Shown: positions 1-64,000, counted from the first letter of the stretch. The stretch is DNA of 64,000 nt from Bacillota bacterium (GCA_021324975.1 JAJPIA010000138.1:1-64000), one strand, 5' to 3'. Numbers and translations: made by a program. Notes: generated from the letters alone by a model not told the origin.

Positions 1-132
1 CCACCGGAGCGGAAACGTCCGGGGCTCGTATTCCCATCGAATCCCGTAAAAATCGAGGATTCTGGCGAACTCGGCCTCGCTCTTGTGGGCGAACGTGACC
101 GGGCGGGGCGGCGGGCTCCCAGACTCCTTCAC
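1..132 (-). CDS. N-terminal part of a hypothetical protein (runs off the left edge)
   Basis: An open frame of 44 codons reads from a GTG at 132 down to base 1 without a stop. The peptide is protein-like: it contains FAHKSEAEFARILDFYGIRW and then YEPRTFPLRW. This resembles the start of small nuclease-fold hypothetical proteins, but only the first 44 residues are visible and no catalytic residue can be checked. It is divergent from the HEAT-repeat gene at 316. A GGAGG lies about 13 bases upstream of the GTG, which is rather far, so the start is uncertain. No function is assigned. Confidence 0.5.
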   Translation of the reverse strand, partial: MKESGSPPPRPVTFAHKSEAEFARILDFYGIRWEYEPRTFPLRW

Positions 133-315
133 TATGCGGGCGGTTCCTCCGCAGTGGTATTCTGGAAGTTAGTATAGGCGCGAGTGTATGAAGAATCAAG
201 TAAATCAAGGCACGCAGCCCCGAGCATACACGCATGGGAAGGCGAAACTACAGGTAATCAAGGAGAGGTTCTCCCAAGCGGCGAACGTCTGGGTGGTGCA
301 AGGAGGCGTGTATCT

Positions 316-1491
316 ATGACCACCACACCGAGCCCGGCCCGGGCGGCACCATCCGGGTCCGATCATGAGCTGGAGCGGTTCGTGCAGCAACTACGCAGCA
401 CGGACGTGACGCTTCGTAGCGACGCCGCGCACGCGCTCGGCAAGCTGGGGGACGAGCGTGCGGTGCCTGCCCTGGCCGAGGCGCTGCACGACCCGGACGA
501 GTATGTCCGCAAGAGCGCCGTCATGGCTCTCCGGCGCGTCGGCGGCCCGCCGGCGATGGAGGCGATGCGCACCGCGCTCGCGGACCGGTCCGAGCAGGTG
601 TGCGTGCAGGCGGTCAAGGGCCTCGGCGAGTTGCGCGATGCCGGAGCCGTGGACGCGCTCGTCAAGGTGCTGGCGCGGCGGGAGCGGTCGCTCGTGGCCG
701 CCGCGACCGAGGCGCTGTCGCGAATCGGCCCGGAGGCCGTGCCGGCGCTGATGGAGGCGTTCAAGGACCGGTACCTGCGGCGGCGGATCGGCCCGCAGGT
801 GTGGCGGATCCTGACTGAAATGGGCCCGCGCATCGTCGAGCCGCTGCTTGCCGTGCTCGGCGACGAGAACTACTATGTCCGGCTGACCTCGCTGACGATC
901 CTCGGCCGCGTCGGAGACCGCCGCGTCGTGACCCCGATGGTGCAGACGTTCCTGGCCGATCCGCGCCTGCAGGAAACGGTGGTCGGCACGATCGGGCGCC
1001 TCGAGGAGCGCGGCGTCATCGCCATGCCCGTCGGAGACCGCGACGCCCTCCTGCCGGCGGAAGTCGTGCAGGCGTTTGCGCAAGGCGACCGGGAGGCCGT
1101 GCTCGCCGCGTTGCACGGCGCGATGGAGAATCCGAGCGGTAAGGTGCGCCGGTTTGCGCTCAAGGCGTTGTACGGCCTGCTCGGCGATGCAGCCTTTGAG
1201 CCTCTGCTGCGCTACTTCGCCGACGACGACCCGGACGTCAAGCGCCTGTCGATTCGCCTGCTGAGCAAGCTGCGGGACAAGCGCGTCATCGAGCCGCTGG
1301 TCGATCTGCTACTGCGGGACGGCGGGCAGGTCGAGGAAGCCATCTGGGACGCGCTCAAGATGCTCACGAACCTGCACGAGTACGAAGAACTCCGGAAACG
1401 GGTCGCTCGTGAAAAGGCGGGGACCCGCCCCGTGGTGAAGACGTACAAGAAGAAGGACGTGTCGCCGGACTGGTGGCGGGATCAGGACTGA
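316..1491 (+). CDS. HEAT-repeat protein
   Basis: A 391-residue protein made almost entirely of about 30-residue alpha-helical HEAT/PBS-lyase-type repeats. Units such as GDERAVPALAEALHD, DAGAVDALVKVLA and DKRVIEPLVDLLL recur from about residue 20 to 370. Such proteins are superhelical scaffolds for protein-protein contacts; no catalytic motif is seen. The frame is open from 184, but AGGAGG at 301-306 sits 9 bases before ATG 316, and the low-complexity sequence before it is not repeat-like, so 316 is chosen. The C-terminus is basic (TYKKKDVSPDWWRDQD). It precedes the macro-domain gene by 19 bases. The partner is unknown. Confidence 0.85.
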   Translation: MTTTPSPARAAPSGSDHELERFVQQLRSTDVTLRSDAAHALGKLGDERAVPALAEALHDPDEYVRKSAVMALRRVGGPPAMEAMRTALADRSEQVCVQAVKGLGELRDAGAVDALVKVLARRERSLVAAATEALSRIGPEAVPALMEAFKDRYLRRRIGPQVWRILTEMGPRIVEPLLAVLGDENYYVRLTSLTILGRVGDRRVVTPMVQTFLADPRLQETVVGTIGRLEERGVIAMPVGDRDALLPAEVVQAFAQGDREAVLAALHGAMENPSGKVRRFALKALYGLLGDAAFEPLLRYFADDDPDVKRLSIRLLSKLRDKRVIEPLVDLLLRDGGQVEEAIWDALKMLTNLHEYEELRKRVAREKAGTRPVVKTYKKKDVSPDWWRDQD

Positions 1492-1510
1492 GCGCCGCGC
1501 GTTCCGGCCG

Positions 1511-2086
1511 GTGGTTCGCGGCGGGCCCCTGGGCGCCGGTGTGACGGCGGCGTCAGGGGCGCCCGAGCGGCGCATCGGCGCCGCTACGGTGCGCGTGGTG
1601 CAGGAGGACCTGACGCGTCTTGCGGTGGACGCGATCGTGAATGCGGCGAACGACCGGCTGTGGATGGGGGGCGGCGTCGCGGGCGCGATCAAACGGCGGG
1701 GCGGTGAGGAGATCGAGCGTGAGGCCACGGCCCTCGGGCCGGTCCTGCTCGGTGAGGCCGTGGCAACGGGAGCCGGCCAGCTTGGCGTCCGTCACGTCAT
1801 CCATGCCGTCACGATGGGGCAGGACCTCCAGACAGGCGAGGAGATTATCCGACGGGCCACCCGGAGCGCGCTCCGGGTGGCCGATTCGCTGCGCGCGCGC
1901 TCCGTCGCCCTTCCCGCGCTCGGTACCGGGGTGGGAGGATTTCCGGCCGCGCGCGCCGCGGAGGTGATGCTGCGAGAGACCGCAACGTACCTGCGCGCCG
2001 GCAGCGGGCTCGACGAGGTGGTGTTTGCACTCTACGATGCAGGAACCTATGATGCATTCCTGGCTGCGCTCGACGCCTTCGCGTAG
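1511..2086 (+). CDS. Macro-domain protein (ADP-ribose or O-acetyl-ADP-ribose binding/hydrolase type)
   Basis: A 191-residue single macro domain. The hallmark ADP-ribose loop VNAANDRLWMGGGVAGAI is present near residues 43-60 and the second loop PALGTGVGGFP near 136-146. Bacterial proteins of this group bind ADP-ribose and often deacetylate O-acetyl-ADP-ribose or remove ADP-ribose from proteins. The annotated start is GTG 1511; the first 17 or so residues are low complexity, so the true start may be slightly downstream. It is probably cotranscribed with the genes on either side, and no ADP-ribosyltransferase is seen nearby. Confidence 0.85.
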   Translation: MVRGGPLGAGVTAASGAPERRIGAATVRVVQEDLTRLAVDAIVNAANDRLWMGGGVAGAIKRRGGEEIEREATALGPVLLGEAVATGAGQLGVRHVIHAVTMGQDLQTGEEIIRRATRSALRVADSLRARSVALPALGTGVGGFPAARAAEVMLRETATYLRAGSGLDEVVFALYDAGTYDAFLAALDAFA

Positions 2087-2137
2087 GCGGAGTCCCGGCC
2101 CGGCGGCTGCGGCCGCCGCCAGCGGGCTCAGGTATCG

Positions 2138-2908
2138 ATGCGGGCGTTGTTGACCAATGACGATGGTGTGACCTCGCCCGGCTTGGCCGCGCTCGCGCGC
2201 GCCGTGGGCCGGGTCGCGGAGACATATGTGGTGGCGCCGGAGCACGAGCGGAGCGCCGCCAGCCACGCCATCACCCTCCACAAGCCGCTTCGGGCCACGC
2301 GTGTGCGTGTGTCGGGGACAGACGCCCCCGCGTGGGCGACGAACGGCACGCCGGCGGACTGCGTCGTGCTCGCGGTGCTCGATCTCATGGGAGCGTCGCC
2401 GGATGTCGTGGTCTCCGGCATCAACACCGGCGCGAACCTCGGGATGGACCTGATCTACTCGGGAACGGTCTCGGGTGCGGTGGAGGCCGCGTTGTTCGGG
2501 ATCCCCGCGATCGCGGTCTCGGTCGCGGGCTTCCGCGAGATCCACTGGGAGCCGGCCGCGTCGTTCGCCGCGTCGCTCGCGCAGGAGCTCGTCCGGCGCG
2601 GGCTGCCCCGCGACACCTTTCTCAACGTCAACGTCCCCAACGTCGCCGCGGGCCGGCTGCGGGGCGTGGAGATCACGCGGCAGGGAACGCGGCGGTACGT
2701 GAATCGTTTGGAGAAGCGCTCGGATCCACGCGGGCGTGACTACTACTGGCTCACCGGCTCGGCGGATGATGAGCCCGGCGGGGAGGGGACGGACGTGTGC
2801 GCCGTCGCGGAGGGGTGGATCTCCGTGACGCCGCTGCGGTTGGACATGACGCATGACAGGCTCGATGCGGAGCTTCGGTCGTGGAACTTGACCGTTCCCG
2901 CGATGTGA
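2138..2908 (+). CDS. surE: 5'/3'-nucleotidase SurE
   Basis: A 256-residue protein of normal SurE length. It begins MRALLTNDDGVTSPG, carrying the metal-binding aspartates D8 and D9, and has the conserved VSGINTGANLG segment. SurE dephosphorylates 5'- and 3'-nucleoside monophosphates using a divalent metal in the cytoplasm and is linked to stationary-phase survival. The ribosome site in front of ATG 2138 is weak. It is followed closely by ftsE in the same orientation. Confidence 0.92.
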   Translation: MRALLTNDDGVTSPGLAALARAVGRVAETYVVAPEHERSAASHAITLHKPLRATRVRVSGTDAPAWATNGTPADCVVLAVLDLMGASPDVVVSGINTGANLGMDLIYSGTVSGAVEAALFGIPAIAVSVAGFREIHWEPAASFAASLAQELVRRGLPRDTFLNVNVPNVAAGRLRGVEITRQGTRRYVNRLEKRSDPRGRDYYWLTGSADDEPGGEGTDVCAVAEGWISVTPLRLDMTHDRLDAELRSWNLTVPAM

Positions 2909-3009
2909 CCGCCCCGGCGACGGTTCCGTCGGGCGCGCCGGGCGTGGTCCCCGAGGATGGTGAGGCCGCGGCGCGCACACGTGTGGACGGCGCGGGTGCC
3001 CGGGGGGGC

Positions 3010-3750
3010 ATGGCGGTGGAGCCGCTACCGGCGGACGTGCTGGAGCCCGTCCCCGCGCCGGGCCCCGCGGCGATCGAGTTCGATCGCGTCTCCAAGACGT
3101 ACCCAAACGGCGTTGTCGCGGTCCGCGACGTGTCCCTCGCCATCGCGCCCGGGGAGTTCGTGTTCGTCGTGGGGCCCACGGGCACCGGCAAGTCCACGCT
3201 CATGAAGATGGTCTACCGCGAAGAGTTGCCGACGAGCGGGCGCGTGCTCGTCGACGGCCGTGACGTGACGCGTCTCGGGGCGCGTCACGTGCCGTTCCTG
3301 CGGCGCCGGGTGGGCGTCGTGTTTCAAGATTTCAAGCTCCTGCCGCGCAGGACGGCGCACGAGAACGTGGCGTTCGCGCTCGAGGTCACGGGCGTCCCGT
3401 CGCGCGAGGTGCCCCGGCGCGTCGCCGAGGTGCTGGAGGTCGTGGGCCTGGCCGGCCGCGCCAACGCCTTGCCCGGCGAGATGTCCGCCGGGGAGCAGCA
3501 GCGCGTGAGCATCGCCCGTGCGCTCGTGCACCGGCCGCCGCTCCTGCTTGCGGACGAGCCGACCGGCAATCTCGATCCGGACACGTCCTGGGAGATCATG
3601 CAGCTCCTGTCGCAGATCAACCTGCGCTCGACGACCGTGGTGGTCACCACCCACGACAAGATGGTCGTGGACGTGCTGCGCCGCCGCGTGATCGGGCTCG
3701 AGGCCGGCGCCGTCGTACGCGACCAGCGCCGCGGCCGGTACGGCGGCTGA
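3010..3750 (+). CDS. ftsE: Cell-division ABC ATPase FtsE
   Basis: ATP-binding subunit of the FtsEX complex, which couples the divisome to peptidoglycan hydrolases. Walker A GPTGTGKST, Q-loop FQDFKLL, signature MSAGEQQRVS and Walker B LLADEPTGNLD are all intact. The frame is open from GTG 2881, which would overlap surE by 28 bases and add 43 residues rich in Ala, Pro and Gly. ATG 3010 gives a normal length of 246 residues and is preferred. Its TGA overlaps the ATG of ftsX at 3750 (TGATG), so the two are translationally coupled. Confidence 0.92.
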   Translation: MAVEPLPADVLEPVPAPGPAAIEFDRVSKTYPNGVVAVRDVSLAIAPGEFVFVVGPTGTGKSTLMKMVYREELPTSGRVLVDGRDVTRLGARHVPFLRRRVGVVFQDFKLLPRRTAHENVAFALEVTGVPSREVPRRVAEVLEVVGLAGRANALPGEMSAGEQQRVSIARALVHRPPLLLADEPTGNLDPDTSWEIMQLLSQINLRSTTVVVTTHDKMVVDVLRRRVIGLEAGAVVRDQRRGRYGG

Positions 3751-4649
3751 TGGGCTCAAAGCGGGCGTCGCCGCGCAGCGTCCGCTACTTCCTCTCGGAG
3801 GGGGTGCAGGCGTTTCGCCGTAACGGCCTCATGAGCCTGGCGGCCGTCACGACCACGGTCGTCACGCTCGTCGCCCTCGGCGGGGCCCTGCTCGTGGCGA
3901 GCACGCTCGAATACATTGCGCACCAACTGGAATCGCAGGTCCAGGCCGTCGTCTACGTCAAGGACGGGCTGTCCGCCGCCGCGGTCGTCGCTTTGCGCGC
4001 ACGGCTCGTGTCCCTGCCCGGTGTGACGGGCGTGACCTACGTGTCGAAGGGCGAGGCCCTCGACCGCCTGCGCAAGACGCTCGGGCGCGACGCGCACATG
4101 CGCGACCTGCTGGCACGGAACCCGCTCCCGGCGTCGTTCGTCCTGGACGCGGAGCAGCCGGACCGGCTCGACGGGATCGCCGCCGCGGCGCGCCGCCTGC
4201 CGGGGGTCGAGATGGCGAGCTACGGCGGCACCACGGCGGTCCGGTTGTTCCAGCTGACGCGGATGGTGCGGCTCGGCGGGGCCGCGGTGGGCGCCGCGCT
4301 GGCGCTCGTGGCGCTTGTTATCATCGCGAGCACCATCCGCCTGACGGTGTTCGCGCGCCGCGCCGAGATCGAGGTGATGCGGCTCGTCGGCGCCACGGCG
4401 TGGTTCATCCGATGGCCGTTTGTCGTCGAGGGCGCCATCACGGGAGCCTGCGGGGCGGCCCTCGCGTTTGCCGCCGTGGCCGGATTGTACGCGCTCGTGG
4501 TGCACGGCGCGCGGGATTCGCTGCCGTTCCTGCCGCTCCCGGGGCCGGGGCAGGTCGCGCTCAGCCTGTCCTGGAAGCTGTTGACGTGGGGCATAGTGAT
4601 TGGCGTGGTGGGCAGCCTGCTGGCGGTCCGGCGGTATCTCCGCGCGTGA
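3750..4649 (+). CDS. ftsX: Cell-division permease FtsX
   Basis: A 299-residue membrane protein with the FtsX plan: a cytoplasmic start (RSVRYFLSEGVQAFRRNGLM), TM1 near residues 25-50, a large extracellular domain, then three C-terminal TM segments near 175-195, 220-245 and 270-290. With FtsE it transmits ATP hydrolysis across the membrane to cell-wall hydrolases. It overlaps ftsE by one base. No peptidoglycan hydrolase gene follows here; a dehydrogenase gene does. Confidence 0.9.
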   Translation: MGSKRASPRSVRYFLSEGVQAFRRNGLMSLAAVTTTVVTLVALGGALLVASTLEYIAHQLESQVQAVVYVKDGLSAAAVVALRARLVSLPGVTGVTYVSKGEALDRLRKTLGRDAHMRDLLARNPLPASFVLDAEQPDRLDGIAAAARRLPGVEMASYGGTTAVRLFQLTRMVRLGGAAVGAALALVALVIIASTIRLTVFARRAEIEVMRLVGATAWFIRWPFVVEGAITGACGAALAFAAVAGLYALVVHGARDSLPFLPLPGPGQVALSLSWKLLTWGIVIGVVGSLLAVRRYLRA

Positions 4650-4711
4650 CCGGTGTATCGACTTCGGACGCCGTGCCTCGTCGGCGCGTCTGATCCGGGA
4701 GGGAGATGCAC

Positions 4712-5980
4712 ATGGGGGTCAAGGCGGTGAACACGGTCCGGAACGATCCGTGGCAGGCGGCGCTCACACAGTTCGCGCAGGCCGCGGACCTGCTGTCCCT
4801 GAAGCGGGGGGTGCGCGAGTTTCTCATGCACCCGAAGCGTGAGCTGACGGTGCACTTCCCTGTGCAGCGCGACGACGGCTCCGTGGAGGTCTTCACCGGA
4901 TACCGCGTCCACCACAGCACCGTGCTTGGGCCCACCAAGGGGGGGATCCGCTACCATCCCACCGTGACGCTCGAGGAGATCCGCGCGTTTGCCATGCTCA
5001 TGACCTGGAAGTGCGCGGTGGTGGGGCTGCCGTACGGCGGCGCCAAGGGCGGGGTGGTGTGCGACCCCAAGCTGATGTCGCCCACGGAACTCGAGCATCT
5101 CACGCGGCGCTATGCGACCGAGATCGGGATCCTCATTGGGCCGGAGAGCGACATCCCCGCGCCCGACATGGGCACCACGCCGCAGGTCATGGCGTGGATC
5201 ATGGACACGTACAGCATGCACCACGGGTACTCCGTGCCGGCGGTCGTCACGGGGAAGCCCATCTCGATCGGCGGTTCCGCCGGGCGCATGGAGGCGACCG
5301 GCCGCGGCGTCGCGATCGTCGCGCGGGAGACCGCGCGGCACCTCGGGATACAGCTGGCCGGCGCGCGCGTGGCCGTGCAGGGGTTTGGGAACGTCGGCAG
5401 CACCGCCGCGCAAACGCTCCGGGCGGAAGGCTGCCGGATCGTCGCCGTGAGCGACAGCCGCGGCGGCATCCACGACGACCGGGGGCTCGACCCGGAGGAG
5501 GTGCTGCAGCACAAGCAGCAGACCGGGAGCGTCGCCGGCTATCCCGGGGCCGACGCCGTCACCAACGAGGAGCTCCTCGAGTTGCCGTGCGACATCCTGG
5601 TCCCCGCCGCCGTGGAGGCCCAGATCACGGGGGACAATGCACCGCGCATCAAGGCCCGGATCGTCGTCGAAGGCGCCAACGCGCCCACGCTGCCCGACGC
5701 CGATGCCGTCCTCCGAGAGCGCCGGGTCTTTGTGGTCCCGGACATCCTGGCGAACGCCGGCGGCGTCATCGTGTCGTACTTCGAGTGGGTGCAGGATCTG
5801 CAGTCGTTCTTCTGGTCGGAGGAAGAGATCAACGAGCGCCTGGAGCGCATCATGGTGCGCAGCTTCCGCGAGGTGCTCGCGGTGTCCCAGGACAAGCAAG
5901 TCGACCTGCGGACGGGCGCGCTGGCGCGCGCCGTGGGGCGCGTGGCGGAAGCCCTCGTGACGCGCGGCATCTACCCGTAG
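4712..5980 (+). CDS. gdhA: Glutamate dehydrogenase family (Glu/Leu/Phe/Val dehydrogenase)
   Basis: A 422-residue oxidoreductase for reductive amination of 2-oxoglutarate or the reverse. The substrate site KGGIRY and the catalytic-lysine loop GGAKGGV are present, followed by a Rossmann domain with GFGNVGS. The length fits the hexameric 410-430 residue family. Two ATGs are possible, 4706 and 4712. GGAGG at 4698-4702 is 9 bases from the second and only 3 from the first, so 4712 is chosen. It stands 62 bases after ftsX. NAD or NADP preference cannot be decided here. Confidence 0.9.
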   Translation: MGVKAVNTVRNDPWQAALTQFAQAADLLSLKRGVREFLMHPKRELTVHFPVQRDDGSVEVFTGYRVHHSTVLGPTKGGIRYHPTVTLEEIRAFAMLMTWKCAVVGLPYGGAKGGVVCDPKLMSPTELEHLTRRYATEIGILIGPESDIPAPDMGTTPQVMAWIMDTYSMHHGYSVPAVVTGKPISIGGSAGRMEATGRGVAIVARETARHLGIQLAGARVAVQGFGNVGSTAAQTLRAEGCRIVAVSDSRGGIHDDRGLDPEEVLQHKQQTGSVAGYPGADAVTNEELLELPCDILVPAAVEAQITGDNAPRIKARIVVEGANAPTLPDADAVLRERRVFVVPDILANAGGVIVSYFEWVQDLQSFFWSEEEINERLERIMVRSFREVLAVSQDKQVDLRTGALARAVGRVAEALVTRGIYP

Positions 5981-6085
5981 CGTCCGAAACGTCAACGCGG
6001 AGGGCGTGACCCTGCGGCGCATCGAGCGAGACGTGACATATCAGCTCGTCTGGATGAGTGCGGTCGGGGAGAGCGAGGGGCGTCG

Positions 6086-7864
6086 CTACGAGGAGATCCG
6101 CGTCATCATGCCCGCCGGCAGCACCACGGTAAACACGCTGCCGCGGCCGGGCCGGCTCTCGGCGCTGATGCGCCCGCCGTGTGCCTCGACGATATGCTTG
6201 GCGATCGCCAGCCCGAGGCCGGTGCCGCCTTCCTCGCGGCTGCGCGACCGCTCCACGCGGTAGAATCGGTCGAAGATACGCGGCAGTTGTTCCTCGCTGA
6301 TGCCGCGGCCGGAGTCGGCGACCGTGATCGCGGCGCCGCCGTCCTCGCGGCGCACCGCCACCTCGACGGCGCCGCCGTCCGGCGTAAATTTGATGGCGTT
6401 GTCGAGCAGGTTCGTCATCACCTGCAGGATGCGGTCGCGGTCGGCCATCACCGTTTCCGCGTCCAGGCTCGTGGAGCGCAGCGCGATGCGGTGACGCTCT
6501 GCCTGGGGGCGCATGCGGCCGATCGCTTCGGCGACGAGATCATCGAGGCGCACCGGCGCGGGCTCCATGGCGACGGCGTGTGACTCCAAGCGGGAGAGGT
6601 CCATCAGATCGTCGACCAGCTTCATCAGCCTGGAGGCTTCGTTGTCGATGATCGTCAAGAACCGGCGGCACGTCTCCTCGTCCGCCATAGCGCCGGCGAG
6701 TAGCGTCTCGGCGAACCCCTTGATGGACGTGAGCGGGGTGCGCAGCTCATGCGAGACGTTGGCGGTGAGCTCCCGGCGAAGCCGCTCTGTCTGCCGCAGC
6801 ACCGTCACGTCGCGCACCACGGCGACGACGCCCGCCGCCACGCCCTGGGCGCGCCGCAACGGCGCGGCGTGCACCTCGAGCAGCCGCTCGTCGCGCGGGC
6901 CGAGCCCGACTTCTTCCTCGATCTCCTCGCCGCGCGCCGCGGTCGCGTCGATGCAGCGGGCGAGGGGGTGATCGCCGAGGATCGTCCGCAGCGGGCGCCC
7001 CAGGGCCTGTCGATCCAGCCCCAGCAGATCGTGGGCGGTCTGGTTGACGAGAAGCACCGCGCCTTCGGCGTCCACGGCCACCACCGCATCGTTCATGCTG
7101 GAGATGATCGTTTCAACCTTGCTGCGCTCCTCGCTGACCGCGGCGAGCTTCTGCCGCAACTCGGCCGCCATGCTATTGAACGAGCCGGCCAGCCGGCCGA
7201 TCTCGTCGCGCCCTTTGACGTTCACCCGCCGGCTCAGATCGCCGGCCGAGATTCCCTCCGCCGCGTGCGCGAGCTCGAGCACGGGCCACGACAGCGCTCG
7301 CGCCCGCCACGCGCCGAGGAGCCATGCGACGATCGTCCCGGCGACGAGCGCGATGCCGAGCGCCAGCCACGCGGGCCGGAGCGCGCGGTCGACCCAGACC
7401 CGAGGCACGCTGACCTGGACGATTCCGCGCACGCGGCCCTGGCTCAGGAACGGCGCGGCGGCAAAGACGCGGGTCTCGTGCCGGGGAGCATCGTAGCGCA
7501 CCGACGTTGCCAGCCGGCCCCGCGCCGCAGCCGCCACCTCCGGCTCGACCGGCCCCCGGCTCGGCGAATCCCATTCGCTCGTGGGTAGCGGCCGGCCATC
7601 CGCCGCCCGCACCCCGATGTACACTCCCGGACGCCAGGCAAACCGAGCCGCGATGTGGTCGAGACGCGACAGGTCGGTGCGTTGCGCCTGGGGCGCTTCG
7701 AACATGCGCGCGACCATCCGGGCCTGGTTGAGCACGTCGCGCTGATACGACTTTAGGTAGAATTGCGTGATCGCGGGAATCAGCACCGCGGCCGTGACGA
7801 CCAGCGAAAAGAGCACGACCAGCAGGTAGCTGCTGGTGAGCTTCCATCGAAGCCCTGACCTCAT
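6086..7864 (-). CDS. Sensor histidine kinase with HAMP and PAS domains (PhoR/WalK-like)
   Basis: A 592-residue membrane kinase. TM1 lies near residues 10-30, then an extracellular sensor of about 140 residues, TM2 (LALGIALVAGTIVAWLLG), HAMP, a PAS domain (MNDAVVAVDAEG), HisKA with NVSHELRTPLTSIKG, and HATPase with NLLDNAIKFT, DSGRGI and GTGLGLAI. The architecture is that of PhoR, VicK and WalK kinases. Its ATG (7864-7862) overlaps the stop of the response regulator as ATGA, so it is the second gene of the operon. The ligand is not evident; see the repeats at 8705-8731 for a hint of phosphate control. Confidence 0.92.
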   Translation of the reverse strand: MRSGLRWKLTSSYLLVVLFSLVVTAAVLIPAITQFYLKSYQRDVLNQARMVARMFEAPQAQRTDLSRLDHIAARFAWRPGVYIGVRAADGRPLPTSEWDSPSRGPVEPEVAAAARGRLATSVRYDAPRHETRVFAAAPFLSQGRVRGIVQVSVPRVWVDRALRPAWLALGIALVAGTIVAWLLGAWRARALSWPVLELAHAAEGISAGDLSRRVNVKGRDEIGRLAGSFNSMAAELRQKLAAVSEERSKVETIISSMNDAVVAVDAEGAVLLVNQTAHDLLGLDRQALGRPLRTILGDHPLARCIDATAARGEEIEEEVGLGPRDERLLEVHAAPLRRAQGVAAGVVAVVRDVTVLRQTERLRRELTANVSHELRTPLTSIKGFAETLLAGAMADEETCRRFLTIIDNEASRLMKLVDDLMDLSRLESHAVAMEPAPVRLDDLVAEAIGRMRPQAERHRIALRSTSLDAETVMADRDRILQVMTNLLDNAIKFTPDGGAVEVAVRREDGGAAITVADSGRGISEEQLPRIFDRFYRVERSRSREEGGTGLGLAIAKHIVEAHGGRISAESRPGRGSVFTVVLPAGMMTRISS

Positions 7865-8610
7865 CCGGCGTCCTTTTTGAATTTGTACCCGACGCCGCAC
7901 ACCGTCATGATGTAGGTCGGCGCGACCGGGTCGTCCTCGATCTTTTCCCGGAGCCGGCTGATGTGCATGTCCACTGTGCGGGTGCTGCCGAAGTACTCGT
8001 AGCCCCAAATGTGTTCGAGCAGGAAATCCCGCGTGAACACCTGGTTCGGATGGCTCATGAGAAGGCGCAGGAGATCGAACTCCTTCGTCGTGAGATCGAT
8101 CAGGCGGTCGCGCAGACGGACCTCGTGCGTTCGGGGATCGAGGAGGAGCCCGCCGATCGCGACCGGCGCTTTGGAAGGCGCGCCGTCGTGGGTGGTGCGT
8201 CGCAGGATGGCGCGCACCCGGGCCACCAGCTCACGCGGGCTGAACGGTTTGGTCACGTAGTCGTCCGCGCCGAGTTCCAGCCCGAGCACCCGGTCCTGCT
8301 CGGTGTCTTTTGCCGTCAGCATGAGAATCGGCACGCTGGACTCCCGCCGCAGCGCCCGGCAGACCTCCAAGCCGTCGACATACGGCAGCATGAGATCGAG
8401 CACCACGAGACTGGGCGAGGTGGTGCGGGCTTTTTCCAGCGCTTCATGCCCGTCGTAGGCAGTCACCACCTCGTAGCCCTCGTGGACGAGGTTGTAGCGC
8501 ACGAGTTCGACGATGTGGGGTTCGTCGTCGACCACGAGGATGCGCCCGGCGGCCTGCCGCTCCGCCTTTCCGGCAAACGTCCCGGACCTCTCCCTGGCGT
8601 GCGTCTCCAT
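7861..8610 (-). CDS. OmpR/PhoB-family response regulator (PhoP-like)
   Basis: A 249-residue regulator. The receiver has acidic residues D28 and D29, phospho-acceptor D72 (LDLMLPYVDG) and the TKPF lysine loop, followed by a winged-helix OmpR effector ending RTVDMHISRLREKI and VCGVGYKFKK. The frame is open to 9096, but GGAGG sits 10 bases before ATG 8610 and the receiver fold starts only about 22 residues later. ATG 8646 is an in-frame alternative. It forms an ATGA-coupled pair with the kinase. Three 11-bp direct repeats about 95 bases upstream suggest autoregulation. Confidence 0.92.
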   Translation of the reverse strand: METHARERSGTFAGKAERQAAGRILVVDDEPHIVELVRYNLVHEGYEVVTAYDGHEALEKARTTSPSLVVLDLMLPYVDGLEVCRALRRESSVPILMLTAKDTEQDRVLGLELGADDYVTKPFSPRELVARVRAILRRTTHDGAPSKAPVAIGGLLLDPRTHEVRLRDRLIDLTTKEFDLLRLLMSHPNQVFTRDFLLEHIWGYEYFGSTRTVDMHISRLREKIEDDPVAPTYIMTVCGVGYKFKKDAG

Positions 8611-8704
8611 CACGACCCAACCTCCAGCGCCGCTAGGCTTCTGCATGGTGCGTGGGAGCCCTCCACGGCCTCGCTTCACAATGGCGGGGCAGTGTGCGCC
8701 GATC

Positions 8705-8731
8705 GTCACAGCTGGGTCACGGACGCGTAAC
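8705..8731. promoter_or_regulatory. Three 11-bp-spaced direct repeats, PHO-box-like
   Basis: On the plus strand GTCAC occurs at 8705-8709 and 8716-8720, and GTAAC at 8727-8731, so the starts are exactly 11 bases apart. OmpR/PhoB-family regulators bind tandem direct repeats with 11-bp periodicity, and actinobacterial PhoP boxes contain GTTCACC units. The site lies between the regulator gene (start 8610, minus) and the P-loop gene (start 8797, plus) and could control both. The periodicity is seen directly; binding is inferred. Confidence 0.55.
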
Positions 8732-8796
8732 GCGCTGGACGGCCGCCGGCAGGGGGCGTGGTAGCGTGGTCCGAACATAGCCGGGGAGAGATCCTC

Positions 8797-10491
8797 GTGG
8801 TGGAGTCTTTTGGCTTTCCTGCCCCGCCGCGGCCAAGCGCGATGGAGTGGCCGGGCACGCCCATTGGGACGGGTAACGTCATCACCAGGGCCAGGGGCGG
8901 GGCAGCCGCGCGCGACTACGCCCTCGACCGCGTCGAGGGCCGCCGTGATGAGCTGGTGGGCGCGGCCGTGGAGCACATCGTGGAGCGCGCCCGGACGGGG
9001 CCGGTCTGGATCCGCGACGCCGTCATCCACGGCGTGCGCGTGCGCCTCGTCACAGACTCGCCGCACCTGCAGGAGTTTTGGACCGCCAACTGGCACGGAC
9101 CGTATGGGTGGCGCCGCGCCACCGAGCTTGCACCACCGCCGGCGCCGGCGCTGACAACCTATGCGCTCGCGGGCGTGCCCGGCCAGCCGCAGGCGGCGGC
9201 CTACAGCCGGCGCACCAACACGATCGTGCTCTTCAACACTTCATACTACGGCGACCTCCGGGCGTTGGTCCTGGGCGCGGTCGGGCGCATGCTGGCCGAC
9301 GAGCGCGGCGTGCATACCGTCCGGGGGACCTGCGTCGCGCAGGCCGGCCGCGGCGTGCTCATTATCGGACCCCGCGGAATCGGTAAGTCTGCGCTTGGCT
9401 ACGGCATGCTGGCCGAGCGCCAAGACGCGGCGCTGTGCGCCGACGATTGGGTGCATCTACGCTACACCGTCGCGACGCGGGACGGACGGCGTCTCACGCC
9501 GTTCGAGGTGCGGCCCGCGCACGGTCGGGCCGTGAGAGGACATCGGGTCTACCGGTGGCTGGAGGAGCACCGCGGGGCGTCCGGGGAGGTTCGCGGCATC
9601 GATCTACGCGGTGGCGAGGTCCGCGTCCCGCTCAGCACGCTCGATCTCGGCAAACCCGTGGAGGCGTACGCGTATCCCGCGGAGCGCGCGCCCTATGCCC
9701 GGACGGCTCTCGTGGCCGCCGCTCCCGACCTGGCCTCGGGCCTGCTGCGGGCGCGGTTCGAAAACGTCCCCGATGTGACCCCGGAAAACGTCCGGGTCCG
9801 CGTGCCCGAGCTCCACAGCCTGGCGACGGCGGTGCTGGGGGCGGCCGCCGGCGGGGATAACCTCCCGGGCGGGGAACGCCAAGGCGGCGAGGCATCCCAC
9901 GACGCCCTGGTGCGGTGGCTCGCGCGCTTGACGGCCTTTGACGGCGCACGCGCGGTGCTCGACCTGAGCGGCCCCTCGCTGGGACGGCGCATCGTCGCAC
10001 CGCCGATGGAAGGAGTCTTGGTGTCCACGGTGCTCGTCGTGCGCCGCGAGCCCAGAGACCGCGTCGTGCTCGGGCCGCTGGCGGTGGAGCCGTTCCTGGC
10101 GCGTCTCCTGCTCGGCGAACCGGAGGGGGCGCGTGAGGTCGCCTACAATCCCGATCGCGCCGTGGACGCGGCCGTCGAGGCGGCCGCGGTCGAACGCCTG
10201 CAACCGCTTGCGCGCTCCGCCGACGGGCCGCCCGCGTTCTACCGGGAATTCCGGCACCAGGTCGGCGTGCCCGAGACGCTGGCGCAGGAGTTCGAGTTCT
10301 TCCGCCTCCTGCACGGGGCCACACAGTGCTACGATCTCAACGCGATCCTCACGCTGGATCCCGAGGTCCGCGACCTGCGTGATGCCGTCGCGCGCACGGC
10401 GGCGCTGGCTGCGCGTGCGATGACGCCCGACGCGCGCGCCAGCCTGGACGACTACGGCCGGGTGCTGGCTGGGGCATCCTCGTCGTCCTAG
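8797..10491 (+). CDS. P-loop protein with HPr-kinase-like ATPase core, function unknown
   Basis: A 564-residue protein with a Walker A motif GPRGIGKSAL near residues 191-200, followed by LCADDWVHLR, where the DD resembles the second acidic motif of HPrK/PEPCK-like kinases. The rest is not recognised. The N-terminal 150 residues and the C-terminal 250 residues look globular and no membrane segment is visible. The frame opens at 8758, but GGGGAGAG at 8783-8790 is 6 bases before GTG 8797. It is 20 bases before the acyltransferase gene at 10512, so it probably heads that operon. A second HPrK-like protein is at 55372. The substrate is unknown. Confidence 0.75.
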   Translation: MVESFGFPAPPRPSAMEWPGTPIGTGNVITRARGGAAARDYALDRVEGRRDELVGAAVEHIVERARTGPVWIRDAVIHGVRVRLVTDSPHLQEFWTANWHGPYGWRRATELAPPPAPALTTYALAGVPGQPQAAAYSRRTNTIVLFNTSYYGDLRALVLGAVGRMLADERGVHTVRGTCVAQAGRGVLIIGPRGIGKSALGYGMLAERQDAALCADDWVHLRYTVATRDGRRLTPFEVRPAHGRAVRGHRVYRWLEEHRGASGEVRGIDLRGGEVRVPLSTLDLGKPVEAYAYPAERAPYARTALVAAAPDLASGLLRARFENVPDVTPENVRVRVPELHSLATAVLGAAAGGDNLPGGERQGGEASHDALVRWLARLTAFDGARAVLDLSGPSLGRRIVAPPMEGVLVSTVLVVRREPRDRVVLGPLAVEPFLARLLLGEPEGAREVAYNPDRAVDAAVEAAAVERLQPLARSADGPPAFYREFRHQVGVPETLAQEFEFFRLLHGATQCYDLNAILTLDPEVRDLRDAVARTAALAARAMTPDARASLDDYGRVLAGASSSS

Positions 10492-10511
10492 GCCGCGACG
10501 GAAAAGGAGCG

Positions 10512-11702
10512 ATGGACGTGGCGAACGCGCTCGCGTTTCTCGACGACGAACTACGCACGCTCAAGACCGCCGGCGCGTACCGCTGGCCGCGCGAGCTCCA
10601 CGGCGAGCAGGCCCCGGTGTGTGAGTACGACGGGCGCGAGGTCATCAACCTCTGCTCCAACAACTACCTCGGGCTGGCCAATCACCCCGCGCTCAAAGCC
10701 GCGGCGCGCCGGGCGATCGACGAGCACGGGGTGGGTTCTGGCGCCGTCCGCACCATCGCCGGCAACATGGCCATCCACGGCGAGCTCGAGCGGCGGCTCG
10801 CCGCGTTCAAGCGTACCGACGCCGCGCTGCTGTACCAATCGGGGTTCACCGCGAACGCGGGGACCGTGGCGGCGCTCCTCGGCAAGGGCGACGTCGTCGT
10901 GAGCGACGAGCTCAACCATGCCAGCATCATCGACGGCTGCCGGCTGAGCGGCGCCGAGCGTAAGATCTTTCCGCACCGCAACCTCGACGCCGCCCGGCGG
11001 TGCCTGGAGGAGGCCCGCGGGGCGCGCCGCGTGCTCGTGATCACGGACGGCGTGTTCAGCATGGACGGCGACGTGGCGCCGCTGCCGCAGCTCTGCGCGC
11101 TCGCGCGCGAGTACGGGGCGATCATGATGGTCGACGACGCGCATGCGAGCGGCGTCATGGGCGCGGGCGGACGCGGCACCGTCGAGCATTTCGGTCTGCA
11201 CGACCGGGTCGACGTGCAGGTCGGCACGCTGAGCAAGGCGTGGGCCGGGCTCGGCGGGTACGTGGCCGGCTCGCGGTCGCTCATCGCGTACCTGATGCAG
11301 CGCGCCCGCCCGCTGTTGTTCAGCACGTCGCACCCGCCGTCCGTCGCGGCGACGGCGCTCGCGGCGCTGGACCTCATCGAGCGCGACGATACCCTCATCG
11401 CGCGGTTGTGGGACAACACCGCCTTTTTCAAGTCGGGGCTCGCCGCGCTGGGGTTCGACACGGGCGCGAGCGAGACGCCCATCACCCCGATCATGATCGG
11501 CGGGGAGGCGGAGGCGATGCGCTTCTCCGACCAGCTGTTCGAGCACGGCGTCTTCGCGCTCGGCATTGCGTACCCCACGGTGCCCCGGGGCAAGGCGCGG
11601 GTACGCACGATCGTGACCGCCGGGCACACACGGGACGACCTGTCGCGGGCGCTCGACGCGTGTGGCGCGGTGGGGCGCGCCATGGGGCTGCTGCGCGGCT
11701 AA
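10512..11702 (+). CDS. PLP-dependent alpha-oxoamine synthase (glycine C-acetyltransferase / AONS family)
   Basis: A 396-residue fold-type I enzyme. It has NNYLGLANHP at the substrate end, the cofactor-binding DELNHASIIDG and VDDAHASGVMG, and the Schiff-base lysine K242 in GTLSKAWAGLGGYVAG. Family members condense an acyl-CoA with an amino acid: glycine plus acetyl-CoA (Kbl), or alanine plus pimeloyl-CoA (BioF). No biotin or threonine genes lie nearby, so the specificity is open. AAGGAG fits GTG 10518 better than ATG 10512, so the start may be two codons later. Its TAA overlaps the ATG of the next gene (TAATG). Confidence 0.88.
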   Translation: MDVANALAFLDDELRTLKTAGAYRWPRELHGEQAPVCEYDGREVINLCSNNYLGLANHPALKAAARRAIDEHGVGSGAVRTIAGNMAIHGELERRLAAFKRTDAALLYQSGFTANAGTVAALLGKGDVVVSDELNHASIIDGCRLSGAERKIFPHRNLDAARRCLEEARGARRVLVITDGVFSMDGDVAPLPQLCALAREYGAIMMVDDAHASGVMGAGGRGTVEHFGLHDRVDVQVGTLSKAWAGLGGYVAGSRSLIAYLMQRARPLLFSTSHPPSVAATALAALDLIERDDTLIARLWDNTAFFKSGLAALGFDTGASETPITPIMIGGEAEAMRFSDQLFEHGVFALGIAYPTVPRGKARVRTIVTAGHTRDDLSRALDACGAVGRAMGLLRG

Positions 11703-12895
11703 TGCACGCGGGCGCGCCGATGTCGCCGCGGGTGATCGTGGTCGGGGGCGGGGTGATTGGCAGCTCGGCCGCATACTTTCTCGCGAGCCACCCGCGGTTC
11801 ACCGGCGAGGTCGTCGTCGTGGAGCGCGATCCAACCTACGCGCAGGCGTCCTCCGCACGGTCGGCCAGCGCGATTCGCCAGCAGTTTTCGACGGCCGTCA
11901 ACATCGAGATCTCGCGCTTCGGCGTCGAGTTCCTGCGTGCCGTGGGCGCGCGCCTGGGGACCCGGGACGATACGCCTGATATCGGCCTGCGCGAACCGGG
12001 GTACCTGTTTCTGGCGACGCCGGCCGGCGTCCCCGTGCTGGAGCGAAATCACCGGCTGCAGCGCGCGCACGGGGTCGACGTCGCGCTGCTCGACGTGCCG
12101 GCGCTTGCGGCTCGGTTCCCGTGGCTCCAGACCGGCGGGCTGGCCGCGGGGTCGCTCGGGCTGTCCGGAGAGGGATGGTTCGACGGCTACGCGCTGCTCC
12201 AGGGTTTTCGCCGCAAGGCGCAATCCCTCGGAGTTCGCTACGTCGCCGCGGAGGTCACGGGCTTCGCGCGGGACGGGGCGCGGGTGCGCGCCGTGGTCGC
12301 GGCCGACGGGTCGTCCCTGCCCGCCGATGTGGTCGTGAACGCCGCCGGCCCCTGGGCGGCCGCGGTCGCGGCGATGCTGGACATCGCGCTCCCCGTCCGC
12401 GCACGGTGCCGCTCGGTCTTCATGTTCGCCTGCCGTGAGCCCGCGCCGGGGTGCCCGCTCGTCATCGATCCGTCCGGGGTGTGGTTCCGAGCCGACGGGC
12501 CGAATTTCCTGTGCGGGTGGTCGCCGTCCGAGGGCGCGGACGATCCGGACGATTTGCCGCTCGAGGTGGACGACCGCCTATTCTACAATGTGATCTGGCC
12601 CGTGCTGGCCGCGCGCGTGCGGCCGTTCGAAGCCGTGAAATTGCTGAAGAGCTGGGCCGGGTACTACGAGATGAACACGTTCGACCACAACGGCATCGTC
12701 GGGCCGCATCCATCCCTGGCGAACGTCTTTTTCGCCAACGGCTTCAGCGGCCACGGCCTCCAGCAGTCGCCGGCGGTGGGGCGCGGCCTCGCGGAGCTGA
12801 TCGTCGAGGGACGGTACCGGAGCCTCGATCTGAGCCCGCTCGCGTTTACACGCATCGTGGAGGGCCGCCGCCTCATCGAGCTCAACGTGATCTAG
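11702..12895 (+). CDS. FAD-dependent amine/amino-acid oxidase (DAO / sarcosine-oxidase-like)
   Basis: A 397-residue flavoprotein. The dinucleotide-binding motif VIVVGGGVIGSSAAYFLA lies at the N-terminus, followed by the ribose-binding acidic end VVVVERD, a central NAAGPWAAAVA motif and a C-terminal ANGFSGHGLQQSP flavin contact. This is the DadA/glycine-oxidase/sarcosine-oxidase fold, which oxidises secondary or D-amino acids. It overlaps the acyltransferase stop by one base, so the two enzymes may act on related amino acids. ATG 11720 is an in-frame alternative that removes six residues. Confidence 0.88.
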   Translation: MHAGAPMSPRVIVVGGGVIGSSAAYFLASHPRFTGEVVVVERDPTYAQASSARSASAIRQQFSTAVNIEISRFGVEFLRAVGARLGTRDDTPDIGLREPGYLFLATPAGVPVLERNHRLQRAHGVDVALLDVPALAARFPWLQTGGLAAGSLGLSGEGWFDGYALLQGFRRKAQSLGVRYVAAEVTGFARDGARVRAVVAADGSSLPADVVVNAAGPWAAAVAAMLDIALPVRARCRSVFMFACREPAPGCPLVIDPSGVWFRADGPNFLCGWSPSEGADDPDDLPLEVDDRLFYNVIWPVLAARVRPFEAVKLLKSWAGYYEMNTFDHNGIVGPHPSLANVFFANGFSGHGLQQSPAVGRGLAELIVEGRYRSLDLSPLAFTRIVEGRRLIELNVI

Positions 12896-13119
12896 CGGCG
12901 GCGTCTTCCGTGTACCACGAGGGCGCATGGGTCGGACGGGCCTACCCGGAGCGGGCGTTGGTCTCGGCCCTCATGAATCCAATCCAACGAGGGCCTCGAC
13001 CCCTCCGGCGGCTTGGGCCGCCTCCGGTCGACGCCCGCGACCGCAATATGTGCGTGGGACGTCGTCGCTTGCGCTGAAAACGCACCGAATGCCGCAATTG
13101 CAAGAGGCGTTGCGGCTCT

Positions 13120-14958
13120 CTACACGCGCTCGGGAGCCAGACGCCAGTGCTCCGGCGACCGCCAGAGGCTGCTCAGGATCAACTCGCGGATGAAGATGAA
13201 CTCCTTGGGCAGCCGGTCGTACAGCCGCGCGAACAGCTCCTCGTGCGACAGCAGCTCACGCGCCCACGCCTCGCGGTCGATCGACATCAACTGCTCGAAC
13301 CGTTCGCGCGTGACCTCCTGGAGGCCGTTCCAGTCGAGGTCCTCGTGGCGCGGCATCCAGCCGATCGGGCTTTCTACCGAGTACGCCCGGCCGTGGCACC
13401 GCTCCACGATCCACCGCACGACGCGCATGTTCTCGCCGAACCCCGGCCACAGGTAACGGCCGTCCCGGTCCTTGCGGAACCAGTTGACCGCGAAGATGCG
13501 CGGCGGGTCGGGAAGCTCACGGCCGAACTGCAGCCAGTGGTTGAAGTACTCCCCCATGTGGTAGCCGCAGAACGGCAGCATCGCGAACGGGTCGCGGCGG
13601 ACGCGTCCGACGGAGCCCTCGGCCGCCGCGGTGGTCTCGGAGCCCATCGTGGCGGCGAGGTAGGTGCCGAAGCTCCAGTTTACGGCCTGGTATACGAGCG
13701 GCACGGCCGTGCTGCGGCGGCCCCCGAAGAGAAAGGCGCTCACCGGGACGCCGTTCGGATTTTCCCACTCGGGATCCATAGACGGACACTGGCTGGCGGG
13801 CGCGGTAAAGCGGGCGTTGGGATGCGCGGCCGGCTGGCCGCTCGCCGGATCGTACGGCCGGCCCTGCCAGTCGATCAGGCCAGGGGGCGCCTCCTTCGTC
13901 AGGCCCTCCCACCACACGTCCCCGTCGGCGGTCAGCGCGGTGTTGGTGAAGATCGTGTTGGCGCTGATCGTGGCCATGATGTTGGGATTGGTGCGCGCGT
14001 TCGTGCCCGGCGCCACGCCGAAGAATCCGGCCTCCGGATTGATCGCGTACAGCCGGCCGTCCGCCCCCGGCTTGATCCACGCGATGTCGTCGCCGAGCGT
14101 CGTCACCTGCCACCCCTGGCGGCGCAGAGGCTCGGGCGGCACCAGCATCGCGAAGTTGGTCTTGCCGCAGGCGCTCGGAAACGCCGCGGCCAGGTACGTC
14201 CGCTCGCCGTCGGGGGCCCGGACGCCCATCAACACCATGTGCTCGGCGAGCCAGCCGTGGTCTCGCGCCATCCAGGACGCGATGCGGAGCGCCAGGCATT
14301 TTTTGCCGAGGAGCGCGTTGCCGCCGTAGCCGCTGCCGTAGGACACGATGGCACGCTCCTCCGGGAAGTGCACGATGTATTTGGTCTCGTTGCAGGGCCA
14401 GGGCACGTCGGCCTGGCCGGGGCGGAGCGGGGCGCCCACCGTGTGCAGGCATTTCACGAAGTCGCCGTCGCCCAGCACGTCGAGCGCCGGCTGGCCCATG
14501 CGCGTCATGATGCGCATGTTGACGGCGGCGTAGCCGGAGTCGGTGAGCTGGACCCCGATCTGGGAGAGCGGCGACCCGAGCGGCCCCATGCTGAACGGCA
14601 CGACATACATCGTGCGCCCGCGCATGCAGCCCGCGAGCAGCGGCTGGAGCGTGCGGTGCATCTCGCCCGGCTCGACCCAGTTGTTCGTCGGGCCCGCGTC
14701 CTGCTTCCGGGTCGTGCAGATGAACGTCCGGTTCTCGACGCGCGCCGTGTCGCTGGGATCCGAAAACGCGGCGAAGGAGTTCGGGCGCTTCGCGGGATTG
14801 AGCCGGCGCAGTGTCCCCTGCGCGACGAGCTCCGCGGCGAGGCGATCGTATTCCGCCTGGGTTCCGTCACACCAGACGATCCTGTCCGGCCGGCACACCG
14901 AGGCGACCTCGTTCACCCACCGGAGCAACGCTTGGTTTTTCACGAGCTCCTTGACCAT
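13120..14958 (-). CDS. pckG: Phosphoenolpyruvate carboxykinase (GTP)
   Basis: A 612-residue enzyme converting oxaloacetate and GTP to PEP, CO2 and GDP, the first step of gluconeogenesis. The kinase-1 loop [13 protein letters not shown], the metal-binding GDDIAWIK and [14 protein letters not shown] are intact, and the length matches the GTP class rather than the ATP class. AGGAGG precedes ATG 14958 by 9 bases, and the frame open to 15018 is not used. It is divergent from moeA, with about 176 bases between the starts. Confidence 0.95.
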
Positions 14959-15115
14959 GGGGGTACTCCTCCTCGCACCACGCGGCCGCTCCGCCCGCGC
15001 GGTGCGCCGCCGCGACACGCGGTGCGGGCACGAGAAGCCGCGGGTGTCCCTGTTCGGGAACGCCTGACGTCACTCCTCGTGATTCCCGTCGCGCGCCTGA
15101 GGCCTCCTGGGCCTG

Positions 15116-15124
15116 TGCTATACT
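15116..15124 (+). promoter_or_regulatory. Extended -10 promoter of the moeA operon
   Basis: TGC followed by TATACT (15119-15124) is a textbook extended -10 element, and no -35 match is seen. Transcription would start near 15131, only a few bases before ATG 15135, giving a leaderless or nearly leaderless mRNA. That agrees with the absence of a Shine-Dalgarno sequence in front of moeA. Confidence 0.5.
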
Positions 15125-15134
15125 GAACGTTGTT

Positions 15135-16379
15135 ATGCCGGGTTTGTCCGTGCTGCTCACGCCCGAGGAGGCGAAGGCTCGGTTCGCCCGCCACTACACA
15201 CCCCGGCCCCGCGCAACCGAGCGTGTCCGGATCGACGCCGCGTTTGGCCGCGTGCTCGCACGCGACGCGGTCGCCGCGGACGACGTGCCCGACTTCGACC
15301 GGTCCACCGTGGACGGATACGCCGTACGCGCCCAGGATGTGTCCACGGCGGGCGACGCGAATCCGGTCCGGCTCCGGCTCACGGGCGAGGTGCGAATGGG
15401 TGAGGCGGCGGCCGGCGCGGTCGCGCCAGGCGCCGCCGTGCGCATTCCCACCGGCGGCATGGTACCCCGTGACGCGGACGCGATCGTCATGCTCGAGGAT
15501 GTCGATCTGCCGGACGCCGGTGCCATCGCGGTCCGCCGCGCGGTACGGCCCGGCGTCAACGTGCTGCGGCGTGCCGAGGACGTGCGCGCAGGCGACATCG
15601 CGCTGCGCCGCGGCATGCGCCTCCGGCCACAGGACGTCGGCCTGCTCGCGGCCATCGGGGTGGTAGAGGTCGAGGTCTTTATCCGGCCCCGCGTCGGCAT
15701 CGTCGCCACGGGCGACGAGGTAGTCCCGCCGGACGGCCGTCCGGGTCCGGGCCAGGTGCGCGACGCGAACACGTACGCGATCGGCGCCGCGGTGCGGCAA
15801 GAGGGCGGCGAGCCGCGCTCCTACGGGATTGTGGAGGACACCTACGAGGTGCTGCTTCGCACGCTCGGCGACGCGGCACGGTCCTGCGATCTGGTCCTCG
15901 TCAGCGGCGGCACGTCGGTGGGCGAAAAAGACGCGGTCGCCCGCGCCATCGGTGAGCTCGGCCGGCCCGGCGTCATCGTGCACGGCGTCAACATCAAGCC
16001 GGGTAAGCCCACGATCCTGGCCGTGGTCGACGACACACCGATCGTGGGGCTGCCCGGGAATCCCGTGAGCGGGATGGTCATCTTCGACGTGTTCGTGCGG
16101 GATCTGGTTCGCGGCCTGGCCGGCGCGGAGCCGCCGCGCCCGTTCGGCCGCGTGGTGTGCGCCAAGCTGGATCGCCGCATCCCGTCGGACGGCGCGCGGG
16201 AAGACCACATCCGGGTCGCCCTCGAGACGCGCGACGGGGTGGTGTGGGCCGTCCCGGTGCTCGGCAAGTCCGGCATCATCACCACGATGACGCGCGCCGA
16301 CGGCATCATCGTCGTCCCCCCGGGCCGGCGAGAGGTGGATCAGGGCGCGGACGTCGCCGTCCACCTGTTTCCGTCGTGA
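15135..16379 (+). CDS. moeA: Molybdopterin molybdenumtransferase MoeA
   Basis: A 414-residue protein that inserts molybdate into adenylylated molybdopterin. It has the four-domain MoeA plan with [14 protein letters not shown] near the N-terminus, the conserved [11 protein letters not shown] and GLPGNPVSG in the catalytic domain, and a C-terminal beta domain. It is first in a three-gene molybdenum cofactor operon; its TGA overlaps the GTG of moaC (GTGA). The molybdopterin oxidoreductase at 39336 is a likely consumer of the cofactor. Confidence 0.93.
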
Positions 16380-17011
16380 CCACGGTGGCCGCGCGTCCCC
16401 AGCCGGCGAGGCCGCGCGCTCCCCGGCTGACGCACATCGATGCGCGCGGCCGGGCCCGCATGGTGGACGTGGGCGCGAAACCGGAGACGGTGCGCGAGGC
16501 CGTCGCGCGCGGCGAGGTCCACATGAGCCCGGCGACGCTCAGGATCGCGACCGGCGGGACGTCGCGGAAGGGTGACGTGTTCGCCGTTGCGCAGGTCGCC
16601 GGTATCGCCGCCGCCAAGCGGACGTGGGAGCTCGTGCCGCTCTGTCATGCCATCCCGTTGACCGGGGTGGCCGTGGACCTCATCCCGGACGTCCGCGAGT
16701 CGCGTGTGCGGATCGAGGCCCGGGTCCGCACCCGCGGGCGCACCGGCGCCGAGATGGAGGCGCTGGTCGCGGTGGCGGCGGCGGGGCTGACCGTGTACGA
16801 CATGCTCAAGGCCGTGGAACGCGGCATGGTGATCGGCCGCATCCGGCTCGTGCGCAAGTCGGGCGGCAAGTCCGGCGATTACCGGCGCGCGGGCGAGGAC
16901 AGCGCGCCGGTGCGCGAGCGCGCCACCGCGCCCCACGCGGCGCCGCCCGGGCCGGCTGCGCGCGCCCGGTCCCGGGCGCGGAGCACCGAAGCGGGGGAGA
17001 GGCGCGGATGA
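16376..17011 (+). CDS. moaC: Cyclic pyranopterin monophosphate synthase MoaC
   Basis: The second enzyme of molybdopterin synthesis, converting the MoaA product to cyclic pyranopterin monophosphate. The motifs [39 protein letters not shown] and KSGGKSGDY are present. At 211 residues it is longer than the usual 155-165 because of a C-terminal Ala/Arg/Pro-rich tail of about 40 residues that looks disordered. The GTG start overlaps the moeA stop, and its TGA overlaps the moaB ATG. No moaA is present in this window. Confidence 0.93.
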
Positions 17012-17532
17012 GCGAGGACAAGCGATTGCGCGGCGTGCGGTGCGGCGTGCTCACCGCGAGCGAGCGCGTGAGCCGCGGCGCCGGGAAGAACGACAGCGGA
17101 GAGTATTTGGCGCAGACCTTGGCCGCGTTCGGCGCGGAGGTGGTGGCTCACGTCACCGTGCCCGACGATCTCGAGATCATTGCCCGCTCCCTCTCGGACA
17201 TGGCGGATACGCTCGGGGTGGACGTGGTGCTCACCACCGGCGGCAGCGGCGTCGCCCCGCGCGACGTCACGCCGGAAGCGACACTGCGCGTGATCGAACG
17301 GCAGGTGCCGGGGATTCCCGAAGCCGCGCGGACCGCCACCGCCGCGCAGGCGCCGCTCGCGATGCTCTCGCGCGCCGTGGCCGGGATCCGCGGGCGTACC
17401 CTGATCATCAACCTGCCGGGGAGCCCGCGCGGTGTGCGGGAATGGCTGAACGTGATCTTGCCGGTGCTGCCGCACGCCGTCGAGCTGCTGCAGGAACGCC
17501 CGCTGGAGTGGGGCCGCGAGCACAAGCCGTGA
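17008..17532 (+). CDS. moaB: Molybdopterin adenylyltransferase-type protein (MoaB/Mog)
   Basis: A 174-residue MPT-binding-fold protein. It has [12 protein letters not shown] at the start and the MPT-binding [17 protein letters not shown], and it ends with a conserved [12 protein letters not shown]. Mog-type proteins adenylylate molybdopterin before metal insertion by MoeA. GGGGGAGA lies upstream of ATG 17008. Coupling to moaC and moeA supports an assignment in cofactor maturation. MoaB and Mog cannot be separated by eye. Confidence 0.9.
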
Positions 17533-17579
17533 AGCCTCGCCGCGCGCCCCGCGCGGGCGGCTGAGGCGGAGCGCATCGT

Positions 17580-19523
17580 ATGCCACTCGTGTCCGTGAGC
17601 AATCTGACGAAGACGTACGCCGGGGACCCGGTGCTGGCCGGCGTGTCGTTCGCGATCGAGCCCGGCGACAAACTCGGCCTCGTCGGACGCAACGGCGCGG
17701 GCAAGACCACGGTCCTGCGGCTCGCGGCCGGGCTCGATACGCCTGACGCCGGCGCCATCTCCGTCCGGCCGGGCGCCGTCGTCGGCTATCTCGCTCAACT
17801 CCCGGAAGCGGCGCAGGACCGGACGCTGTGGGACGAGGCCGTCGCCGCGTTCGCGGGGTTGCGCGACGTCGAGCGGCGGCTGCACGAGGCCGAGGCCAGG
17901 CTCGCCGCGCCCGCCGTGCACGGCGACGAAGGCCGGTTGGCGGAAACGCTCGAGGAATACGGCCGGTTGCGCGACCGCTTCGAGCGGGCCGGCGGCTTTA
18001 CGTACGAGGTGGAGGTTCGCCGGACCCTGTCCGGCCTCGGTTTCGGCCAGGAGCAATTTCACCAGCCGCTCGCCTCGATGAGCGGCGGGCAGCGGGCGCG
18101 GGCGGCGCTGGCGAGGCTGCTGCTTGCCGCACCCGACGCCCTGCTCCTCGACGAGCCGACCAACCACCTGGATCTCGACGCGCTGGAGTGGCTGCAGGAA
18201 TTCCTCCAGCAGTACCGGGGCGCGGTGCTGCTCGTGAGCCACGATCGCTACCTCCTCGATGCCGTCACCACGCGCACGCTCGAGCTGGAAGACGGCCGGA
18301 TCGAGGAATACCCGGGCAACTACTCCTCGTACACGGTCGAGCGCGCGGCGCGGCACGCGCGCCGACAAGACGCGTTCGAGCGGCAGCAAGAAGAGATCGA
18401 GGCCCTCAAGGAGTACATCCGGCGAAACCGCGCGGGACAAAAGGCGCGACAGGCGAAGTCCCGCGAGAAACGGCTCGCCAGGATCGAGCCGATACAGGCG
18501 CCGCGCACCGCTAGGACCCTGTCCTTGCGGCTGGAGGCGCCCCGGCGCGGACCGCAGGTCGTATTGCGGGCCCGGGGCGTGACGAGGCGCTTCGGTGACA
18601 CTGACGTGCTCCGCGACGTTTCCTTCGAAATCCGCCGGGGCGAGAAGGTCGGCCTCGTCGGCCCGAACGGCGCGGGGAAGACCACCTTGTTGCGCCTTGT
18701 GGCGGGGTCGGACACGCCGACCGACGGTGTCGTCGAGCTCGGGCCGGGCGTGCGGCTTGGCTACTACGCCCAGGATGTCGAGGAGACGCTCGACGGCGCG
18801 CACACCGTGATCGACGAGGTGCTGGGCGCCCGGCCGCTATCGCCGGAGCAGGTGCGCGCGCTCCTGGGACGGTTTCTCTTCTCGGGCGACGCCGCGTACA
18901 AGCGCATCGGCCAACTCAGCGGCGGCGAGCGCCGCCGGGTGGCCCTGGCCAAGTTGGTGCTCGACCGCCCCGACCTGTTGCTGCTCGACGAGCCGACAAC
19001 CCACCTCGATCTGCCGTCGCTCGAGGTGCTGGAAGCCGCGCTCAGGACGTTTTCCGGGGCGATCCTGCTTGTGTCGCACGACCGCTATCTATTGGAGCAT
19101 CTCACAGGCCGGCTCTTGATCCTCACCGACGGTGCGCTCCGCGCTTTCCCCGGCCCGTATCACGCGTATCGCGAGAGCCTCGCCGTGCACGCCGATCCGG
19201 GCGCGCCATCGGGCAGTCTTCACGCCCCCGAGACCGATGAGCCGTCGCGGTCGCCCGAGCCCGCCCCCTCTCCTGATCGGGCCCGCGCCCGCGGCCCCGA
19301 GGGCTCGCGGCGCTCGCCGACGCCGGATGTGGACGAGCTCGTGGCCCGGATCGGTACGCTGGAGCGCGAGCAGGCCGATCTCAGCCGGCTGATGGGGGAT
19401 CCCGAACTCTATCGCGACGCCGACCGTGCGCGCCAGACGGTGCGGCGGTACGAGGAAGTGAGCGCCGCGCTGGAGACCCTCTATGGCGAGCTGGAAGCCG
19501 CGGAGGATCGGGCGCGTGCGTGA
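17580..19523 (+). CDS. ABC-F family ATPase (Uup/EttA-like)
   Basis: A 647-residue soluble protein with two ABC domains and no membrane segment. The first has GRNGAGKTT, MSGGQRARAAL and LLLDEPTNHLD; the second has GPNGAGKTT, LSGGERRRVAL and LLLDEPTTHLD. Between them is the basic interdomain linker (about residues 240-320), and the C-terminus (about 580-645) is a predicted coiled coil as in Uup-type proteins. ABC-F proteins act on the ribosome or on nucleic acids. Its stop overlaps the next gene (GTGA). Confidence 0.92.
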   Translation: MPLVSVSNLTKTYAGDPVLAGVSFAIEPGDKLGLVGRNGAGKTTVLRLAAGLDTPDAGAISVRPGAVVGYLAQLPEAAQDRTLWDEAVAAFAGLRDVERRLHEAEARLAAPAVHGDEGRLAETLEEYGRLRDRFERAGGFTYEVEVRRTLSGLGFGQEQFHQPLASMSGGQRARAALARLLLAAPDALLLDEPTNHLDLDALEWLQEFLQQYRGAVLLVSHDRYLLDAVTTRTLELEDGRIEEYPGNYSSYTVERAARHARRQDAFERQQEEIEALKEYIRRNRAGQKARQAKSREKRLARIEPIQAPRTARTLSLRLEAPRRGPQVVLRARGVTRRFGDTDVLRDVSFEIRRGEKVGLVGPNGAGKTTLLRLVAGSDTPTDGVVELGPGVRLGYYAQDVEETLDGAHTVIDEVLGARPLSPEQVRALLGRFLFSGDAAYKRIGQLSGGERRRVALAKLVLDRPDLLLLDEPTTHLDLPSLEVLEAALRTFSGAILLVSHDRYLLEHLTGRLLILTDGALRAFPGPYHAYRESLAVHADPGAPSGSLHAPETDEPSRSPEPAPSPDRARARGPEGSRRSPTPDVDELVARIGTLEREQADLSRLMGDPELYRDADRARQTVRRYEEVSAALETLYGELEAAEDRARA

Positions 19524-19912
19524 CCGTGCGTGACGCGGAAGGCTGTTTCGCGTGCGGGCCTCGCAATCCCATCGGGCTGCGTCTGCGCTTCGCGGCCGAG
19601 GGCAACGGCGTGCGGGCCGAGTTCACGCCCGGGCCGCAGTACCAAGGATACGAAGGCGTGGTGCACGGCGGGATCATCGCGGCGGCGCTCGACGACGCGA
19701 TGGCCAACCTATTTCACATGCGCGGCCGTGAGACCATGACCGCGCGCCTCGAGGTGCGCTACCGGCGGGAGGCGCCGATCGGGCGGCGTCTCGTCGTGAC
19801 CGCATTTCTCGTGCGCGAACGCGGCGGGGTGTTTGCCGCGGAGGCGCACCTCACGCTGGCGGACGGCACCCCGCTCGCGTACGCGCGGGGCATGTTCGTC
19901 AGAGCAAGTTAG
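19520..19912 (+). CDS. Hotdog-fold thioesterase (PaaI-like)
   Basis: A 130-residue single hotdog domain containing [14 protein letters not shown] and the active-site region [20 protein letters not shown], where HGG and the acidic residue after it are typical of PaaI-type acyl-CoA thioesterases. The GTG start overlaps the ABC-F stop. The CFACG start is a common feature of this subgroup. The acyl substrate is unknown. Confidence 0.85.
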
Positions 19913-19916
19913 CGCG

Positions 19917-20405
19917 ATGCCGCGGGACCGGGCCGGCGATGGGGGGCGCGCGGTCGTCACGAATCGCCGCGCCCGTCACGATTACTGGATCGAGGAGACG
20001 CACGAAGCGGGCCTCGTGCTCACCGGCACCGAGGTCAAGTCACTCCGAGCCGGCCGTGCTAATCTCCAGGACGCCTTCGCGCGCGTGCAGGACGGCGAAG
20101 CGTGGCTGTATCACATGCACATCAGCCCGTACGCCCAGGGCAACATCCACAATCACGACCCGCTCCGGACCCGAAAGTTGCTCCTGCACCGGCGCGAGAT
20201 CCTGCGGCTCGGCCAGCGCGCCCAACAGAAGGGATACACGCTGGTCCCGCTGCGCCTCTACTTTCGCAACGGGGTGGCAAAGGTGGAGTTAGGGGTGGCG
20301 CGCGGGCGGCATCAATACGACAAGCGCGAACGAATCGCCGAACGGGAGGCGGAACGCCGGATGGCGCGTGCTCTTGGAGCTCGTACGCCGCGCAGGCGAC
20401 GCTGA
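19917..20405 (+). CDS. smpB: SsrA-binding protein SmpB
   Basis: A 162-residue partner of tmRNA in ribosome rescue. It has the OB-fold signature [55 protein letters not shown] and a basic C-terminal tail of the kind that folds in the ribosomal mRNA channel. ATG 19917 is used, four bases after the previous stop. Its RNA partner ssrA is in this window but 28 kb away, at 48638-49016. Confidence 0.95.
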
Positions 20406-20435
20406 TCGGCCGGGCGCGGGTGAACCCCGGTCAGG

Positions 20436-20504
20436 CTACCTGAGGATCAGGTGCCCCGTCGCCCACAAAAGCAATCCCGCGAGAATGACCAGCGGGATCA
20501 GCAT
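20436..20504 (-). CDS. Possible 22-residue single-pass membrane peptide
   Basis: A very short frame starting at ATG 20504 with a good ribosome site (GGAGG about 7 bases upstream). It encodes one hydrophobic helix (MLIPLVILAGLLLWATG) and then a short end, HLILR. Tiny membrane peptides of this kind exist as subunits of transporters or stress peptides, but no partner is next to it. It lies in the 332-base gap between smpB and the amidase gene. The rest of that gap (20505-20737) shows nothing I can support. Confidence 0.35.
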   Translation of the reverse strand: MLIPLVILAGLLLWATGHLILR

Positions 20505-20737
20505 GCCCCTTCCTCCGTTCCCGCGAACTGGCTCCCCAAGCCGAAAGACGAAATGATACGTTCGGTATTTTACCCTTGTAACGCCTGCTACCAAACGCCG
20601 GATATGGGAACGCCAGGTATCCGACAGGCATGGCCGGGCCGCGCGGAATCCGATCGTACGTTCGCGAGAATAGTCGTCGCCGAATCGTTGCCACACAATA
20701 CCGGCGCCGGACCGGGTCGCTGCCACGGACCTCCCGG

Positions 20738-22165
20738 TCAATCAGCCATCGGCGGACGGTGGTGCGCCCACGGCTCGATGCTCTCGAACGCGGCCGAAGC
20801 GCGCAACACAAGCGCATCCGCGTGCCACCGGCCCACGATCTGGAGGCCGACGGGCAGGCGCTCGGCGGTAAATCCGCACGGCACGGACGCGGCCGGCTGG
20901 CCGGTGAGGTTGAACGGATAGGTGAACGGGAGCCGGTCGAATATCGTGGGAGTGGGGCGGCCGTCGATTTCCCGCGGGCCCTGGACGGCGCCGGGCTCCG
21001 CCGACCACGCGCCGACCGGCATCTGCGGTGTGAGCAGTAGATCGTACTCGTCGAAGAAGCGGCGCACCGCGTTCTGGAACTCTGTTCGGGCCAGCAGGGC
21101 CCTTTGATACTCGATTGCGCTCACCCGGCCCGCGTTGAGCAGCATCTGCGCAAGACTCGGCTCGATCCAATCCGGGCGCTCGAGCGCCCGATCGATGTTG
21201 CGCGCGGCGACGCCCACCTCCCAGATGATCTGGTGAAAATCACGCGGATTCGGCCACTGAACCGTCGGAGCGTCCACATGCGCGCCAAGATCGGTGAACC
21301 GGCGCGCCGCCGCCTCCGCGACGCGCCGTACGTCCGGATCGACGGCGGCAAATCCGAGATCGGGGCTCCACGCGACGCGCCGCCCCTTGAGATCGCCGTC
21401 GCACGCCGCCAGGTAGTCCTCGGGCGGCGCGTCGATCGTCAGCGGGTCGCGCGGGTCGGGACCCGCCATCGCCGCAAGCATCAGCGCCGCGTCGCGGACG
21501 GTGCGCGTCATGGGACCGTTGTGCGATCGCGCGGACCAGTAGTCGGCGTTGGGATGGTAGGGGACGCGGCCGAACGACGGCTTCAGGCCGTAGACGCCGC
21601 ACAGGGCCGCCGGGATGCGGATGGAGCCGGCGCCGTCGGAGCCGTGAGCGAGGGGAACGAGCCCCGCGGCCACCGCGGCGGCCGCCCCACCCGAGGATCC
21701 GCCGGGAGTCCGCTCGAGGTTCCACGGATTTCGGCACGGCTGACCCAGGAGGTTGTCGGTCATGTCCTTGTGGCCGAAGTGGGGCGTGTTGGTCTTGCCG
21801 AGCAGGATGCCGTTGGCCCGCTTGAGCCGCTCTGCAACGACCCCGTCTTCTTCCGGCACGTGGTGCTCGAACCATTTGGAACCGAACGTCGTCCGCACCC
21901 CGGCGGTCGGCTCGAGGTCTTTGACGGCATACGGGATGCCGTCGAGAAGGCCGCGGAGCGCTCCGGCGCGCGCCCGCGCCTCTGCCTCGCGCGCCTGCGC
22001 GCGGGCAAGGTCCGACGTCACCGTCAAATACGCGTTGAGCCTCGGATTGAGCCGCTCGATGCGGCTGAGCAGCGTGTCGACGAGCTCGACCGGGGAGATC
22101 TCCCGGTCGGCGATGAGGCGCTTGAGTTCAAGGGCCGGTGTAAAGCAGAGATCTGACTCGGTCAT
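20738..22165 (-). CDS. Amidase (amidase-signature family)
   Basis: A 475-residue hydrolase with the Ser-cisSer-Lys triad: K82 in YAVKD, the GGSSGG loop at 155-160 and the nucleophile S181 in GAGSIRIPA. Family members hydrolyse amides, aryl acylamides or Glu-tRNA(Gln) intermediates. No gatB or gatC is adjacent, so a catabolic amidase is more likely than GatA. The frame is open to 22192, but GGAGG stands 7 bases before ATG 22165. It is divergent from the alcohol dehydrogenase gene. Confidence 0.9.
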   Translation of the reverse strand: MTESDLCFTPALELKRLIADREISPVELVDTLLSRIERLNPRLNAYLTVTSDLARAQAREAEARARAGALRGLLDGIPYAVKDLEPTAGVRTTFGSKWFEHHVPEEDGVVAERLKRANGILLGKTNTPHFGHKDMTDNLLGQPCRNPWNLERTPGGSSGGAAAAVAAGLVPLAHGSDGAGSIRIPAALCGVYGLKPSFGRVPYHPNADYWSARSHNGPMTRTVRDAALMLAAMAGPDPRDPLTIDAPPEDYLAACDGDLKGRRVAWSPDLGFAAVDPDVRRVAEAAARRFTDLGAHVDAPTVQWPNPRDFHQIIWEVGVAARNIDRALERPDWIEPSLAQMLLNAGRVSAIEYQRALLARTEFQNAVRRFFDEYDLLLTPQMPVGAWSAEPGAVQGPREIDGRPTPTIFDRLPFTYPFNLTGQPAASVPCGFTAERLPVGLQIVGRWHADALVLRASAAFESIEPWAHHRPPMAD

Positions 22166-22314
22166 GCGCGTTCCTCCCCAGTCCCGAGGCACCGTCGATC
22201 GGGCGCCGTGTTACTTCAGGGTCGCCGCGCTCGGCCCCTCGCTCCCGGCGAATCGGCCGGAGGGCCCGGGGAATCTGCAGGAGGCGGTGGGAGCCCGGTC
22301 GTAGGTGGCAGCGC

Positions 22315-23310
22315 ATGCGGGCGATGATGTTCGAGCAAGTGGGCGTGCCGCTGCGGCTCGTCGACGCGCCTCGTCCCTCACCCGGCCCGGGGGAGGTGCT
22401 GATCCGAGTCCACGCGTGCGGGGTGTGTCGGACGGACCTGCACATCGTCGACGGCGAGCTTCCGTCGCCCCGGCCCGCGCTGGTTCCCGGCCATCAGATC
22501 GTGGGGACGGTGGAGGAGCGGGGGAGCGCCGTCACGGACCTGGCGCCCGGGGCGCGCGTCGGCGTGCCCTGGGTCGGCTGGACGTGTGGCCGTTGCGGCT
22601 ACTGCCGGTCCGGACGCGAGAACCTGTGCGATCAGGCACGATTCACAGGATATCAGATCGACGGCGGGTACGCTGAGTATGCGACGGCTGACGCCCGCTA
22701 CTGCTTCGCGATCCCCGAGGGGTATCCGGACCTGCAGGCGGCGCCGCTTCTGTGCGCGGGGCTGATCGGCTACCGGTGCCTGCGATTCACCGGGGACGCG
22801 GAGCGGCTGGGGCTGTACGGCTTTGGCGCCGCGGCGCACATTATCGCCCAAGTAGCCCGCCATCAAGGCCGGCGCGTGTTCGCCTTTACCAGTCCCGGGG
22901 ATGCGGCCGTCCAAGAATTCGCGCGTTCCTTGGGCGCGGTGTGGGCCGGCAGCTCGTCAGAAGCGCCTCCCGAGCCGCTCGATGCGGCGATCATCTTCGC
23001 CCCGGTGGGCCGCCTCGTCCCGGCGGCGCTGCGGGCCGTGGCCAAGGGCGGGGTGGTCGTCTGCGGCGGGATCCACATGTCGGAGATTCCCGCGATTCCG
23101 TACGAGGTGTTGTGGGGCGAACGCGTCGTACGATCCGTCGCCAACCTCACCCGGCGAGACGGCGAGGAGTTTCTGGCGCTCGCGCCGGCGATCCCGGTGC
23201 ACACGCGCGTCCAGTGTTTCCCGCTCGAGGCCGCAAATGACGCGCTGGCCGCGTTGCGCACCGGAGCGGTGCGGGGGGCGGCGGTCCTCCGCGTCGCCGG
23301 CTCATCGTGA
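22315..23310 (+). CDS. Zinc-dependent alcohol dehydrogenase (MDR family)
   Basis: A 331-residue medium-chain dehydrogenase. The catalytic zinc site is GVCRTDLHIVDGEL and GHQIVGTVEERG; the structural-zinc lobe has cysteines in CGRCGYCRSGRENLC; and the coenzyme region has GLYGFGAAAHI. The layout matches the AdhP/AdhA-type enzymes that oxidise primary alcohols with NAD or NADP. The ribosome site in front of ATG 22315 is modest. No neighbouring gene suggests the substrate. Confidence 0.88.
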   Translation: MRAMMFEQVGVPLRLVDAPRPSPGPGEVLIRVHACGVCRTDLHIVDGELPSPRPALVPGHQIVGTVEERGSAVTDLAPGARVGVPWVGWTCGRCGYCRSGRENLCDQARFTGYQIDGGYAEYATADARYCFAIPEGYPDLQAAPLLCAGLIGYRCLRFTGDAERLGLYGFGAAAHIIAQVARHQGRRVFAFTSPGDAAVQEFARSLGAVWAGSSSEAPPEPLDAAIIFAPVGRLVPAALRAVAKGGVVVCGGIHMSEIPAIPYEVLWGERVVRSVANLTRRDGEEFLALAPAIPVHTRVQCFPLEAANDALAALRTGAVRGAAVLRVAGSS

Positions 23311-23396
23311 CCGGGCGGACCCGCAATGCGGGCCCCGACCGTCTGGCCGCTGGCGATGCCGGGGTGGGCTTCGACCAGCCGGTCCCGACCACGCAG

Positions 23397-23855
23397 CTAC
23401 GCCGCCGCCACCCGGACGACGACGACGGGCACGGGCGCGTGCCGCACCACGTGCTCCGCAACGCTCCCGATGAACAATTGCGACATGCCGCGCCGCCCAT
23501 GGCTGCCCACGACAATGAGATCCGCCCCGATCTCGCGCGCCGTGGCCGGGATGATCTCGCGCGCATGTCCCGTGCGTACGATCCGCCGGGTGACCTCCGC
23601 CGCGCCGTGCGCCGTTGCCTCCAGCGTCGCCCGGGCAAGCTGCTCCACCTGCGCCACCGCCTCGGGCGGGACCGGTGCGGGGAATACCGCCGGTCCGCTG
23701 AGCGGAATCCACGTCGACGCGAGATCCACGACGTGGAGCAGCGTCACCTCGGCGCCGAACGCCCTAGCCGCTGCCTGGGCCCATTCCAGCGCCCGGGCCG
23801 CCGTGTCCGAGAAGTCCGTCGCGACGAGGATGCGCCGCACCGAGGCCGGACTCAT
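23397..23855 (-). CDS. Universal stress protein (UspA family)
   Basis: A 152-residue single Usp domain. It starts RILVATDFSDTAARALEWA and has the ATP-binding signature VVGSHGRRGMSQLFIGSVAE near the C-terminus, with the G-2x-G-9x-G(S/T) spacing of the nucleotide-binding subgroup. AGGGAGG precedes ATG 23855, and the longer frame to 23897 is not needed. It is convergent with the alcohol dehydrogenase gene. No promoter is recognised. Confidence 0.9.
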   Translation of the reverse strand: MSPASVRRILVATDFSDTAARALEWAQAAARAFGAEVTLLHVVDLASTWIPLSGPAVFPAPVPPEAVAQVEQLARATLEATAHGAAEVTRRIVRTGHAREIIPATAREIGADLIVVGSHGRRGMSQLFIGSVAEHVVRHAPVPVVVVRVAAA

Positions 23856-23937
23856 CACCGCCTCCCTAACGCAAAAATCCCCCGGGTCGACGGACACGCC
23901 GACAGGGAGCCGTGCGGCCGTTCGCCCAAATTTCCGG

Positions 23938-25713
23938 CTATTCCTTTCGCATCGTGTAGAAATCGAATCCCACGTTCGCGATCGGCGGCAGGACCGCGTT
24001 GTAGTACCAACCTCGGACCCACGTTCGCATCACCACGAACGCCGTGGGTTGGGCTTCGAAGATCGCGGGAGCGTCCTGGTACGCCATCCGCGTGAGCTGC
24101 CGGTACACGGTGGCGCGCCGGAGCGGGTCGGCGGTGACACTCCCTTCCTGGACGAGCTGATCGACGTGCGGATCTTTATACCCGTTGCGCCGTGGATAGG
24201 CCCCGTTGCTCGCGAGGAACGGCTCCGCGAAGTCGTCGGGGTCGGGGTAGTCGGCCGACCATGCCGTGGCGTACATCGGGCTCTTGTGCTGCGCGGCAAG
24301 TTGCAAGAACGTGGACCATTGGACGCCTCGCGCCGCGAGATGGAACTTCGGGTTCAAGGAGTTGACCGAATCCTGCAGGATCTCCGCGGCGATCTGTCGC
24401 GCCGTGTTGCCGGCGTTGTACAGTACCGTCAGCGTAACGCCTGTGTCCCACACCTTGCCGCCCCACGCCGCCTTGAACTCCGCGGCAGCCTTTTGCTTGT
24501 CGAACGTGTACTTGGGCAGCGTCGGATCGTACCCGAGGAGGCCCTGAATGATCGGACCGTTCGGCTGCAGCGCCTTACCCCGGTACGCGTCGCGGAGAAA
24601 GGTGCCGTAGTCGAACGCGTAGGCGAAGGCGCGCCGCACGTGGATGTCCGAGAAGAAGTCGGGCGGGATCCCGCTGCCGTCGAGCTTTCCGCTGCCCACG
24701 TCCGGGTTGCCCGCGGCGTCGATCTTTTGGTTGAAGTGGAACGCCTGCAGCAGCAACGTTGGGAAGCCGTCCTGCACCGTGACGCCGGCCATGCCGGTGA
24801 CCTTGGGTTGGTCCGGCCGGTCCACCGCGATCACGTCCGCGTCGCCGCGCTGGAGCTCCAGCCGCCGTGCCGAAAAGTCTGTGACCGACCGGATCACGAC
24901 CCGCGCCAGTTTGGCCGGCGTCCGCCAGTAGTGGTCGTTGCGGACCAGGATCACTTCCTTGTCTTGCCTGTCCCAGGTCTGCAGCATGAACGGGCCGGTC
25001 CCGTTCGTGTGGTCGAACTCGTACCGGTCCGCGAGCTTCGGGTTGTTGTACTTGGTCCACGTCGCCGCGGTCCCGTCCCAGTCCCCGTGGGCCACCGCCC
25101 ACTTCTCCGGCAGCACGAACGACCACGCTGCGACAATGCTCAGGAACGCGGCATACGGGTGCTTGAGGTGGAAAACGACGTTCTGCCCCGCGACCGTGAC
25201 CGCCTTGGCCGCGTCCTCGTACGTCACGGCCATAGTGTCCTTGGCGCGCGTGCTGTCGGCGCCGAGCAGCGGGGTGAGCAGCAGCCACGACGGGCCGCCG
25301 TCCCGATCCTGCAGCATGAACCGCAGCATGGAGTACCGGACGTCCTCCGGCGTCATGACCGTGCCGTCGTGGAAGTGCACGCCCCGGCGAATCGGAAACG
25401 TGTAGGTCAACCCGTCCTTGCTGATGAGGCCGTTCTCGAGGGTCGGTACCGTCGTCGCCAGGCGCGGCACATACCGGGACAGCACGCTGCCGTCATAGGT
25501 GATCAGGGTCTCGTAGATCCCCGGCCAGATGATCCCATCGCTCGCCGTGTCGTACGCGTAGGCCGGATCCAAGCTCACCGGATCCACATACGTCAGCATG
25601 ACCAGCGTATCGGGGTTCGTGATCGGCCCGCTCGCGCCGAACCCGCGCGTGACCCCGACGAGCGCCATGCCGACCGCGGCGGCGACCACGATCGCTACGA
25701 TCCGTCTCCTCAT
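23938..25713 (-). CDS. ABC transporter substrate-binding protein, family 5 (peptide/nickel type)
   Basis: A 591-residue exported binding protein. The start MRRRIVAIVVAAAVGMALVG is a signal peptide and there is no clear lipobox cysteine. The family-5 signature region is seen in GLTYTFPIRRGVHFHDG and TPEDVRYSMLR. It is transcribed alone: no permease or ATPase gene lies beside it, so the transporter partners are elsewhere. GAGAGG lies 5-6 bases before ATG 25713. A second family-5 protein, with its permeases, is at 60986. Confidence 0.9.
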   Translation of the reverse strand: MRRRIVAIVVAAAVGMALVGVTRGFGASGPITNPDTLVMLTYVDPVSLDPAYAYDTASDGIIWPGIYETLITYDGSVLSRYVPRLATTVPTLENGLISKDGLTYTFPIRRGVHFHDGTVMTPEDVRYSMLRFMLQDRDGGPSWLLLTPLLGADSTRAKDTMAVTYEDAAKAVTVAGQNVVFHLKHPYAAFLSIVAAWSFVLPEKWAVAHGDWDGTAATWTKYNNPKLADRYEFDHTNGTGPFMLQTWDRQDKEVILVRNDHYWRTPAKLARVVIRSVTDFSARRLELQRGDADVIAVDRPDQPKVTGMAGVTVQDGFPTLLLQAFHFNQKIDAAGNPDVGSGKLDGSGIPPDFFSDIHVRRAFAYAFDYGTFLRDAYRGKALQPNGPIIQGLLGYDPTLPKYTFDKQKAAAEFKAAWGGKVWDTGVTLTVLYNAGNTARQIAAEILQDSVNSLNPKFHLAARGVQWSTFLQLAAQHKSPMYATAWSADYPDPDDFAEPFLASNGAYPRRNGYKDPHVDQLVQEGSVTADPLRRATVYRQLTRMAYQDAPAIFEAQPTAFVVMRTWVRGWYYNAVLPPIANVGFDFYTMRKE

Positions 25714-25912
25714 CGTATCCTCTCCGGTCCACGGGATCCTGTGACTGTCCTCTAGGCTCGTGCCCCAATCGCGATCCGCGTAGCCTCCCTGCGATGGGGG
25801 CCGCACCGTGGGACGGCGTCCCGGGTTTGGGCGTTGTGGGCATTATCGGGATGAAGCGAATTGTGCGCCTCGAAAAAGAAGGCGACACCGCAGGGCCAGG
25901 GAAGTCATCCGC

Positions 25913-26740
25913 ATGCGCATCGTGTCCCAGGCAGCCATCCGGCGGCCCCTGTGCCTGCCCGAAGGCTACCGCGTTCGAGAGATCGACGGTCGCCTGTACC
26001 TGTTCGACCCGGACGGTGTCCCGCTGGCGGGTCCGGCGGATGCCGAGACGATCGACCAGCACGCGTGGCGCGATGCCTGGCGGCGGGTCGACGACGAGTT
26101 GCGAGAGGAGATGGCCGCGCTCCGCGCGGGCGCTCGGCCGATCCACAGCCTCAGACGCGTACGTCAATATCTCCGCATGGTGGACGCGATCGGTCGTCAG
26201 CAGGCGCCGGAGACGCCCCCGGCCGCCAGGGCCATGCCGCGTCGCGCGCTCCGGTGGGGCGTCCTCCTCGCGTCGGCCGCGGCGGCTGCCGCCGTGGTGA
26301 TCGGGCCGCGGAGCCTCGATCGCGAACCGCGGATCGCCGCGCCCAAAGAGCAGGCACCGCCCGTGCGCGCGGGGCGGCCCAAGGTCCCCGCAGCGAGCCC
26401 GCAACGCTCCGCGGAGTCGGCTCAGGCGTCGTCCCGCCGCGTTCCCGCTCACGCAGCCGTACATCCGACGGCTGCGGCCGCCGGTGCCACACGACCGCCC
26501 CACCCGACGCCGTCCCCGGGTTACGGCGTCGTGGTGGCTGTTCTTCCGAGCGCCGACGCTGCGGACCGTGTCATGCACACCGTTCGCGGCAAGGGGTACG
26601 TGGTCGAGGTGGTCGCCCGCGGCGGGGTCGCCCAGGTGTCAACACCAGCATACCGGACGCGGGAGCAGGCGGAACGCGTGGCGCGTGGCCTCCGCGCCAT
26701 TGGGATGCCGGCGCAGGTCATCGCGATGCGGGGTCGCTAG
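25913..26740 (+). CDS. Membrane-anchored SPOR-domain protein
   Basis: A 275-residue protein. The N-terminal 110 residues are soluble and mixed charged (YRVREIDGRLYLFDPDG). One TM helix follows near residues 115-135 (VLLASAAAAAAVVIG), then a Pro/Ala/Arg-rich linker, and the C-terminal 70 residues look like a SPOR domain (YGVVVAVLPSADAADRV to GLRAIGMPAQVIAM). SPOR domains bind peptidoglycan stripped of stem peptides at division sites. The frame opens at 25808, but ATG 25913 starts the protein-like part. The orientation places SPOR outside the membrane. Confidence 0.7.
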   Translation: MRIVSQAAIRRPLCLPEGYRVREIDGRLYLFDPDGVPLAGPADAETIDQHAWRDAWRRVDDELREEMAALRAGARPIHSLRRVRQYLRMVDAIGRQQAPETPPAARAMPRRALRWGVLLASAAAAAAVVIGPRSLDREPRIAAPKEQAPPVRAGRPKVPAASPQRSAESAQASSRRVPAHAAVHPTAAAAGATRPPHPTPSPGYGVVVAVLPSADAADRVMHTVRGKGYVVEVVARGGVAQVSTPAYRTREQAERVARGLRAIGMPAQVIAMRGR

Positions 26741-26861
26741 GGCCGCGTCTTTGATGGTTGACGAGGGTAGTAGCCCTCCGCCCCAGGTGCATGCCATCGC
26801 CGCCGCGAACCTAAGACACTCCGAGAGGAACGAGTCGTCGACAGCGTGACGGGGATAGGCA

Positions 26862-27488
26862 ATGGAGGCGGCCGACAAGGTCCGGGAAGCGGTCGAAGAG
26901 GTCCGGGTCGAGAACGAGCACTTTCGGCGGCGCGCGGCGGTCGCGGTCGGCGTGTTGGCCATGCTCCTGGCAATTGCGGGATTGGCGGGTGACAAGACCT
27001 CGCGCGACATAGTCAACAACAACATTTTGGCGTCAGACACGTGGGCGTTTTTTCAGGCGAAGAACATCCGCCAAGCCAGCTACCAGCTGGCCGCGGACCA
27101 ACTCGAAGTGACGCTCGCGAGCCAGCCGGGCCTGCCCGCCGGTACGCGGGCGGCCATCCAAAACCGCGTCGCGTCCTACCGGGCGACCGCAGCGCGCTAC
27201 GAAAGCGAACCGGATCCCGCCGATCCAACGAACCCGCTCAAGGGCGCGGGGAAGAAGGAGTTGACCGCCCAGGCGCGCGCGCTCGAAGAGAAACGCGACC
27301 ACGCGGAGCGCCAGCTCCCGAGCTTCGAGTACGCTCAGGGTCTCTTTCAGCTCGGGATCGTCGTGGGGTCGGTCAGCATCGTCGCGGGCTCCCGGCCGCT
27401 GCTCGGCTTCGGCTTGGTGCTGGGTGCCGCCGCCACGGCCCTGTTGGTCAACGGGTTGTGGTTCGGGATCCCGCTGCCCCTCGTCTGA
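26862..27488 (+). CDS. DUF4337-family membrane protein
   Basis: A 208-residue protein with an N-terminal charged helix, TM1 near residues 25-42 (VAVGVLAMLLAIAGLAG), a helical middle part with ASDTWAFFQAKNIRQ, and two C-terminal TM helices near 160-200. The ASDTWAFFQAK motif and this layout are typical of DUF4337, a family of unknown function. It is followed after 75 bases by a two-component system, which could be controlled together with it. Confidence 0.75.
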   Translation: MEAADKVREAVEEVRVENEHFRRRAAVAVGVLAMLLAIAGLAGDKTSRDIVNNNILASDTWAFFQAKNIRQASYQLAADQLEVTLASQPGLPAGTRAAIQNRVASYRATAARYESEPDPADPTNPLKGAGKKELTAQARALEEKRDHAERQLPSFEYAQGLFQLGIVVGSVSIVAGSRPLLGFGLVLGAAATALLVNGLWFGIPLPLV

Positions 27489-27489
27489 C

Positions 27490-27506
27490 CTTTATCCAAT
27501 CTTTAC
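27490..27506 (+). promoter_or_regulatory. Two CTTTA repeats spaced 11 bp, upstream of the two-component operon
   Basis: CTTTAT at 27490-27495 and CTTTAC at 27501-27506 start exactly 11 bases apart, immediately after the DUF4337 stop and about 60 bases before the regulator start at 27564. Such tandem repeats are the usual form of OmpR-family operators. Two short units can arise by chance, so this is a weak call. Confidence 0.3.
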
Positions 27507-27563
27507 GCTAGCTTCGCACGATGCAACGGGGCGGGGGAAGCGGGTCGCCGCCGGGGACGCGCC

Positions 27564-28274
27564 GTGGCCGGAGACAACACCAAAACCGTGCTCGTGGTCG
27601 ACGACGACCACAAGCTCATCGCGCTCGTGCGCATGTATCTCGAACGCGAGGGGTTCCAGGTCGTCGCCGCGTACGACGGGCCGCAGGCCCTCGAGGTGTT
27701 CAAGCGGCATCGCCCCGGCTTTGTGATCCTCGACGTTATGCTGCCGAAGATCGACGGCATCGCGGTGTGCCGGGCGCTGCGCCGACAGTCCGCCGTACCG
27801 ATCTTGATGCTCACGGCACGGGTGGAGGAGAGCGATAAGCTCGCGGGGTTGTCCGTCGGCGCCGACGACTACGTCACCAAGCCGTTCAGCCCGCGGGAGC
27901 TGGTCGCGCGCGTGCGGGCCATCCTCCGGCGCACGGGGGACCAGGATCAGCTGGCCGCCCCCATCGTTCGCGGCGACCTCTCCATGGACATCGAGCGGCA
28001 CGAGGTGGCGGTGGCGGGGCGGCACGTGCGGCTCACCGCCATCGAGTACAAGCTGCTGCAGGCGCTCATGGAGTTTCCGGGCCGCGTGTTTACGCGCGAT
28101 CAGCTGCTCACGCACGTCTATGCGTTCGACGAAGTCGTCGTCGTGGACCGCACCATCGACGTCCACATCGGCAAGCTCCGGGAGAAGCTTGGCGATGATC
28201 CGGCTCGTCCTCGGTACATTGAGACGGTGCGGGGTGTCGGCTACCGGCTGATGGAGCCGGAGCGTGCGCGATAG
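27564..28274 (+). CDS. OmpR-family response regulator
   Basis: A 236-residue regulator with receiver acidic residues in VVDDDHKL, phospho-acceptor D57 (FVILDVMLPKIDG), TKPFSPRE, and a winged-helix domain ending VVDRTIDVHIGKLREKLGD and VRGVGYRLM. The start is GTG 27564 with a weak ribosome site. It overlaps the kinase gene by 11 bases. Its close similarity in plan to the regulator at 7861 shows two parallel systems in this window. Confidence 0.92.
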   Translation: MAGDNTKTVLVVDDDHKLIALVRMYLEREGFQVVAAYDGPQALEVFKRHRPGFVILDVMLPKIDGIAVCRALRRQSAVPILMLTARVEESDKLAGLSVGADDYVTKPFSPRELVARVRAILRRTGDQDQLAAPIVRGDLSMDIERHEVAVAGRHVRLTAIEYKLLQALMEFPGRVFTRDQLLTHVYAFDEVVVVDRTIDVHIGKLREKLGDDPARPRYIETVRGVGYRLMEPERAR

Positions 28275-29343
28275 CCTGCTCTGGCGGCTTCTAGGATCGC
28301 ACCTCCTCGTCATCGCCATCGCGGTGGCGATCTCCGGCGCCCTCATCACCAATCTCGCGTCGGACGCCTTTATGCTCATCATGATGCGGTACCACATCGA
28401 GCCCACGATGGTGGAACAGGACTTCGTGCACACGGTCCACCGCGTGCTGCTGTTGAGCAGCATCATCGCCGCCGCCGTGGCGATGGTGCTCGGCTGGGTG
28501 CTGGCGCGCCGCATCGTGCGCCCGATCGCCGATATGATGCTGCTGGCCGAGCGGATCGCGGCCGGGGACTACGGGCAGCGGGTGACCGCCGGCGGCCCGG
28601 ATGAGCTGGTCCGGCTCGCGGACTCCTTGAATCGCATGGCGGTGTCGCTCCAGCGGATCGAGGCGCTCCGGCGCGAGCTGGTGGCGAACGTGGCCCATGA
28701 GCTCCGTACGCCGCTCAGCACGCTGCGGGGATATCTTGAGGGCCTGCGCGACGGGATCGTGCCGGTCACCGCGGACGCGCTCGGCTCGCTGCACGAGGAG
28801 GTCTTGCGGCTGGTCCGCTTGGTAGACACGCTCCAGCAGCTCAGCCAGTTCGACGCGCGGATGTCAAAGGTGCGCCCCTGCCGGCTCGATGTGGGCGCCC
28901 TCGCGCGCCGGCTCGCGGACGCGTATCAGCGCGACCTCGGTCCGCGTCGCCTCGTCATCCACGAGACCTCCGACCCGAGTTGCCCGCTCGTGGAGGCGGA
29001 CCCGGACCTCGTCGATCACGCGTTGCGGAACTTGCTCGACAACGCCGTGCGGTACGCGTCCGGCGAAACTACGATCGTCATTCGCAGCGCGTGCCTCGAC
29101 GGATTCGTCCAGGTCGCGGTGGAGAACACCGGCGATGCGATCGCGCCGGAGGACCTGCCGCACATCTTTGAGCGATTCTACCGAGGGGAAAAGTCCCGCT
29201 CTCGCGACACCGGGGGCGCGGGAATCGGCCTCGCGCTCGTGCAGGAAATCGCCCGCGCCCACGGCGGCACCGTCGGCGCAACCAGCGCCGACGGCACGAC
29301 AGCCGTGTGGTTCACGTTGCCGGTCGCGCCGGCGGCCGACTGA
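28264..29343 (+). CDS. Sensor histidine kinase (BaeS-like)
   Basis: A 359-residue kinase. TM1 is near residues 8-28, followed by a short extracellular stretch of about 40 residues, TM2 near 60-80, HAMP (RRIVRPIADMMLLAERIAAG), HisKA with NVAHELRTPLSTLRG, and HATPase with NLLDNAVRYA and GGAGIGLALVQEIARAHGG. The small external part suggests envelope or membrane sensing rather than a soluble ligand. It starts at GTG 28264 inside the regulator gene. Confidence 0.92.
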   Translation: MRDSLLWRLLGSHLLVIAIAVAISGALITNLASDAFMLIMMRYHIEPTMVEQDFVHTVHRVLLLSSIIAAAVAMVLGWVLARRIVRPIADMMLLAERIAAGDYGQRVTAGGPDELVRLADSLNRMAVSLQRIEALRRELVANVAHELRTPLSTLRGYLEGLRDGIVPVTADALGSLHEEVLRLVRLVDTLQQLSQFDARMSKVRPCRLDVGALARRLADAYQRDLGPRRLVIHETSDPSCPLVEADPDLVDHALRNLLDNAVRYASGETTIVIRSACLDGFVQVAVENTGDAIAPEDLPHIFERFYRGEKSRSRDTGGAGIGLALVQEIARAHGGTVGATSADGTTAVWFTLPVAPAAD

Positions 29344-29410
29344 GCATCCCTCGTCGCTCGGCGAGCGGGCGCCGCGGCCGGGGACGCCGGAGAACTTGAG
29401 CGGCGCGCAA

Positions 29411-29611
29411 CTATCCCAAACGTTGCAAGACCGCCACCTGCACGTACTCGCCGACCGTGATCGGACGCCCGTCTGCTCCGACCTGCCGAATCCGCACCCG
29501 TTGGAGTCGCGTAACGAACTCGGCCGTTCCAGACGACGACAGTGCATGCGTTTCCCAGCGCGCGGCCGGCGAGCCCTCCGTGACTGCAGGGCTCATCGAA
29601 GGGGTGCCCAC
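29411..29611 (-). CDS. Hypothetical 66-residue protein
   Basis: A small frame on the minus strand with a strong AGGAGG five bases before GTG 29611 and a TATAC-type -10 just upstream. The longer frame begins with TTG 29656. The C-terminal part has a regular pattern (FVTRLQRVRIRQVGADGRP, then ITVGEYVQVAVLQRL), which favours a real protein. No family is recognised. It sits divergently from the possible RNA element at 29691. Confidence 0.4.
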   Translation of the reverse strand: MGTPSMSPAVTEGSPAARWETHALSSSGTAEFVTRLQRVRIRQVGADGRPITVGEYVQVAVLQRLG

Positions 29612-29690
29612 CGTGACCTCCTGTATACTTTGGTAAACGGCGGTGGTTAAATGCAATATACCCTGGCGCGGCCCCGTGGAAACGTCGCTC

Positions 29691-29771
29691 CAGCCACGCA
29701 GACGGCAAGGCGATCCTCCGGGCGCAAGTCCGGCCGGCGCCGGGCAGCCAGCGTCTCAGCCGGTACCGTCC
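29691..29771 (+). ncRNA. Candidate structured RNA (c-di-GMP-I/GEMM-like features) upstream of the P-type ATPase
   Basis: The stretch contains, in order, CCACGCAGACGGCAAGG, a GGGCGCAAGUCCGG block, GGGCAGCC and CAGCCGGUACCG. The c-di-GMP-I riboswitch order is CACGCACAGGGCAAACC, GGGACGCAAAGCC, then GCCGGGUUACCG, so spacing and several cores are similar. GACGG (29701-29705) can pair with CCGTC (29766-29770). The P1b hairpin is poor and the GGGACGCAAA core is imperfect. Downstream, 29840-29870 holds a G/C hairpin, and the ATPase gene starts at 29937. A candidate only; other structured leaders are possible. Confidence 0.35.
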
Positions 29772-29936
29772 TCACACCCATGGGCACCGGCGGAGTCTGC
29801 TATTCCTTCGTAAGCCGGGTGCGTAACGTCTGCCGGGCTCTTACGTCGGGGTTTCCCCCCGAGGCTCCTCGATAAACTGCTCAGCGGCGGCCTTCGCCCG
29901 TTTTGCCTCGCCCCCGACGGGCAACATGATTCTTAG

Positions 29937-32900
29937 ATGGCCCTCGACCCAGGCACCAGTCCTGCGACCGTCCGGCCGCGCACGCGCAGCCTGCCCGGGC
30001 GTTTGCGTACCGAGATCCGGGACCTGCGCGGCGACCCGGACCTCGCCCGGCGTATCGAGCAGCATCTCGCGCGGCTCGCCGGCGTGACCAGCGTCGAAGC
30101 GAATCCGCTGACCGGACGCGTCCTCGTCGTCTACGACCTCACCCGTCTCGGCGTGGATCGCCTGCTGGACGCGGTGGCGACGCTTGAGCAGGCAATCGGC
30201 GCGTCCGCGCCACCACGCCTGGCGGGCCGCCGGCGTCGCCCCCGCCCGCGCGGGCTCGCCTTCTTTGCCATGGAGGCGCTGCAGCCTGTGGTCGGCGCCG
30301 GCCTGCTCGTGGGGCTCGGCCTCAAGGTGGTGCTGCGGGGACCCGACCCACGCGCCACCTCGGAGCGCCTCAACGCCGCCTCGTTGCTGCTCAGCGCCGT
30401 AGCCGGATATCCGCAACTCCTTCGGTGGGCGAGGCGGATCTGCGGGCCGAGGATCCCGGCGTCCACGATCCTCGGATACTCGACGATCGCCCTCAAGGCG
30501 TGGCGGGAGGCGCTGCTCGGGCTCGCGACCGACACGGGCTGGCACCTGCTGGAGCATCTCGAGCGCTCGGCCCTCCGCGACGCCCGGCGCGACCTCCGCG
30601 CGCTCCTGCATCCCAGCGGCCACGCGCGCCTGCTCGGGAAGGACGCCCGTGAATTCACGATCCCGGTGTCCGAGATCCAGCCGGGCGAGCTCATCCGGCT
30701 CGAGGCCGGCGAGCGCGCCCCGGCGGACGGGCACGTTACCGACGGTGCTGGACTCGTCGACGAGAGCGTGTTCAGTCACCGCGTATTTCTCGCGCGCAAG
30801 AGGCCGGGCGATCCCGTGTACCTCGGCACCTGGCTTCGCCAAGGCACGCTGACCGTGAGGGTGGCGCGGACAGGACCCGGGAGCCGGCTCGGTCAGGAGT
30901 TGCTCGCGGTGCCCCCTCGCGCGCGGGGAGGCGTGCCCGGAACCGCGCGGGTGTCCCGCCGCGTGGGCGCGGCCGGTCTGACCCTGAGCGTGCTCGCGGG
31001 ACTCGCGAGCCGGAATTGGCGTCGCGCGCTCGGCGTGCTCACCGCCTTGAACCCGATGCCGATCGGTCAGTCCATGATCGCCGCGGCGGGCGCGGCCGTC
31101 GAAACGGCGGCGCGCGAGCACATCAGGGTACAGCGGCGTGCGGCCCTGCACCGGCTCGGCGGCGTCGACGTGGTCCTGTTCGGTAAGACCGGCACCTTGA
31201 CCGCGGAGTTTCCGATGGTCGACACTATCCTGCCGACCGCGGATCTCGCCGGTGACGCAGTCCTCGCGCTCGCCGCTTCGGCCCTGCGCCTGTCGTCACA
31301 TCCCGTGGCCGTGCCGCTCATGGAAAAAGCGCTCGAGCTGCAGGTCGACCTCGCGACGGCTGCCCACGTGCAGATCACGCCGGAGCAGGGCGTCGAGGCC
31401 CGCGTGGGTGACGACGCGGTGCTCCTCGGCGGGACGCGCCTCATGCGGGACCGAGGGCTGCTCGATGACGCTGCGGGCCGGGAAGCCGAGCGCCTTGCGT
31501 CGCAGGGTGAGGAAGCGTTGTTCGTCGCCCGCGACCATCGGATCGTCGGCATCATCGGATTGCGGGAACGGCTGCTGCCGGGCGCGCGAGAAGCCGTCGC
31601 CGGTCTGCGCGCCGAGGGCATCGTGGAGGTCGGGATCGTGAGCGGCGATCCGACGCCCTCCGTGGCACGGCTGGCGAGCGATCTCGGGGTGGAGCGGATC
31701 TGGTCCGGCGTGTCCGACCAAGAGAAGACGGGGATCGTCGAGTCCCTGCAGCGCGCCGGGCATGTCGTCGCGTTCGTCGGCGCCAGCGCCGGCGACATGC
31801 ACGCGCTGGCCCGGGCCGACGTCGGGATTGGCTTCGCGGGCGCCGTGTGGACGCCTACGCCGAGCGCGGCGGATGTGATGTTGCTCCATGGCCGCCTCGA
31901 CGTCCTCCCGCGGCTCATCGACCTGTGCCGGCGTTTCCGCACGATCGCCCGTCAAAACGGCCGCATCGCGATCGCCATCTCGACGCTCGCCGCGGGCGCC
32001 GCGATCACAGGGTTGCTGCCGTGGGACGTAGCGGACGAGATCGGTCCCTACACGACGCTGGCATTGTTCGCAAATGCCCGCCGCCTCACACTGGTGCCCG
32101 TGGCCGAGCCGCCGGTCGAGCGACCGGGCGACCCAACCCCGCCACGGTGGCACGCCCTCTCGGCACAGGACGCCGCCGCGATCGTGGCGGCCGACATGGA
32201 GACGGGGCTCAGCGATGCGGAGGCCGCCAGACGCCTGCGGCGCTTCGGCCCGAACGAGCTGAAGGCCGCGCCGTCGCTCGGCTTCATGGGACTGTACTGG
32301 CGGCAGCTCAGCACGGGCATGACGGTCCTCCTCGCGGCGGCCGCGGCCGCGTCGCTCATCGTGGGCGAGCCGCTGAACGCCGCGATGATCGTCTCGGTCG
32401 TCTTCATCAACGCCGGGCTGGGCGCATTCCAGGAGCGCCGGGGTCAGATCGCCGTGGTGGCGCTGCACGGTCGGGCCGTTCCGATGGCGCTGTGTCGGCG
32501 CGGCGCCGAGCTGCAGCGGCTGCCGGCCACGTGCCTGGTCCCGGGGGACCTTGTCATGCTGAGAGCCGGCGACACGGTGCCGGCCGACGGCCGCATCGTG
32601 GAGAGCTACGGTCTCGAGGTGGAGGAGTCCGCGCTGACCGGCGAGTCGCAGCCGGTCCACAAGAGCGGGGCCGCGGTCTCCGCCGACGCGCCGCTCGCCG
32701 ACCGTTCGTCGCTCGTGTTCATGGGCAGTTCCGTGCTGGGCGGGCGCGCCCGCGTCCTGGTGGTCGGGACCGGGATGCGGACCGCGGTTGGGCAGATCGC
32801 CGGGCTGCTCGAGCAAGACACCGGCACCCCGGCGTTCCTGCAAACTCGCCTCGCGCGACTGGGCCGGGGGTCCGCCGCGGTGGCGCTCGCGTGCGGTGTC

Positions 32901-34748
32901 GCCTTCATCGGTGCGGGCGCGCTCAGGCGCGCCGCGTGGTCCACGCTGGTCCTCGGCAGCATCAGCCTCGTGACGGCCGCCATCCCGGAGGGACTGCCGG
33001 GGATCGTGACGATCACGCTCAGCGCGTCGGTCCAGCGCATGAGCCGGCGCGGCCTCGTCGTCCGGCGGCTGAGCGCGGTGGAAAGCCTCGGCCGCGTCGA
33101 TGTGATCTGCTGCGACAAGACCGGCACGCTCACGCAAAACCGGATGGAGCTGCGGGCCGTGTCGCCGGGCGCCGACGGGCGGCTCGAGATGCCGCTTCCG
33201 TCGGTGACCCCCGACCTACGCCGCCTGCTGACGATCGGCGCCGTATGCAACGACGTCCTGCTGGCAGAGGATAGTGGGGGCGCAGCATCCCGCTCCACGG
33301 AGGGCGCGCTCGTTGCGGGGGCGGCGTCGGCGGGACTCGATCCGCGTCGCCTCCGGCGGCTCTACCGGCGCATCGCGGAGCTCCCGTTCTCGACGGATCG
33401 TGGCTTCATGGCGGTGGCCGTCGGCAAGCCCCGGGGCGGATTGTCCCTCATGGTCAAGGGCGCGCCGGAGCGGATCCTTGACTTCTGCACGCACCGTCTC
33501 GACGGCGGGACCGCCGTGCCGCTCGACGCCGCGGCACGGGCGCGGATCATCCAGACCGTCGAGGGCATGGCGCACGATGCCATGCGCGTGCTGGCGATGG
33601 CGTACCGGCCTCTCGCCGCGCCGCCCGTTGAGGCCGAACTCGCGCACCCCGAGGGCTGCGTCTTCGCGGGGTGCGTGGGCCTGCACGACCCGGTACGTCC
33701 CGAGGTGCGCAACGCCCTGGTGCGCTGCGAGCGCATGGGGGCGCGGGTCGTGATGGCGACCGGCGACCACCGATCGACCGCGGTCGCGGTCGCGCGGCAA
33801 CTGGGACTCGACGCGGGGCGTGACGCCGTGCTGGACGGGATGCACCTCGACGCGCTCACCGACGCGGAGCTGGCCGCGCGCGCCGTGCATACGCGGGTGT
33901 TCGCCCGCGTCTCGCCGCGGCACAAGCTTCGAATCGTTGCCGCGCTGCAACAGGCCGGCGCCGTCGTCGCGATGACGGGCGACGGCGTCAACGATGCGCC
34001 CGCGGTGGGCCAGGCGGACGCCGGCATCGCCATGGGACTGCGGAGCACCGAGGTGACCCGCCAGGCCGCATCGATCGTGCTCGGCCACGATTCGTTCGCG
34101 ACCATCGTCGACGCCATCGAGGAGGGACGGACGGTGCAGCGCAACCTGCGCCGCTCGCTGGGCTTCCTGCTCGGCGGCAATCTCGGCGAGGCTCTCTTTA
34201 TGGTGGGCGCGACGATCTTCACGGGCGACATCCCGCTCCTACCGCTCCACATCTTGCTGGTCAACCTGTTCACCGACGCCCTGCCGGTCGTGGCGCTCGC
34301 CGGCCTGCCGTCCCGCGGCCCCGCGCGGGCGGTGCGGGATGTCTTCGACCGCGGCTTCTACCGGGACATCCTGCGACGCGGACTCGTGACCGGCGTGGCG
34401 GCGAGCGGGATCCAGGCGTTGGCGATCCCCCAGGACCCGGTTGGCCAGCGGACGACCGCCCTCGGCGGGCTGGTGGCAAGCCAGCTCGTGCAGGCTCACC
34501 GCTGGGGAAGCGGGGAGCCGGGGGACCGCTTTTTCTACGGGTCCCTCGCCGTATCGTGGGCCGCGCTTTTCGCCGTGTTCAGCATGCCCCCGCTGCAGCG
34601 CTTGTTCGGGACGCGCCCGCTCGCCCCGGCCGCGTGGGCTCGGATCCTTCTCGTCTCGATCGCCGCGGACCGGGCGCTACCACGGCCGGACGGCCCGTCG
34701 CGCGCTACGCCGTCCAGGTCACGATCGGACCCGACGTCGCCGCCATGA
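29937..34748 (+). CDS. Tandem P-type ATPase: inactive N-terminal half plus active P2-like C-terminal half (CtpH/CtpI-like)
   Basis: A 1603-residue membrane protein. Residues about 15-90 are HMA-like without a CxxC. The first ATPase half reads FGKTGTLT at 415-421, so the phosphorylated aspartate is Gly416, and it lacks TGES and TGDGVND. The second half has LTGESQP, IPEGLP, DKTGTLT with D1060 and MTGDGVNDAP, all intact. PEGLP is typical of Ca/Mn-type (P2) pumps. The length and layout resemble mycobacterial CtpH/CtpI; the ion is unknown. No ribosome site precedes ATG 29937, and a CATGAT six bases before it may serve a leaderless start. An RsbW-like gene overlaps the end. Confidence 0.9.
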   Translation: MALDPGTSPATVRPRTRSLPGRLRTEIRDLRGDPDLARRIEQHLARLAGVTSVEANPLTGRVLVVYDLTRLGVDRLLDAVATLEQAIGASAPPRLAGRRRRPRPRGLAFFAMEALQPVVGAGLLVGLGLKVVLRGPDPRATSERLNAASLLLSAVAGYPQLLRWARRICGPRIPASTILGYSTIALKAWREALLGLATDTGWHLLEHLERSALRDARRDLRALLHPSGHARLLGKDAREFTIPVSEIQPGELIRLEAGERAPADGHVTDGAGLVDESVFSHRVFLARKRPGDPVYLGTWLRQGTLTVRVARTGPGSRLGQELLAVPPRARGGVPGTARVSRRVGAAGLTLSVLAGLASRNWRRALGVLTALNPMPIGQSMIAAAGAAVETAAREHIRVQRRAALHRLGGVDVVLFGKTGTLTAEFPMVDTILPTADLAGDAVLALAASALRLSSHPVAVPLMEKALELQVDLATAAHVQITPEQGVEARVGDDAVLLGGTRLMRDRGLLDDAAGREAERLASQGEEALFVARDHRIVGIIGLRERLLPGAREAVAGLRAEGIVEVGIVSGDPTPSVARLASDLGVERIWSGVSDQEKTGIVESLQRAGHVVAFVGASAGDMHALARADVGIGFAGAVWTPTPSAADVMLLHGRLDVLPRLIDLCRRFRTIARQNGRIAIAISTLAAGAAITGLLPWDVADEIGPYTTLALFANARRLTLVPVAEPPVERPGDPTPPRWHALSAQDAAAIVAADMETGLSDAEAARRLRRFGPNELKAAPSLGFMGLYWRQLSTGMTVLLAAAAAASLIVGEPLNAAMIVSVVFINAGLGAFQERRGQIAVVALHGRAVPMALCRRGAELQRLPATCLVPGDLVMLRAGDTVPADGRIVESYGLEVEESALTGESQPVHKSGAAVSADAPLADRSSLVFMGSSVLGGRARVLVVGTGMRTAVGQIAGLLEQDTGTPAFLQTRLARLGRGSAAVALACGVAFIGAGALRRAAWSTLVLGSISLVTAAIPEGLPGIVTITLSASVQRMSRRGLVVRRLSAVESLGRVDVICCDKTGTLTQNRMELRAVSPGADGRLEMPLPSVTPDLRRLLTIGAVCNDVLLAEDSGGAASRSTEGALVAGAASAGLDPRRLRRLYRRIAELPFSTDRGFMAVAVGKPRGGLSLMVKGAPERILDFCTHRLDGGTAVPLDAAARARIIQTVEGMAHDAMRVLAMAYRPLAAPPVEAELAHPEGCVFAGCVGLHDPVRPEVRNALVRCERMGARVVMATGDHRSTAVAVARQLGLDAGRDAVLDGMHLDALTDAELAARAVHTRVFARVSPRHKLRIVAALQQAGAVVAMTGDGVNDAPAVGQADAGIAMGLRSTEVTRQAASIVLGHDSFATIVDAIEEGRTVQRNLRRSLGFLLGGNLGEALFMVGATIFTGDIPLLPLHILLVNLFTDALPVVALAGLPSRGPARAVRDVFDRGFYRDILRRGLVTGVAASGIQALAIPQDPVGQRTTALGGLVASQLVQAHRWGSGEPGDRFFYGSLAVSWAALFAVFSMPPLQRLFGTRPLAPAAWARILLVSIAADRALPRPDGPSRATPSRSRSDPTSPP

Positions 34749-35153
34749 CTGCGGTGGTCGTCCAGCCGGCGCGTTTGGCTTGCCCCCCGGGGCGCCTCGG
34801 CGGAGACGCAGGTCGAGGTCGCCGTCGCCGAAGTGCTGATGAACGCCCATCGGCACGCCCATCGCGGCCGGCCGGGACGCGTGCGGATCGAAATCACGCT
34901 GGATGCCGCGCGGCTGCAGCTCGTGATCCGTGACCATGGGGATTTCACGGGGCCGCCGCCCGTGATCCCGCTCTGCCGTCCGTCCCGGGCCGACGAGGGT
35001 CTCCGGCTGTACGTCGTGGCCAAAATGATGGACGAGGTCGCCATCTCGCGCGACCCCTACGAGCCCGGTCTCGTCGTCCGGATGGTGAAGCTGCTGGGCG
35101 CGGTGCCTGCGGAGGATCCGTCCCCGATCGCCTCGTCCTCGGCTCCGAGTTGA
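34745..35153 (+). CDS. RsbW-like HATPase (anti-sigma kinase type) with an apparent frameshift
   Basis: ATG 34745 overlaps the ATPase stop (ATGA), but the GHKL domain lies in another frame. Removing one C from the C6 run at 34783-34788 joins MTAVVVQPARLACP to a fold containing the N-box VAVAEVLMNAHRHAH, the D-x-G box RDHGDFTG and GLRLYVVAKMMDEV. This would be a complete protein of about 135 residues of the HATPase_c_2 class, which act as anti-sigma factors or serine kinases. In the sequence as given, the only start in the domain frame is GTG 34833, which would lose the N-box glutamate. Sequencing error, decay or slippage cannot be told apart. Confidence 0.6.
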
Positions 35154-35192
35154 TCCGCGAGGGGATTGTAGGAGTACCGCCGTTCGCCGCGG

Positions 35193-35220
35193 GTCGATTA
35201 AACGAGCCTCAAACGGGTAT
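35193..35220 (+). promoter_or_regulatory. Possible general-stress (SigB-like) promoter
   Basis: GTCGAT at 35193-35198 and GGGTAT at 35215-35220 are separated by 16 bases. SigB-type promoters have GTTTAA and GGGTAT with a 12-15 base gap, so the -10 is perfect, the -35 poor and the gap slightly long. It lies 55 bases before the small gene at 35276 and after an RsbW-like gene. Confidence 0.25.
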
Positions 35221-35275
35221 ATTTACACAAGGCTCTTGTGGCAGTGCTCAACCCCGCGCTCGTCGGAGATGAGAC

Positions 35276-35713
35276 ATGACTCGGATGTGGGGCCTCGTCA
35301 GTGAGACGTTGGGCGAGACGCTGGGCGGCGCCGTCCTGGCCCCGTTGGTGGTCGGCGGCGTTGTGGTGTCGGCCGCCGTCTCGCCGGCGTTCCGGAAGCG
35401 TCTGCGACGGCTCGGGGTGCGCGGTGTTGCGGCGGCGTTGGCGACGCGTGAGATGGCGATGCGCAATTTCCGGGGCGCAGGTGACGGCGCGGCGGGCGTC
35501 GTCACCCAACTGGGTCAACGGGTCGTTCAGGCCGCCGCGGAAGCCCGCGAGGAATGGGACGACTTCGTGGCGGAAGCACGAACCCGCAGAACGACGACGC
35601 CCGAGTCGAGGTCGGCTGAGGATCGCGCGGAGCGCGGGGGGAGCCGGACGCCTCGCCGCGACGGCACGCGCCGGCCACGGCGCGCGTCTCGGGCCCGCCG
35701 GGCCGCGGAGTAG
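35276..35713 (+). CDS. Small membrane-associated protein with basic tail, function unknown
   Basis: A 145-residue protein. An N-terminal hydrophobic segment near residues 12-34 (LGGAVLAPLVVGGVVVSAAV) is followed by an amphipathic helical region with QRVVQAAAEAREEWDDFVAEA and a strongly basic Arg/Ser/Thr tail from about 103. The plan is like that of YtxH-type or gas-vesicle-accessory small stress proteins, but no family is certain. GGAG lies just before ATG 35276. It is followed by a second protein of the same style at 35821. Confidence 0.7.
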   Translation: MTRMWGLVSETLGETLGGAVLAPLVVGGVVVSAAVSPAFRKRLRRLGVRGVAAALATREMAMRNFRGAGDGAAGVVTQLGQRVVQAAAEAREEWDDFVAEARTRRTTTPESRSAEDRAERGGSRTPRRDGTRRPRRASRARRAAE

Positions 35714-35820
35714 CCGGGACATGGAGTAGCGGAGGCGTGCCCGCGCCGTCGCATTCGCGTCGCACCGCCCCGGCATTTCCGAACCGGCCCCGCGAACGTC
35801 AAGGCGCGGAGGCATCGCGA

Positions 35821-36063
35821 ATGGCAGGCGAATTTCGCAAGGGCGTGTCGTGGACGCTGCTGGGCGAGGTCGTGGCCCTGGCGGCCGTGTTCGCATTTTC
35901 GCCGGAGGCGCGGGAGATGGCCCGGCCCTATGTCGTGCGCGGCATCCGCAAGGCGCTCGAGATTCGAGATGAGCTCCGAGGGATGGCCGAGGAAGCTCGG
36001 GACGAGGCTGCAAGGCTCGTGCAAGAGATCCACGCTGAGACGTCCGCCCGCAGGGTAGAGTGA
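35821..36063 (+). CDS. Small membrane-associated helical protein (YtxH-like style)
   Basis: An 80-residue protein. TM-like residues 12-27 (LLGEVVALAAVFAFSP) are followed by a long charged amphipathic helix (IRKALEIRDELRGMAEEARDEA). GGAGG stands 8 bases before ATG 35821, and the longer frame from 35737 is discarded. It resembles the preceding gene in plan and may have arisen as a paralogue or work with it at the membrane under stress. The function is unknown. Confidence 0.65.
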   Translation: MAGEFRKGVSWTLLGEVVALAAVFAFSPEAREMARPYVVRGIRKALEIRDELRGMAEEARDEAARLVQEIHAETSARRVE

Positions 36064-36138
36064 AGCCCCCACCGTAAACGCCGGCGGCAAACCGCCGCGC
36101 CCGACGCCTGGTGGGTGCTCCGCAGGGACACCTCAACC

Positions 36139-36684
36139 TTACGGTGTTCTTGTTGAGCTTCCCCGCAACACTGTAGGCGCTTCGCGCGGTCGCCCGCGGC
36201 GCGGGGTGACAGCGTGCATGCTGGAGCGTTTGGGAGACCGATGGCGGAGCAGCGTACGGATCCTGCGGTACACGGCGGCCAGCCCCGAACGCGTGGCGGG
36301 ATTGTCGCGTCCGCCCCGCGTGAGGTAGTCGTGGAGGACGACGAGGATCAAGCCGGCCGGCATCTTGGCGAGCGTCGGCCGGCGCGCTCGCGCGATCGCC
36401 TCCATCTCAACGACCGACTCCTCGAAGACGTCGTCGGGCCCATCCTCACCGGCCAGTTGGCGGCGCGCGTGCACCAGCTCGTGGATGATTGTAAACTCCT
36501 TTTCCGGTCTGGACAGCGTCGCCTCGATCCAGATCTCGTTGTTGTCGGCCCCCATGTGGAGCAGACCGTCGAACTGAAGGTCGCGGCGGAGCCGCGCGCT
36601 CCCGAGCTGTCTCGCCAGCGTGCGGAAGCGGCGCAGATGCTTTTCGCGGATGACGTATCCGCGGCGAGGCAGGTTTGTTCGCAT
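36139..36684 (-). CDS. Putative small zinc metalloprotease-like protein (HExxH)
   Basis: About 181 residues from ATG 36684; the frame is open to 36762. It carries IIHELVHARRQL, an HExxH zinc motif, followed about 20 residues later by FEESVVEMEAIA, whose glutamates could give the third ligand as in ImmA/IrrE-like or gluzincin folds. No signal peptide is seen, so it is likely cytoplasmic. The C-terminal 40 residues are basic and low complexity. No strong ribosome site is found, so the start is uncertain. A protease role is inferred from the motif only. Confidence 0.55.
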   Translation of the reverse strand: MRTNLPRRGYVIREKHLRRFRTLARQLGSARLRRDLQFDGLLHMGADNNEIWIEATLSRPEKEFTIIHELVHARRQLAGEDGPDDVFEESVVEMEAIARARRPTLAKMPAGLILVVLHDYLTRGGRDNPATRSGLAAVYRRIRTLLRHRSPKRSSMHAVTPRRGRPREAPTVLRGSSTRTP

Positions 36685-36865
36685 CGAAGGGCCGCCACCC
36701 CCCGTTGTGTCGTCTACGCGATGCCCACCACGAAAACGCGAAGTCGCCGGCAAGAGGTTCATATCCGGCAGAGCGCCCGGAGCAGGGGCGTCAAGAGGCC
36801 GCGGAGTGCGAACTTGCGAGCGCCCGCCCCGGCTCGGCGCCGCACCGCGAGCGTCATGTGGGCGG

Positions 36866-37228
36866 TTACGCCGTCATTTGCGGCTTCAGATACTCTCGGG
36901 CCGACATGGCGTCGGGGAATACCCGGATCAGGCGGTCGAGCGTCAACGCGGCGAACAGGAGCCCGTCGGCGCGGTTCGCGATCACGGCAATGAGAACGCG
37001 GCGACGCTGCGCCTGTTCCAGCGCGCGGAGCAGGGCCATCAACCCGGTGCTGTCGATGAATTCGGTCTTGGTCAGGTCGACGATGATCGGGACCGCCTTG
37101 CCGGCCGTTTGCGCCAACGCCCTGTCGAAGACGTCAACGCTGGCAACGTCGACTTCCCCCGTTACCTGCACCAGCATCGCGCCATCGCTCTGCATCACTT
37201 GGCACTGAAGGTGCTGGGAAGAAAGCAC
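36866..37228 (-). CDS. STAS-domain protein (anti-sigma-factor antagonist type)
   Basis: A 120-residue single STAS domain. VQVTGEVDVASVDVFDRAL is followed by the phospho-site loop DLTKTEFIDSTGLMALL, in which the serine of DSTGL is the residue phosphorylated by RsbW-type kinases in this family. The frame is open to 37294, but AGGAGG sits 8 bases before GTG 37228, where the fold begins. The RsbW-like gene at 34745 is a candidate partner 1.7 kb away, although it has an apparent frameshift. Confidence 0.88.
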   Translation of the reverse strand: MLSSQHLQCQVMQSDGAMLVQVTGEVDVASVDVFDRALAQTAGKAVPIIVDLTKTEFIDSTGLMALLRALEQAQRRRVLIAVIANRADGLLFAALTLDRLIRVFPDAMSAREYLKPQMTA

Positions 37229-37354
37229 CGGCGTGACCTCCTGGCCGTTCCCGAGCGAGGCGGCGCCGACCTGAACGGCGGCGTCGCGACGCAATCTCCG
37301 CGACGTGATCTTGAGATTACTCTACCCGCAAGCGGCGCCCCGGCTAACTCATCG

Positions 37355-37696
37355 TCACACAACATTAGCGCCCTCGTCCGGGTGCGGCTCCGCGGCCTCG
37401 AGCACGCCGAGATTGCGCTCCGTTAGCAGCATGACGCGGTGCAACACGGCCCGTTCCTCGAACGACACGTTGAGGGTTCGTAGATCGTTCCGGATCGTCG
37501 CAAGCGCGGCGCTTTCCCGGGCCAATACGTCGGCGGTCCGGACGGCCCGCAGTGACCTTCTATCCCGGGCGGCACTAGCGAAACCTGAGTAGATCCGGCC
37601 GAGCTCGATCGGGCCCGCCGTCGGCCCGCAAGCGGAGGCGACCGGGTTGTGCGGGGTATGGCTCGCCTCCCAACCGGCGCGGGGCCGCGCCGCCAC
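37355..37696 (-). CDS. Hypothetical protein of up to 113 residues
   Basis: A frame whose second half looks protein-like and helical (LARESAALATIRNDLRTLNV, then EERAVLHRVMLLTERNLGVL), while the first 40 residues are Pro/Gly/Ala-rich and may not be translated. The start is not decided and no ribosome site stands out. It lies between the STAS and BFN genes in the same orientation. No family is recognised. Confidence 0.35.
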   Translation of the reverse strand: MAARPRAGWEASHTPHNPVASACGPTAGPIELGRIYSGFASAARDRRSLRAVRTADVLARESAALATIRNDLRTLNVSFEERAVLHRVMLLTERNLGVLEAAEPHPDEGANVV

Positions 37697-37755
37697 CGAG
37701 GCGCGGGCCTAGCACGCGCTGCGTTTGGCCCTCGACCGTTTGGCTGCGCCGTCCC

Positions 37756-38247
37756 TTACTGGTCGTCGCGGGTGCGGCCCGCGGCGAAGTCGCCCGGCTT
37801 AAGCTCCTCCACGAATTTCTTGAACGCTCGCGCGTCTTCATCGTTGAACGCGCGCTCGAGGCGGACCGCCGTCGCCGCGACGGGCTCGGCCACGTAGATC
37901 GGCGCCTTTGCGCGGATCGCGAGGGCGATGGCGTCGCTCGGTCGCGCGTCCACGATGACGTCCTTGTCCTCGCGGCGCACGTGAATGGCGGCCAGGTACG
38001 TGTCACCGCGAAGCTCGGTGATCACGACGCGGCTGATCCGGGCGGCGAGATGCGCGAGCATGTTGCGCAGCAAGTCGTGGCTCATAGGCCGTGGGAGCCG
38101 TATCCGGTGGAGCGCGAGCGCGATGGCACGCGCCTCAGGAGCCCCGATTTCGATCGCGAGCACGAGCGATTCCGCCTGATCGATCAGCAACACCAGATGC
38201 GTGTGGTCCTGGGTGACCCGCACGGAGCGTACGTGGACCTGGATCAC
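37756..38247 (-). CDS. Bifunctional-nuclease (BFN, DUF151) domain protein
   Basis: A 163-residue protein with the DUF151 fold signature VIVDARPSDAIALAIRAKAP and a hydrophobic beta-rich core. Plant and Thermotoga members of this family show nuclease or structural roles, but the bacterial function is not well defined. GGAGGAG lies 6 bases before GTG 38247. The acidic C-terminal tail (RAFNDEDARAFKKFVEEL) is a common extension in the family. Confidence 0.85.
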   Translation of the reverse strand: MIQVHVRSVRVTQDHTHLVLLIDQAESLVLAIEIGAPEARAIALALHRIRLPRPMSHDLLRNMLAHLAARISRVVITELRGDTYLAAIHVRREDKDVIVDARPSDAIALAIRAKAPIYVAEPVAATAVRLERAFNDEDARAFKKFVEELKPGDFAAGRTRDDQ

Positions 38248-38498
38248 GGTGTCTCCTCCGCGATGCGGACTACGTCGACGGTCCTATTGTATCGAAGAGG
38301 AAGTTGCGACGACCATACCGGCCTCGTGTCGATAGGATGACCGTTGATTGTTCTGTTCCCGGCCAGGGGTGTGAGAAACGGCCACGGCCGTTCCTCGCCG
38401 GCCGCATCGTTCCACCGCCGTCTGCGCCGCTCCGCTCCGCGGGAGCGTCGGCGCCCCGTCAGGGGTAAAGATCTTATGAGGAGAAGGAGGTGATCAAT

Positions 38499-38798
38499 GT
38501 GGCCAAATTCTTAATGCGGATCGCGATCGTCGTGACCGTGTGTTCCGTGATCGCCGCGGCGCCGATCGTTGTGCCCACCGCGGCACACGCCCAGGGCTTC
38601 GACGTGCATTTCTACCTTGGCCCGCCACCGGCGCTATACTACTATGGCCCGCCGCCGGCGTACGAGTACGCGCCACCGCCGCCCGACTACAACTCGAGCG
38701 ACTGGTACTACTACTGCCGCGACGCGTACGCGCACTCCAACGATTACGCCATCCAGCACTGCCGGAGTTATTACTACTGGCATCGCTACGGATATTGA
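38499..38798 (+). CDS. Secreted Tyr/Pro-rich small protein
   Basis: A 99-residue protein with a clear signal peptide: FLMRIAIVVTVCSVIAAAP leads to a likely cleavage after TAAHA. The mature part is unusually rich in tyrosine and proline (YYYGPPPAYEYAPPPPDYN) and has two cysteines (YYYCRDAY, IQHCRSY) that could form a disulfide. AAGGAGG at 38484-38490 fits GTG 38499. Such short exported proteins occur in many environmental bacteria with unknown roles in the envelope or matrix. A strong hairpin follows the stop. Confidence 0.7.
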   Translation: MAKFLMRIAIVVTVCSVIAAAPIVVPTAAHAQGFDVHFYLGPPPALYYYGPPPAYEYAPPPPDYNSSDWYYYCRDAYAHSNDYAIQHCRSYYYWHRYGY

Positions 38799-38810
38799 AC
38801 CTGGAGCCTC

Positions 38811-38848
38811 GGTCGAAGGGGGTCGCATCGAGCGAGCCCCCTTCGACC
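38811..38848. terminator. Perfect 12-bp hairpin after the secreted-protein gene (terminator-like)
   Basis: GGTCGAAGGGGG at 38811-38822 is exactly complementary to CCCCCTTCGACC at 38837-38848 across a 14-base loop. It begins 13 bases after the stop at 38798. There is no T-tract, so it may be a GC-rich terminator, an mRNA 3'-end stabiliser or a protein site rather than a classic intrinsic terminator. Confidence 0.5.
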
Positions 38849-39047
38849 GCTCGGGCGTAGCCCTTCACCCCTCGACGTAGCCGCCCGTCGCTTGGCGCCC
38901 GCACCACGGCCGATTCGCCGGGCCGTGGAGCAGCCGGCCCACACAGGATTTTCCCAGACCGCCAGCGTACGGCGTCGTAGCCGTTCGGTACCGTTCCGCC
39001 CAGCCCACTGGGTGTCTTCGGCGACGAACCGGCTGGAGGACACCGCG

Positions 39048-39290
39048 ATGATACGGTCTCCAGATGCCACCACGAGTGCCGTCTCCGCGCTCCGCGGCGG
39101 AGAGGCCTTGATGACACGATTCCGGTTGGAGGCTTCGTCGCTCTCGAATGTCGGCGTCATGGAGGATGCGATCGAAAATGTCATTGCGCGGGACCTTCCG
39201 TGGGAGTATTTTGTGTCGTCCGACCGTGCGGGATGGACGAGTGAGTCCGAAACGGCGAACGACGAGCGAGACGGTAATGCGGGTGTGTGA
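39048..39290 (+). CDS. Hypothetical 80-residue protein
   Basis: ATG 39048 has an ideal GGAGG at 39035-39039, eight bases upstream. The central part is acidic and protein-like (SLSNVGVMEDAIENVIARDL, then WEYFVSSDRAGW) and the tail is polar. No family is recognised. It fills much of the 537-base gap between the hairpin at 38811 and the molybdopterin oxidoreductase and could be cotranscribed with the latter. The bases between 38849 and 39047 show nothing else. Confidence 0.5.
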   Translation: MIRSPDATTSAVSALRGGEALMTRFRLEASSLSNVGVMEDAIENVIARDLPWEYFVSSDRAGWTSESETANDERDGNAGV

Positions 39291-39335
39291 CCGAACCCGC
39301 CGGTTCTTGGCGCGTGGCGGGGAGACGCCGGTCCG

Positions 39336-41420
39336 ATGAAAACCACCGTGCGCACGATGTGCCCCATGAATTGTCACCCCACGCTGTGCGGCATGCTGGT
39401 CGACGTCCAGGACGGCCGCCTCGTGGGCGTGCGGGGGGACCCCGATAATCCGGACAGCCGTGGGTTTCTCTGCGTGCGCGGCGTGGCATCGCGTGAGATC
39501 ATCGATAACCCGAAGCGGCTCACGCGGCCGATGATTCGTGACTCGGCCGCGACGAGTGCGCCCGCTCTCGTGGGTCAACGCGGGCGGCGGGCCCGCTCCG
39601 GCTGGCGTCACGCCACATGGGACGAGGCCCTGGGGTTGATCGTCGCGCGGATGCGCGCGCACCGGCCGGATGCCACCGCGTTCTGGCAAGGGCACGGCAG
39701 TATCGCCAACAACTACGGCGCCCGCATTGGGGGCGAGCTTGCGCGCCGGTTCGCCAATTTCTACGGCTGCCAGTGGTGGAACCCGACGATGATCTGCTGG
39801 GGTCTCGGCGCGTTCGGCATCGGTCTGACGGGGCCGCTCGAGACCCACACCAAGGAGGACATGGGCGCCCACGCCAACCTGGTGGTGCTGTGGGGCGCGA
39901 ACCTCGCAAGCCAGCCCACGACCGCGCCGCATCTCATCGCGGCCAAACGACGCGGCGCGCGCGTTGTGACGATCGACGTCCGGCGCACCGAGGCCGCGGC
40001 GCACTCGGACGAATTCGTCGCCATCAAGCCGGGGAGCGATGCCGCGCTGGCCCTCGCGTTTATGCATGTCATCATCCGCGAACGGCGCTACGATCACGAG
40101 TTCGTGGCTCAGCATACGGTCGGCTTCGAAGCGCTCGCGGCGCACGTCGGGTCGTACTCGCCGACGTGGGCGGCCGGGGAGACCGGCGTCCCGGCCGAAC
40201 GGATCGCGGCGCTGGCCCGTCTCTACGCCGGCACACGGCCTGCCATGATCGTGGTCGGCGGCAGTTCCATGCACAAAGGCGCCAACGGATGGCAGGGAGC
40301 GCGAGCCGTTGCGTGCCTGCCCGCCCTCACCGGAAATCTCGGCATACCCGGCGGCGGGCTCGGGCCGCGCCACGGCAGTGCGAGTCACGGGCAGGCGCTC
40401 GCCAGCATCGCCGCGCCGGAACGCCGCCCGCCGGGCCGCTACGTCCCCAATCAGATGCCGAGCATCACGCAAGCGCTCCTCGATGAACGCGTACGCGTGG
40501 TTCTGCTGCTCGGCACCGACATGCTGTCCTCGTTCGCCGACGCGGGCCGCGTGGCCGAGGGCCTGGACCGGGCCGACCTCGTCGTGTGCCACGATCTCTT
40601 TCTGAACGACACGGCCCGGCGGTGCGCCGATGTGGTGTTGCCGGCCACGGCCTGGTTGGAAGAGCTCGGATGCAAGCGCACCAACACACACCTGTACCTG
40701 ATGCCGGAGGTCCTGGCAGCGCCGGGCGAGGCGCGCTCGCTCATGTGGCTGCTGCGCGAGTTGGCGCACCGGCTCGACCTCACAGAGTTCTTCCCATGGG
40801 AGACCCCGGAGGGCCCCATCGATGCGATCCTCGATCACCCCGCCACCGGGCATGCGACGGTCGCGGCCCTGCGGGCCGAGGACGGGATGCGGGCGCTCAA
40901 CGTCTCGCACGTGGCGCATCCCGGTCTCGCGTTTCCGACGCCCTCGGGCAAGGTCGAGTTCTACTCTGAGCGGGCGCGCGGGCTCGGCCTGCCGCCGTTG
41001 CCGGTATACGCGCCGCTTCCGCCGTCGCGCTACCCGCTCGTGTTTCGCCAGGGCCGCACGCTGACGCAGTTCCACGGCTTTTACGATCACGGGCGGGCCC
41101 TGCCGACGCTCGCGCGCGTCGACCCGGAGCCGAGGCTCTGGATCTCCCCGACCGACGCGGCGGCGCGCGCGCTCGTCGACGGCGCGCTCATCCGGATCTT
41201 CAACGAGCGCGGCGAGTTTTACGCGCGCGCCCACATCACGGACGCGGTTCCGGCGGGGACCGTGTGGATGCGCGACGGCTGGACGGGGCTGAACGACCTC
41301 ACATCCGGGGCGCCGTCCATTCCGGACGAGGCCGTGGACGTCTTCGGCTTTTCGGCGGGGCAGGCCGCGTTCGACGCGGCGGTGGAGGTTGCGCGCAGCG
41401 ACGGGCCCGCCGCTCGCTGA
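39336..41420 (+). CDS. Molybdopterin-dependent oxidoreductase, 4Fe-4S catalytic subunit
   Basis: A 694-residue DMSO-reductase-family protein. The N-terminal cluster cysteines C9, C13, C18 and C46 (CPMNCHPTLC, then GFLCVRG) bind 4Fe-4S. Later come the pterin-binding VLWGANLASQPTT and SSMHKGANGWQGARA, and a C-terminal molydopterin-dinucleotide domain. No Tat signal is visible, so it is likely cytoplasmic. No electron-transfer or membrane subunit follows. The substrate is unknown; the family includes formate, nitrate, thiosulfate and arsenite enzymes. It needs the cofactor made by the moeA-moaC-moaB products. A regulator gene is convergent with it. Confidence 0.92.
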   Translation: MKTTVRTMCPMNCHPTLCGMLVDVQDGRLVGVRGDPDNPDSRGFLCVRGVASREIIDNPKRLTRPMIRDSAATSAPALVGQRGRRARSGWRHATWDEALGLIVARMRAHRPDATAFWQGHGSIANNYGARIGGELARRFANFYGCQWWNPTMICWGLGAFGIGLTGPLETHTKEDMGAHANLVVLWGANLASQPTTAPHLIAAKRRGARVVTIDVRRTEAAAHSDEFVAIKPGSDAALALAFMHVIIRERRYDHEFVAQHTVGFEALAAHVGSYSPTWAAGETGVPAERIAALARLYAGTRPAMIVVGGSSMHKGANGWQGARAVACLPALTGNLGIPGGGLGPRHGSASHGQALASIAAPERRPPGRYVPNQMPSITQALLDERVRVVLLLGTDMLSSFADAGRVAEGLDRADLVVCHDLFLNDTARRCADVVLPATAWLEELGCKRTNTHLYLMPEVLAAPGEARSLMWLLRELAHRLDLTEFFPWETPEGPIDAILDHPATGHATVAALRAEDGMRALNVSHVAHPGLAFPTPSGKVEFYSERARGLGLPPLPVYAPLPPSRYPLVFRQGRTLTQFHGFYDHGRALPTLARVDPEPRLWISPTDAAARALVDGALIRIFNERGEFYARAHITDAVPAGTVWMRDGWTGLNDLTSGAPSIPDEAVDVFGFSAGQAAFDAAVEVARSDGPAAR

Positions 41421-41438
41421 ACGCCTCCGCGGCGACTC

Positions 41439-42194
41439 TCAGCCGGCCCCCACGGCGGGCGGCGCCGACGCGGTGGCGGCGGCGGTCGGCGCGGCGACCC
41501 CAAACAAACGCGCCAGCGCACGACGGCCACCATCGGTGAGCCGCACCGATCGGTCTGTGGCATGTCGCACGATCCACCGATTGACGAGAAGGCAATTACA
41601 CAGCGCCATGCCGAGACTGCCCGCGAGGTGGCTCCGCCGCTCGGTCCAATCGATGCACGGGCGAGCCATCGTGCGGCGTCGTTGACGCAACGCGTCGACG
41701 TCGATGCCCAAGCGTCCGAAGAACCGTTCGCCGATCGGGGTGACGCCAAACTCCGGGCCACTCGCGCGGAGCGCGCCACGGGATACGAGCGTGTCCGTGA
41801 GGGCGACGCCGAGCCGCCCGGCGAGATGGTCGTAGCACACCCGTGCGTCCCGGAGCCGCTGCAGCCGCACACTCTGTCCAAGCGCGACCACGCGCGGCGG
41901 GGCGGCGATGGCCAACAGCGTCTCGATCGCGCGGGCGACGTCGCGGGTCGCCAGCCGGTACAGTCGCTGACGGCCCGACGCGGTTACGGCCAGTAGCCCG
42001 CCTTCCACGAGCCGTCGTAAATGCGCGCTCGCGGCCTGGGGTGATGCTCCGCCGCGGTATGCAAGCTCGGAGGCAGGCAGCGCCGTGTTGTCGAAGAGGG
42101 CGAGCAGCATCGCGGCACGTGCAGGCTCGCCGACGAGCGCGCCAATCGTCGCGAGGTCGGGGTTGACCGAGGGCGCGAAGCCGTTGCGCTTCAT
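41439..42194 (-). CDS. ArsR-type winged-helix transcription regulator with C-terminal extension
   Basis: About 251 residues. The N-terminal 80 residues are an ArsR-like winged helix (LLALFDNTALPASELAYRGG, then ASPQAASAHLRRLVEGGLL). The C-terminal 170 residues contain cysteines in RDARVCYDHL, ARPCIDW and LCNCLL, which may sense metal or redox state. ATGs at 42203, 42200 and 42194 are in frame. A TACAAT -10 ends 7 bases before ATG 42194, suggesting a leaderless start there. It is convergent with the molybdopterin oxidoreductase gene, ending 18 bases after it. Confidence 0.8.
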   Translation of the reverse strand: MKRNGFAPSVNPDLATIGALVGEPARAAMLLALFDNTALPASELAYRGGASPQAASAHLRRLVEGGLLAVTASGRQRLYRLATRDVARAIETLLAIAAPPRVVALGQSVRLQRLRDARVCYDHLAGRLGVALTDTLVSRGALRASGPEFGVTPIGERFFGRLGIDVDALRQRRRTMARPCIDWTERRSHLAGSLGMALCNCLLVNRWIVRHATDRSVRLTDGGRRALARLFGVAAPTAAATASAPPAVGAG

Positions 42195-42201
42195 GGTCAT
42201 C

Positions 42202-42207
42202 ATTGTA
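42202..42207 (-). promoter_or_regulatory. -10 element of the ArsR-type regulator (leaderless)
   Basis: TACAAT on the minus strand occupies 42207-42202. Seven bases separate it from the ATG at 42194, which would put the transcription start on the start codon. There is no Shine-Dalgarno sequence in this region. Confidence 0.35.
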
Positions 42208-42300
42208 CACGATCGACGCTTCACGCCCGAATGAAACGTGCTCGCGATCGCCATGCGCACGTACGCATGGAGCTCTGGGCGGCTCGATCCCTCGCCTTCA

Positions 42301-43275
42301 CTACCGTCGTCGCAGCCGTCGCTTGAGACGCTCGGTCGCCGCCACCAGTTCCCGCGCGATCGAAGGCTCGAAGGCGGCGTGGCCGGCGTCCGGCAGCAGG
42401 ACGTACTCGGCGCCCGGCCACGCCTCGTGCAGCCGCGCGGCGGTGCAGGGCGGGCAGTCGAGGTCATACCGTCCCTGGACGATCGCGCCGGGAATCGACC
42501 GGATGCGCTCGACGTCCCGGAGGAGTTGTCCCGGTTCGAGGAAACAGTCGTGGACGAAGTAGTGATTCTCGATGCGCGAGACCGGCAGCGCTTTCCCGTC
42601 GACTTCGGAGGCCGCTTCCGCGACCGGGTCCGGCAGCAAGGTGGTGCAGCGCGCTTCGTAGTGCGACCATACCCGCGCGGCGCGCAAGTGGACGTCCGGG
42701 TTCGGGTCGTTCAGCAGGGCATGGTACCGCCGGAGCAACCCGTCCGCGTCGCGCGGCCCCGGTCCTGACGCGTCGGCGAGCTCCTTCCACGCAGCCGGCG
42801 AGAAAAGCCGCATACCCGTCATGAACCACTCGATCTCCGGTCGCTCACCGAGGAAGATTCCGCGCACGATGAGTCCGGTGCAGCGTTGGGGATGCGCCTC
42901 GGCGTACGCCAGCGCGAGCGTCGAGCCCCACGACCCGCCGAACACCGCCCACCGGTCGATCCCGCGAGCCTCCCGCAGCCGTTCCAGGTCGCCGACGAGA
43001 TGCTGCGTGGTGTTCTCTCTGACCTCCGCCAGCGGGGTCGACCGGCCGGCACCGCGCTGGTCGTAGACGACGATGCGCCAAACGTTGGGGTCGAAGAACC
43101 GCCGGTGCCTCGGTTCCGCCCCACCGCCCGGGCCGCCGTGGATGAACACCGTCGGGAGCCCGTTGGGATTGCCGCTTTCCTCCCAATACATCTCGTGCAG
43201 CCCATCCAGGGCGAGCCGGCCACTGGCGTGCGGCTCGATCGGCGGGAAGAGATGGCGTTCCGTGTCCGGGTTCAT
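42301..43275 (-). CDS. pip: Proline iminopeptidase
   Basis: A 324-residue alpha/beta-hydrolase that removes N-terminal proline from peptides. The oxyanion loop HGGPGGGAEP, the nucleophile elbow GGSWGSTLALAYA and the C-terminal PDAGHAAFEP histidine are present, and its length matches the S33 family. ATG 43275 is chosen because the fold starts there (RHLFPPIEPHASGRLALDG). No strong ribosome site is seen. It is divergent from the VOC gene at 43472. Confidence 0.92.
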   Translation of the reverse strand: MNPDTERHLFPPIEPHASGRLALDGLHEMYWEESGNPNGLPTVFIHGGPGGGAEPRHRRFFDPNVWRIVVYDQRGAGRSTPLAEVRENTTQHLVGDLERLREARGIDRWAVFGGSWGSTLALAYAEAHPQRCTGLIVRGIFLGERPEIEWFMTGMRLFSPAAWKELADASGPGPRDADGLLRRYHALLNDPNPDVHLRAARVWSHYEARCTTLLPDPVAEAASEVDGKALPVSRIENHYFVHDCFLEPGQLLRDVERIRSIPGAIVQGRYDLDCPPCTAARLHEAWPGAEYVLLPDAGHAAFEPSIARELVAATERLKRRLRRR

Positions 43276-43471
43276 ACGGAAGCATTCGGTCCCGGCGCCG
43301 GGCAGACCTCGCTGCCGGAGCGCGTATGCTACCTTAAAGTGGATGCTGCGTTTGGGGAGCACGAGGAGTCGGGGCGCTATCATGGTGGGGCTCAGTGGGC
43401 CCGTACAACCGGTTCGAGTTGGATTGGTCAATCGGTATGGACAAAAGAGGTTCAATGGGAGGGAAGAACGT

Positions 43472-43900
43472 ATGCCAGAAGTCGGAGATATCCGGGTTCT
43501 GTTCATCGCCGGGTTTGGCCCGATCGTCCGCGAGGCGCCCGCAAGTCGTAAACTCTACAACCAGATCCTCGGCATTCGCTTTAAAGAGGAGCAAGGCGGC
43601 TATCTTCACACCGAGGCTCTGGAGGGCGCCAAAAGTTTCGCCTTGTGGCCTCTTTCACAAGCAGCGCAGTCCTGCTTCGGTAAGGATTCCTGGCCGGCGG
43701 ACATTCCGGCGCCCCAGGCTTGGCTTGAGTTCGACGTAGACAGCGTCGAGGAGGCAACCGCTAAGCTCGAAGCTCTCGGGTATCAAATGCTCGTCAAGAA
43801 CAAGAAGGAACCGTGGGGCCAAACCGTCAGCCGTTTCATCGCGCCGGAAGGATTGCTGGTCGGGATCACCTTTACTCCAGGGATGAGGGGGAAAAAATAA
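43472..43900 (+). CDS. VOC (glyoxalase/bleomycin-resistance fold) protein
   Basis: A 142-residue two-module VOC domain: RKLYNQILGIRFKEEQGGYL leads to FALWPLSQAAQ, and the second module has WLEFDVDSVEEATAKLEALG and SRFIAPEGLLVGITFTP. A metal-binding triad is not obvious, so it may bind a small molecule rather than catalyse. Its GC content and codon use look slightly lower than those of its neighbours. GAGGGAAG precedes ATG 43472. Confidence 0.75.
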   Translation: MPEVGDIRVLFIAGFGPIVREAPASRKLYNQILGIRFKEEQGGYLHTEALEGAKSFALWPLSQAAQSCFGKDSWPADIPAPQAWLEFDVDSVEEATAKLEALGYQMLVKNKKEPWGQTVSRFIAPEGLLVGITFTPGMRGKK

Positions 43901-43993
43901 CAGGTCGTTTGCTCGCGTCGATCGAGATGAGCGCCGCCCCCAAGAATCGGGAGGGAGAGGCCGCGAAGGCGAAGGCCCGCGCCGCCGAGAGGT

Positions 43994-44893
43994 TTGGTGC
44001 CGTCTCGCTCGCGCGTCGCTAAGAAGCCGCCGGTGTCGCCGGAGGCCGCGGCGTCGGGCGGCGGGGTCACCGTCCATCTTCTCGACGGCACCTACGAGCT
44101 GTTCCGTCACTTCTACGGCCTGCGACGGTTCACGAAGGGAGACGATCCACCGCTCGGCGCCGTCGCCGGCGTGCTCTCCACCGTGCTCGAGATGATCGAG
44201 ACGGGGGCGACGCACCTCGGCGTGGCGACCGACCATATCGTCGAGTCGTTCCGCAACGCCCTGTGGCCCGGATATAAAACCAGCGACGGCATGGAGCCGG
44301 CGCTGCTGGCGCAGTTCCATCCGCTCGAGGACGCGCTCGGGGCGATGGGCGTCGCGGTGTGGCCCATGACGGAGCTCGAGGCCGATGACGGGCTCGCGTC
44401 CGCGGCGCGCATTTCGTCCGCCGACGCGCGCGTCGCCAAGGTTTGCATCTGGACGCCCGACAAGGATCTGGCGCAGTGCGTGAGCGATGGGCACGTCGTG
44501 CAGGTGGATCGGCAGCGTCAGCGGATCATCGACGAGGACGGTGTGCGGACGAAGTTCGGGGTCGCGCCGGCCCGGATACCGGATTTCCTCGCGCTGACCG
44601 GCGATTCGGCGGACGGCTATCCGGGTATCGCCGGAATCGGGCCCGTCAAGGCCGCCCGCCTCGTGAATCGGTACGGGACGATCGAACGCTTTCCGCCCGA
44701 CACGCTGCCGGGCGATGCACGCCGTCTCGCGCTGCTCTTCAAGGGCCTGGCGACGCTGCGGGCCGACGCCCCGCTCTTCACGAATGTGGACGAACTGCGG
44801 TGGCGCGGGCCCACCAGGGCGTTCGCGGGTTGGGCCGAACGCCTCGGTGGCACCCGCCTGCTGGCGCGCTCCCAGGCCGCGCCGACCGGCTAA
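43994..44893 (+). CDS. 5'-3' exonuclease (FEN / Pol I N-terminal-domain type)
   Basis: A 299-residue flap-endonuclease-type nuclease. HLLDGTYELFRHFYGL, the acidic EADDGLASAA and TPDKDLAQCV, and the helix-hairpin-helix SADGYPGIAGIGPVKAARLV match the 5'-nuclease domain, and there is no polymerase domain. Such stand-alone proteins assist in primer removal or repair. The start may be TTG 43994 or GTG 43997; GAGAGG at 43987-43992 is close to both. The region 44894-45065 after it is empty. Confidence 0.85.
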   Translation: MVPSRSRVAKKPPVSPEAAASGGGVTVHLLDGTYELFRHFYGLRRFTKGDDPPLGAVAGVLSTVLEMIETGATHLGVATDHIVESFRNALWPGYKTSDGMEPALLAQFHPLEDALGAMGVAVWPMTELEADDGLASAARISSADARVAKVCIWTPDKDLAQCVSDGHVVQVDRQRQRIIDEDGVRTKFGVAPARIPDFLALTGDSADGYPGIAGIGPVKAARLVNRYGTIERFPPDTLPGDARRLALLFKGLATLRADAPLFTNVDELRWRGPTRAFAGWAERLGGTRLLARSQAAPTG

Positions 44894-45065
44894 ATTCGAC
44901 TCCGAGCCGGCGCCGGACGCCTATGTCGCTCGCGACCGACGAAGGCGCGGCTGTAGGTTTCCAGGCTCACGCCGTGGCACAGGCGCGAAGGAGCGAGCAG
45001 GCCGATCTGACCATAGGTAGGGAGAATCCCCACAAGGAACGTCGTGTTTGGGCAACCTCGTCAAT

Positions 45066-45632
45066 TCATTTGCCATCCAGGGCGCGACGAAGCCTGCCGC
45101 GCGCGATGTTCATTCGCATCGCGCTGTCCGGCAACTTCGTGTCCAATTTCTGCAGAGAGGCGTCGATGCGCTCCCACGTCAGACGATCTCGCGCGGCAGC
45201 GGCGGAACGCTGCGCTACGTCAAGCGCCTCCGAATCACTCCAGTGTAGAAACGCCGCTACACGATCAGCGATGGCGTCCTCGAGCTTCAGCACGCGAAAG
45301 CGGCCGAATGACGTCTGAATCTCAGCGAACTCGTATACGAGCTCTCGGTCGATAGAGGGTGGCTCTGCGACAAAATCCACGGTGTACTCTGTGTCGGGGT
45401 GGACAAAGATTCTGCCTTTCGGCTCAAATCCCAGCTCTTTCAACGCAGTAGTGATTTGGCGGCGATTTGCGTCCGACGTAATCGCGAAGTCGACGTCCAT
45501 CGAAGTGTACACGGTAGGAACGTGTGAGGTTATGGCGCTCCCACCGACAACGACAACGTCGATGCCATGGACCTTCAAATGCTCGGCAACTGTGGCGGCC
45601 ACATCCGCTAAAGACATCCCTGTGAATCTCAT
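45066..45632 (-). CDS. Nucleotidyltransferase-fold protein (AbiEii / DUF6036-like toxin candidate)
   Basis: A 188-residue protein with the nucleotidyltransferase core VVVGGSAITSHVPT and the paired acidic residues MDVDFAIT. A third beta strand contains an acidic residue in EYTVDFVAEP, and the middle part has DAIADRVAAFLHW, as in AbiEii-like proteins. AbiEii-type toxins transfer nucleotides to tRNA, paired with an AbiEi regulator. Here the ATG overlaps the stop of the winged-helix gene (ATGA), which is the expected antitoxin-first order. Toxicity is inferred. Confidence 0.8.
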   Translation of the reverse strand: MRFTGMSLADVAATVAEHLKVHGIDVVVVGGSAITSHVPTVYTSMDVDFAITSDANRRQITTALKELGFEPKGRIFVHPDTEYTVDFVAEPPSIDRELVYEFAEIQTSFGRFRVLKLEDAIADRVAAFLHWSDSEALDVAQRSAAAARDRLTWERIDASLQKLDTKLPDSAMRMNIARGRLRRALDGK

Positions 45633-45952
45633 AACGGCTTGCTAATTGCACGCGGTCGGCGGCGTATCTTTGCCCAACGGTTGGCATACAAAGGCATTTC
45701 ACTCATGCGCAGGAGCAGTGCATACAGTTCGGTCTTCGCGGTGAAAAGAGGATTCAGCTCGATCAGCCGCGTGGTACCGACACGGGTGCCAACGATCACA
45801 CCGGCACGCTCAAGCGAGGCAACGGCCCGCTGGATTTCAATTATGCGACGTTGTAGGATCTGAGCTATCTCGGTGACATAGGTGCGCTGGAGCCTCCCAA
45901 CAACGATCAGAGTGTCAGTCCGCGTTGCTGAGCCAAAGAGTTTGTCATCCAT
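45629..45952 (-). CDS. Winged-helix regulator, candidate antitoxin of the nucleotidyltransferase pair
   Basis: A 107-residue DNA-binding protein. YVTEIAQILQRRIIEIQRAV is followed by a wing strand region (VGTRVGTTRLIELNP) and a C-terminal helix. It is the first gene of a two-gene operon with the nucleotidyltransferase. No ribosome site precedes ATG 45952; a TATAAT ends 7 bases upstream, so translation is probably leaderless. Two inverted repeats just upstream are likely its own operators, as known for AbiEi-type autoregulation. Confidence 0.75.
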   Translation of the reverse strand: MDDKLFGSATRTDTLIVVGRLQRTYVTEIAQILQRRIIEIQRAVASLERAGVIVGTRVGTTRLIELNPLFTAKTELYALLLRMSEMPLYANRWAKIRRRPRAISKPL

Positions 45953-45958
45953 GCCTGA

Positions 45959-45964
45959 ATTATA
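45959..45964 (-). promoter_or_regulatory. Consensus -10 of the winged-helix/nucleotidyltransferase operon
   Basis: A perfect TATAAT on the minus strand. The predicted start of transcription coincides with the A of ATG 45952. The first inverted repeat (45971-45990) covers the spacer region upstream, so a bound repressor would block RNA polymerase. Confidence 0.5.
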
Positions 45965-45970
45965 ACAAAA

Positions 45971-46011
45971 TTGTAGTGAATAAACTACAAAAATGTAGTA
46001 ACCGCACTACA
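45971..46011. promoter_or_regulatory. Two tandem inverted repeats (operator pair)
   Basis: Repeat 1 is TTGTAGT (45971-45977), 6 bases, ACTACAA (45984-45990). Repeat 2 is TGTAGT (45994-45999), 6 bases, ACTACA (46006-46011). Both arms are perfect and share the half-site TGTAGT with the same 6-base gap; the centres are 22 bases apart, about two helical turns. The region is AT-rich against the surrounding GC-rich DNA. Cooperative binding by the product of 45629 is inferred. Confidence 0.75.
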
Positions 46012-46049
46012 GTTCCATGAGCAAAGCCATCGCCAAGGCCGGGCAACGT

Positions 46050-46076
46050 TGGTGGAGGCGGCGGGAATCGAACCCG
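46050..46076 (-). repeat. Displaced copy of the ssrA 3' end (attachment-site repeat)
   Basis: These 27 bases are identical to 48638-48664, the 3' end of ssrA (T-arm, acceptor strand and CCA). Identity stops sharply on both sides. There is no tRNA- or tmRNA-like body attached to this copy, so it is the remnant left when an element inserted at the ssrA 3' end. Confidence 0.8.
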
Positions 46077-46162
46077 TTCCTCACTCGCTCGAAAGAACCC
46101 TATCTCGGGCGGTCCCGTTAGACTGGTAGATCGTCAGCTCAACCCACGAGGAGGCCGCCTGC

Positions 46163-46393
46163 TTGCCAGTCGATAAAGACCGGAATCGGGTCCTTGTCGC
46201 CCTTCGAGATCAACCTCAAGGTGTCGAAATCCAGCAGCTCGTGCAGGCGTTGAACCTGCCCTTTGACGTGGTTGAGCGCCACCTCCGGTACTGTGCAGAC
46301 TATGACCTCGCGACATTGAAGAAGAAGAAGAACGGGGGAACGGCGGTGATCACGGGTCGGGGTCGGGACTATTTGACCCGGCAGGGGTTGTAG
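46163..46393 (+). CDS. Small winged-helix-like protein
   Basis: A 76-residue frame with TTG start 46163 and AGGAGG at 46148-46153, nine bases upstream. The sequence is helix-turn-helix-like (NRVLVALRDQPQGVEIQQLV, then ALNLPFDVVERHLRYCADYD), with a basic KKKK segment that could be the wing. It could be a regulator of the island. No family is certain. Confidence 0.5.
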   Translation: MPVDKDRNRVLVALRDQPQGVEIQQLVQALNLPFDVVERHLRYCADYDLATLKKKKNGGTAVITGRGRDYLTRQGL

Positions 46394-46485
46394 CAGCCTG
46401 CCCGGCACGCATCCCGCGGGGCAGGAAGGGGACGAATGGAATCCGGATAGATGGTCTGTTGGCGTCGACCGCGAATGCAGGGTCT

Positions 46486-46797
46486 TCACCTGTCAGCGGC
46501 GTATTCCTCGCCGCCACTGTCATTCGCACGCAACACGAAGTAAGCACAATTGCACGGCTGCCCGTCGCCACGGTTGGCCGCACATCTCGGTGTGACGGTA
46601 CCCGCACGCCCGATGTGCTCTGTGTGGCACTTGTCGCACGTGTACGTGCCGCTTACCGGCCACGGCAGCCCAGCCTTCGCGCGGACGCGATCGCCCACGA
46701 TGCACCTCGCAACATGCAGCATCCCAACCGTAACAGTTCGTTCGGCGGCTCGCAATCTTACGACGGTGCACTCCCGTTCGGCCGCTTTGGAGAACAC
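46486..46797 (-). CDS. Possible small zinc-ribbon-like protein
   Basis: A frame of up to 103 residues from GTG 46797 or about 78 from ATG 46722. The C-terminal half has CDKCHTEH followed by a further CAANRG and a CNC, which could bind zinc. No strong ribosome site is present, and an open frame on the opposite strand overlaps it, so the call is weak. Confidence 0.35.
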   Translation of the reverse strand: MFSKAAERECTVVRLRAAERTVTVGMLHVARCIVGDRVRAKAGLPWPVSGTYTCDKCHTEHIGRAGTVTPRCAANRGDGQPCNCAYFVLRANDSGGEEYAADR

Positions 46798-46995
46798 TCA
46801 ACTGTCGCGTATCACCACGGCGAGCGAGCATCGCTCACCTCGAATGGTACAATGAGAGCGAGCCCTCGGGTTGTGCCGGCGACACTACGCTGCCGGCGCT
46901 TTCCCTCCCTCGGCTGACACCGAGCCACAGGAACGGGTACCGGGCCACAGGAACGGGATGCCGGTTTGTTGACGGTGCCCAGGGAGAACAAGCGT

Positions 46996-47292
46996 ATGCG
47001 GCAGGAATCCATTGAGGCCCTTCTGGCCAAAGTGGGCTCGCGGTTTGCTGTGGTGAATGTGCTCGCCGTCCGGGCTGAACAGTTGATTCGAGGTGGAATA
47101 CCGGCGATTGAAACGAGTACTCGGAATCCTGTCCTCGTCGCGATCGAAGAACTGGCATTGGGAAAGCTGCACTTGATCGACAAACGGCCATCAGCGCTTC
47201 TGCCGCACGAAATTGAATCGGACGCCCCAGCGTCTGGCGAACACACGACCGAGGTGACACAGACCCGTGCGGAACCTGTGCCGCGTGCTTGA
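46996..47292 (+). CDS. rpoZ: RNA polymerase omega subunit-like protein
   Basis: 98 residues. The omega-fold motifs SRFAVVNVLAVRAEQLIRGG and NPVLVAIEELALGKL match RpoZ, which chaperones the beta-prime subunit and binds ppGpp in some bacteria. The C-terminal 35 residues are a polar acidic tail. GGGAG lies 10 bases before ATG 46996. rpoZ is normally beside gmk; here it sits inside the ssrA-flanked segment, so it may be an extra, mobile copy. Whether it is the only copy cannot be seen. Confidence 0.75.
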   Translation: MRQESIEALLAKVGSRFAVVNVLAVRAEQLIRGGIPAIETSTRNPVLVAIEELALGKLHLIDKRPSALLPHEIESDAPASGEHTTEVTQTRAEPVPRA

Positions 47293-47309
47293 CCTGAACG
47301 GAGGAGAGT

Positions 47310-47363
47310 ATGCCGAGCGACGCGGACGATTATCTACTAAGCCGTTGGCCTTCTTTGGCGTGA
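47310..47363 (+). CDS. Possible 17-residue peptide or gene remnant
   Basis: ATG 47310 is preceded by GGAGGAG at 47300-47306, an excellent ribosome site, but the frame stops after 17 codons (MPSDADDYLLSRWPSLA). It lies between the rpoZ-like and fabZ genes. Either a leader peptide or the start of a gene cut by the rearrangement; nothing more can be said. Confidence 0.25.
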   Translation: MPSDADDYLLSRWPSLA

Positions 47364-47489
47364 AGTTCAAGCCGGCTGCTGCGGAGGTATGGCCGCCCAC
47401 ACCAGCGGATAAAGGTGTGCAGCGACAGGGCGGTCGTTCCTCCGAAGGGCCCCCTGGGCACGCCGACGAGCGTCCATCGGACATCGGAC

Positions 47490-47933
47490 ATGCCGGATTC
47501 CGTTGATATCCAGGGCATTCTTGACCGGCTTCCGCATCGGTATCCGTTTCTGATGGTCGACCGCATCCTGGAAGTCGACCCCGGGAAACGCATCGTTGGG
47601 CTGAAGAACGTGACGATCAATGAGCCATTCTTCTCCGGCCATTTTCTCGACACTCCGGTCATGCCGGGCGCAATGATCATGGAAGCCATGGCCCAGGTCG
47701 CGGCCCTTCTGGTGTTGGCTGAGCCGGGAGCGGCAGGGAAAACTATTTATTTGGTCGGCATCAATGAGCTGCACTTTAGCCGACCGGTACGACCGGGCGA
47801 CCAGCTCATCACAACCGTCGTTTCATTGGGAGCCCGGACGCGATTCGGCAAAGCTCAGGCCACGGCCACCGTGAGTGGGGAGACGGTGGCCGCAGGTGAA
47901 CTGATGTATGGGCTGGCGCGAGCCGGGGAGTGA
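47490..47933 (+). CDS. fabZ: 3-hydroxyacyl-ACP dehydratase FabZ
   Basis: A 147-residue hotdog dehydratase of type II fatty acid synthesis. LPHRYPFLMVDRI and the active-site helix GHFLDTPVMPGAMIMEAMAQ carry the catalytic His and Glu, and the length is normal. There is no ribosome site before ATG 47490, and the frame extends upstream to 47415 without protein-like sequence. No other fatty acid gene is nearby. Its place inside the ssrA-flanked segment suggests an extra copy. It is convergent with the cold-shock gene, 17 bases away. Confidence 0.9.
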   Translation: MPDSVDIQGILDRLPHRYPFLMVDRILEVDPGKRIVGLKNVTINEPFFSGHFLDTPVMPGAMIMEAMAQVAALLVLAEPGAAGKTIYLVGINELHFSRPVRPGDQLITTVVSLGARTRFGKAQATATVSGETVAAGELMYGLARAGE

Positions 47934-47950
47934 CATCGGCCGCAGGCTCG

Positions 47951-48169
47951 CTAGCCGATCGCCCGGACGTTGGCGGCCTGCGGCCCCTTCTGCCCCTGGG
48001 TAGTCTCGTACTCAACTTTTTGCCCTTCGTTCAAGGACTTGTACCCCTCGCCGACAATCCCGCTAAAATGCACAAAGAGATCCTTGCTGCCGTCCTCGGG
48101 GGTGATGAAGCCGTATCCCTTCTCCGCATTGAACTCGTGCCTTGCTCTGTTGCCGCCGAGATCCTCCAT
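47951..48169 (-). pseudogene. Cold-shock protein gene with damaged start (probable pseudogene)
   Basis: The frame gives [20 protein letters not shown] and VHFSGI, a cold-shock domain with both RNA-binding strands. The normal start GTVKWFN is replaced by GNRARHEFN. At the DNA level a GGAGG is followed six bases later by GCG GCA ACA GAG CAA GGC ACG, which would read ATEQGT. Then about seven bases coding VKW seem to be missing before TTCAATGCG. So the start codon is lost and the frame is shifted. ATG 48169 gives an open frame of 72 residues, but without the aromatic KWF. Confidence 0.65.
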
Positions 48170-48206
48170 CCATGCCGTCATGTGCAGCTCGACTGCCCGC
48201 GAGTAG

Positions 48207-48368
48207 TCATGCGCGTTCCGGCGGAACTTCTTGCGGGTTGGCGAGCGCCTCAACAGGAGGAGGCACGGCGGCTGCCCGCGATTGCTTGCGTGCCAGTTTC
48301 GCGTTCCGCTTGGCCTTTTGTCTCTCCTCGCGTGCCCGTTTCGCGGCGTTGTAGTTTGGTCGCTTCAC
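48207..48368 (-). CDS. Small, highly basic protein next to the cold-shock gene
   Basis: A 53-residue protein: [20 protein letters not shown] is followed by more Lys/Arg and a Pro-rich acidic tail ([18 protein letters not shown]). Small basic proteins that begin with a PNY motif commonly sit beside cold-shock genes and may bind RNA; the role is not established. GGAG lies 8 bases before GTG 48368, and a TATACT-type -10 (48405-48400) lies just upstream. It is followed on the minus strand by the damaged cold-shock gene. Confidence 0.6.
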
Positions 48369-48637
48369 CCATCACGCTCCGTTAGATCAGGATAGTCACA
48401 GTATAATACCTGGGTCGCGGGCCCATCCCGCCAGCCAATTCAGACCGCGGGCGCATACGAACATGAAGACCGCTGGCTCAAGCGCGCCGCATCCGCGACG
48501 CACTGCGGTGTTGGGTGCAAGATCGGCTACGGCGCTCTTGAGGGCAAATCTATCATGACCCGGTCCCAGATGGTGACACTGTGAAGACAAGGACGCGTCG
48601 GACGGCCCGCAACGCCGTGCTGGGTATGCAAAAAGCA

Positions 48638-48664
48638 TGGTGGAGGCGGCGGGAATCGAACCCG
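48638..48664 (-). repeat. ssrA 3' end, inner attachment-site repeat
   Basis: The last 27 bases of ssrA, including the encoded CCA (TGGT at 48638-48641 on the plus strand), are identical to 46050-46076. This end is attached to a full tmRNA gene and is therefore the functional copy. Confidence 0.85.
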
Positions 48665-49016
48665 CGTCCTGAAGCCGCGAGGGCAGAGCATCTACGCGCG
48701 TATCCTATGATTTGTTGTCGCGATACCGGACTCCCACAGGCCGGATTCCGGTGCCGCCAGCTCCGCGTGTCTTAGCCGGCCTTCCCGGAGCAAGAAGGTC
48801 GGAGCAGCCGGCTTGTTGGCGCTCACTCCCCGCCCGCCGGCCCTGCGGGGGGAGCGACGCTACTTAATTAAGCAGCGTAGGCTAGCTGTGTGTTGGCGTG
48901 TATCCGCCGTCCAGTTGTTTTACGAGGACCTGGACCACCTCGGCGCGCCGCCCTGCTTCTGCATGCTCAGTCGAGACCGTTCGCCCCCATTCGTCCCCGG
49001 ATTCCTATCCGCCAAA
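48638..49016 (-). ncRNA. ssrA: Transfer-messenger RNA (tmRNA)
   Basis: About 379 nt. The 5' part has GGGGACGAATGGGGGCGAAC and TCTCGACTGAGCATGCAGAA; the tag frame at 48897-48868 reads GCC AAC ACA CAG CTA GCC TAC GCT GCT TAA, encoding ANTQLAYAA; the 3' end is a T-arm GGGTTCGATTCCC with an acceptor strand and CCA. It rescues stalled ribosomes with SmpB (19917). The 5' end is placed at 49016 by alignment of the acceptor stem. Pairs 4-7 form, but positions 1-3 (TTT against TCC) do not, so the end may be off or the stem altered. Confidence 0.92.
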
Positions 49017-49040
49017 CATGCTCCGCTACACTAAATAAAT

Positions 49041-49070
49041 AGTATACCTCCGCCTGGAACACCCGTTCAA
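49041..49070 (-). promoter_or_regulatory. Promoter of ssrA
   Basis: On the minus strand TTGAAC (49070-49065) and TATACT (49046-49041) are 18 bases apart. Transcription would start near 49034, leaving a leader of about 18 bases to be removed by RNase P before the mature 5' end. Confidence 0.6.
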
Positions 49071-49360
49071 CCTGAGCTACGCGATGCCGCGCACGCGCGC
49101 GGTCGCGGCGCAGAGTTGGGGAAGAGTTAAAGTAGCGCCCGCAAGATGCCGCGCGGCGAACCAGCCGGCTCTCCGGGAGCCGGCGTTCAAGACCGGCTCA
49201 AGATTGATGGAAGTCCAGCGCCAATGCCGCGCGGGCGTTCGCTCTCTGGGCTCTTCTGGGTCGAACGAGCGCGCGCATCTCAAACGACCACGTCCCGACG
49301 TTGGACCGCCAGCTGCCGTCACGAAAGTGCCGGTTCCCGCACTTAATGACGGGCTACAAG

Positions 49361-49870
49361 ATGAGGCCGGAGATGGACGCGGAGACGTTTGCCCGCATCT
49401 ACGACAGTCACTACCCGCGGGTGTTTCGCTACCTGCTCGGGCGGATCCGCGGTCGGCACGAGGCTGAGGAGCTCACCGCCGAGGTGTTCGCCGCCGCCTT
49501 GGAAGGGCTGCAGCGCGGGCGGCAGCCCCGGCACATCGGGAACTGGCTCGTCGGCATCGCCGACCACCTGGCGTCTCGTTTCTGGCGCAAGCGCGCAGTG
49601 GAGCGGGATTTCGATGGAGACACCGCGGTGATCGACGTGCGCGATCCGGAAGACGTCACCATGAGGCAACTGGACACCGAGGTCCTGTGGCGCTGCCTCG
49701 GTGCCCTGGAGCCGGAGCACCGTCAGGTGCTGCTGTTGCGCATCGTCGCCGAGCTGCCCGCCCGTCAGGTCGGGATCATCATGGGCCGATCGGAAGAAGC
49801 CGTGCGGAGCCTACAGCTCCGAGCGCTGCGAGCACTGCGACGGCATTGGACGGAGGCGAACGGGTCATGA
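49361..49870 (+). CDS. ECF-family sigma factor
   Basis: 169 residues. Region 2 has FARIYDSHYPRVFRYLLGRI and AEELTAEVFAAAL, the core-binding and -10 recognition part, and region 4 has LEPEHRQVLLLRIVAELPARQVGIIMGRSEEAVRS, a helix-turn-helix for the -35. ATG 49346, 49361 and 49373 are in frame and none has a strong ribosome site. The downstream gene overlaps it by ATGA. The 290 bases between the ssrA promoter and this gene hold no recognised site. Confidence 0.88.
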   Translation: MRPEMDAETFARIYDSHYPRVFRYLLGRIRGRHEAEELTAEVFAAALEGLQRGRQPRHIGNWLVGIADHLASRFWRKRAVERDFDGDTAVIDVRDPEDVTMRQLDTEVLWRCLGALEPEHRQVLLLRIVAELPARQVGIIMGRSEEAVRSLQLRALRALRRHWTEANGS

Positions 49871-50493
49871 ACGACTCCGACATGATGCCCAATACGGAAA
49901 TGCAGCTTGAGCTGCTTCTCCGCGAGTTGCTGGACGAACAGCCCGGCGGCTCGGGTGAGAGTCCAGCGGTTCGGGATCTGTCGCCCGAACTGATTGCGCT
50001 TCGAGATCTTGCGAGCCGCCTGCGTGAGGCGGGCCGGCAGGTGCCGCCGAGCGCGGCGTCGTTCGGGGCGCAGGGCTTCGGGCACACCGGCCGCGCGGGA
50101 CTGGCCGTGGGGCGGGCGTCTACGAATACCGGCCGCCGGTACGGCGCCTGGGTTGGCATCGCGGCGGCCATGCTGCTGGGTGTGTTCGGCGCCGCTCTCG
50201 GCGCGGGCTCGGCGAGCGCGTCCCCGGCGAGTCCATGGTATTCCGTGCGTATTGCCCTCGAGAACCTACAAGTGGCCATCACTCCGGACGTGCGCGCGCG
50301 CGCTGAATTGTTGGTCCAGCATGCACACGCCCGCATCGCGGAAATTCGCGTCATGGCGGCGACCGGCGATGAAGGAGGGCTCAGGCGCGCCGCCGATGCT
50401 CTCGATGCCGACGCGGAGTGGCTGCATGCAATTCTGCGAACCTTGCCGCCGCGCGAGCAGCGTCAGTGGGTTCGCGTGCTGGGCCGCGTTTGA
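49867..50493 (+). CDS. DUF5667-type membrane protein, candidate sigma regulator
   Basis: 208 residues. A soluble N-terminal part of about 90 residues is followed by TM near 98-115 (IAAAMLLGVFGAALGAG) and an extracellular DUF5667-like helical domain (PWYSVRIALENLQVAITPD, then ARAELLVQHAHARIAEI). The ATGA overlap with the sigma gene and the one-TM plan fit an anti-sigma-like partner, but no zinc-binding anti-sigma motif is seen. It could also be the sensor part of the operon. Confidence 0.75.
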   Translation: MNDSDMMPNTEMQLELLLRELLDEQPGGSGESPAVRDLSPELIALRDLASRLREAGRQVPPSAASFGAQGFGHTGRAGLAVGRASTNTGRRYGAWVGIAAAMLLGVFGAALGAGSASASPASPWYSVRIALENLQVAITPDVRARAELLVQHAHARIAEIRVMAATGDEGGLRRAADALDADAEWLHAILRTLPPREQRQWVRVLGRV

Positions 50494-50543
50494 GCGCACG
50501 CGCAGGTGACAGGCGCTCGATGAGTCACGAAAGGGGGAGGCGC

Positions 50544-51458
50544 ATGCGTTGGCTTGCAGCCGGTCTTGCACTGGGCTTGATCGGATTCGCCGCTGCCGCA
50601 CCGGGATGGGCAGCCACGGGGACCCAGCCGCTCGCGGTCGAGTTCGACCACGTGAACATACCCTCCGGGGGTGCGACGACCGCGACGACGGGAACGGTAG
50701 GGGGCCTATCGACAACGCTTTCGATGACCGGGACGGCAACCTCCGGTACATTCACCGAGACCGTCTCGGGCTTGAGCGGGACCGCGAAGGCGCAGTTTGG
50801 ACAGTTGAGCGGCAGCTACTCGTGCAACGCGGGTGATTGCTCCTTTTCCATCACGTCGGCTACCGGGGTATTCGGAAAGGTAACGGGGACGACGCTCACG
50901 CTGAACATCGCCGGCCCAACGATGACGGTGCTGGGCACCTCGCTGCCGAATCACGGGACCTGGGTTTCGACCGTGGCGCGCGCCGCATCCCTGCTCAAGG
51001 CCCAGGGGACCCTGCCGGCGGGCATGACCGTGGGCAACTTGGTGAGCCAGGCGGCGAAGAACGAAAAGGAATTGCAATCTGAGATTTCCGGCAATGGCAA
51101 CGGGGCCGGGAACGGGCACGGCAACGGGGCCAATGGAAATGCCGGCAAAGGAAATAGCAACGGCAATGGCGGCGGTAACGGCAATGGCGGTGGCAACGGC
51201 AATGGTGGCGGTAACGGCAATAGTGGCGGCAACGGCAATGGCGGTGGCAACGGGAACGGCAATGGCAACGGTGGAAACGGCAATAGTGGAAATGGCAATG
51301 GGGGGAACGGCAATGGTGGTGGGAACGGAAACGGCAATGGCAACGGTGGGAACGGAAACGGCAATGGCAACGGGAATGGTGGTAATGGCAATGGCAACGG
51401 TGGGAACGGCAACGGGAACGGTGGGAATGGCAACGGCAGCAACGAGGGGCATCACTAG
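50544..51458 (+). CDS. Secreted protein with long Gly-Asn repeat tail
   Basis: 304 residues. The signal peptide MRWLAAGLALGLIGFAAAAP ends near WAA. A Ser/Thr/Gly-rich middle part of about 150 residues (TSGTFTETVSGLSGTAKAQF) contains two cysteines in YSCNAGDCSF. From about residue 183 to the end it is almost only Gly and Asn. GGGGGAGG lies just before ATG 50544; ATG 50520 is an alternative. It is 50 bases after the DUF5667 gene and probably in the sigma operon. A structural or surface role is likely; none is proven. Confidence 0.75.
   Translation: MRWLAAGLALGLIGFAAAAPGWAATGTQPLAVEFDHVNIPSGGATTATTGTVGGLSTTLSMTGTATSGTFTETVSGLSGTAKAQFGQLSGSYSCNAGDCSFSITSATGVFGKVTGTTLTLNIAGPTMTVLGTSLPNHGTWVSTVARAASLLKAQGTLPAGMTVGNLVSQAAKNEKELQSEISGNGNGAGNGHGNGANGNAGKGNSNGNGGGNGNGGGNGNGGGNGNSGGNGNGGGNGNGNGNGGNGNSGNGNGGNGNGGGNGNGNGNGGNGNGNGNGNGGNGNGNGGNGNGNGGNGNGSNEGHH
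51090..51445 (+). repeat. Low-complexity repeats encoding Gly-Asn units
   Basis: Short units such as GGCAATGGC, GGTGGC and AACGGG recur throughout the stretch in slightly different order, keeping the reading frame. Such repeats arise and change by slippage. The reverse strand has long open frames as a by-product; they are not genes. Confidence 0.7.
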
Positions 51459-51664
51459 TCCAAATCAGTACTGAGCGCTCCATCCCCCGGGAGCAATGAG
51501 GGAGTCCTAGCGACGGCCGGCGCGCACCGGCCGTCCGGGGCTCCCTCTCCCGTTGGGGCGACGGTCTCGCCTGCCTGGAGGGGCAGTTTTGCGGGGCTTG
51601 GGCACACTCGGCCGAATCGGTGGCCGACCGCCGCGCACCGCCGCGCCGAGAGGGCCGCTTCGGC

Positions 51665-53347
51665 ATGCCGGAGAAGCATCACACCATGCGAAGCGACGTT
51701 CGGCCTCCGGCCGCCGCCTCACGAACAGCCACCGGCGGAGAAGCGCTGGTGCAATGTCTCAAGGCACACGGTGTTGACACGATCTTCGGCCTGCCCGGGG
51801 TCCAACTCGACTGGGCGTTCGACGCCTTGTACGCCGAACGAGACGCGATCCGCGTCTATCACACGCGGCACGAGCAGGCCGTGTCCTACATGGCCGACGG
51901 TTACGCGCGCGTCACAGGACGCGTTGGCGTGTGTCTGACCGTACCGGGGCCCGGCGTGTTGAATGCGATGGCGGGTCTCGCAACAGCGTACGCGTGTTCA
52001 TCCTCCGTACTCTGCTTGACGGGGCAAATTCCATCGCAGGAGATTGGAGCCGGTCGAGGGCTGCTGCACGAGATCAATAACCAGCTTGGCGCGCTTCGTT
52101 CCGTCACGAAGTGGACCGCACCGGCACATACCCCCGAGGCGATTCCCGGCACGATCGCGGAAGCATTCCGGCAACTGCGCACCGGCCGTCCGCGGCCGGT
52201 GGCCGTGGAGATCCCGCCGGATGTGCTCCGCGCGACCGCTCCATCGACGCCACCTGCGACCGCGGTGGTCGAGGCGGCCATGCCCGACCCCGAGGTGGTC
52301 GAGCGCGCGGCACGAGCGCTTGGGCGAGCCGAACGACCGGTCATCTTTGCCGGCGGCGGCGTCCTTCGCGCGGCAGCGTGGCAGCCGCTCCGTGAACTTG
52401 CCGGGATGCTCGAAGCTCCGGTGGTCATGACGGAGAACGGCAAAGGCGCCGTCTCCGATCGGGAGTACCTCGCGCAAAACATGACCGCCGCCGCGGAGCT
52501 CGTGCCGGCCGCGGACGTCATCTTGGTGATCGGCAGCCGGTTCTACGTCCCGTCGCGGTCCGATTGGGGACCGCGGGCCGGCCAGACCGTAATCCAGCTC
52601 GACATCGACCCGGAGGAGCTTGGTCGCAACTCCCCGGTGGCGCTGGGTATCGTGGCGGATGCGCGGCGGGGCCTCGAGGCCCTCGTGGCCGCGGTGCAGC
52701 GTCACAACCGGCGGCGGGCGCGGCGCCGCGATGAGCTGGAGGCGATCCGGGCTCGAACCCGGGCCAAGCTAGAGACCGTGCAGCCCCAGGCGGCGTTCGC
52801 CGCGGCGATTCGCGATGTGCTGCCCGACGACGGCATTCTCGTCACCGAAATGACGCAGGTTGGGTACTGGAGCAACGTCGGATTTCCGGTCTATACGCCG
52901 CGCACGTACATTACGTCGGGGTATCAGGGGACGCTCGGCCACGGGTTCGCAAACGCGCTCGGCGCACAGGTCGGCGCGCAGGGGCGGCCGGTCGTCTCGA
53001 TCAACGGCGACGGCGGCTTCATGTACAACGTGCAGGAACTATCGACCGCCGTCCGGCACCGGCTCAATGTGGTGGCGATCGTCTTCAGCGACAACTCGTA
53101 CGGAAACGTGCGGCGCATCCAGCGCGAATCGTTCGGCGGCCGCCTCATCGCGTCCGACCTGCTGAACCCGGATTTCGTGCTGCTCGCGGAAGCGTTTGGG
53201 ATGGAAGGCATGCGCGTCGAGACCCCTGACGCGCTCCGGCGGGCACTGGCCAAGGCGCTGTCCGATCAGCACCCGGCACTGATCGAAGTGCCGGTCGGGG
53301 AGATGCCAAACCCGCGGACCGTTATGCGGCCCGGTTACCGCGGCTAG
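51665..53347 (+). CDS. Thiamine diphosphate-dependent enzyme (acetolactate-synthase-like)
   Basis: 560 residues in the ThDP superfamily layout. The N-terminal Pyr domain has FGLPGVQLDW and the cofactor-activating Glu in TRHEQAVSYMADG. The middle Rossmann-like domain has GGGVLRAAAW. The C-terminal PP domain has GDGGFMYNVQELSTAV and FSDNSYGNV, the Mg-ThDP motif. It may be an acetolactate synthase, a glyoxylate carboligase or a decarboxylase; no ilvN-like small subunit follows. ATG 51686 is an in-frame alternative. Its last 26 bases overlap the convergent nucleotidyltransferase gene. Confidence 0.88.
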   Translation: MPEKHHTMRSDVRPPAAASRTATGGEALVQCLKAHGVDTIFGLPGVQLDWAFDALYAERDAIRVYHTRHEQAVSYMADGYARVTGRVGVCLTVPGPGVLNAMAGLATAYACSSSVLCLTGQIPSQEIGAGRGLLHEINNQLGALRSVTKWTAPAHTPEAIPGTIAEAFRQLRTGRPRPVAVEIPPDVLRATAPSTPPATAVVEAAMPDPEVVERAARALGRAERPVIFAGGGVLRAAAWQPLRELAGMLEAPVVMTENGKGAVSDREYLAQNMTAAAELVPAADVILVIGSRFYVPSRSDWGPRAGQTVIQLDIDPEELGRNSPVALGIVADARRGLEALVAAVQRHNRRRARRRDELEAIRARTRAKLETVQPQAAFAAAIRDVLPDDGILVTEMTQVGYWSNVGFPVYTPRTYITSGYQGTLGHGFANALGAQVGAQGRPVVSINGDGGFMYNVQELSTAVRHRLNVVAIVFSDNSYGNVRRIQRESFGGRLIASDLLNPDFVLLAEAFGMEGMRVETPDALRRALAKALSDQHPALIEVPVGEMPNPRTVMRPGYRG

Positions 53348-54530
53348 TCCTCGGCGCCAAGGTCCAAGCGATCCGCCGCAGCGCCCTGAAGGCGAAGGCC
53401 AAGGGCAGGGCCCACGCCGATCGCATGCGCCACCTGCGCCGGTAGTAGTCCGGTAACCCCAAAACCATTCTGAACAACCCGATACCTCGCGGCAGGCTCC
53501 AGGAGTAGTCGAGATACCCGATGCAGGTCGCGGTCCACGTCCCCCAACGCTCAGGGGGTACGGTGCGCGCGGTGTGCACAACGCGATCCGAAAAGCGGAC
53601 CGGTCGAGTCGCGAGGTCGCGTAGCACGCTCTCCGGGACGTCGGCCTGAAGCGTGCGCCGCAGGTAACCGAGTCCGTCCCGGACGACCAACGTGAACCCG
53701 TAGCGGTTGGCATGGGCGCACAAGCGCTGCCAATCCGGCGTGCCGTCCCGCGCGCGCAGAACCGCGAGCGCGTCGCTGACCCAACGAACCCGTGAGAGTT
53801 CCGCGGTGACGGCGCCGCGCACGATCCCATGCGTGAGAATATGCAGCAGCAGATCGGCCGGGTTCAGCACCCGGATAGATGTGCCGAGAGCGCGTACCTC
53901 GGCCGTGTCGTGCCAGATGGACCCCTCGCCGTCGTTTCGAGGGCTCTCCGGAAACAGCCGCCAATGCAGGTCGAACTCGTGTCCCGGGCCACTCGTGAAT
54001 TCCAATTCCGCATGCTGACGCGGATGGGCGATCGTGTCGGCGAGTTCCTGTTCCGGCGCCCCGCGGGGGACACACCCGTGGCGGAGCAACAAGTCGATCG
54101 CGACGGATGCGCGCTCCCGCGGGATGTAGATGTCGAAGTCCGCCATGGGGCGCATCCCGTGGTCGTGGTAGTAGTGGTGAATCACGGCCGCGCCTTTGAG
54201 CAGGGCGACCGGAATCTCAGCCTCGCGCAGCAGCCGTAGGGGGCGCGCGATCGCATGAAAGCGGAGCTGGTTTTGGTACCACGTCCGCCGGTAGATGCCC
54301 TTGAGCCTGCCCATCAAGGGGTCGGAAATACCCTGCTCCCTCAGGTTGCAGTATAGTTGCGGCACCAGCCGATACGACTCGCTGTCGATGTCGTCGAAGT
54401 CGACCGCAGACTTCCACCGGTCCCAGGCCGCAAGGCTGGCGCGCCCGCGCAGCAGCGCAGCGCACAGCAACAGTTCCTCCTGTGGGGTGGGCCAAGGCTC
54501 GCGTCTCGCGTACTCAATGGTGGCGGCCAT
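53322..54530 (-). CDS. Nucleotidyltransferase family 5 protein (PF14907-like)
   Basis: 402 residues. The N-terminal helical part (TPQEELLLCAALLRG) is followed by the active-site region ALLKGAAVIHHYYHD and MADFDIYIPRERAS, with an acidic pair typical of nucleotidyltransferases. GGAGG is 5 bases before ATG 54530. Proteins of this family accompany lasso-peptide and PqqD-containing modification clusters. It is divergent from the PqqD gene at 54798; the 267 bases between hold no clear precursor frame. It overlaps the end of the ThDP gene by 26 bases. Confidence 0.85.
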   Translation of the reverse strand: MAATIEYARREPWPTPQEELLLCAALLRGRASLAAWDRWKSAVDFDDIDSESYRLVPQLYCNLREQGISDPLMGRLKGIYRRTWYQNQLRFHAIARPLRLLREAEIPVALLKGAAVIHHYYHDHGMRPMADFDIYIPRERASVAIDLLLRHGCVPRGAPEQELADTIAHPRQHAELEFTSGPGHEFDLHWRLFPESPRNDGEGSIWHDTAEVRALGTSIRVLNPADLLLHILTHGIVRGAVTAELSRVRWVSDALAVLRARDGTPDWQRLCAHANRYGFTLVVRDGLGYLRRTLQADVPESVLRDLATRPVRFSDRVVHTARTVPPERWGTWTATCIGYLDYSWSLPRGIGLFRMVLGLPDYYRRRWRMRSAWALPLAFAFRALRRIAWTLAPRTSRGNRAA

Positions 54531-54797
54531 GCGCTCCTCCGCTTCTCTCGAGATCTTCCGGTGTGCGGCGGGGGATCCTGCCGGGAGGCGGGGTATCAAA
54601 AGCATAAGGCGAATGCTCGACTTGCCTCAGTAAAATCCGGCATTCGGATGGCGAACACAGGATCGTTCCCTGCAGGCTCGCGAATGGGATATTTCGAAAT
54701 ATGTGATTTCAACGGAGGGAGATGGTGCGGATCCCGGCAGGTCGCCGGTGACCCGGCACGGTGCGTTTTGTCAATCGTGGACCACAGGAGATTGTGG

Positions 54798-55265
54798 GTG
54801 AGCCGACCGGCATCGTTTAGGATCGAGAGTCCCAAGGTCGTCTATGAAGTCTTTGACGACGAAGTGGTGATCATTAACCTCGAGACCGGCGTCTACTACA
54901 GCCTCAACGGTCTTGGCGCCGAGATCTGGACCCGCATCGAGGAGACAGACGATGTCGTCCTTGAACTCGCCGCCCGGTATCAGCGTCCGGCTGGGGACGT
55001 CGAGGCGGCGGTGCGCCCGTTTTTGGACGGTCTGGTGGCCGAGGGCCTCGTGGCGCCGGATCCCCGGGCGAACGGTGAACGCCGACATCGGACGAGCGGC
55101 GCTACGGCGGTCACGCGGGTTTCGACGTTCGAGGCGCCGGTGCTCCACAAATACAGCGACATGCAGGAGTTGTTGTTGCTGGATCCGATCCACGAGGTGG
55201 ACGAGGTGGGCTGGCCGGTTCGGCCGAACGAGCCTGACGGCGACGGCCGCAAGGATCCGCCGTAA
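54798..55265 (+). CDS. PqqD-like protein (RiPP recognition fold) with acidic C-terminal tail
   Basis: 155 residues. Residues about 5-85 are PqqD-like: a beta segment with VVIINLETGVYYSLNGLGA followed by helices (WTRIEETDDVVLELA). PqqD domains bind leader peptides of RiPP precursors. The C-terminal 45 residues are unlike PqqD: a threonine/alanine hinge, then KYSDMQELLLLDPIHEVDEV and GWP. AGGAG stands 7 bases before GTG 54798. It begins the plus-strand run of the kinase-like and glycosyltransferase genes. Confidence 0.8.
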   Translation: MSRPASFRIESPKVVYEVFDDEVVIINLETGVYYSLNGLGAEIWTRIEETDDVVLELAARYQRPAGDVEAAVRPFLDGLVAEGLVAPDPRANGERRHRTSGATAVTRVSTFEAPVLHKYSDMQELLLLDPIHEVDEVGWPVRPNEPDGDGRKDPP

Positions 55266-55371
55266 TCCCAGTTCCATCCTCTCCGCCGACAGTGTCAACC
55301 GGGTAACGCCCACGTCCAGGCCGTTCGATCGCCCCGTCGTCGATCACAGCGCGGTCGCGTTCGCGGCGGCA

Positions 55372-56388
55372 GTGCGCGAGACGTTCGATCGCGCGGCGCG
55401 CCTCCTGGGTTCGGCTGATTGCTGGTACCGTATCGCCGGCCATCCTGTCCGCATCCGCTTCGCGGGTACGGCTCTGCAGTCGCTGCTCGCGCCCGCGTTG
55501 GAGCACCTGGCGACGGAGCCCGTGCCCGGCCGCGCGCTGACGCTCTGTGTGTGGGACATTGAATCCGTGCGCGGCCAGGTTCCCGCGCCGCCGTGGCGGC
55601 TCGATGGGGAAGCGCATGGTCCGGAGCTGCGCGTGTATCACGACGGGCGGGTTCAGGCTGCGTTCGACGTTGCCACCGGCACGCTGTCCGTCCTCGACCG
55701 CGCCGATCGCCTGGCCTGGTATTGCGTACGCGATCCTCGCGAGTTGCCCGGATGGGAATTCGGGACGCCCTTCAAGCTGATCTTGCATTGGGCGTTACGC
55801 GACCATGGCAGGCAACTCGTGCACGCGGCCGCGGTGGGCCGGGCGGACGGCGGGGTCTTGCTCGTCGGCAAAGGCGGGGCGGGAAAATCCACGACAGCGC
55901 TGAGCTGCCTCGGCTCCGAGTTGCGCTACGCCGCCGATGACTACTGCATGCTGTCTGCCGATCCCATGCCGTACGCACACAGCCTGTACAATTCTGCGAA
56001 GGTCTACGCTCAGGAACTGCCACGATTCCCTGCACTCGCCGGGGCGCGATGCCGATTGGACGCCCCTGGGATGGACAAAGCACTGCTGTTTCTCCATCCG
56101 CACGTCGGCAACTGCGTTACGGCAGGCTTCCCGATCCGCGCCGTGCTTGTGCCGTCGGTCGCAGGCGGCGCGGGCACAACGGCGTGCGCCGTGCCTGCCT
56201 CCGTCGCCTTGCGCGCGCTCGCGCCGAGCACGATGTTTCAAGTGATCGGCCCGGACCCGTCGACCCTCGCCGTGCTGGCCGCGTACGTCAAGCGGCTGCC
56301 GTGTTACGCGCTCCGTCTCGGGCCGAGGCTTGCGGAGATCCCGCACGTCATCACCGACGTACTCGCACGCGTGCCGCAGCCGGCATGA
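55372..56388 (+). CDS. HPr-kinase-like P-loop protein of the PqqD cluster
   Basis: About 338 residues from GTG 55372; the open frame extends further upstream without another clear start. The N-terminal half is a substrate-like domain and the P-loop LLVGKGGAGKST begins near residue 164, followed by RYAADDYCML, where the DD resembles the HPrK magnesium site. HPrK-like kinases in lasso-peptide clusters phosphorylate precursor peptides. The stop overlaps the ATG of the first glycosyltransferase (ATGA). The substrate is unknown. Confidence 0.8.
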   Translation: MRETFDRAARLLGSADCWYRIAGHPVRIRFAGTALQSLLAPALEHLATEPVPGRALTLCVWDIESVRGQVPAPPWRLDGEAHGPELRVYHDGRVQAAFDVATGTLSVLDRADRLAWYCVRDPRELPGWEFGTPFKLILHWALRDHGRQLVHAAAVGRADGGVLLVGKGGAGKSTTALSCLGSELRYAADDYCMLSADPMPYAHSLYNSAKVYAQELPRFPALAGARCRLDAPGMDKALLFLHPHVGNCVTAGFPIRAVLVPSVAGGAGTTACAVPASVALRALAPSTMFQVIGPDPSTLAVLAAYVKRLPCYALRLGPRLAEIPHVITDVLARVPQPA

Positions 56389-57164
56389 CCGGATTAGGAC
56401 CCTCCCTGAGCGTGGTCATCCCCGTCTTCAACGGCGAGACGTACCTGGCTGACGCGGTCGAGAGCGTGCGGAGACAGGCCTACACCGATTTGGAAGTGAT
56501 CCTCGTCGACGATGGGTCGACCGACGGCACTGCCGACGTGATACGGAGGCTTCCACCGGACGGGCTCCACTACGTGCGCCAAGACAACGGCGGCCCCGCA
56601 CGGGCCCGCAACCGCGGCCTGGCGCGCGCTCGTGGCAGTATCATCGGGTTCCTCGACGCCGACGACCTCTGGCCGGCGGGTCGACTCCATCGGCAGCTCG
56701 CCGTGCTTCAACGCGATCCATCGATCGACATCGTGCTCGGCCGGGTCCAACTGGTGCGCGCGACCGGCGCCGCGCCGGGCTTGCCGCTCGAGGAGTCATC
56801 ACTGCCGTTCGTGCTGCTGACCCCGACCGCCGCGTTGTTTCGGCGAAGGGTCTTCGAACGCGTCGGCGGCTTCGACGAGGCGCTCCGGTACGGCGAAGAC
56901 AGCGACTGGTTCATGCGGGCTCGGGAGCGCGAGGTGCGCGTCGTGCTGGAGCAAGACGTGGCGTTGCTGTACCGGCGTCACGCGGGCAATATGACGCGCG
57001 GCCGGAATATGAAGGAGTTGCAGGTCTTCGAGGTACTGAAGCGATCCTTGGACCGCCGCCGCAAGGGCGGCGGCGGCGCCGCGGCGTCACTCCCCGGGCT
57101 CTCTTCATGCGGCGGTCAGGCCGAAGAGCGGTGCGGCCGCTCTCAATGTTCGGACGATGAGTGA
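56385..57164 (+). CDS. Family-2 glycosyltransferase (copy 1)
   Basis: 259 residues, GT-A fold. SVVIPVFNGETYLADAVESV, the nucleotide-binding VDDGSTDGTADVI and the DXD-type LDADDLW are present, with RGLARARGSIIGF before the last. The C-terminal part has GEDSDWFMRARE. There is no membrane segment. It is coupled to the kinase-like gene by ATGA and overlaps the next gene by 8 bases. The sequence is very like the glycosyltransferase at 57888, including NMTRGR near the C-terminus. Confidence 0.9.
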   Translation: MTGLGPSLSVVIPVFNGETYLADAVESVRRQAYTDLEVILVDDGSTDGTADVIRRLPPDGLHYVRQDNGGPARARNRGLARARGSIIGFLDADDLWPAGRLHRQLAVLQRDPSIDIVLGRVQLVRATGAAPGLPLEESSLPFVLLTPTAALFRRRVFERVGGFDEALRYGEDSDWFMRAREREVRVVLEQDVALLYRRHAGNMTRGRNMKELQVFEVLKRSLDRRRKGGGGAAASLPGLSSCGGQAEERCGRSQCSDDE

Positions 57165-57891
57165 CGTCACGGGGCCAGACGGGTCGGTCGCCGAGACGGC
57201 GCCGCTAGTGAGCGTCGTGATACCGGTTTATAATTGCGAGGCGTATCTGGCCGAGGCGCTCGACAGCGTCCTGGCGCAGACGTACCGACCGGTCGAGATC
57301 ATTGTTGTCGACGATGGGTCGTCGGATCGAAGCGCATCCGTTGCGGCGCGATATTCGGGCGTCCGCTGCCTCACGCAGCCGCACGCGGGTGCCGGGGCCG
57401 CCCGCAACCTCGGGGCGGCCAGTGCGTCCGGAAGCTTCCTGGCGTTCCTGGACGCGGACGATCTGTGGGTGTCGGACAAGCTGGAGAGCCAGATGGCTGC
57501 GTTCCGCGCCAGCCCTGCACTCGACATGGTCTCCGGCTATGTCCGACAGTTCCACAGCCCCGAGCTCGGCGCGGACGTCAAGGCGAGGCTCGCAGGAGCC
57601 GGCACTGTGCTCCCGGGGCATGTCCACACGATGCTCGTGAAGCGTTCGTCGTTCGGCCGCGTCGGCCCGTTGCCGACGCACTGGCGCCTTGGGGAGTTCA
57701 TCGACTGGTATGCGACGGCCAAGGAGCTCGGCCTCAACTGCGTACTCGTCCCCAAGGTCGTCACGCTGAGGCGATTGCACGGCAGTAACATGGGGATTCG
57801 CGAGCGCGACGCTCGAGCCGATTATCTGAAGATCCTCAAGGGAGTGCTGGATCGGCGCCGGCGGGGCGCTGCGCAGCAGGACGCCACATGA
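57157..57891 (+). CDS. Family-2 glycosyltransferase (copy 2, divergent)
   Basis: 244 residues, GT-A fold with SVVIPVYNCEAYLAEALDSV, VDDGSSDRSASVA and LDADDLWVSDKL. It differs from its two neighbours through the middle and has an RLHGSNMG segment near the end. It overlaps the preceding gene and, by ATGA, the following one. The sugar donor is unknown. Confidence 0.9.
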   Translation: MSDVTGPDGSVAETAPLVSVVIPVYNCEAYLAEALDSVLAQTYRPVEIIVVDDGSSDRSASVAARYSGVRCLTQPHAGAGAARNLGAASASGSFLAFLDADDLWVSDKLESQMAAFRASPALDMVSGYVRQFHSPELGADVKARLAGAGTVLPGHVHTMLVKRSSFGRVGPLPTHWRLGEFIDWYATAKELGLNCVLVPKVVTLRRLHGSNMGIRERDARADYLKILKGVLDRRRRGAAQQDAT

Positions 57892-58655
57892 TGAACCCTC
57901 AGCGCCTCGTCAGCGTGATCATTCCGGTTTTCAATGGCGAGACGCACCTCGTCGACGCGGTCGACAGCATTCGGCGGCAAGAGTATGCATCAGTCGAATT
58001 GATCGTGGTCGACGACGGATCGAGCGATGACACCGCGGGAGCGGTGCGGCGGCTGCCCCAGGACGGCCTTCGGTACGTGTACCAGGAGAACGGCGGGCCT
58101 TCGCGGGCGCGAAACCGCGGGCTCGCGCTGGCGCAGGGCGACGTGATCGGGTTCCTGGACGCCGATGACGCCTGGCCGCCGTGTCGGCTCCGGAGGCAGC
58201 TGGCCGTGCTCGACCGGGAGTCGTCGATCGATGTCGTTTTAGGCCAGACGCAGCTCCTGCGGCCATCGGCCGGCGACGCGACGCGCTCGCGGTTCGAGAA
58301 AGACGGGCCCCCGATCGTATTCCTGTCACCGAACGCCGCGTTGTTCCGAAGGCGGGTCTTTGAGCGTGTCGGTGGCTTCGACGAGGCGCTGCGCTACGCC
58401 GAGGACATCGATTGGTTCATGCGGGCCCGGGAACTCGACGTGCCCCTTGCCGTCGAACATGACGTGGCATGGCTGTACCGGCGCCATGAACGTAACATGA
58501 CGCGCGGTCGGAGTATGAGGGAGTTGCGCGTGCTCGATGTCCTTAAGCGCTCGTTGGACCGCCGCCGCCAGGGTGGGCGGGGTGCGGCTCCGCTTCCGAC
58601 CCTGTCGCGGGGCGGCCGATGTGGGCCGGACGGGCGCGGAGCCGGGGATGGGTGA
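57888..58655 (+). CDS. Family-2 glycosyltransferase (copy 3)
   Basis: 255 residues, GT-A fold with SVIIPVFNGETHLVDAVDSI, VDDGSSDDTAGAV and LDADDAW. It matches the gene at 56385 over nearly the whole length, including RVFERVGGFDEALRY and NMTRGRSMRELRVLDVLKRS, so the two arose by duplication around copy 2. The ATG overlaps the preceding stop. Confidence 0.9.
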   Translation: MMNPQRLVSVIIPVFNGETHLVDAVDSIRRQEYASVELIVVDDGSSDDTAGAVRRLPQDGLRYVYQENGGPSRARNRGLALAQGDVIGFLDADDAWPPCRLRRQLAVLDRESSIDVVLGQTQLLRPSAGDATRSRFEKDGPPIVFLSPNAALFRRRVFERVGGFDEALRYAEDIDWFMRARELDVPLAVEHDVAWLYRRHERNMTRGRSMRELRVLDVLKRSLDRRRQGGRGAAPLPTLSRGGRCGPDGRGAGDG

Positions 58656-59985
58656 CACCGGGGGGCCGGGTGCGCTCGTGCGAGGCGCGGCGTCATCAAG
58701 GGGAATCCCGAGCAGACAATCGGAGCCGCGTCCCTTCGTGACGGCTTCACTGCGCCGCGAGCTGGAGACGGAACTGCGCCGCCTCATGGGGGCTTGGTTC
58801 CCGCGCTGCATCGATCGAGTGCACGGCGGGTTCCTCTGCAACTTCGACCATCGATGGAAACCCTCCGGGCCGCAGGTCAAGATGCTCGAGTATCAGGCGC
58901 GGCAGACCCTGGCGGCGGCGAGGGGCGCGGCCTACGTTCCCGATCTCGTCCCTCTGCGCGAGGCGGCCGTGCACGGATTTCAATACCTCGCGGGCCCGAT
59001 GTGGGATCGCCGCATGGGCGGTTGGTACAGGCAGCTCGATCGGGCCGGGACGCCCCTGGAGGGATCGAACAAGCACGGCCATGGGATGAGCTACGCGATC
59101 TCGGCATGTGTGGCATGCTATCGGCTGACCCGGGATCCAGACTGTCTGGAGGTGGCGAAAGCGGCCTTCAACTGGTTGGAGCAACATGCGCACGACGGCC
59201 GGTATAGCGGTTACTTCGGATTTTACCGGCAGGACGGGACTCCGATCCTGTCGTGGGACCAAGCGGCGGCCGCGGGCCCGCACACGGACGCGATTGGGAC
59301 ACCGATCGGCTTCAAGGACGCCAACACGACCTGTGACCTGCTCAGGGGATTCGCCGATCTGTACCGGGTCTGGCCCGATGCGCTGCTGAGGGTGCGCCTA
59401 GAGGAACTGCTGCGCATCGTGCGCGACCGCCTGGTCGTCGCCCCCGGAGTGATGCACATGTACGCGCACCCCGACTGGACGCCGATCCCGGAGATTGTCC
59501 GCTATGCGCAGATTCTCCGTGCCGCAAATCACATGTTGCCGGCGGCGGAAGCGCTGGCTGGGACTGTCGACCCGGAGACCACACGGGTTGCCAAGTCGAT
59601 GCTCGACACGATGCTGCGTGTCGCCTGGGACTCAGACAAGGGCGGGTTCTTCCTTGCGGGGTCCAGCTTTGGTCCGGCGTACTTCGACGATACCGTCATC
59701 TTCGTACGGACCAAGTGCTGGTGGGCTCAAGCCGAGGGCATGAGGCTGCTCACGGCGGTGGCGCGGCTGTACCCCGACGATGCGGCCGGGTACGGCGAAC
59801 GCGTCGCGGCCCTCTGGAAATACGTGAAGACATACGTCATCGACGCGAAGCACGGCGGCTGGCTCGCCGCCGGCCTCGACACCAACCCCGCGGCGCGCAA
59901 GCAGCCGAAGGCCACACGATGGAAGGACTGCTCGCACGAAGCCGAAGGACTGCTGGATTCTCTCCTACTGTCGGGATCGTCCTGA
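58648..59985 (+). CDS. N-acylglucosamine 2-epimerase (AGE) family protein
   Basis: 445 residues. The (alpha/alpha)6-barrel family pattern is visible: WFPRCIDRVHGGFLCNFD near the start, GSNKHGHGMSYAISACV with histidine pairs in the middle, and GGWLAAGLD and RWKDCSHEAEG at the end, the last carrying a conserved catalytic-type His. AGE-family enzymes epimerise sugars at C2 (GlcNAc/ManNAc, or cellobiose). The start overlaps the third glycosyltransferase by 8 bases. It may supply the sugar used by the transferases or modify the product. Confidence 0.88.
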   Translation: MGDTGGPGALVRGAASSRGIPSRQSEPRPFVTASLRRELETELRRLMGAWFPRCIDRVHGGFLCNFDHRWKPSGPQVKMLEYQARQTLAAARGAAYVPDLVPLREAAVHGFQYLAGPMWDRRMGGWYRQLDRAGTPLEGSNKHGHGMSYAISACVACYRLTRDPDCLEVAKAAFNWLEQHAHDGRYSGYFGFYRQDGTPILSWDQAAAAGPHTDAIGTPIGFKDANTTCDLLRGFADLYRVWPDALLRVRLEELLRIVRDRLVVAPGVMHMYAHPDWTPIPEIVRYAQILRAANHMLPAAEALAGTVDPETTRVAKSMLDTMLRVAWDSDKGGFFLAGSSFGPAYFDDTVIFVRTKCWWAQAEGMRLLTAVARLYPDDAAGYGERVAALWKYVKTYVIDAKHGGWLAAGLDTNPAARKQPKATRWKDCSHEAEGLLDSLLLSGSS

Positions 59986-60112
59986 GACCCGGATGCCGTA
60001 ATCGAGACCGCCTCACCGGTCCGCACCCGTTCGCGCTCCGACGCAGTGGGTCGTTCCGCACGCCTCGGCGCCGGTCGCTCGTTCGCCGGGCGGCCGTGCC
60101 GTTGGACGCCGT

Positions 60113-60664
60113 TCACGGCGTCGCGCCTGCACCTGCGTGGCGCCGCAACCGCAGCGACAGGATGAGCATGAGCACGCCGAAGACGATCGCATAGACGCCG
60201 ATCAACCACAGCACGGCGAGCGCGCCCACGAGCGGATGCACGATGAGGAGGACGCCGAAGATGATGGAGGCCGCCCCACCGAGGAGCAGCGCCCACTCGT
60301 TGGCCACGTGGCCTTTCAGGCGATAGCCGGCGATGAGCTCCAGCACCCCCGTGACGATCGCCCAGTACGCGATGAGGTACAGGAGGACGAGGGCGGTGAT
60401 GCCCGGCCACGCAAACGTGATCAGGCCTGCCAGGATGCCGGCGATCCCGGAAACAAGTAGCCAGATCCACCGTTGATGGTGCTCCGCGGCGCGCACCGCC
60501 GCCACAACATTGAACACGCCGTCGACCAGCGCGTACGCACCGAACACGATCACGAGCGCGTAGAGCGCGATGCGCGCGTCGAACAATGCAACGAGCCCGA
60601 AGAGAATCGCCACCACGCCGCGCAGCGCGATGGCCCACCAGTTCCTCGCCAGTGCGTCCATCAT
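60113..60664 (-). CDS. HdeD-family membrane protein (DUF308)
   Basis: 183 residues with six predicted TM helices (for example GVVAILFGLVALF, WIWLLVSGIAGILAGLITF and WALLLGGAASIIFGVLLIV), in the repeated pattern of HdeD/DUF308, linked to acid stress in enterobacteria. ATG 60664 or 60661 is used; a G-rich ribosome site precedes it. It stands alone and is divergent from the ABC transporter operon. Confidence 0.88.
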   Translation of the reverse strand: MMDALARNWWAIALRGVVAILFGLVALFDARIALYALVIVFGAYALVDGVFNVVAAVRAAEHHQRWIWLLVSGIAGILAGLITFAWPGITALVLLYLIAYWAIVTGVLELIAGYRLKGHVANEWALLLGGAASIIFGVLLIVHPLVGALAVLWLIGVYAIVFGVLMLILSLRLRRHAGAGATP

Positions 60665-60985
60665 GGCGTCATCCCCCCACGTGACCCCGGTACCTGCGCG
60701 CGCGACGCGGTCCGGCGCGCCGGTCGTCTCCGAGTTCGTCGGACCGCGCGCCATCCCCTGGTGCGTGGCCCGGCGGGGCGGCACCGCGCAGCGTTTCCTC
60801 CGAGGCGACCCGATCCTGAGTGCCGCCGCATCCGTATACAAGAAGCAAGATGGCGGCGCGGTGCGCCGGCGCACGGGGCAGCGGGGGAGGACCACCGCGG
60901 GGAACACGGAATCACAGGCCAGGAGCATCACACCGAGTGCTGCGGTTCATTCCGCGGCCGGACGCCTCAGGGGGAGGGGAAACGG
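60665..60985. other. 321-base intergenic region between the HdeD gene and the ABC operon
   Basis: No gene with a supported start is seen. It contains one TATACA at about 60835-60840, a possible -10 for either direction, with no good -35. The rest is very GC-rich. Confidence 0.4.
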
Positions 60986-62575
60986 ATGGCGAGCCATAGT
61001 CATGCGCGGGTAACGCGGCGCAGGTTTCTTGGGACGATCACCGCGGCGGGGTTCGCCGCCGCGGCCTCCGGCTGGGTCCCCGGCGCCACCGGCGAAGCGT
61101 CGGCGGCACCGGCGCTCCGCCGCGGCGGTACCCTCCGCATCGCCGAGATCGGCGAACCGCTCACGCTGGATACGACCGCCACAACCGCCGATCTCACATC
61201 GACCATCACGCTTCCCGTATTCGAGGAGCTGTTGGCGTTCGACCGCAACTGGCGGATTCAGCCGGCGCTCGCGTCCGGGTTCACGGTGAGCAAGGACGGG
61301 TTGACCTACACCTTCACACTGCGCGCGGGCGTGCCGTTTCACAACGGCAAGACGCTGACGGCGGACGACGTCGTGGCGTCGCTGAACCGGTGGGGCAAGG
61401 TGAGCCCTCGCGGCCCGTCCGTCTACCAGCACGTGTCGGCGGTGACCGGCGCCGGCAACACCGTGACCGTGAAGCTCAAGGAACCGTTTGCGCCGCTCCC
61501 GGCGTTCCTCGCCCTGCCCAACGGCGCGGCCGCGATCATGCCGAAGGAGATCGTGGATGCGGCCGGCACACAGCCCCTCAAACAGTTCGTCGGGACCGGC
61601 CCCTACAAGTTCGTGGAGTGGGCGCCCGATCGCTACGTGCACCTCAGCCGCTTCGATCAGTACGCGGCCCGGACCGAACCGTCCGACGGCTACGCCGGGC
61701 GGCGGGACGCGCTGGCCGACGACGTCTTTTACTATCCGGTCTCGCAGGTGGCCACGCGGATCGCCGGCGTGCAGAGCGGCGACTACGACATCGCGGACGG
61801 GATCAACCAGGACGCCTACACCCAACTCGCCAGGGACCCGCGGGTGGACGTGGGCATCATCCGCGGCTCGTTCCTGACGTTCTTCTTCAACAAGAAGCAG
61901 GGCATGATGACGAGCGAGAAGCTGCGGCAGGCCATCGCGGTCGCCTTGGATATGCAGCCCATCCTGCAGGCGACGTTCGGCAACCCCGCCCTGTATACGG
62001 TCGACGCGAGCATCTACCCCAAGGGGACGCCGTGGTACACGGAGGCCGGCGCCGCCGCCTACGACCCGCACAATGTCGACCAGGCCAAGCGGCTCGCGCG
62101 CGAGGCCGGATACGCGGGACAACCGATCCGGTGGCTCACGACGCAACAATACGACTACATGTTCAAGAGCACGGTGGTAGCGTCGGCGCAGCTGCAACAG
62201 GCCGGGTTCAAGGTGGACATGCAGGTGATGGACTGGGCGAGCGTGCTCGATCATCGGAACAAACCGGCCGACTGGGACATGTTCGTGACGTCGCACGGGT
62301 TCGTGCCGGACCCGGCGCTGATCACGGTGTTCAGTTCGGCGTATCCCGGATGGTGGGATTCGTCGGACAAGAACGCGCTGTTCGGGCAGTTCACCGCGGA
62401 GTCCGACCAGGCGAAGCGCACGCAACTGTGGGCCAAGCTGCAGGCGCTCATGTACCAGGAGGCGCCGATCGTCCGGCCCGGCGGCTTCAACCTCCTGGAG
62501 CTCAGCCGCAAGGGCCTGCCCGGCTTCCGCGCATCGTACTGGATCGTCCCGTGGAACGTGCAGGCCGCCCGATAG
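60986..62575 (+). CDS. ABC transporter substrate-binding protein, family 5, Tat-exported
   Basis: 529 residues. The start has a twin-arginine signal (VTRRRFLGTITAAGFAAAA). The family-5 region is DGLTYTFTLRAGVPFHNGKT and LTADDVVASLNRWG. GGGGGAGGGGAAA precedes ATG 60986; the frame is open to 60473 but that part is not protein-like. It is followed by its permeases. Family-5 proteins bind di- and oligopeptides, nickel or sugars; the ligand is not clear. Confidence 0.92.
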   Translation: MASHSHARVTRRRFLGTITAAGFAAAASGWVPGATGEASAAPALRRGGTLRIAEIGEPLTLDTTATTADLTSTITLPVFEELLAFDRNWRIQPALASGFTVSKDGLTYTFTLRAGVPFHNGKTLTADDVVASLNRWGKVSPRGPSVYQHVSAVTGAGNTVTVKLKEPFAPLPAFLALPNGAAAIMPKEIVDAAGTQPLKQFVGTGPYKFVEWAPDRYVHLSRFDQYAARTEPSDGYAGRRDALADDVFYYPVSQVATRIAGVQSGDYDIADGINQDAYTQLARDPRVDVGIIRGSFLTFFFNKKQGMMTSEKLRQAIAVALDMQPILQATFGNPALYTVDASIYPKGTPWYTEAGAAAYDPHNVDQAKRLAREAGYAGQPIRWLTTQQYDYMFKSTVVASAQLQQAGFKVDMQVMDWASVLDHRNKPADWDMFVTSHGFVPDPALITVFSSAYPGWWDSSDKNALFGQFTAESDQAKRTQLWAKLQALMYQEAPIVRPGGFNLLELSRKGLPGFRASYWIVPWNVQAAR

Positions 62576-62600
62576 CGGCCCGACGACATCCGGCGTCGAC

Positions 62601-63542
62601 GTGCTGGGGTATCTGATCGGGCGGTTGTTCGCGCTGCTGCCCGTTCTCCTGGTCGTGGCGGTGGTCGTGTTCATGCTGGTACACGTCACCCCCGGCGACC
62701 CGGCGCGGGTCCTCCTCGGTCAGGACGCCACCGAGCCCCAGGTGGCCGCGCTGCGCCACGACCTCGGCCTGGACCGGCCGTTACCGGTGCAGTTCACGCT
62801 GTGGCTCGGCCGGGCGCTCCACGGCGATCTAGGGACATCGCTGTTTCTCCGCATGCCCGTGAGCCGCGACATCGTGCAGCACCTGGGGCCCACCGTGACG
62901 CTGTCCGTGTTCGGGCTGGGCGTCGCGCTGTTGATCGGCATTCCGGTCGGCGTGGTCTCCGCGGTGTTTCGAAACTCCTGGCTCGATCAGCTCAGCCTCG
63001 CGCTGGCGATGCTCGGCGCGGCGGTGCCGAGTTTCTGGCTGGGACTGTCGCTCATCATCCTCTTTGCCGTCGATCTCGGCTGGCTGCCGTCGTCCGGCTA
63101 CCAGTCCCCCGCAAGCGGGCTCTGGTTGAGCGCGCAGTACCTGGTGCTGCCGGCGATCGCGCTCGGCGTGCCCAATTCGTCGCTGATCATCCGGTTCACC
63201 CGCAGCAGCCTCCTCGACGTGCTCGGGAACGACTATATCCGAACCGCCCGGGCCAAGGGTCTCCGCGGCCGCGCCGTCGTCTTCCGGCACGCGCTCCGCA
63301 ACGCGCTCGTGCCCATTCTCACCGTTGTGGGCCTCACGTTCGCCGCGCTGATGGGCGGCGCCGTGGTTACGGAAAACGTCTTCAGCCTGCCCGGCATCGG
63401 CCAGCTGGTCGTCTCGTCGGTGCTCCGTCGCGACTATCCGGTCATCCAGGGCGTGGTGCTCATGGTCGCCACGGCCTACGTCGTCATCAACCTCGCCGTG
63501 GACCTGCTGTACTTTGCCGTGGATCCGCGGGTGCGGTACTGA
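62601..63542 (+). CDS. ABC transporter permease (DppB/OppB type)
   Basis: 313 residues, six TM helices. The DppB-type start LIGRLFALLPVLLVVAVVVF, the periplasmic HVTPGDPARVLLG and the EAA-type loop NDYIRTARAKGLRGRAVVFR are present. It forms the transporter with the DppC-type protein. The start is GTG 62601, 25 bases after the binding protein gene. Confidence 0.93.
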   Translation: MLGYLIGRLFALLPVLLVVAVVVFMLVHVTPGDPARVLLGQDATEPQVAALRHDLGLDRPLPVQFTLWLGRALHGDLGTSLFLRMPVSRDIVQHLGPTVTLSVFGLGVALLIGIPVGVVSAVFRNSWLDQLSLALAMLGAAVPSFWLGLSLIILFAVDLGWLPSSGYQSPASGLWLSAQYLVLPAIALGVPNSSLIIRFTRSSLLDVLGNDYIRTARAKGLRGRAVVFRHALRNALVPILTVVGLTFAALMGGAVVTENVFSLPGIGQLVVSSVLRRDYPVIQGVVLMVATAYVVINLAVDLLYFAVDPRVRY

Positions 63543-63555
63543 GAGGACGGCGGGG

Positions 63556-64000
63556 ATGGCGGCTCAAGCGGTAGCCCGCGTGCTCCCGCACGACGGCCGT
63601 CCGGGTGTCGGCGCGCTGTTGTGGCGCATGGTCCATCGCCGGCGCGTCATCGGGGTCGGCCTGGTCGTGCTCGCGGCCGTGGCGCTCGCGGCCCTCTTCG
63701 CCCCGTTGCTTTCCCCGTACGATCCCGCGTCGCTCGACGTGCCCGCGCGGTTGCACGGCCCTGCGTGGAGCCACCCGTTCGGCACAGACGAGTTCGGTCG
63801 CGACATCCTCAGCCGGACACTGTTTGGGGCGCGCCTGTCGCTCACGGTGGGGCTCGCCGTGACGGCGTCGGCAACGGCGGCGGGGATCGTCGTGGGGCTC
63901 GTCTGCGGCACCAATCCGCGGGCAGACCGCGTGTTGATGCGGGTCATGGATGGGATCATGGCGTTCCCCGACATCCTCCTCGCGATCGCGCTCATGGCGT
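63556..64000 (+). CDS. ABC transporter permease (DppC/OppC type), cut by the window edge
   Basis: The first 148 codons of a DppC-like permease. N-terminal cytoplasmic residues and TM1 (LVVLAAVALAALFAPLL) are followed by the DppC signature HPFGTDEFGRDILSRTLFGA and the next TM. The frame is open to base 64000. It is 13 bases after the DppB gene; ATPase genes would be expected beyond the edge. Confidence 0.92.
   Translation, partial: MAAQAVARVLPHDGRPGVGALLWRMVHRRRVIGVGLVVLAAVALAALFAPLLSPYDPASLDVPARLHGPAWSHPFGTDEFGRDILSRTLFGARLSLTVGLAVTASATAAGIVVGLVCGTNPRADRVLMRVMDGIMAFPDILLAIALMA

Follow-up and report, generated by a model that had tools for sequence, protein, structure and literature searches.

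The window, a 64,000-nt stretch of DNA from a Bacillota bacterium (GCA_021324975.1, JAJPIA010000138.1:1-64000), encodes between positions 53322 and 59985 a nucleotidyltransferase (NTase), a PqqD-type RRE protein, a kinase, three family-2 glycosyltransferases (GT2) and a sugar epimerase. These genes, and the segments of the PqqD protein, are as follows.

53322..54605, minus strand: NTP_transf_5 nucleotidyltransferase, transcribed divergently (PF14907, 135.8 bits vs a cut-off of 31.2)
54606..54797, no strand: divergent intergenic region between the NTase and PqqD genes (~190 bp, from gene coordinates)
54798..55265, plus strand: PqqD-type RRE protein of 154 aa with a C-terminal peptide tail (Pfam PqqD, 51.5 bits vs 23.4)
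54816..55061, plus strand: RRE (winged helix) domain, residues 7-88 (AlphaFold pLDDT about 91-96)
55062..55127, plus strand: variable linker, residues 89-110 (mean column entropy 3.49 bits; pLDDT 63-65)
55128..55157, plus strand: leader-like docking segment FEAPVLHKYS, residues 111-120 ([F/Y/W]xxPxLxK[Y/F][T/S]; pLDDT 95, strand at 116-119)
55158..55217, plus strand: candidate core DMQELLLLDPIHEVDEVGWP, residues 121-140 (mean entropy 0.59 bits)
~55315..56388, plus strand: HprK-like kinase of the HPrK/PEPCK superfamily (weak Pfam/NCBIfam HPr kinase matches; PEPCK-like predicted fold)
56385..57164, plus strand: family-2 glycosyltransferase 1, GT2-1 (PF00535, 119.8 bits vs 23.3)
57157..57891, plus strand: family-2 glycosyltransferase 2, GT2-2 (PF00535, 113.8 bits vs 23.3)
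57888..58655, plus strand: family-2 glycosyltransferase 3, GT2-3 (PF00535, 112.3 bits vs 23.3)
58648..59985, plus strand: AGE / cellobiose 2-epimerase-like sugar epimerase, accessory (PF07221, GlcNAc_2-epim, 55.9 bits vs 23.4)

The gene set named in an earlier note on this DNA is borne out, by Pfam matches and, for the kinase, by its predicted fold. The tight packing with overlapping starts that was also described there holds for the kinase, the three GT2 and the AGE genes. It does not extend to the NTase gene, which is on the opposite strand and diverges from the PqqD gene across ~190 bp, and is thus outside the packed run. The PqqD gene starts with GTG, with AGGAG upstream. GT2-1 begins at 56385 in an ATGA overlap with the kinase stop, GT2-2 at 57157 with an 8-nt overlap and GT2-3 at 57888 in a second ATGA, and the ATG of the AGE gene at 58648 overlaps GT2-3, so that translational coupling is likely. 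Upstream of the conserved kinase N terminus, the kinase ORF has no ATG, GTG or TTG as far back as the PqqD stop. The AGE protein scores 103.7 bits against NCBIfam EpiA, under the cut-off of 800.

The kinase matches Hpr_kinase_C at 19.8 bits, below the cut-off of 33.3, and has a P-loop. A structural model predicted from 51 relatives (mean pLDDT of 92.7) matches PEP carboxykinases, whose fold superfamily includes HprK. In the alignment of relatives, a His, the P-loop Lys and an Asp-Asp pair are invariant or nearly so. The P-loop, catalytic His, Asp pair and PEPCK-like predicted fold place the protein in the HPrK/PEPCK superfamily, and these four residues, His-Lys-Asp-Asp, are essential in lasso-peptide kinases (PMC9266682). 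In one relative (L053) the kinase is fused to a GT2, and kinases of equal length in several other loci are probably kinase-GT2 fusions as well.

Beyond its variable linker, the PqqD protein continues as a tail, FEAPVLHKYSDMQELLLLDPIHEVDEVGWP. In this tail, the [Y/W]xxPxL motif known from the leaders of RiPP precursors that bind an RRE comes first, and a nearly invariant core comes next. The earlier note had seen no precursor at the locus, wrongly, since this conserved PqqD tail is a precursor-like peptide. From a single scan across 84,980 species genomes came 231 relatives, of which the best 80 were taken; because tail patterns found them, the presence of the tail in those 80 loci is by construction. 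PqqD relatives are 36-61% identical to the window protein, and their tail consensus consists of an RRE-binding motif, FxxPxLxKY[T/S], and the core DMQDLLLLDPIHEVDExGWP. Mean column entropy is 2.05 bits in the RRE, 3.49 in the linker, 1.54 in the docking segment and 0.59 in the core, which makes the core the most conserved part of the protein. The docking segment keeps its F in 77, P in 81, L in 75 and K in 70 of 82 relatives. Core residues D, M, D, P and H are invariant (82/82), and GWP is invariant in A3 although it was absent from the search patterns. The sole frequent Ser/Thr of the tail is at the KY[T/S]DM position (75/82). None is invariant among the 82 relatives, so the phosphoacceptor known from the kinases of lasso peptides and of linear polyphosphorylated peptides (LPP) is not guaranteed.

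Two kinds of variant support a division of the tail into leader and core. Three loci (L145, L155, and L158) keep the docking part and DMADLLALDP and have the remaining core changed, a leader/core pattern. In four others (L050, L053, L074, and L076) the (G)WP unit is repeated, an apparent duplication of the end of the core like that of multi-core precursors. Fusion of the tail to PqqD holds in all loci read and in all searches made, and this architecture is secure at the sequence level. A PDB search with the tail profile returned nothing meaningful.

The record titles of the best 80 of the 231 loci name more than 12 phyla, although most of these records are MAGs, so that single phylum assignments may be wrong. 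The labels comprise Cyanobacteria, Chloroflexi, Nitrospirae, Deltaproteobacteria, Acidobacteria, Gemmatimonadetes, Bacteroidetes, Ignavibacteriae, Verrucomicrobia, Lentisphaerae, Planctomycetes/Brocadiia, Alpha-, Beta-, and Gammaproteobacteria, Actinobacteria (Thermoleophilia), Aminicenantes, Bipolaricaulota, and Bacillota. The tail ends the PqqD protein in two to three same-family genomes and on a cyanobacterial plasmid, NC_019735.1 of Crinalium epipsammum PCC 9333, with the gene order PqqD, NTase, kinase, FkbM methyltransferase, and GT2. Of 43 genomes from the window's own phylum, three have the tail pattern, and these three also have the kinase.

Because the 80-locus set was retrieved via tail patterns, the unbiased test of co-occurrence is a kinase-first search. 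Among 244 Cyanobacteriota genomes, a kinase-only profile matched 15 and a tail-only profile the identical 15, two weak partial tail matches (E 0.0036 and 0.0093) being counted as noise. The chance of such a coincidence is ~3e-24, uncorrected for shared ancestry. Eight of these 15 genomes, about 1.7-2.1 Mb in size, carry divergent forms. Loci were read in three of the eight; there the tail has the form D-A-Q-E-L-L-L-A-D-P-I-H-E-V...G-W-[S/T]-P, and the genes run NTase, kinase, PqqD-tail, then GT2 or a further sugar gene. Among 251 Chloroflexota genomes, all four with a full-length kinase match carry the tail, which is found in five genomes; weaker kinase relatives there (E 1e-10 to 1e-24) are without it. 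These results bear on one alternative, namely that PqqD, kinase and NTase are bystanders in an ordinary capsule or exopolysaccharide locus. Although the neighbourhood is indeed rich in GT2s, with sugar epimerase and SDR genes, this explanation is contradicted by the co-occurrence of tail and kinase in 15/15 genomes and by an adjacency repeated in 80 loci (best of 231) of unrelated taxa, and we consider it very unlikely.

A lack of synteny in relatives, which the earlier note had named as counting against its proposal, was not borne out: the genes are syntenic. Among the 82 loci with a readable tail, the kinase is present in 76, GT2s in 76 (mostly two to three per locus) and the NTase in 68. 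When the count is restricted to the 41 loci that span 19 kb or more, 39 have the kinase, 41 GT2s, 39 the NTase, 13 an ABC exporter and five the AGE protein. An MsbA-type ABC exporter, without peptidase domain in those scanned, is encoded in 23 of the 82 loci and was not found in the window cassette. The AGE protein, previously listed as a member of the cluster, is accessory: present in 7 of 82 relatives, it was rejected as a core enzyme. The number of GT2s and the extra sugar genes (SDR, AGE, GT1, FkbM methyltransferase) vary between loci.

Lasso genes, by comparison, are nearly absent. Asn_synthase occurs in 1 of 83 loci (L075), 7.4 kb off on the opposite strand, and B2 in two (L011 and L040), each time beside a separate tail-less PqqD. 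There is no Asn_synthase or lasso B2 protein on the window contig; in the window genome, Asn_synthase is on other contigs only and Transglut_core3 (the B2 protease) has zero matches. This upholds the earlier view that the locus lacks a cyclase and protease and is not a lasso cluster, and relatives with lasso genes nearby, which would have spoken against that view, are limited to the exceptions just given. Could this nevertheless be a lasso or paeninodin-type cluster, either a decayed one or one that relies on a cyclase and B2 protease from elsewhere? RRE, HprK-like kinase and NTP_transf_5 are common to paeninodin/pseudomycoidin clusters, the host genome has Asn_synthase genes, and L011 has a lasso-like PqqD-B2-HprK-NTase set about 5 kb from its tail locus. 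However, besides the scarcity of cyclase and B2 genes, the tail has no lasso ring pattern after Thr(-2), and its conservation speaks against decay. This explanation is largely refuted and retains a very slight probability at best; lasso membership was rejected because the cyclase is found in 1/83 and B2 in 2/83 loci, with neither on the window contig.

A separate precursor was likewise rejected: the 5342 short ORFs outside assigned genes in the 83 loci contain no conserved family. Short-ORF families are shared only among three close Oscillatoria relatives, and the leader-motif count in short ORFs is at chance (174 vs 186 in shuffled sequences). Of the two signs that the earlier note had proposed to look for, a conserved short frame is thus missing, while the conserved absence of lasso genes is nearly complete. 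A profile of four SpI seeds found no SpI-type signal peptidase in the 83 loci; matches to TIGR02228 in G000 (the window genome), G001, and G005 are on other contigs. No radical SAM or peptidase family is present among the annotated conserved neighbours. The gene neighbourhoods show a tail-RRE protein that co-occurs with one kinase subfamily, GT2s and NTP_transf_5, with no cyclase or leader peptidase. The core could still be excised to give a small cofactor-like molecule, following the logic of PQQ and mycofactocin, to which the GT2s add a sugar chain. A fixed rather than variable core, the RRE and GT2s that are somewhat MftF-like (88 bits vs a cut-off of 280) are compatible with this. Yet the GT2s resemble polysaccharide glycosyltransferases at least as well as MftF and, with no radical SAM or peptidase family among those annotated neighbours, we regard such a route as unlikely.

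In an AlphaFold prediction of the window PqqD protein with 73 sequences, pLDDT is about 91-96 in the RRE, about 63-65 in the linker, ~95 in residues 111-120 and 56-63 in the core and C terminus, with a predicted strand at residues 116-119, inside the docking segment. This would dock FxxPxLxKY on the RRE where crystallised leaders lie and leave the core free. The best PDB matches in Foldseek are lasso RREs solved with leader peptides (5v1v, 5v1u, and 6jx3). The top match is TbiB1 bound to its leader (5v1v, E 7e-6), and phmmer also matches TbiB1 (E 1.4e-8), which together identify the RRE as lasso B1-type. In the PbaB1-PbaA crystal, WxxPxL occupies the groove, with the three residues after it added to the RRE sheet (PMC13381572). 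Here, FxxPxL is followed by HKY in the predicted strand, with equal spacing. Judging by secondary structure, model confidence and homology, strand 116-119 would pair with the leader-binding edge of the RRE.

The closest described system is the LPP family, linear polyphosphorylated peptide RiPPs reported in May 2026 from the lpp cluster of Paenibacillus alginolyticus (PMC13381572). LPP loci encode an RRE, an HprK-like kinase, an NTP transferase and an MsbA transporter, in capsule/GT-rich surroundings and without a macrolactam cyclase (PMC13381572), which makes the present arrangement less new than the earlier note supposed. The present family shares with them a discrete lasso-like RRE, the HprK-like kinase and NTP transferase, GT-rich loci, the missing cyclase and an RRE-binding motif, in LPP [Y/W]xxPx[L/V]; an MsbA-type transporter is encoded in the 23 relatives above and was not found in the window cassette. 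The LPP precursor, on the other hand, is a separate peptide with the leader YxxPxVLxHQxIxFETxxS, a variable C terminus and acceptor Ser3, and LPP are reported from Bacillota only (PMC13381572). Here, the peptide is fused to the RRE, has another consensus and a nearly invariant core without an invariant Ser/Thr, and belongs to a pan-phylum family. LPP also use an SpI-type signal peptidase. Because neither this peptidase nor a separate precursor was found in the 83 loci, LPP membership was rejected: the present family would work like LPP up to substrate presentation, yet is not filed as LPP.

Other systems show narrower similarities. Paeninodin/pseudomycoidin systems (PadeK, ThcoK, PsmK, and PsmN) have the His-Lys-Asp-Asp kinase, a lasso B1-type RRE and an NTP_transf_5-type protein, there implicated in hexose addition to phosphoserine, whereas the present family is without cyclase, B2 protease, lasso precursor and conserved C-terminal Ser. 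HPr-rel-A (NCBIfam TIGR04352 and TIGR04353) also combines an HprK-related kinase with a PqqD-family protein, but the window proteins are far under its cut-offs (kinase 23.5/200 bits, PqqD 15.1/35 bits). Mycofactocin and PQQ share a PqqD-type RRE and a fixed peptide core, and mycofactocin a GT2; here, in contrast, RRE and peptide are one protein, and the radical SAM and peptidase families are missing from the annotated conserved neighbours. TbiB1/FusB1-type lasso RREs (5v1v, 5v1u, and 6jx3) are alike in fold and predicted groove use, except that their ligand is a separate precursor peptide instead of the RRE's own C terminus. A literature search, outside which most subscription papers lay, found no description of the tail motif or of an RRE with a fused precursor or leader-like tail.

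Our best reading, to which we give even chances, is that the PqqD-tail protein is a self-presenting peptide carrier, with the tail as substrate, that is phosphorylated and/or glycosylated. The docking motif would fold back as a β strand into the RRE groove, like trans-acting leaders, leaving the core exposed, and the RRE would offer this core, in cis, to both the HprK-like kinase and NTP_transf_5. By analogy with PsmK/PsmN and LppK, these two enzymes might put a phosphate, then a nucleotide or sugar, on the core. Indeed, PsmK and then PsmN carry out phosphorylation and then hexose addition on a lasso peptide (PMC9266682), and LppK polyphosphorylates an RRE-bound linear peptide (PMC13381572). 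The GT2s may then extend a lineage-specific glycan on a constant peptide anchor, and the MsbA-type ABC exporter, where encoded, could carry the product out. Because no protease is encoded, the product would stay linear and may remain attached to the RRE. This scheme suggests a phosphorylated or sugar-coated peptide made without cyclase or protease, by an undescribed route. The earlier idea of a peptide or carrier that is phosphorylated or nucleotidylated and then glycosylated is compatible with this enzyme set, although it missed the precursor and counted AGE among the core enzymes.

The main rival to this reading makes the tail a permanent docking or autoregulatory element that is never modified, the RRE and tail forming a scaffold that assembles kinase, NTase and GT2s for a polysaccharide or glycolipid product. 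It would account for a core that hardly changes between phyla beside a GT2 number and extra sugar genes that do vary, and it agrees with the lack of an invariant Ser/Thr and of a peptidase, with the kinase-GT2 fusion in L053 and probably several other loci, and with a tail always RRE-fused in the searches made. Against it, the docking segment resembles substrate leaders in motif, spacing and predicted strand, subfamilies change the core and keep the docking part, the (G)WP end is duplicated in some loci as in multi-core precursors, and the related LPP kinase phosphorylates an RRE-bound peptide (PMC13381572). We consider a scaffold a serious, if rather less probable, explanation. Several observations were counted against the peptide-carrier reading. 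Its weak point is the acceptor, since no Ser/Thr of the tail is invariant. Most RiPP cores vary far more than this one, whose constancy also fits a protein-protein docking motif; there is no leader peptidase, and the exporter is present in only 23/82 loci; and the substrates of the kinase and NTase could be sugars or lipids instead of the tail.

In its fullest form, which we advance tentatively, the peptide-carrier reading amounts to an undescribed class of pan-phylum ribosomal peptide pathway in which recognition domain and substrate peptide are one protein and the tail docks in cis. A phosphate-linked, lineage-specific glycan would then be covalently anchored on the constant core, and the leader would not be cleaved off. 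RRE-based genome mining would call such clusters incomplete, because it expects a separate precursor. If the RRE has a built-in substrate peptide, this would explain hundreds of orphan PqqD/HPr-kinase/NTase loci (231 relatives in one scan) and would give their hypothetical genes a testable substrate. It would also connect glycan assembly with RiPP kinases and NTP transferases, few of which have a known acceptor. Since the core is constant, what is learned in a single cultivable cyanobacterium could bear on all members of the family.

At lower coordinates than the nucleotidyltransferase (NTase) gene of the tailed cassette, in which a PqqD-type protein with a C-terminal peptide tail accompanies an HprK-like kinase, NTase and family-2 glycosyltransferases (GT2), the window carries the following genes, the three between 49301 and 51458 being named by eye.

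48638-48998: tmRNA gene, near the stretch 49301-51458
49301-49870: ECF-sigma-factor-like ORF
ending at 50493: second ORF of the stretch 49301-51458
50418-51458: putatively secreted protein that contains a long Gly/Asn repeat
51620-53347: thiamine-diphosphate enzyme (PRK08266 subfamily, 772 bits), convergent to the NTase gene

The ORF ends of the thiamine-diphosphate enzyme and the NTase overlap by 26 nt. Within the cassette, there is no ATG, GTG or TTG start between the pqqD stop and the conserved N terminus of the kinase (window 55263-55372). The kinase possibly has a non-canonical start, a start within pqqD or a truncated N terminus.

Among related loci, L050, L053, L074 and L076 carry tails with a repeated WP end (e.g. 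GWPNVDDKKGWPTRNPD), which resembles multi-core precursors. The tails of L145, L155 and L158 keep the docking part and DMADLLALDP, with IHEVDExGWP replaced by P-x-P-G-type sequences. An isolated 22-codon frame lacking a start codon, KPSLEKYTDQQEMLLLDPIHEV, lies outside any PqqD gene (L156:1501-1566) and may represent either a remnant or a tail encoded on its own.

One relative, L011 (G005 C115), has a second gene set ∼5 kb from its tailed cassette (L011:4883-8210). Besides a possible 31-aa peptide, MKRASQKPVPRKLGPISRITQTLTPPSISTA (L011:4938-5033), it encodes a PqqD that lacks the tail, together with a B2-type protease, an HprK-like kinase and an NTase; a cyclase is absent from the vicinity. This set looks lasso-like and cyclase-free.

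In L053, a C-terminal GT2 domain is fused to the kinase (L053:13572-15410), which is ∼600 aa long. Kinases of similar length occur in L027, L032, L057, L058, L070, L076 and L078. This fusion and the comparable lengths elsewhere suggest that phosphorylation and glycosylation are directly coupled.
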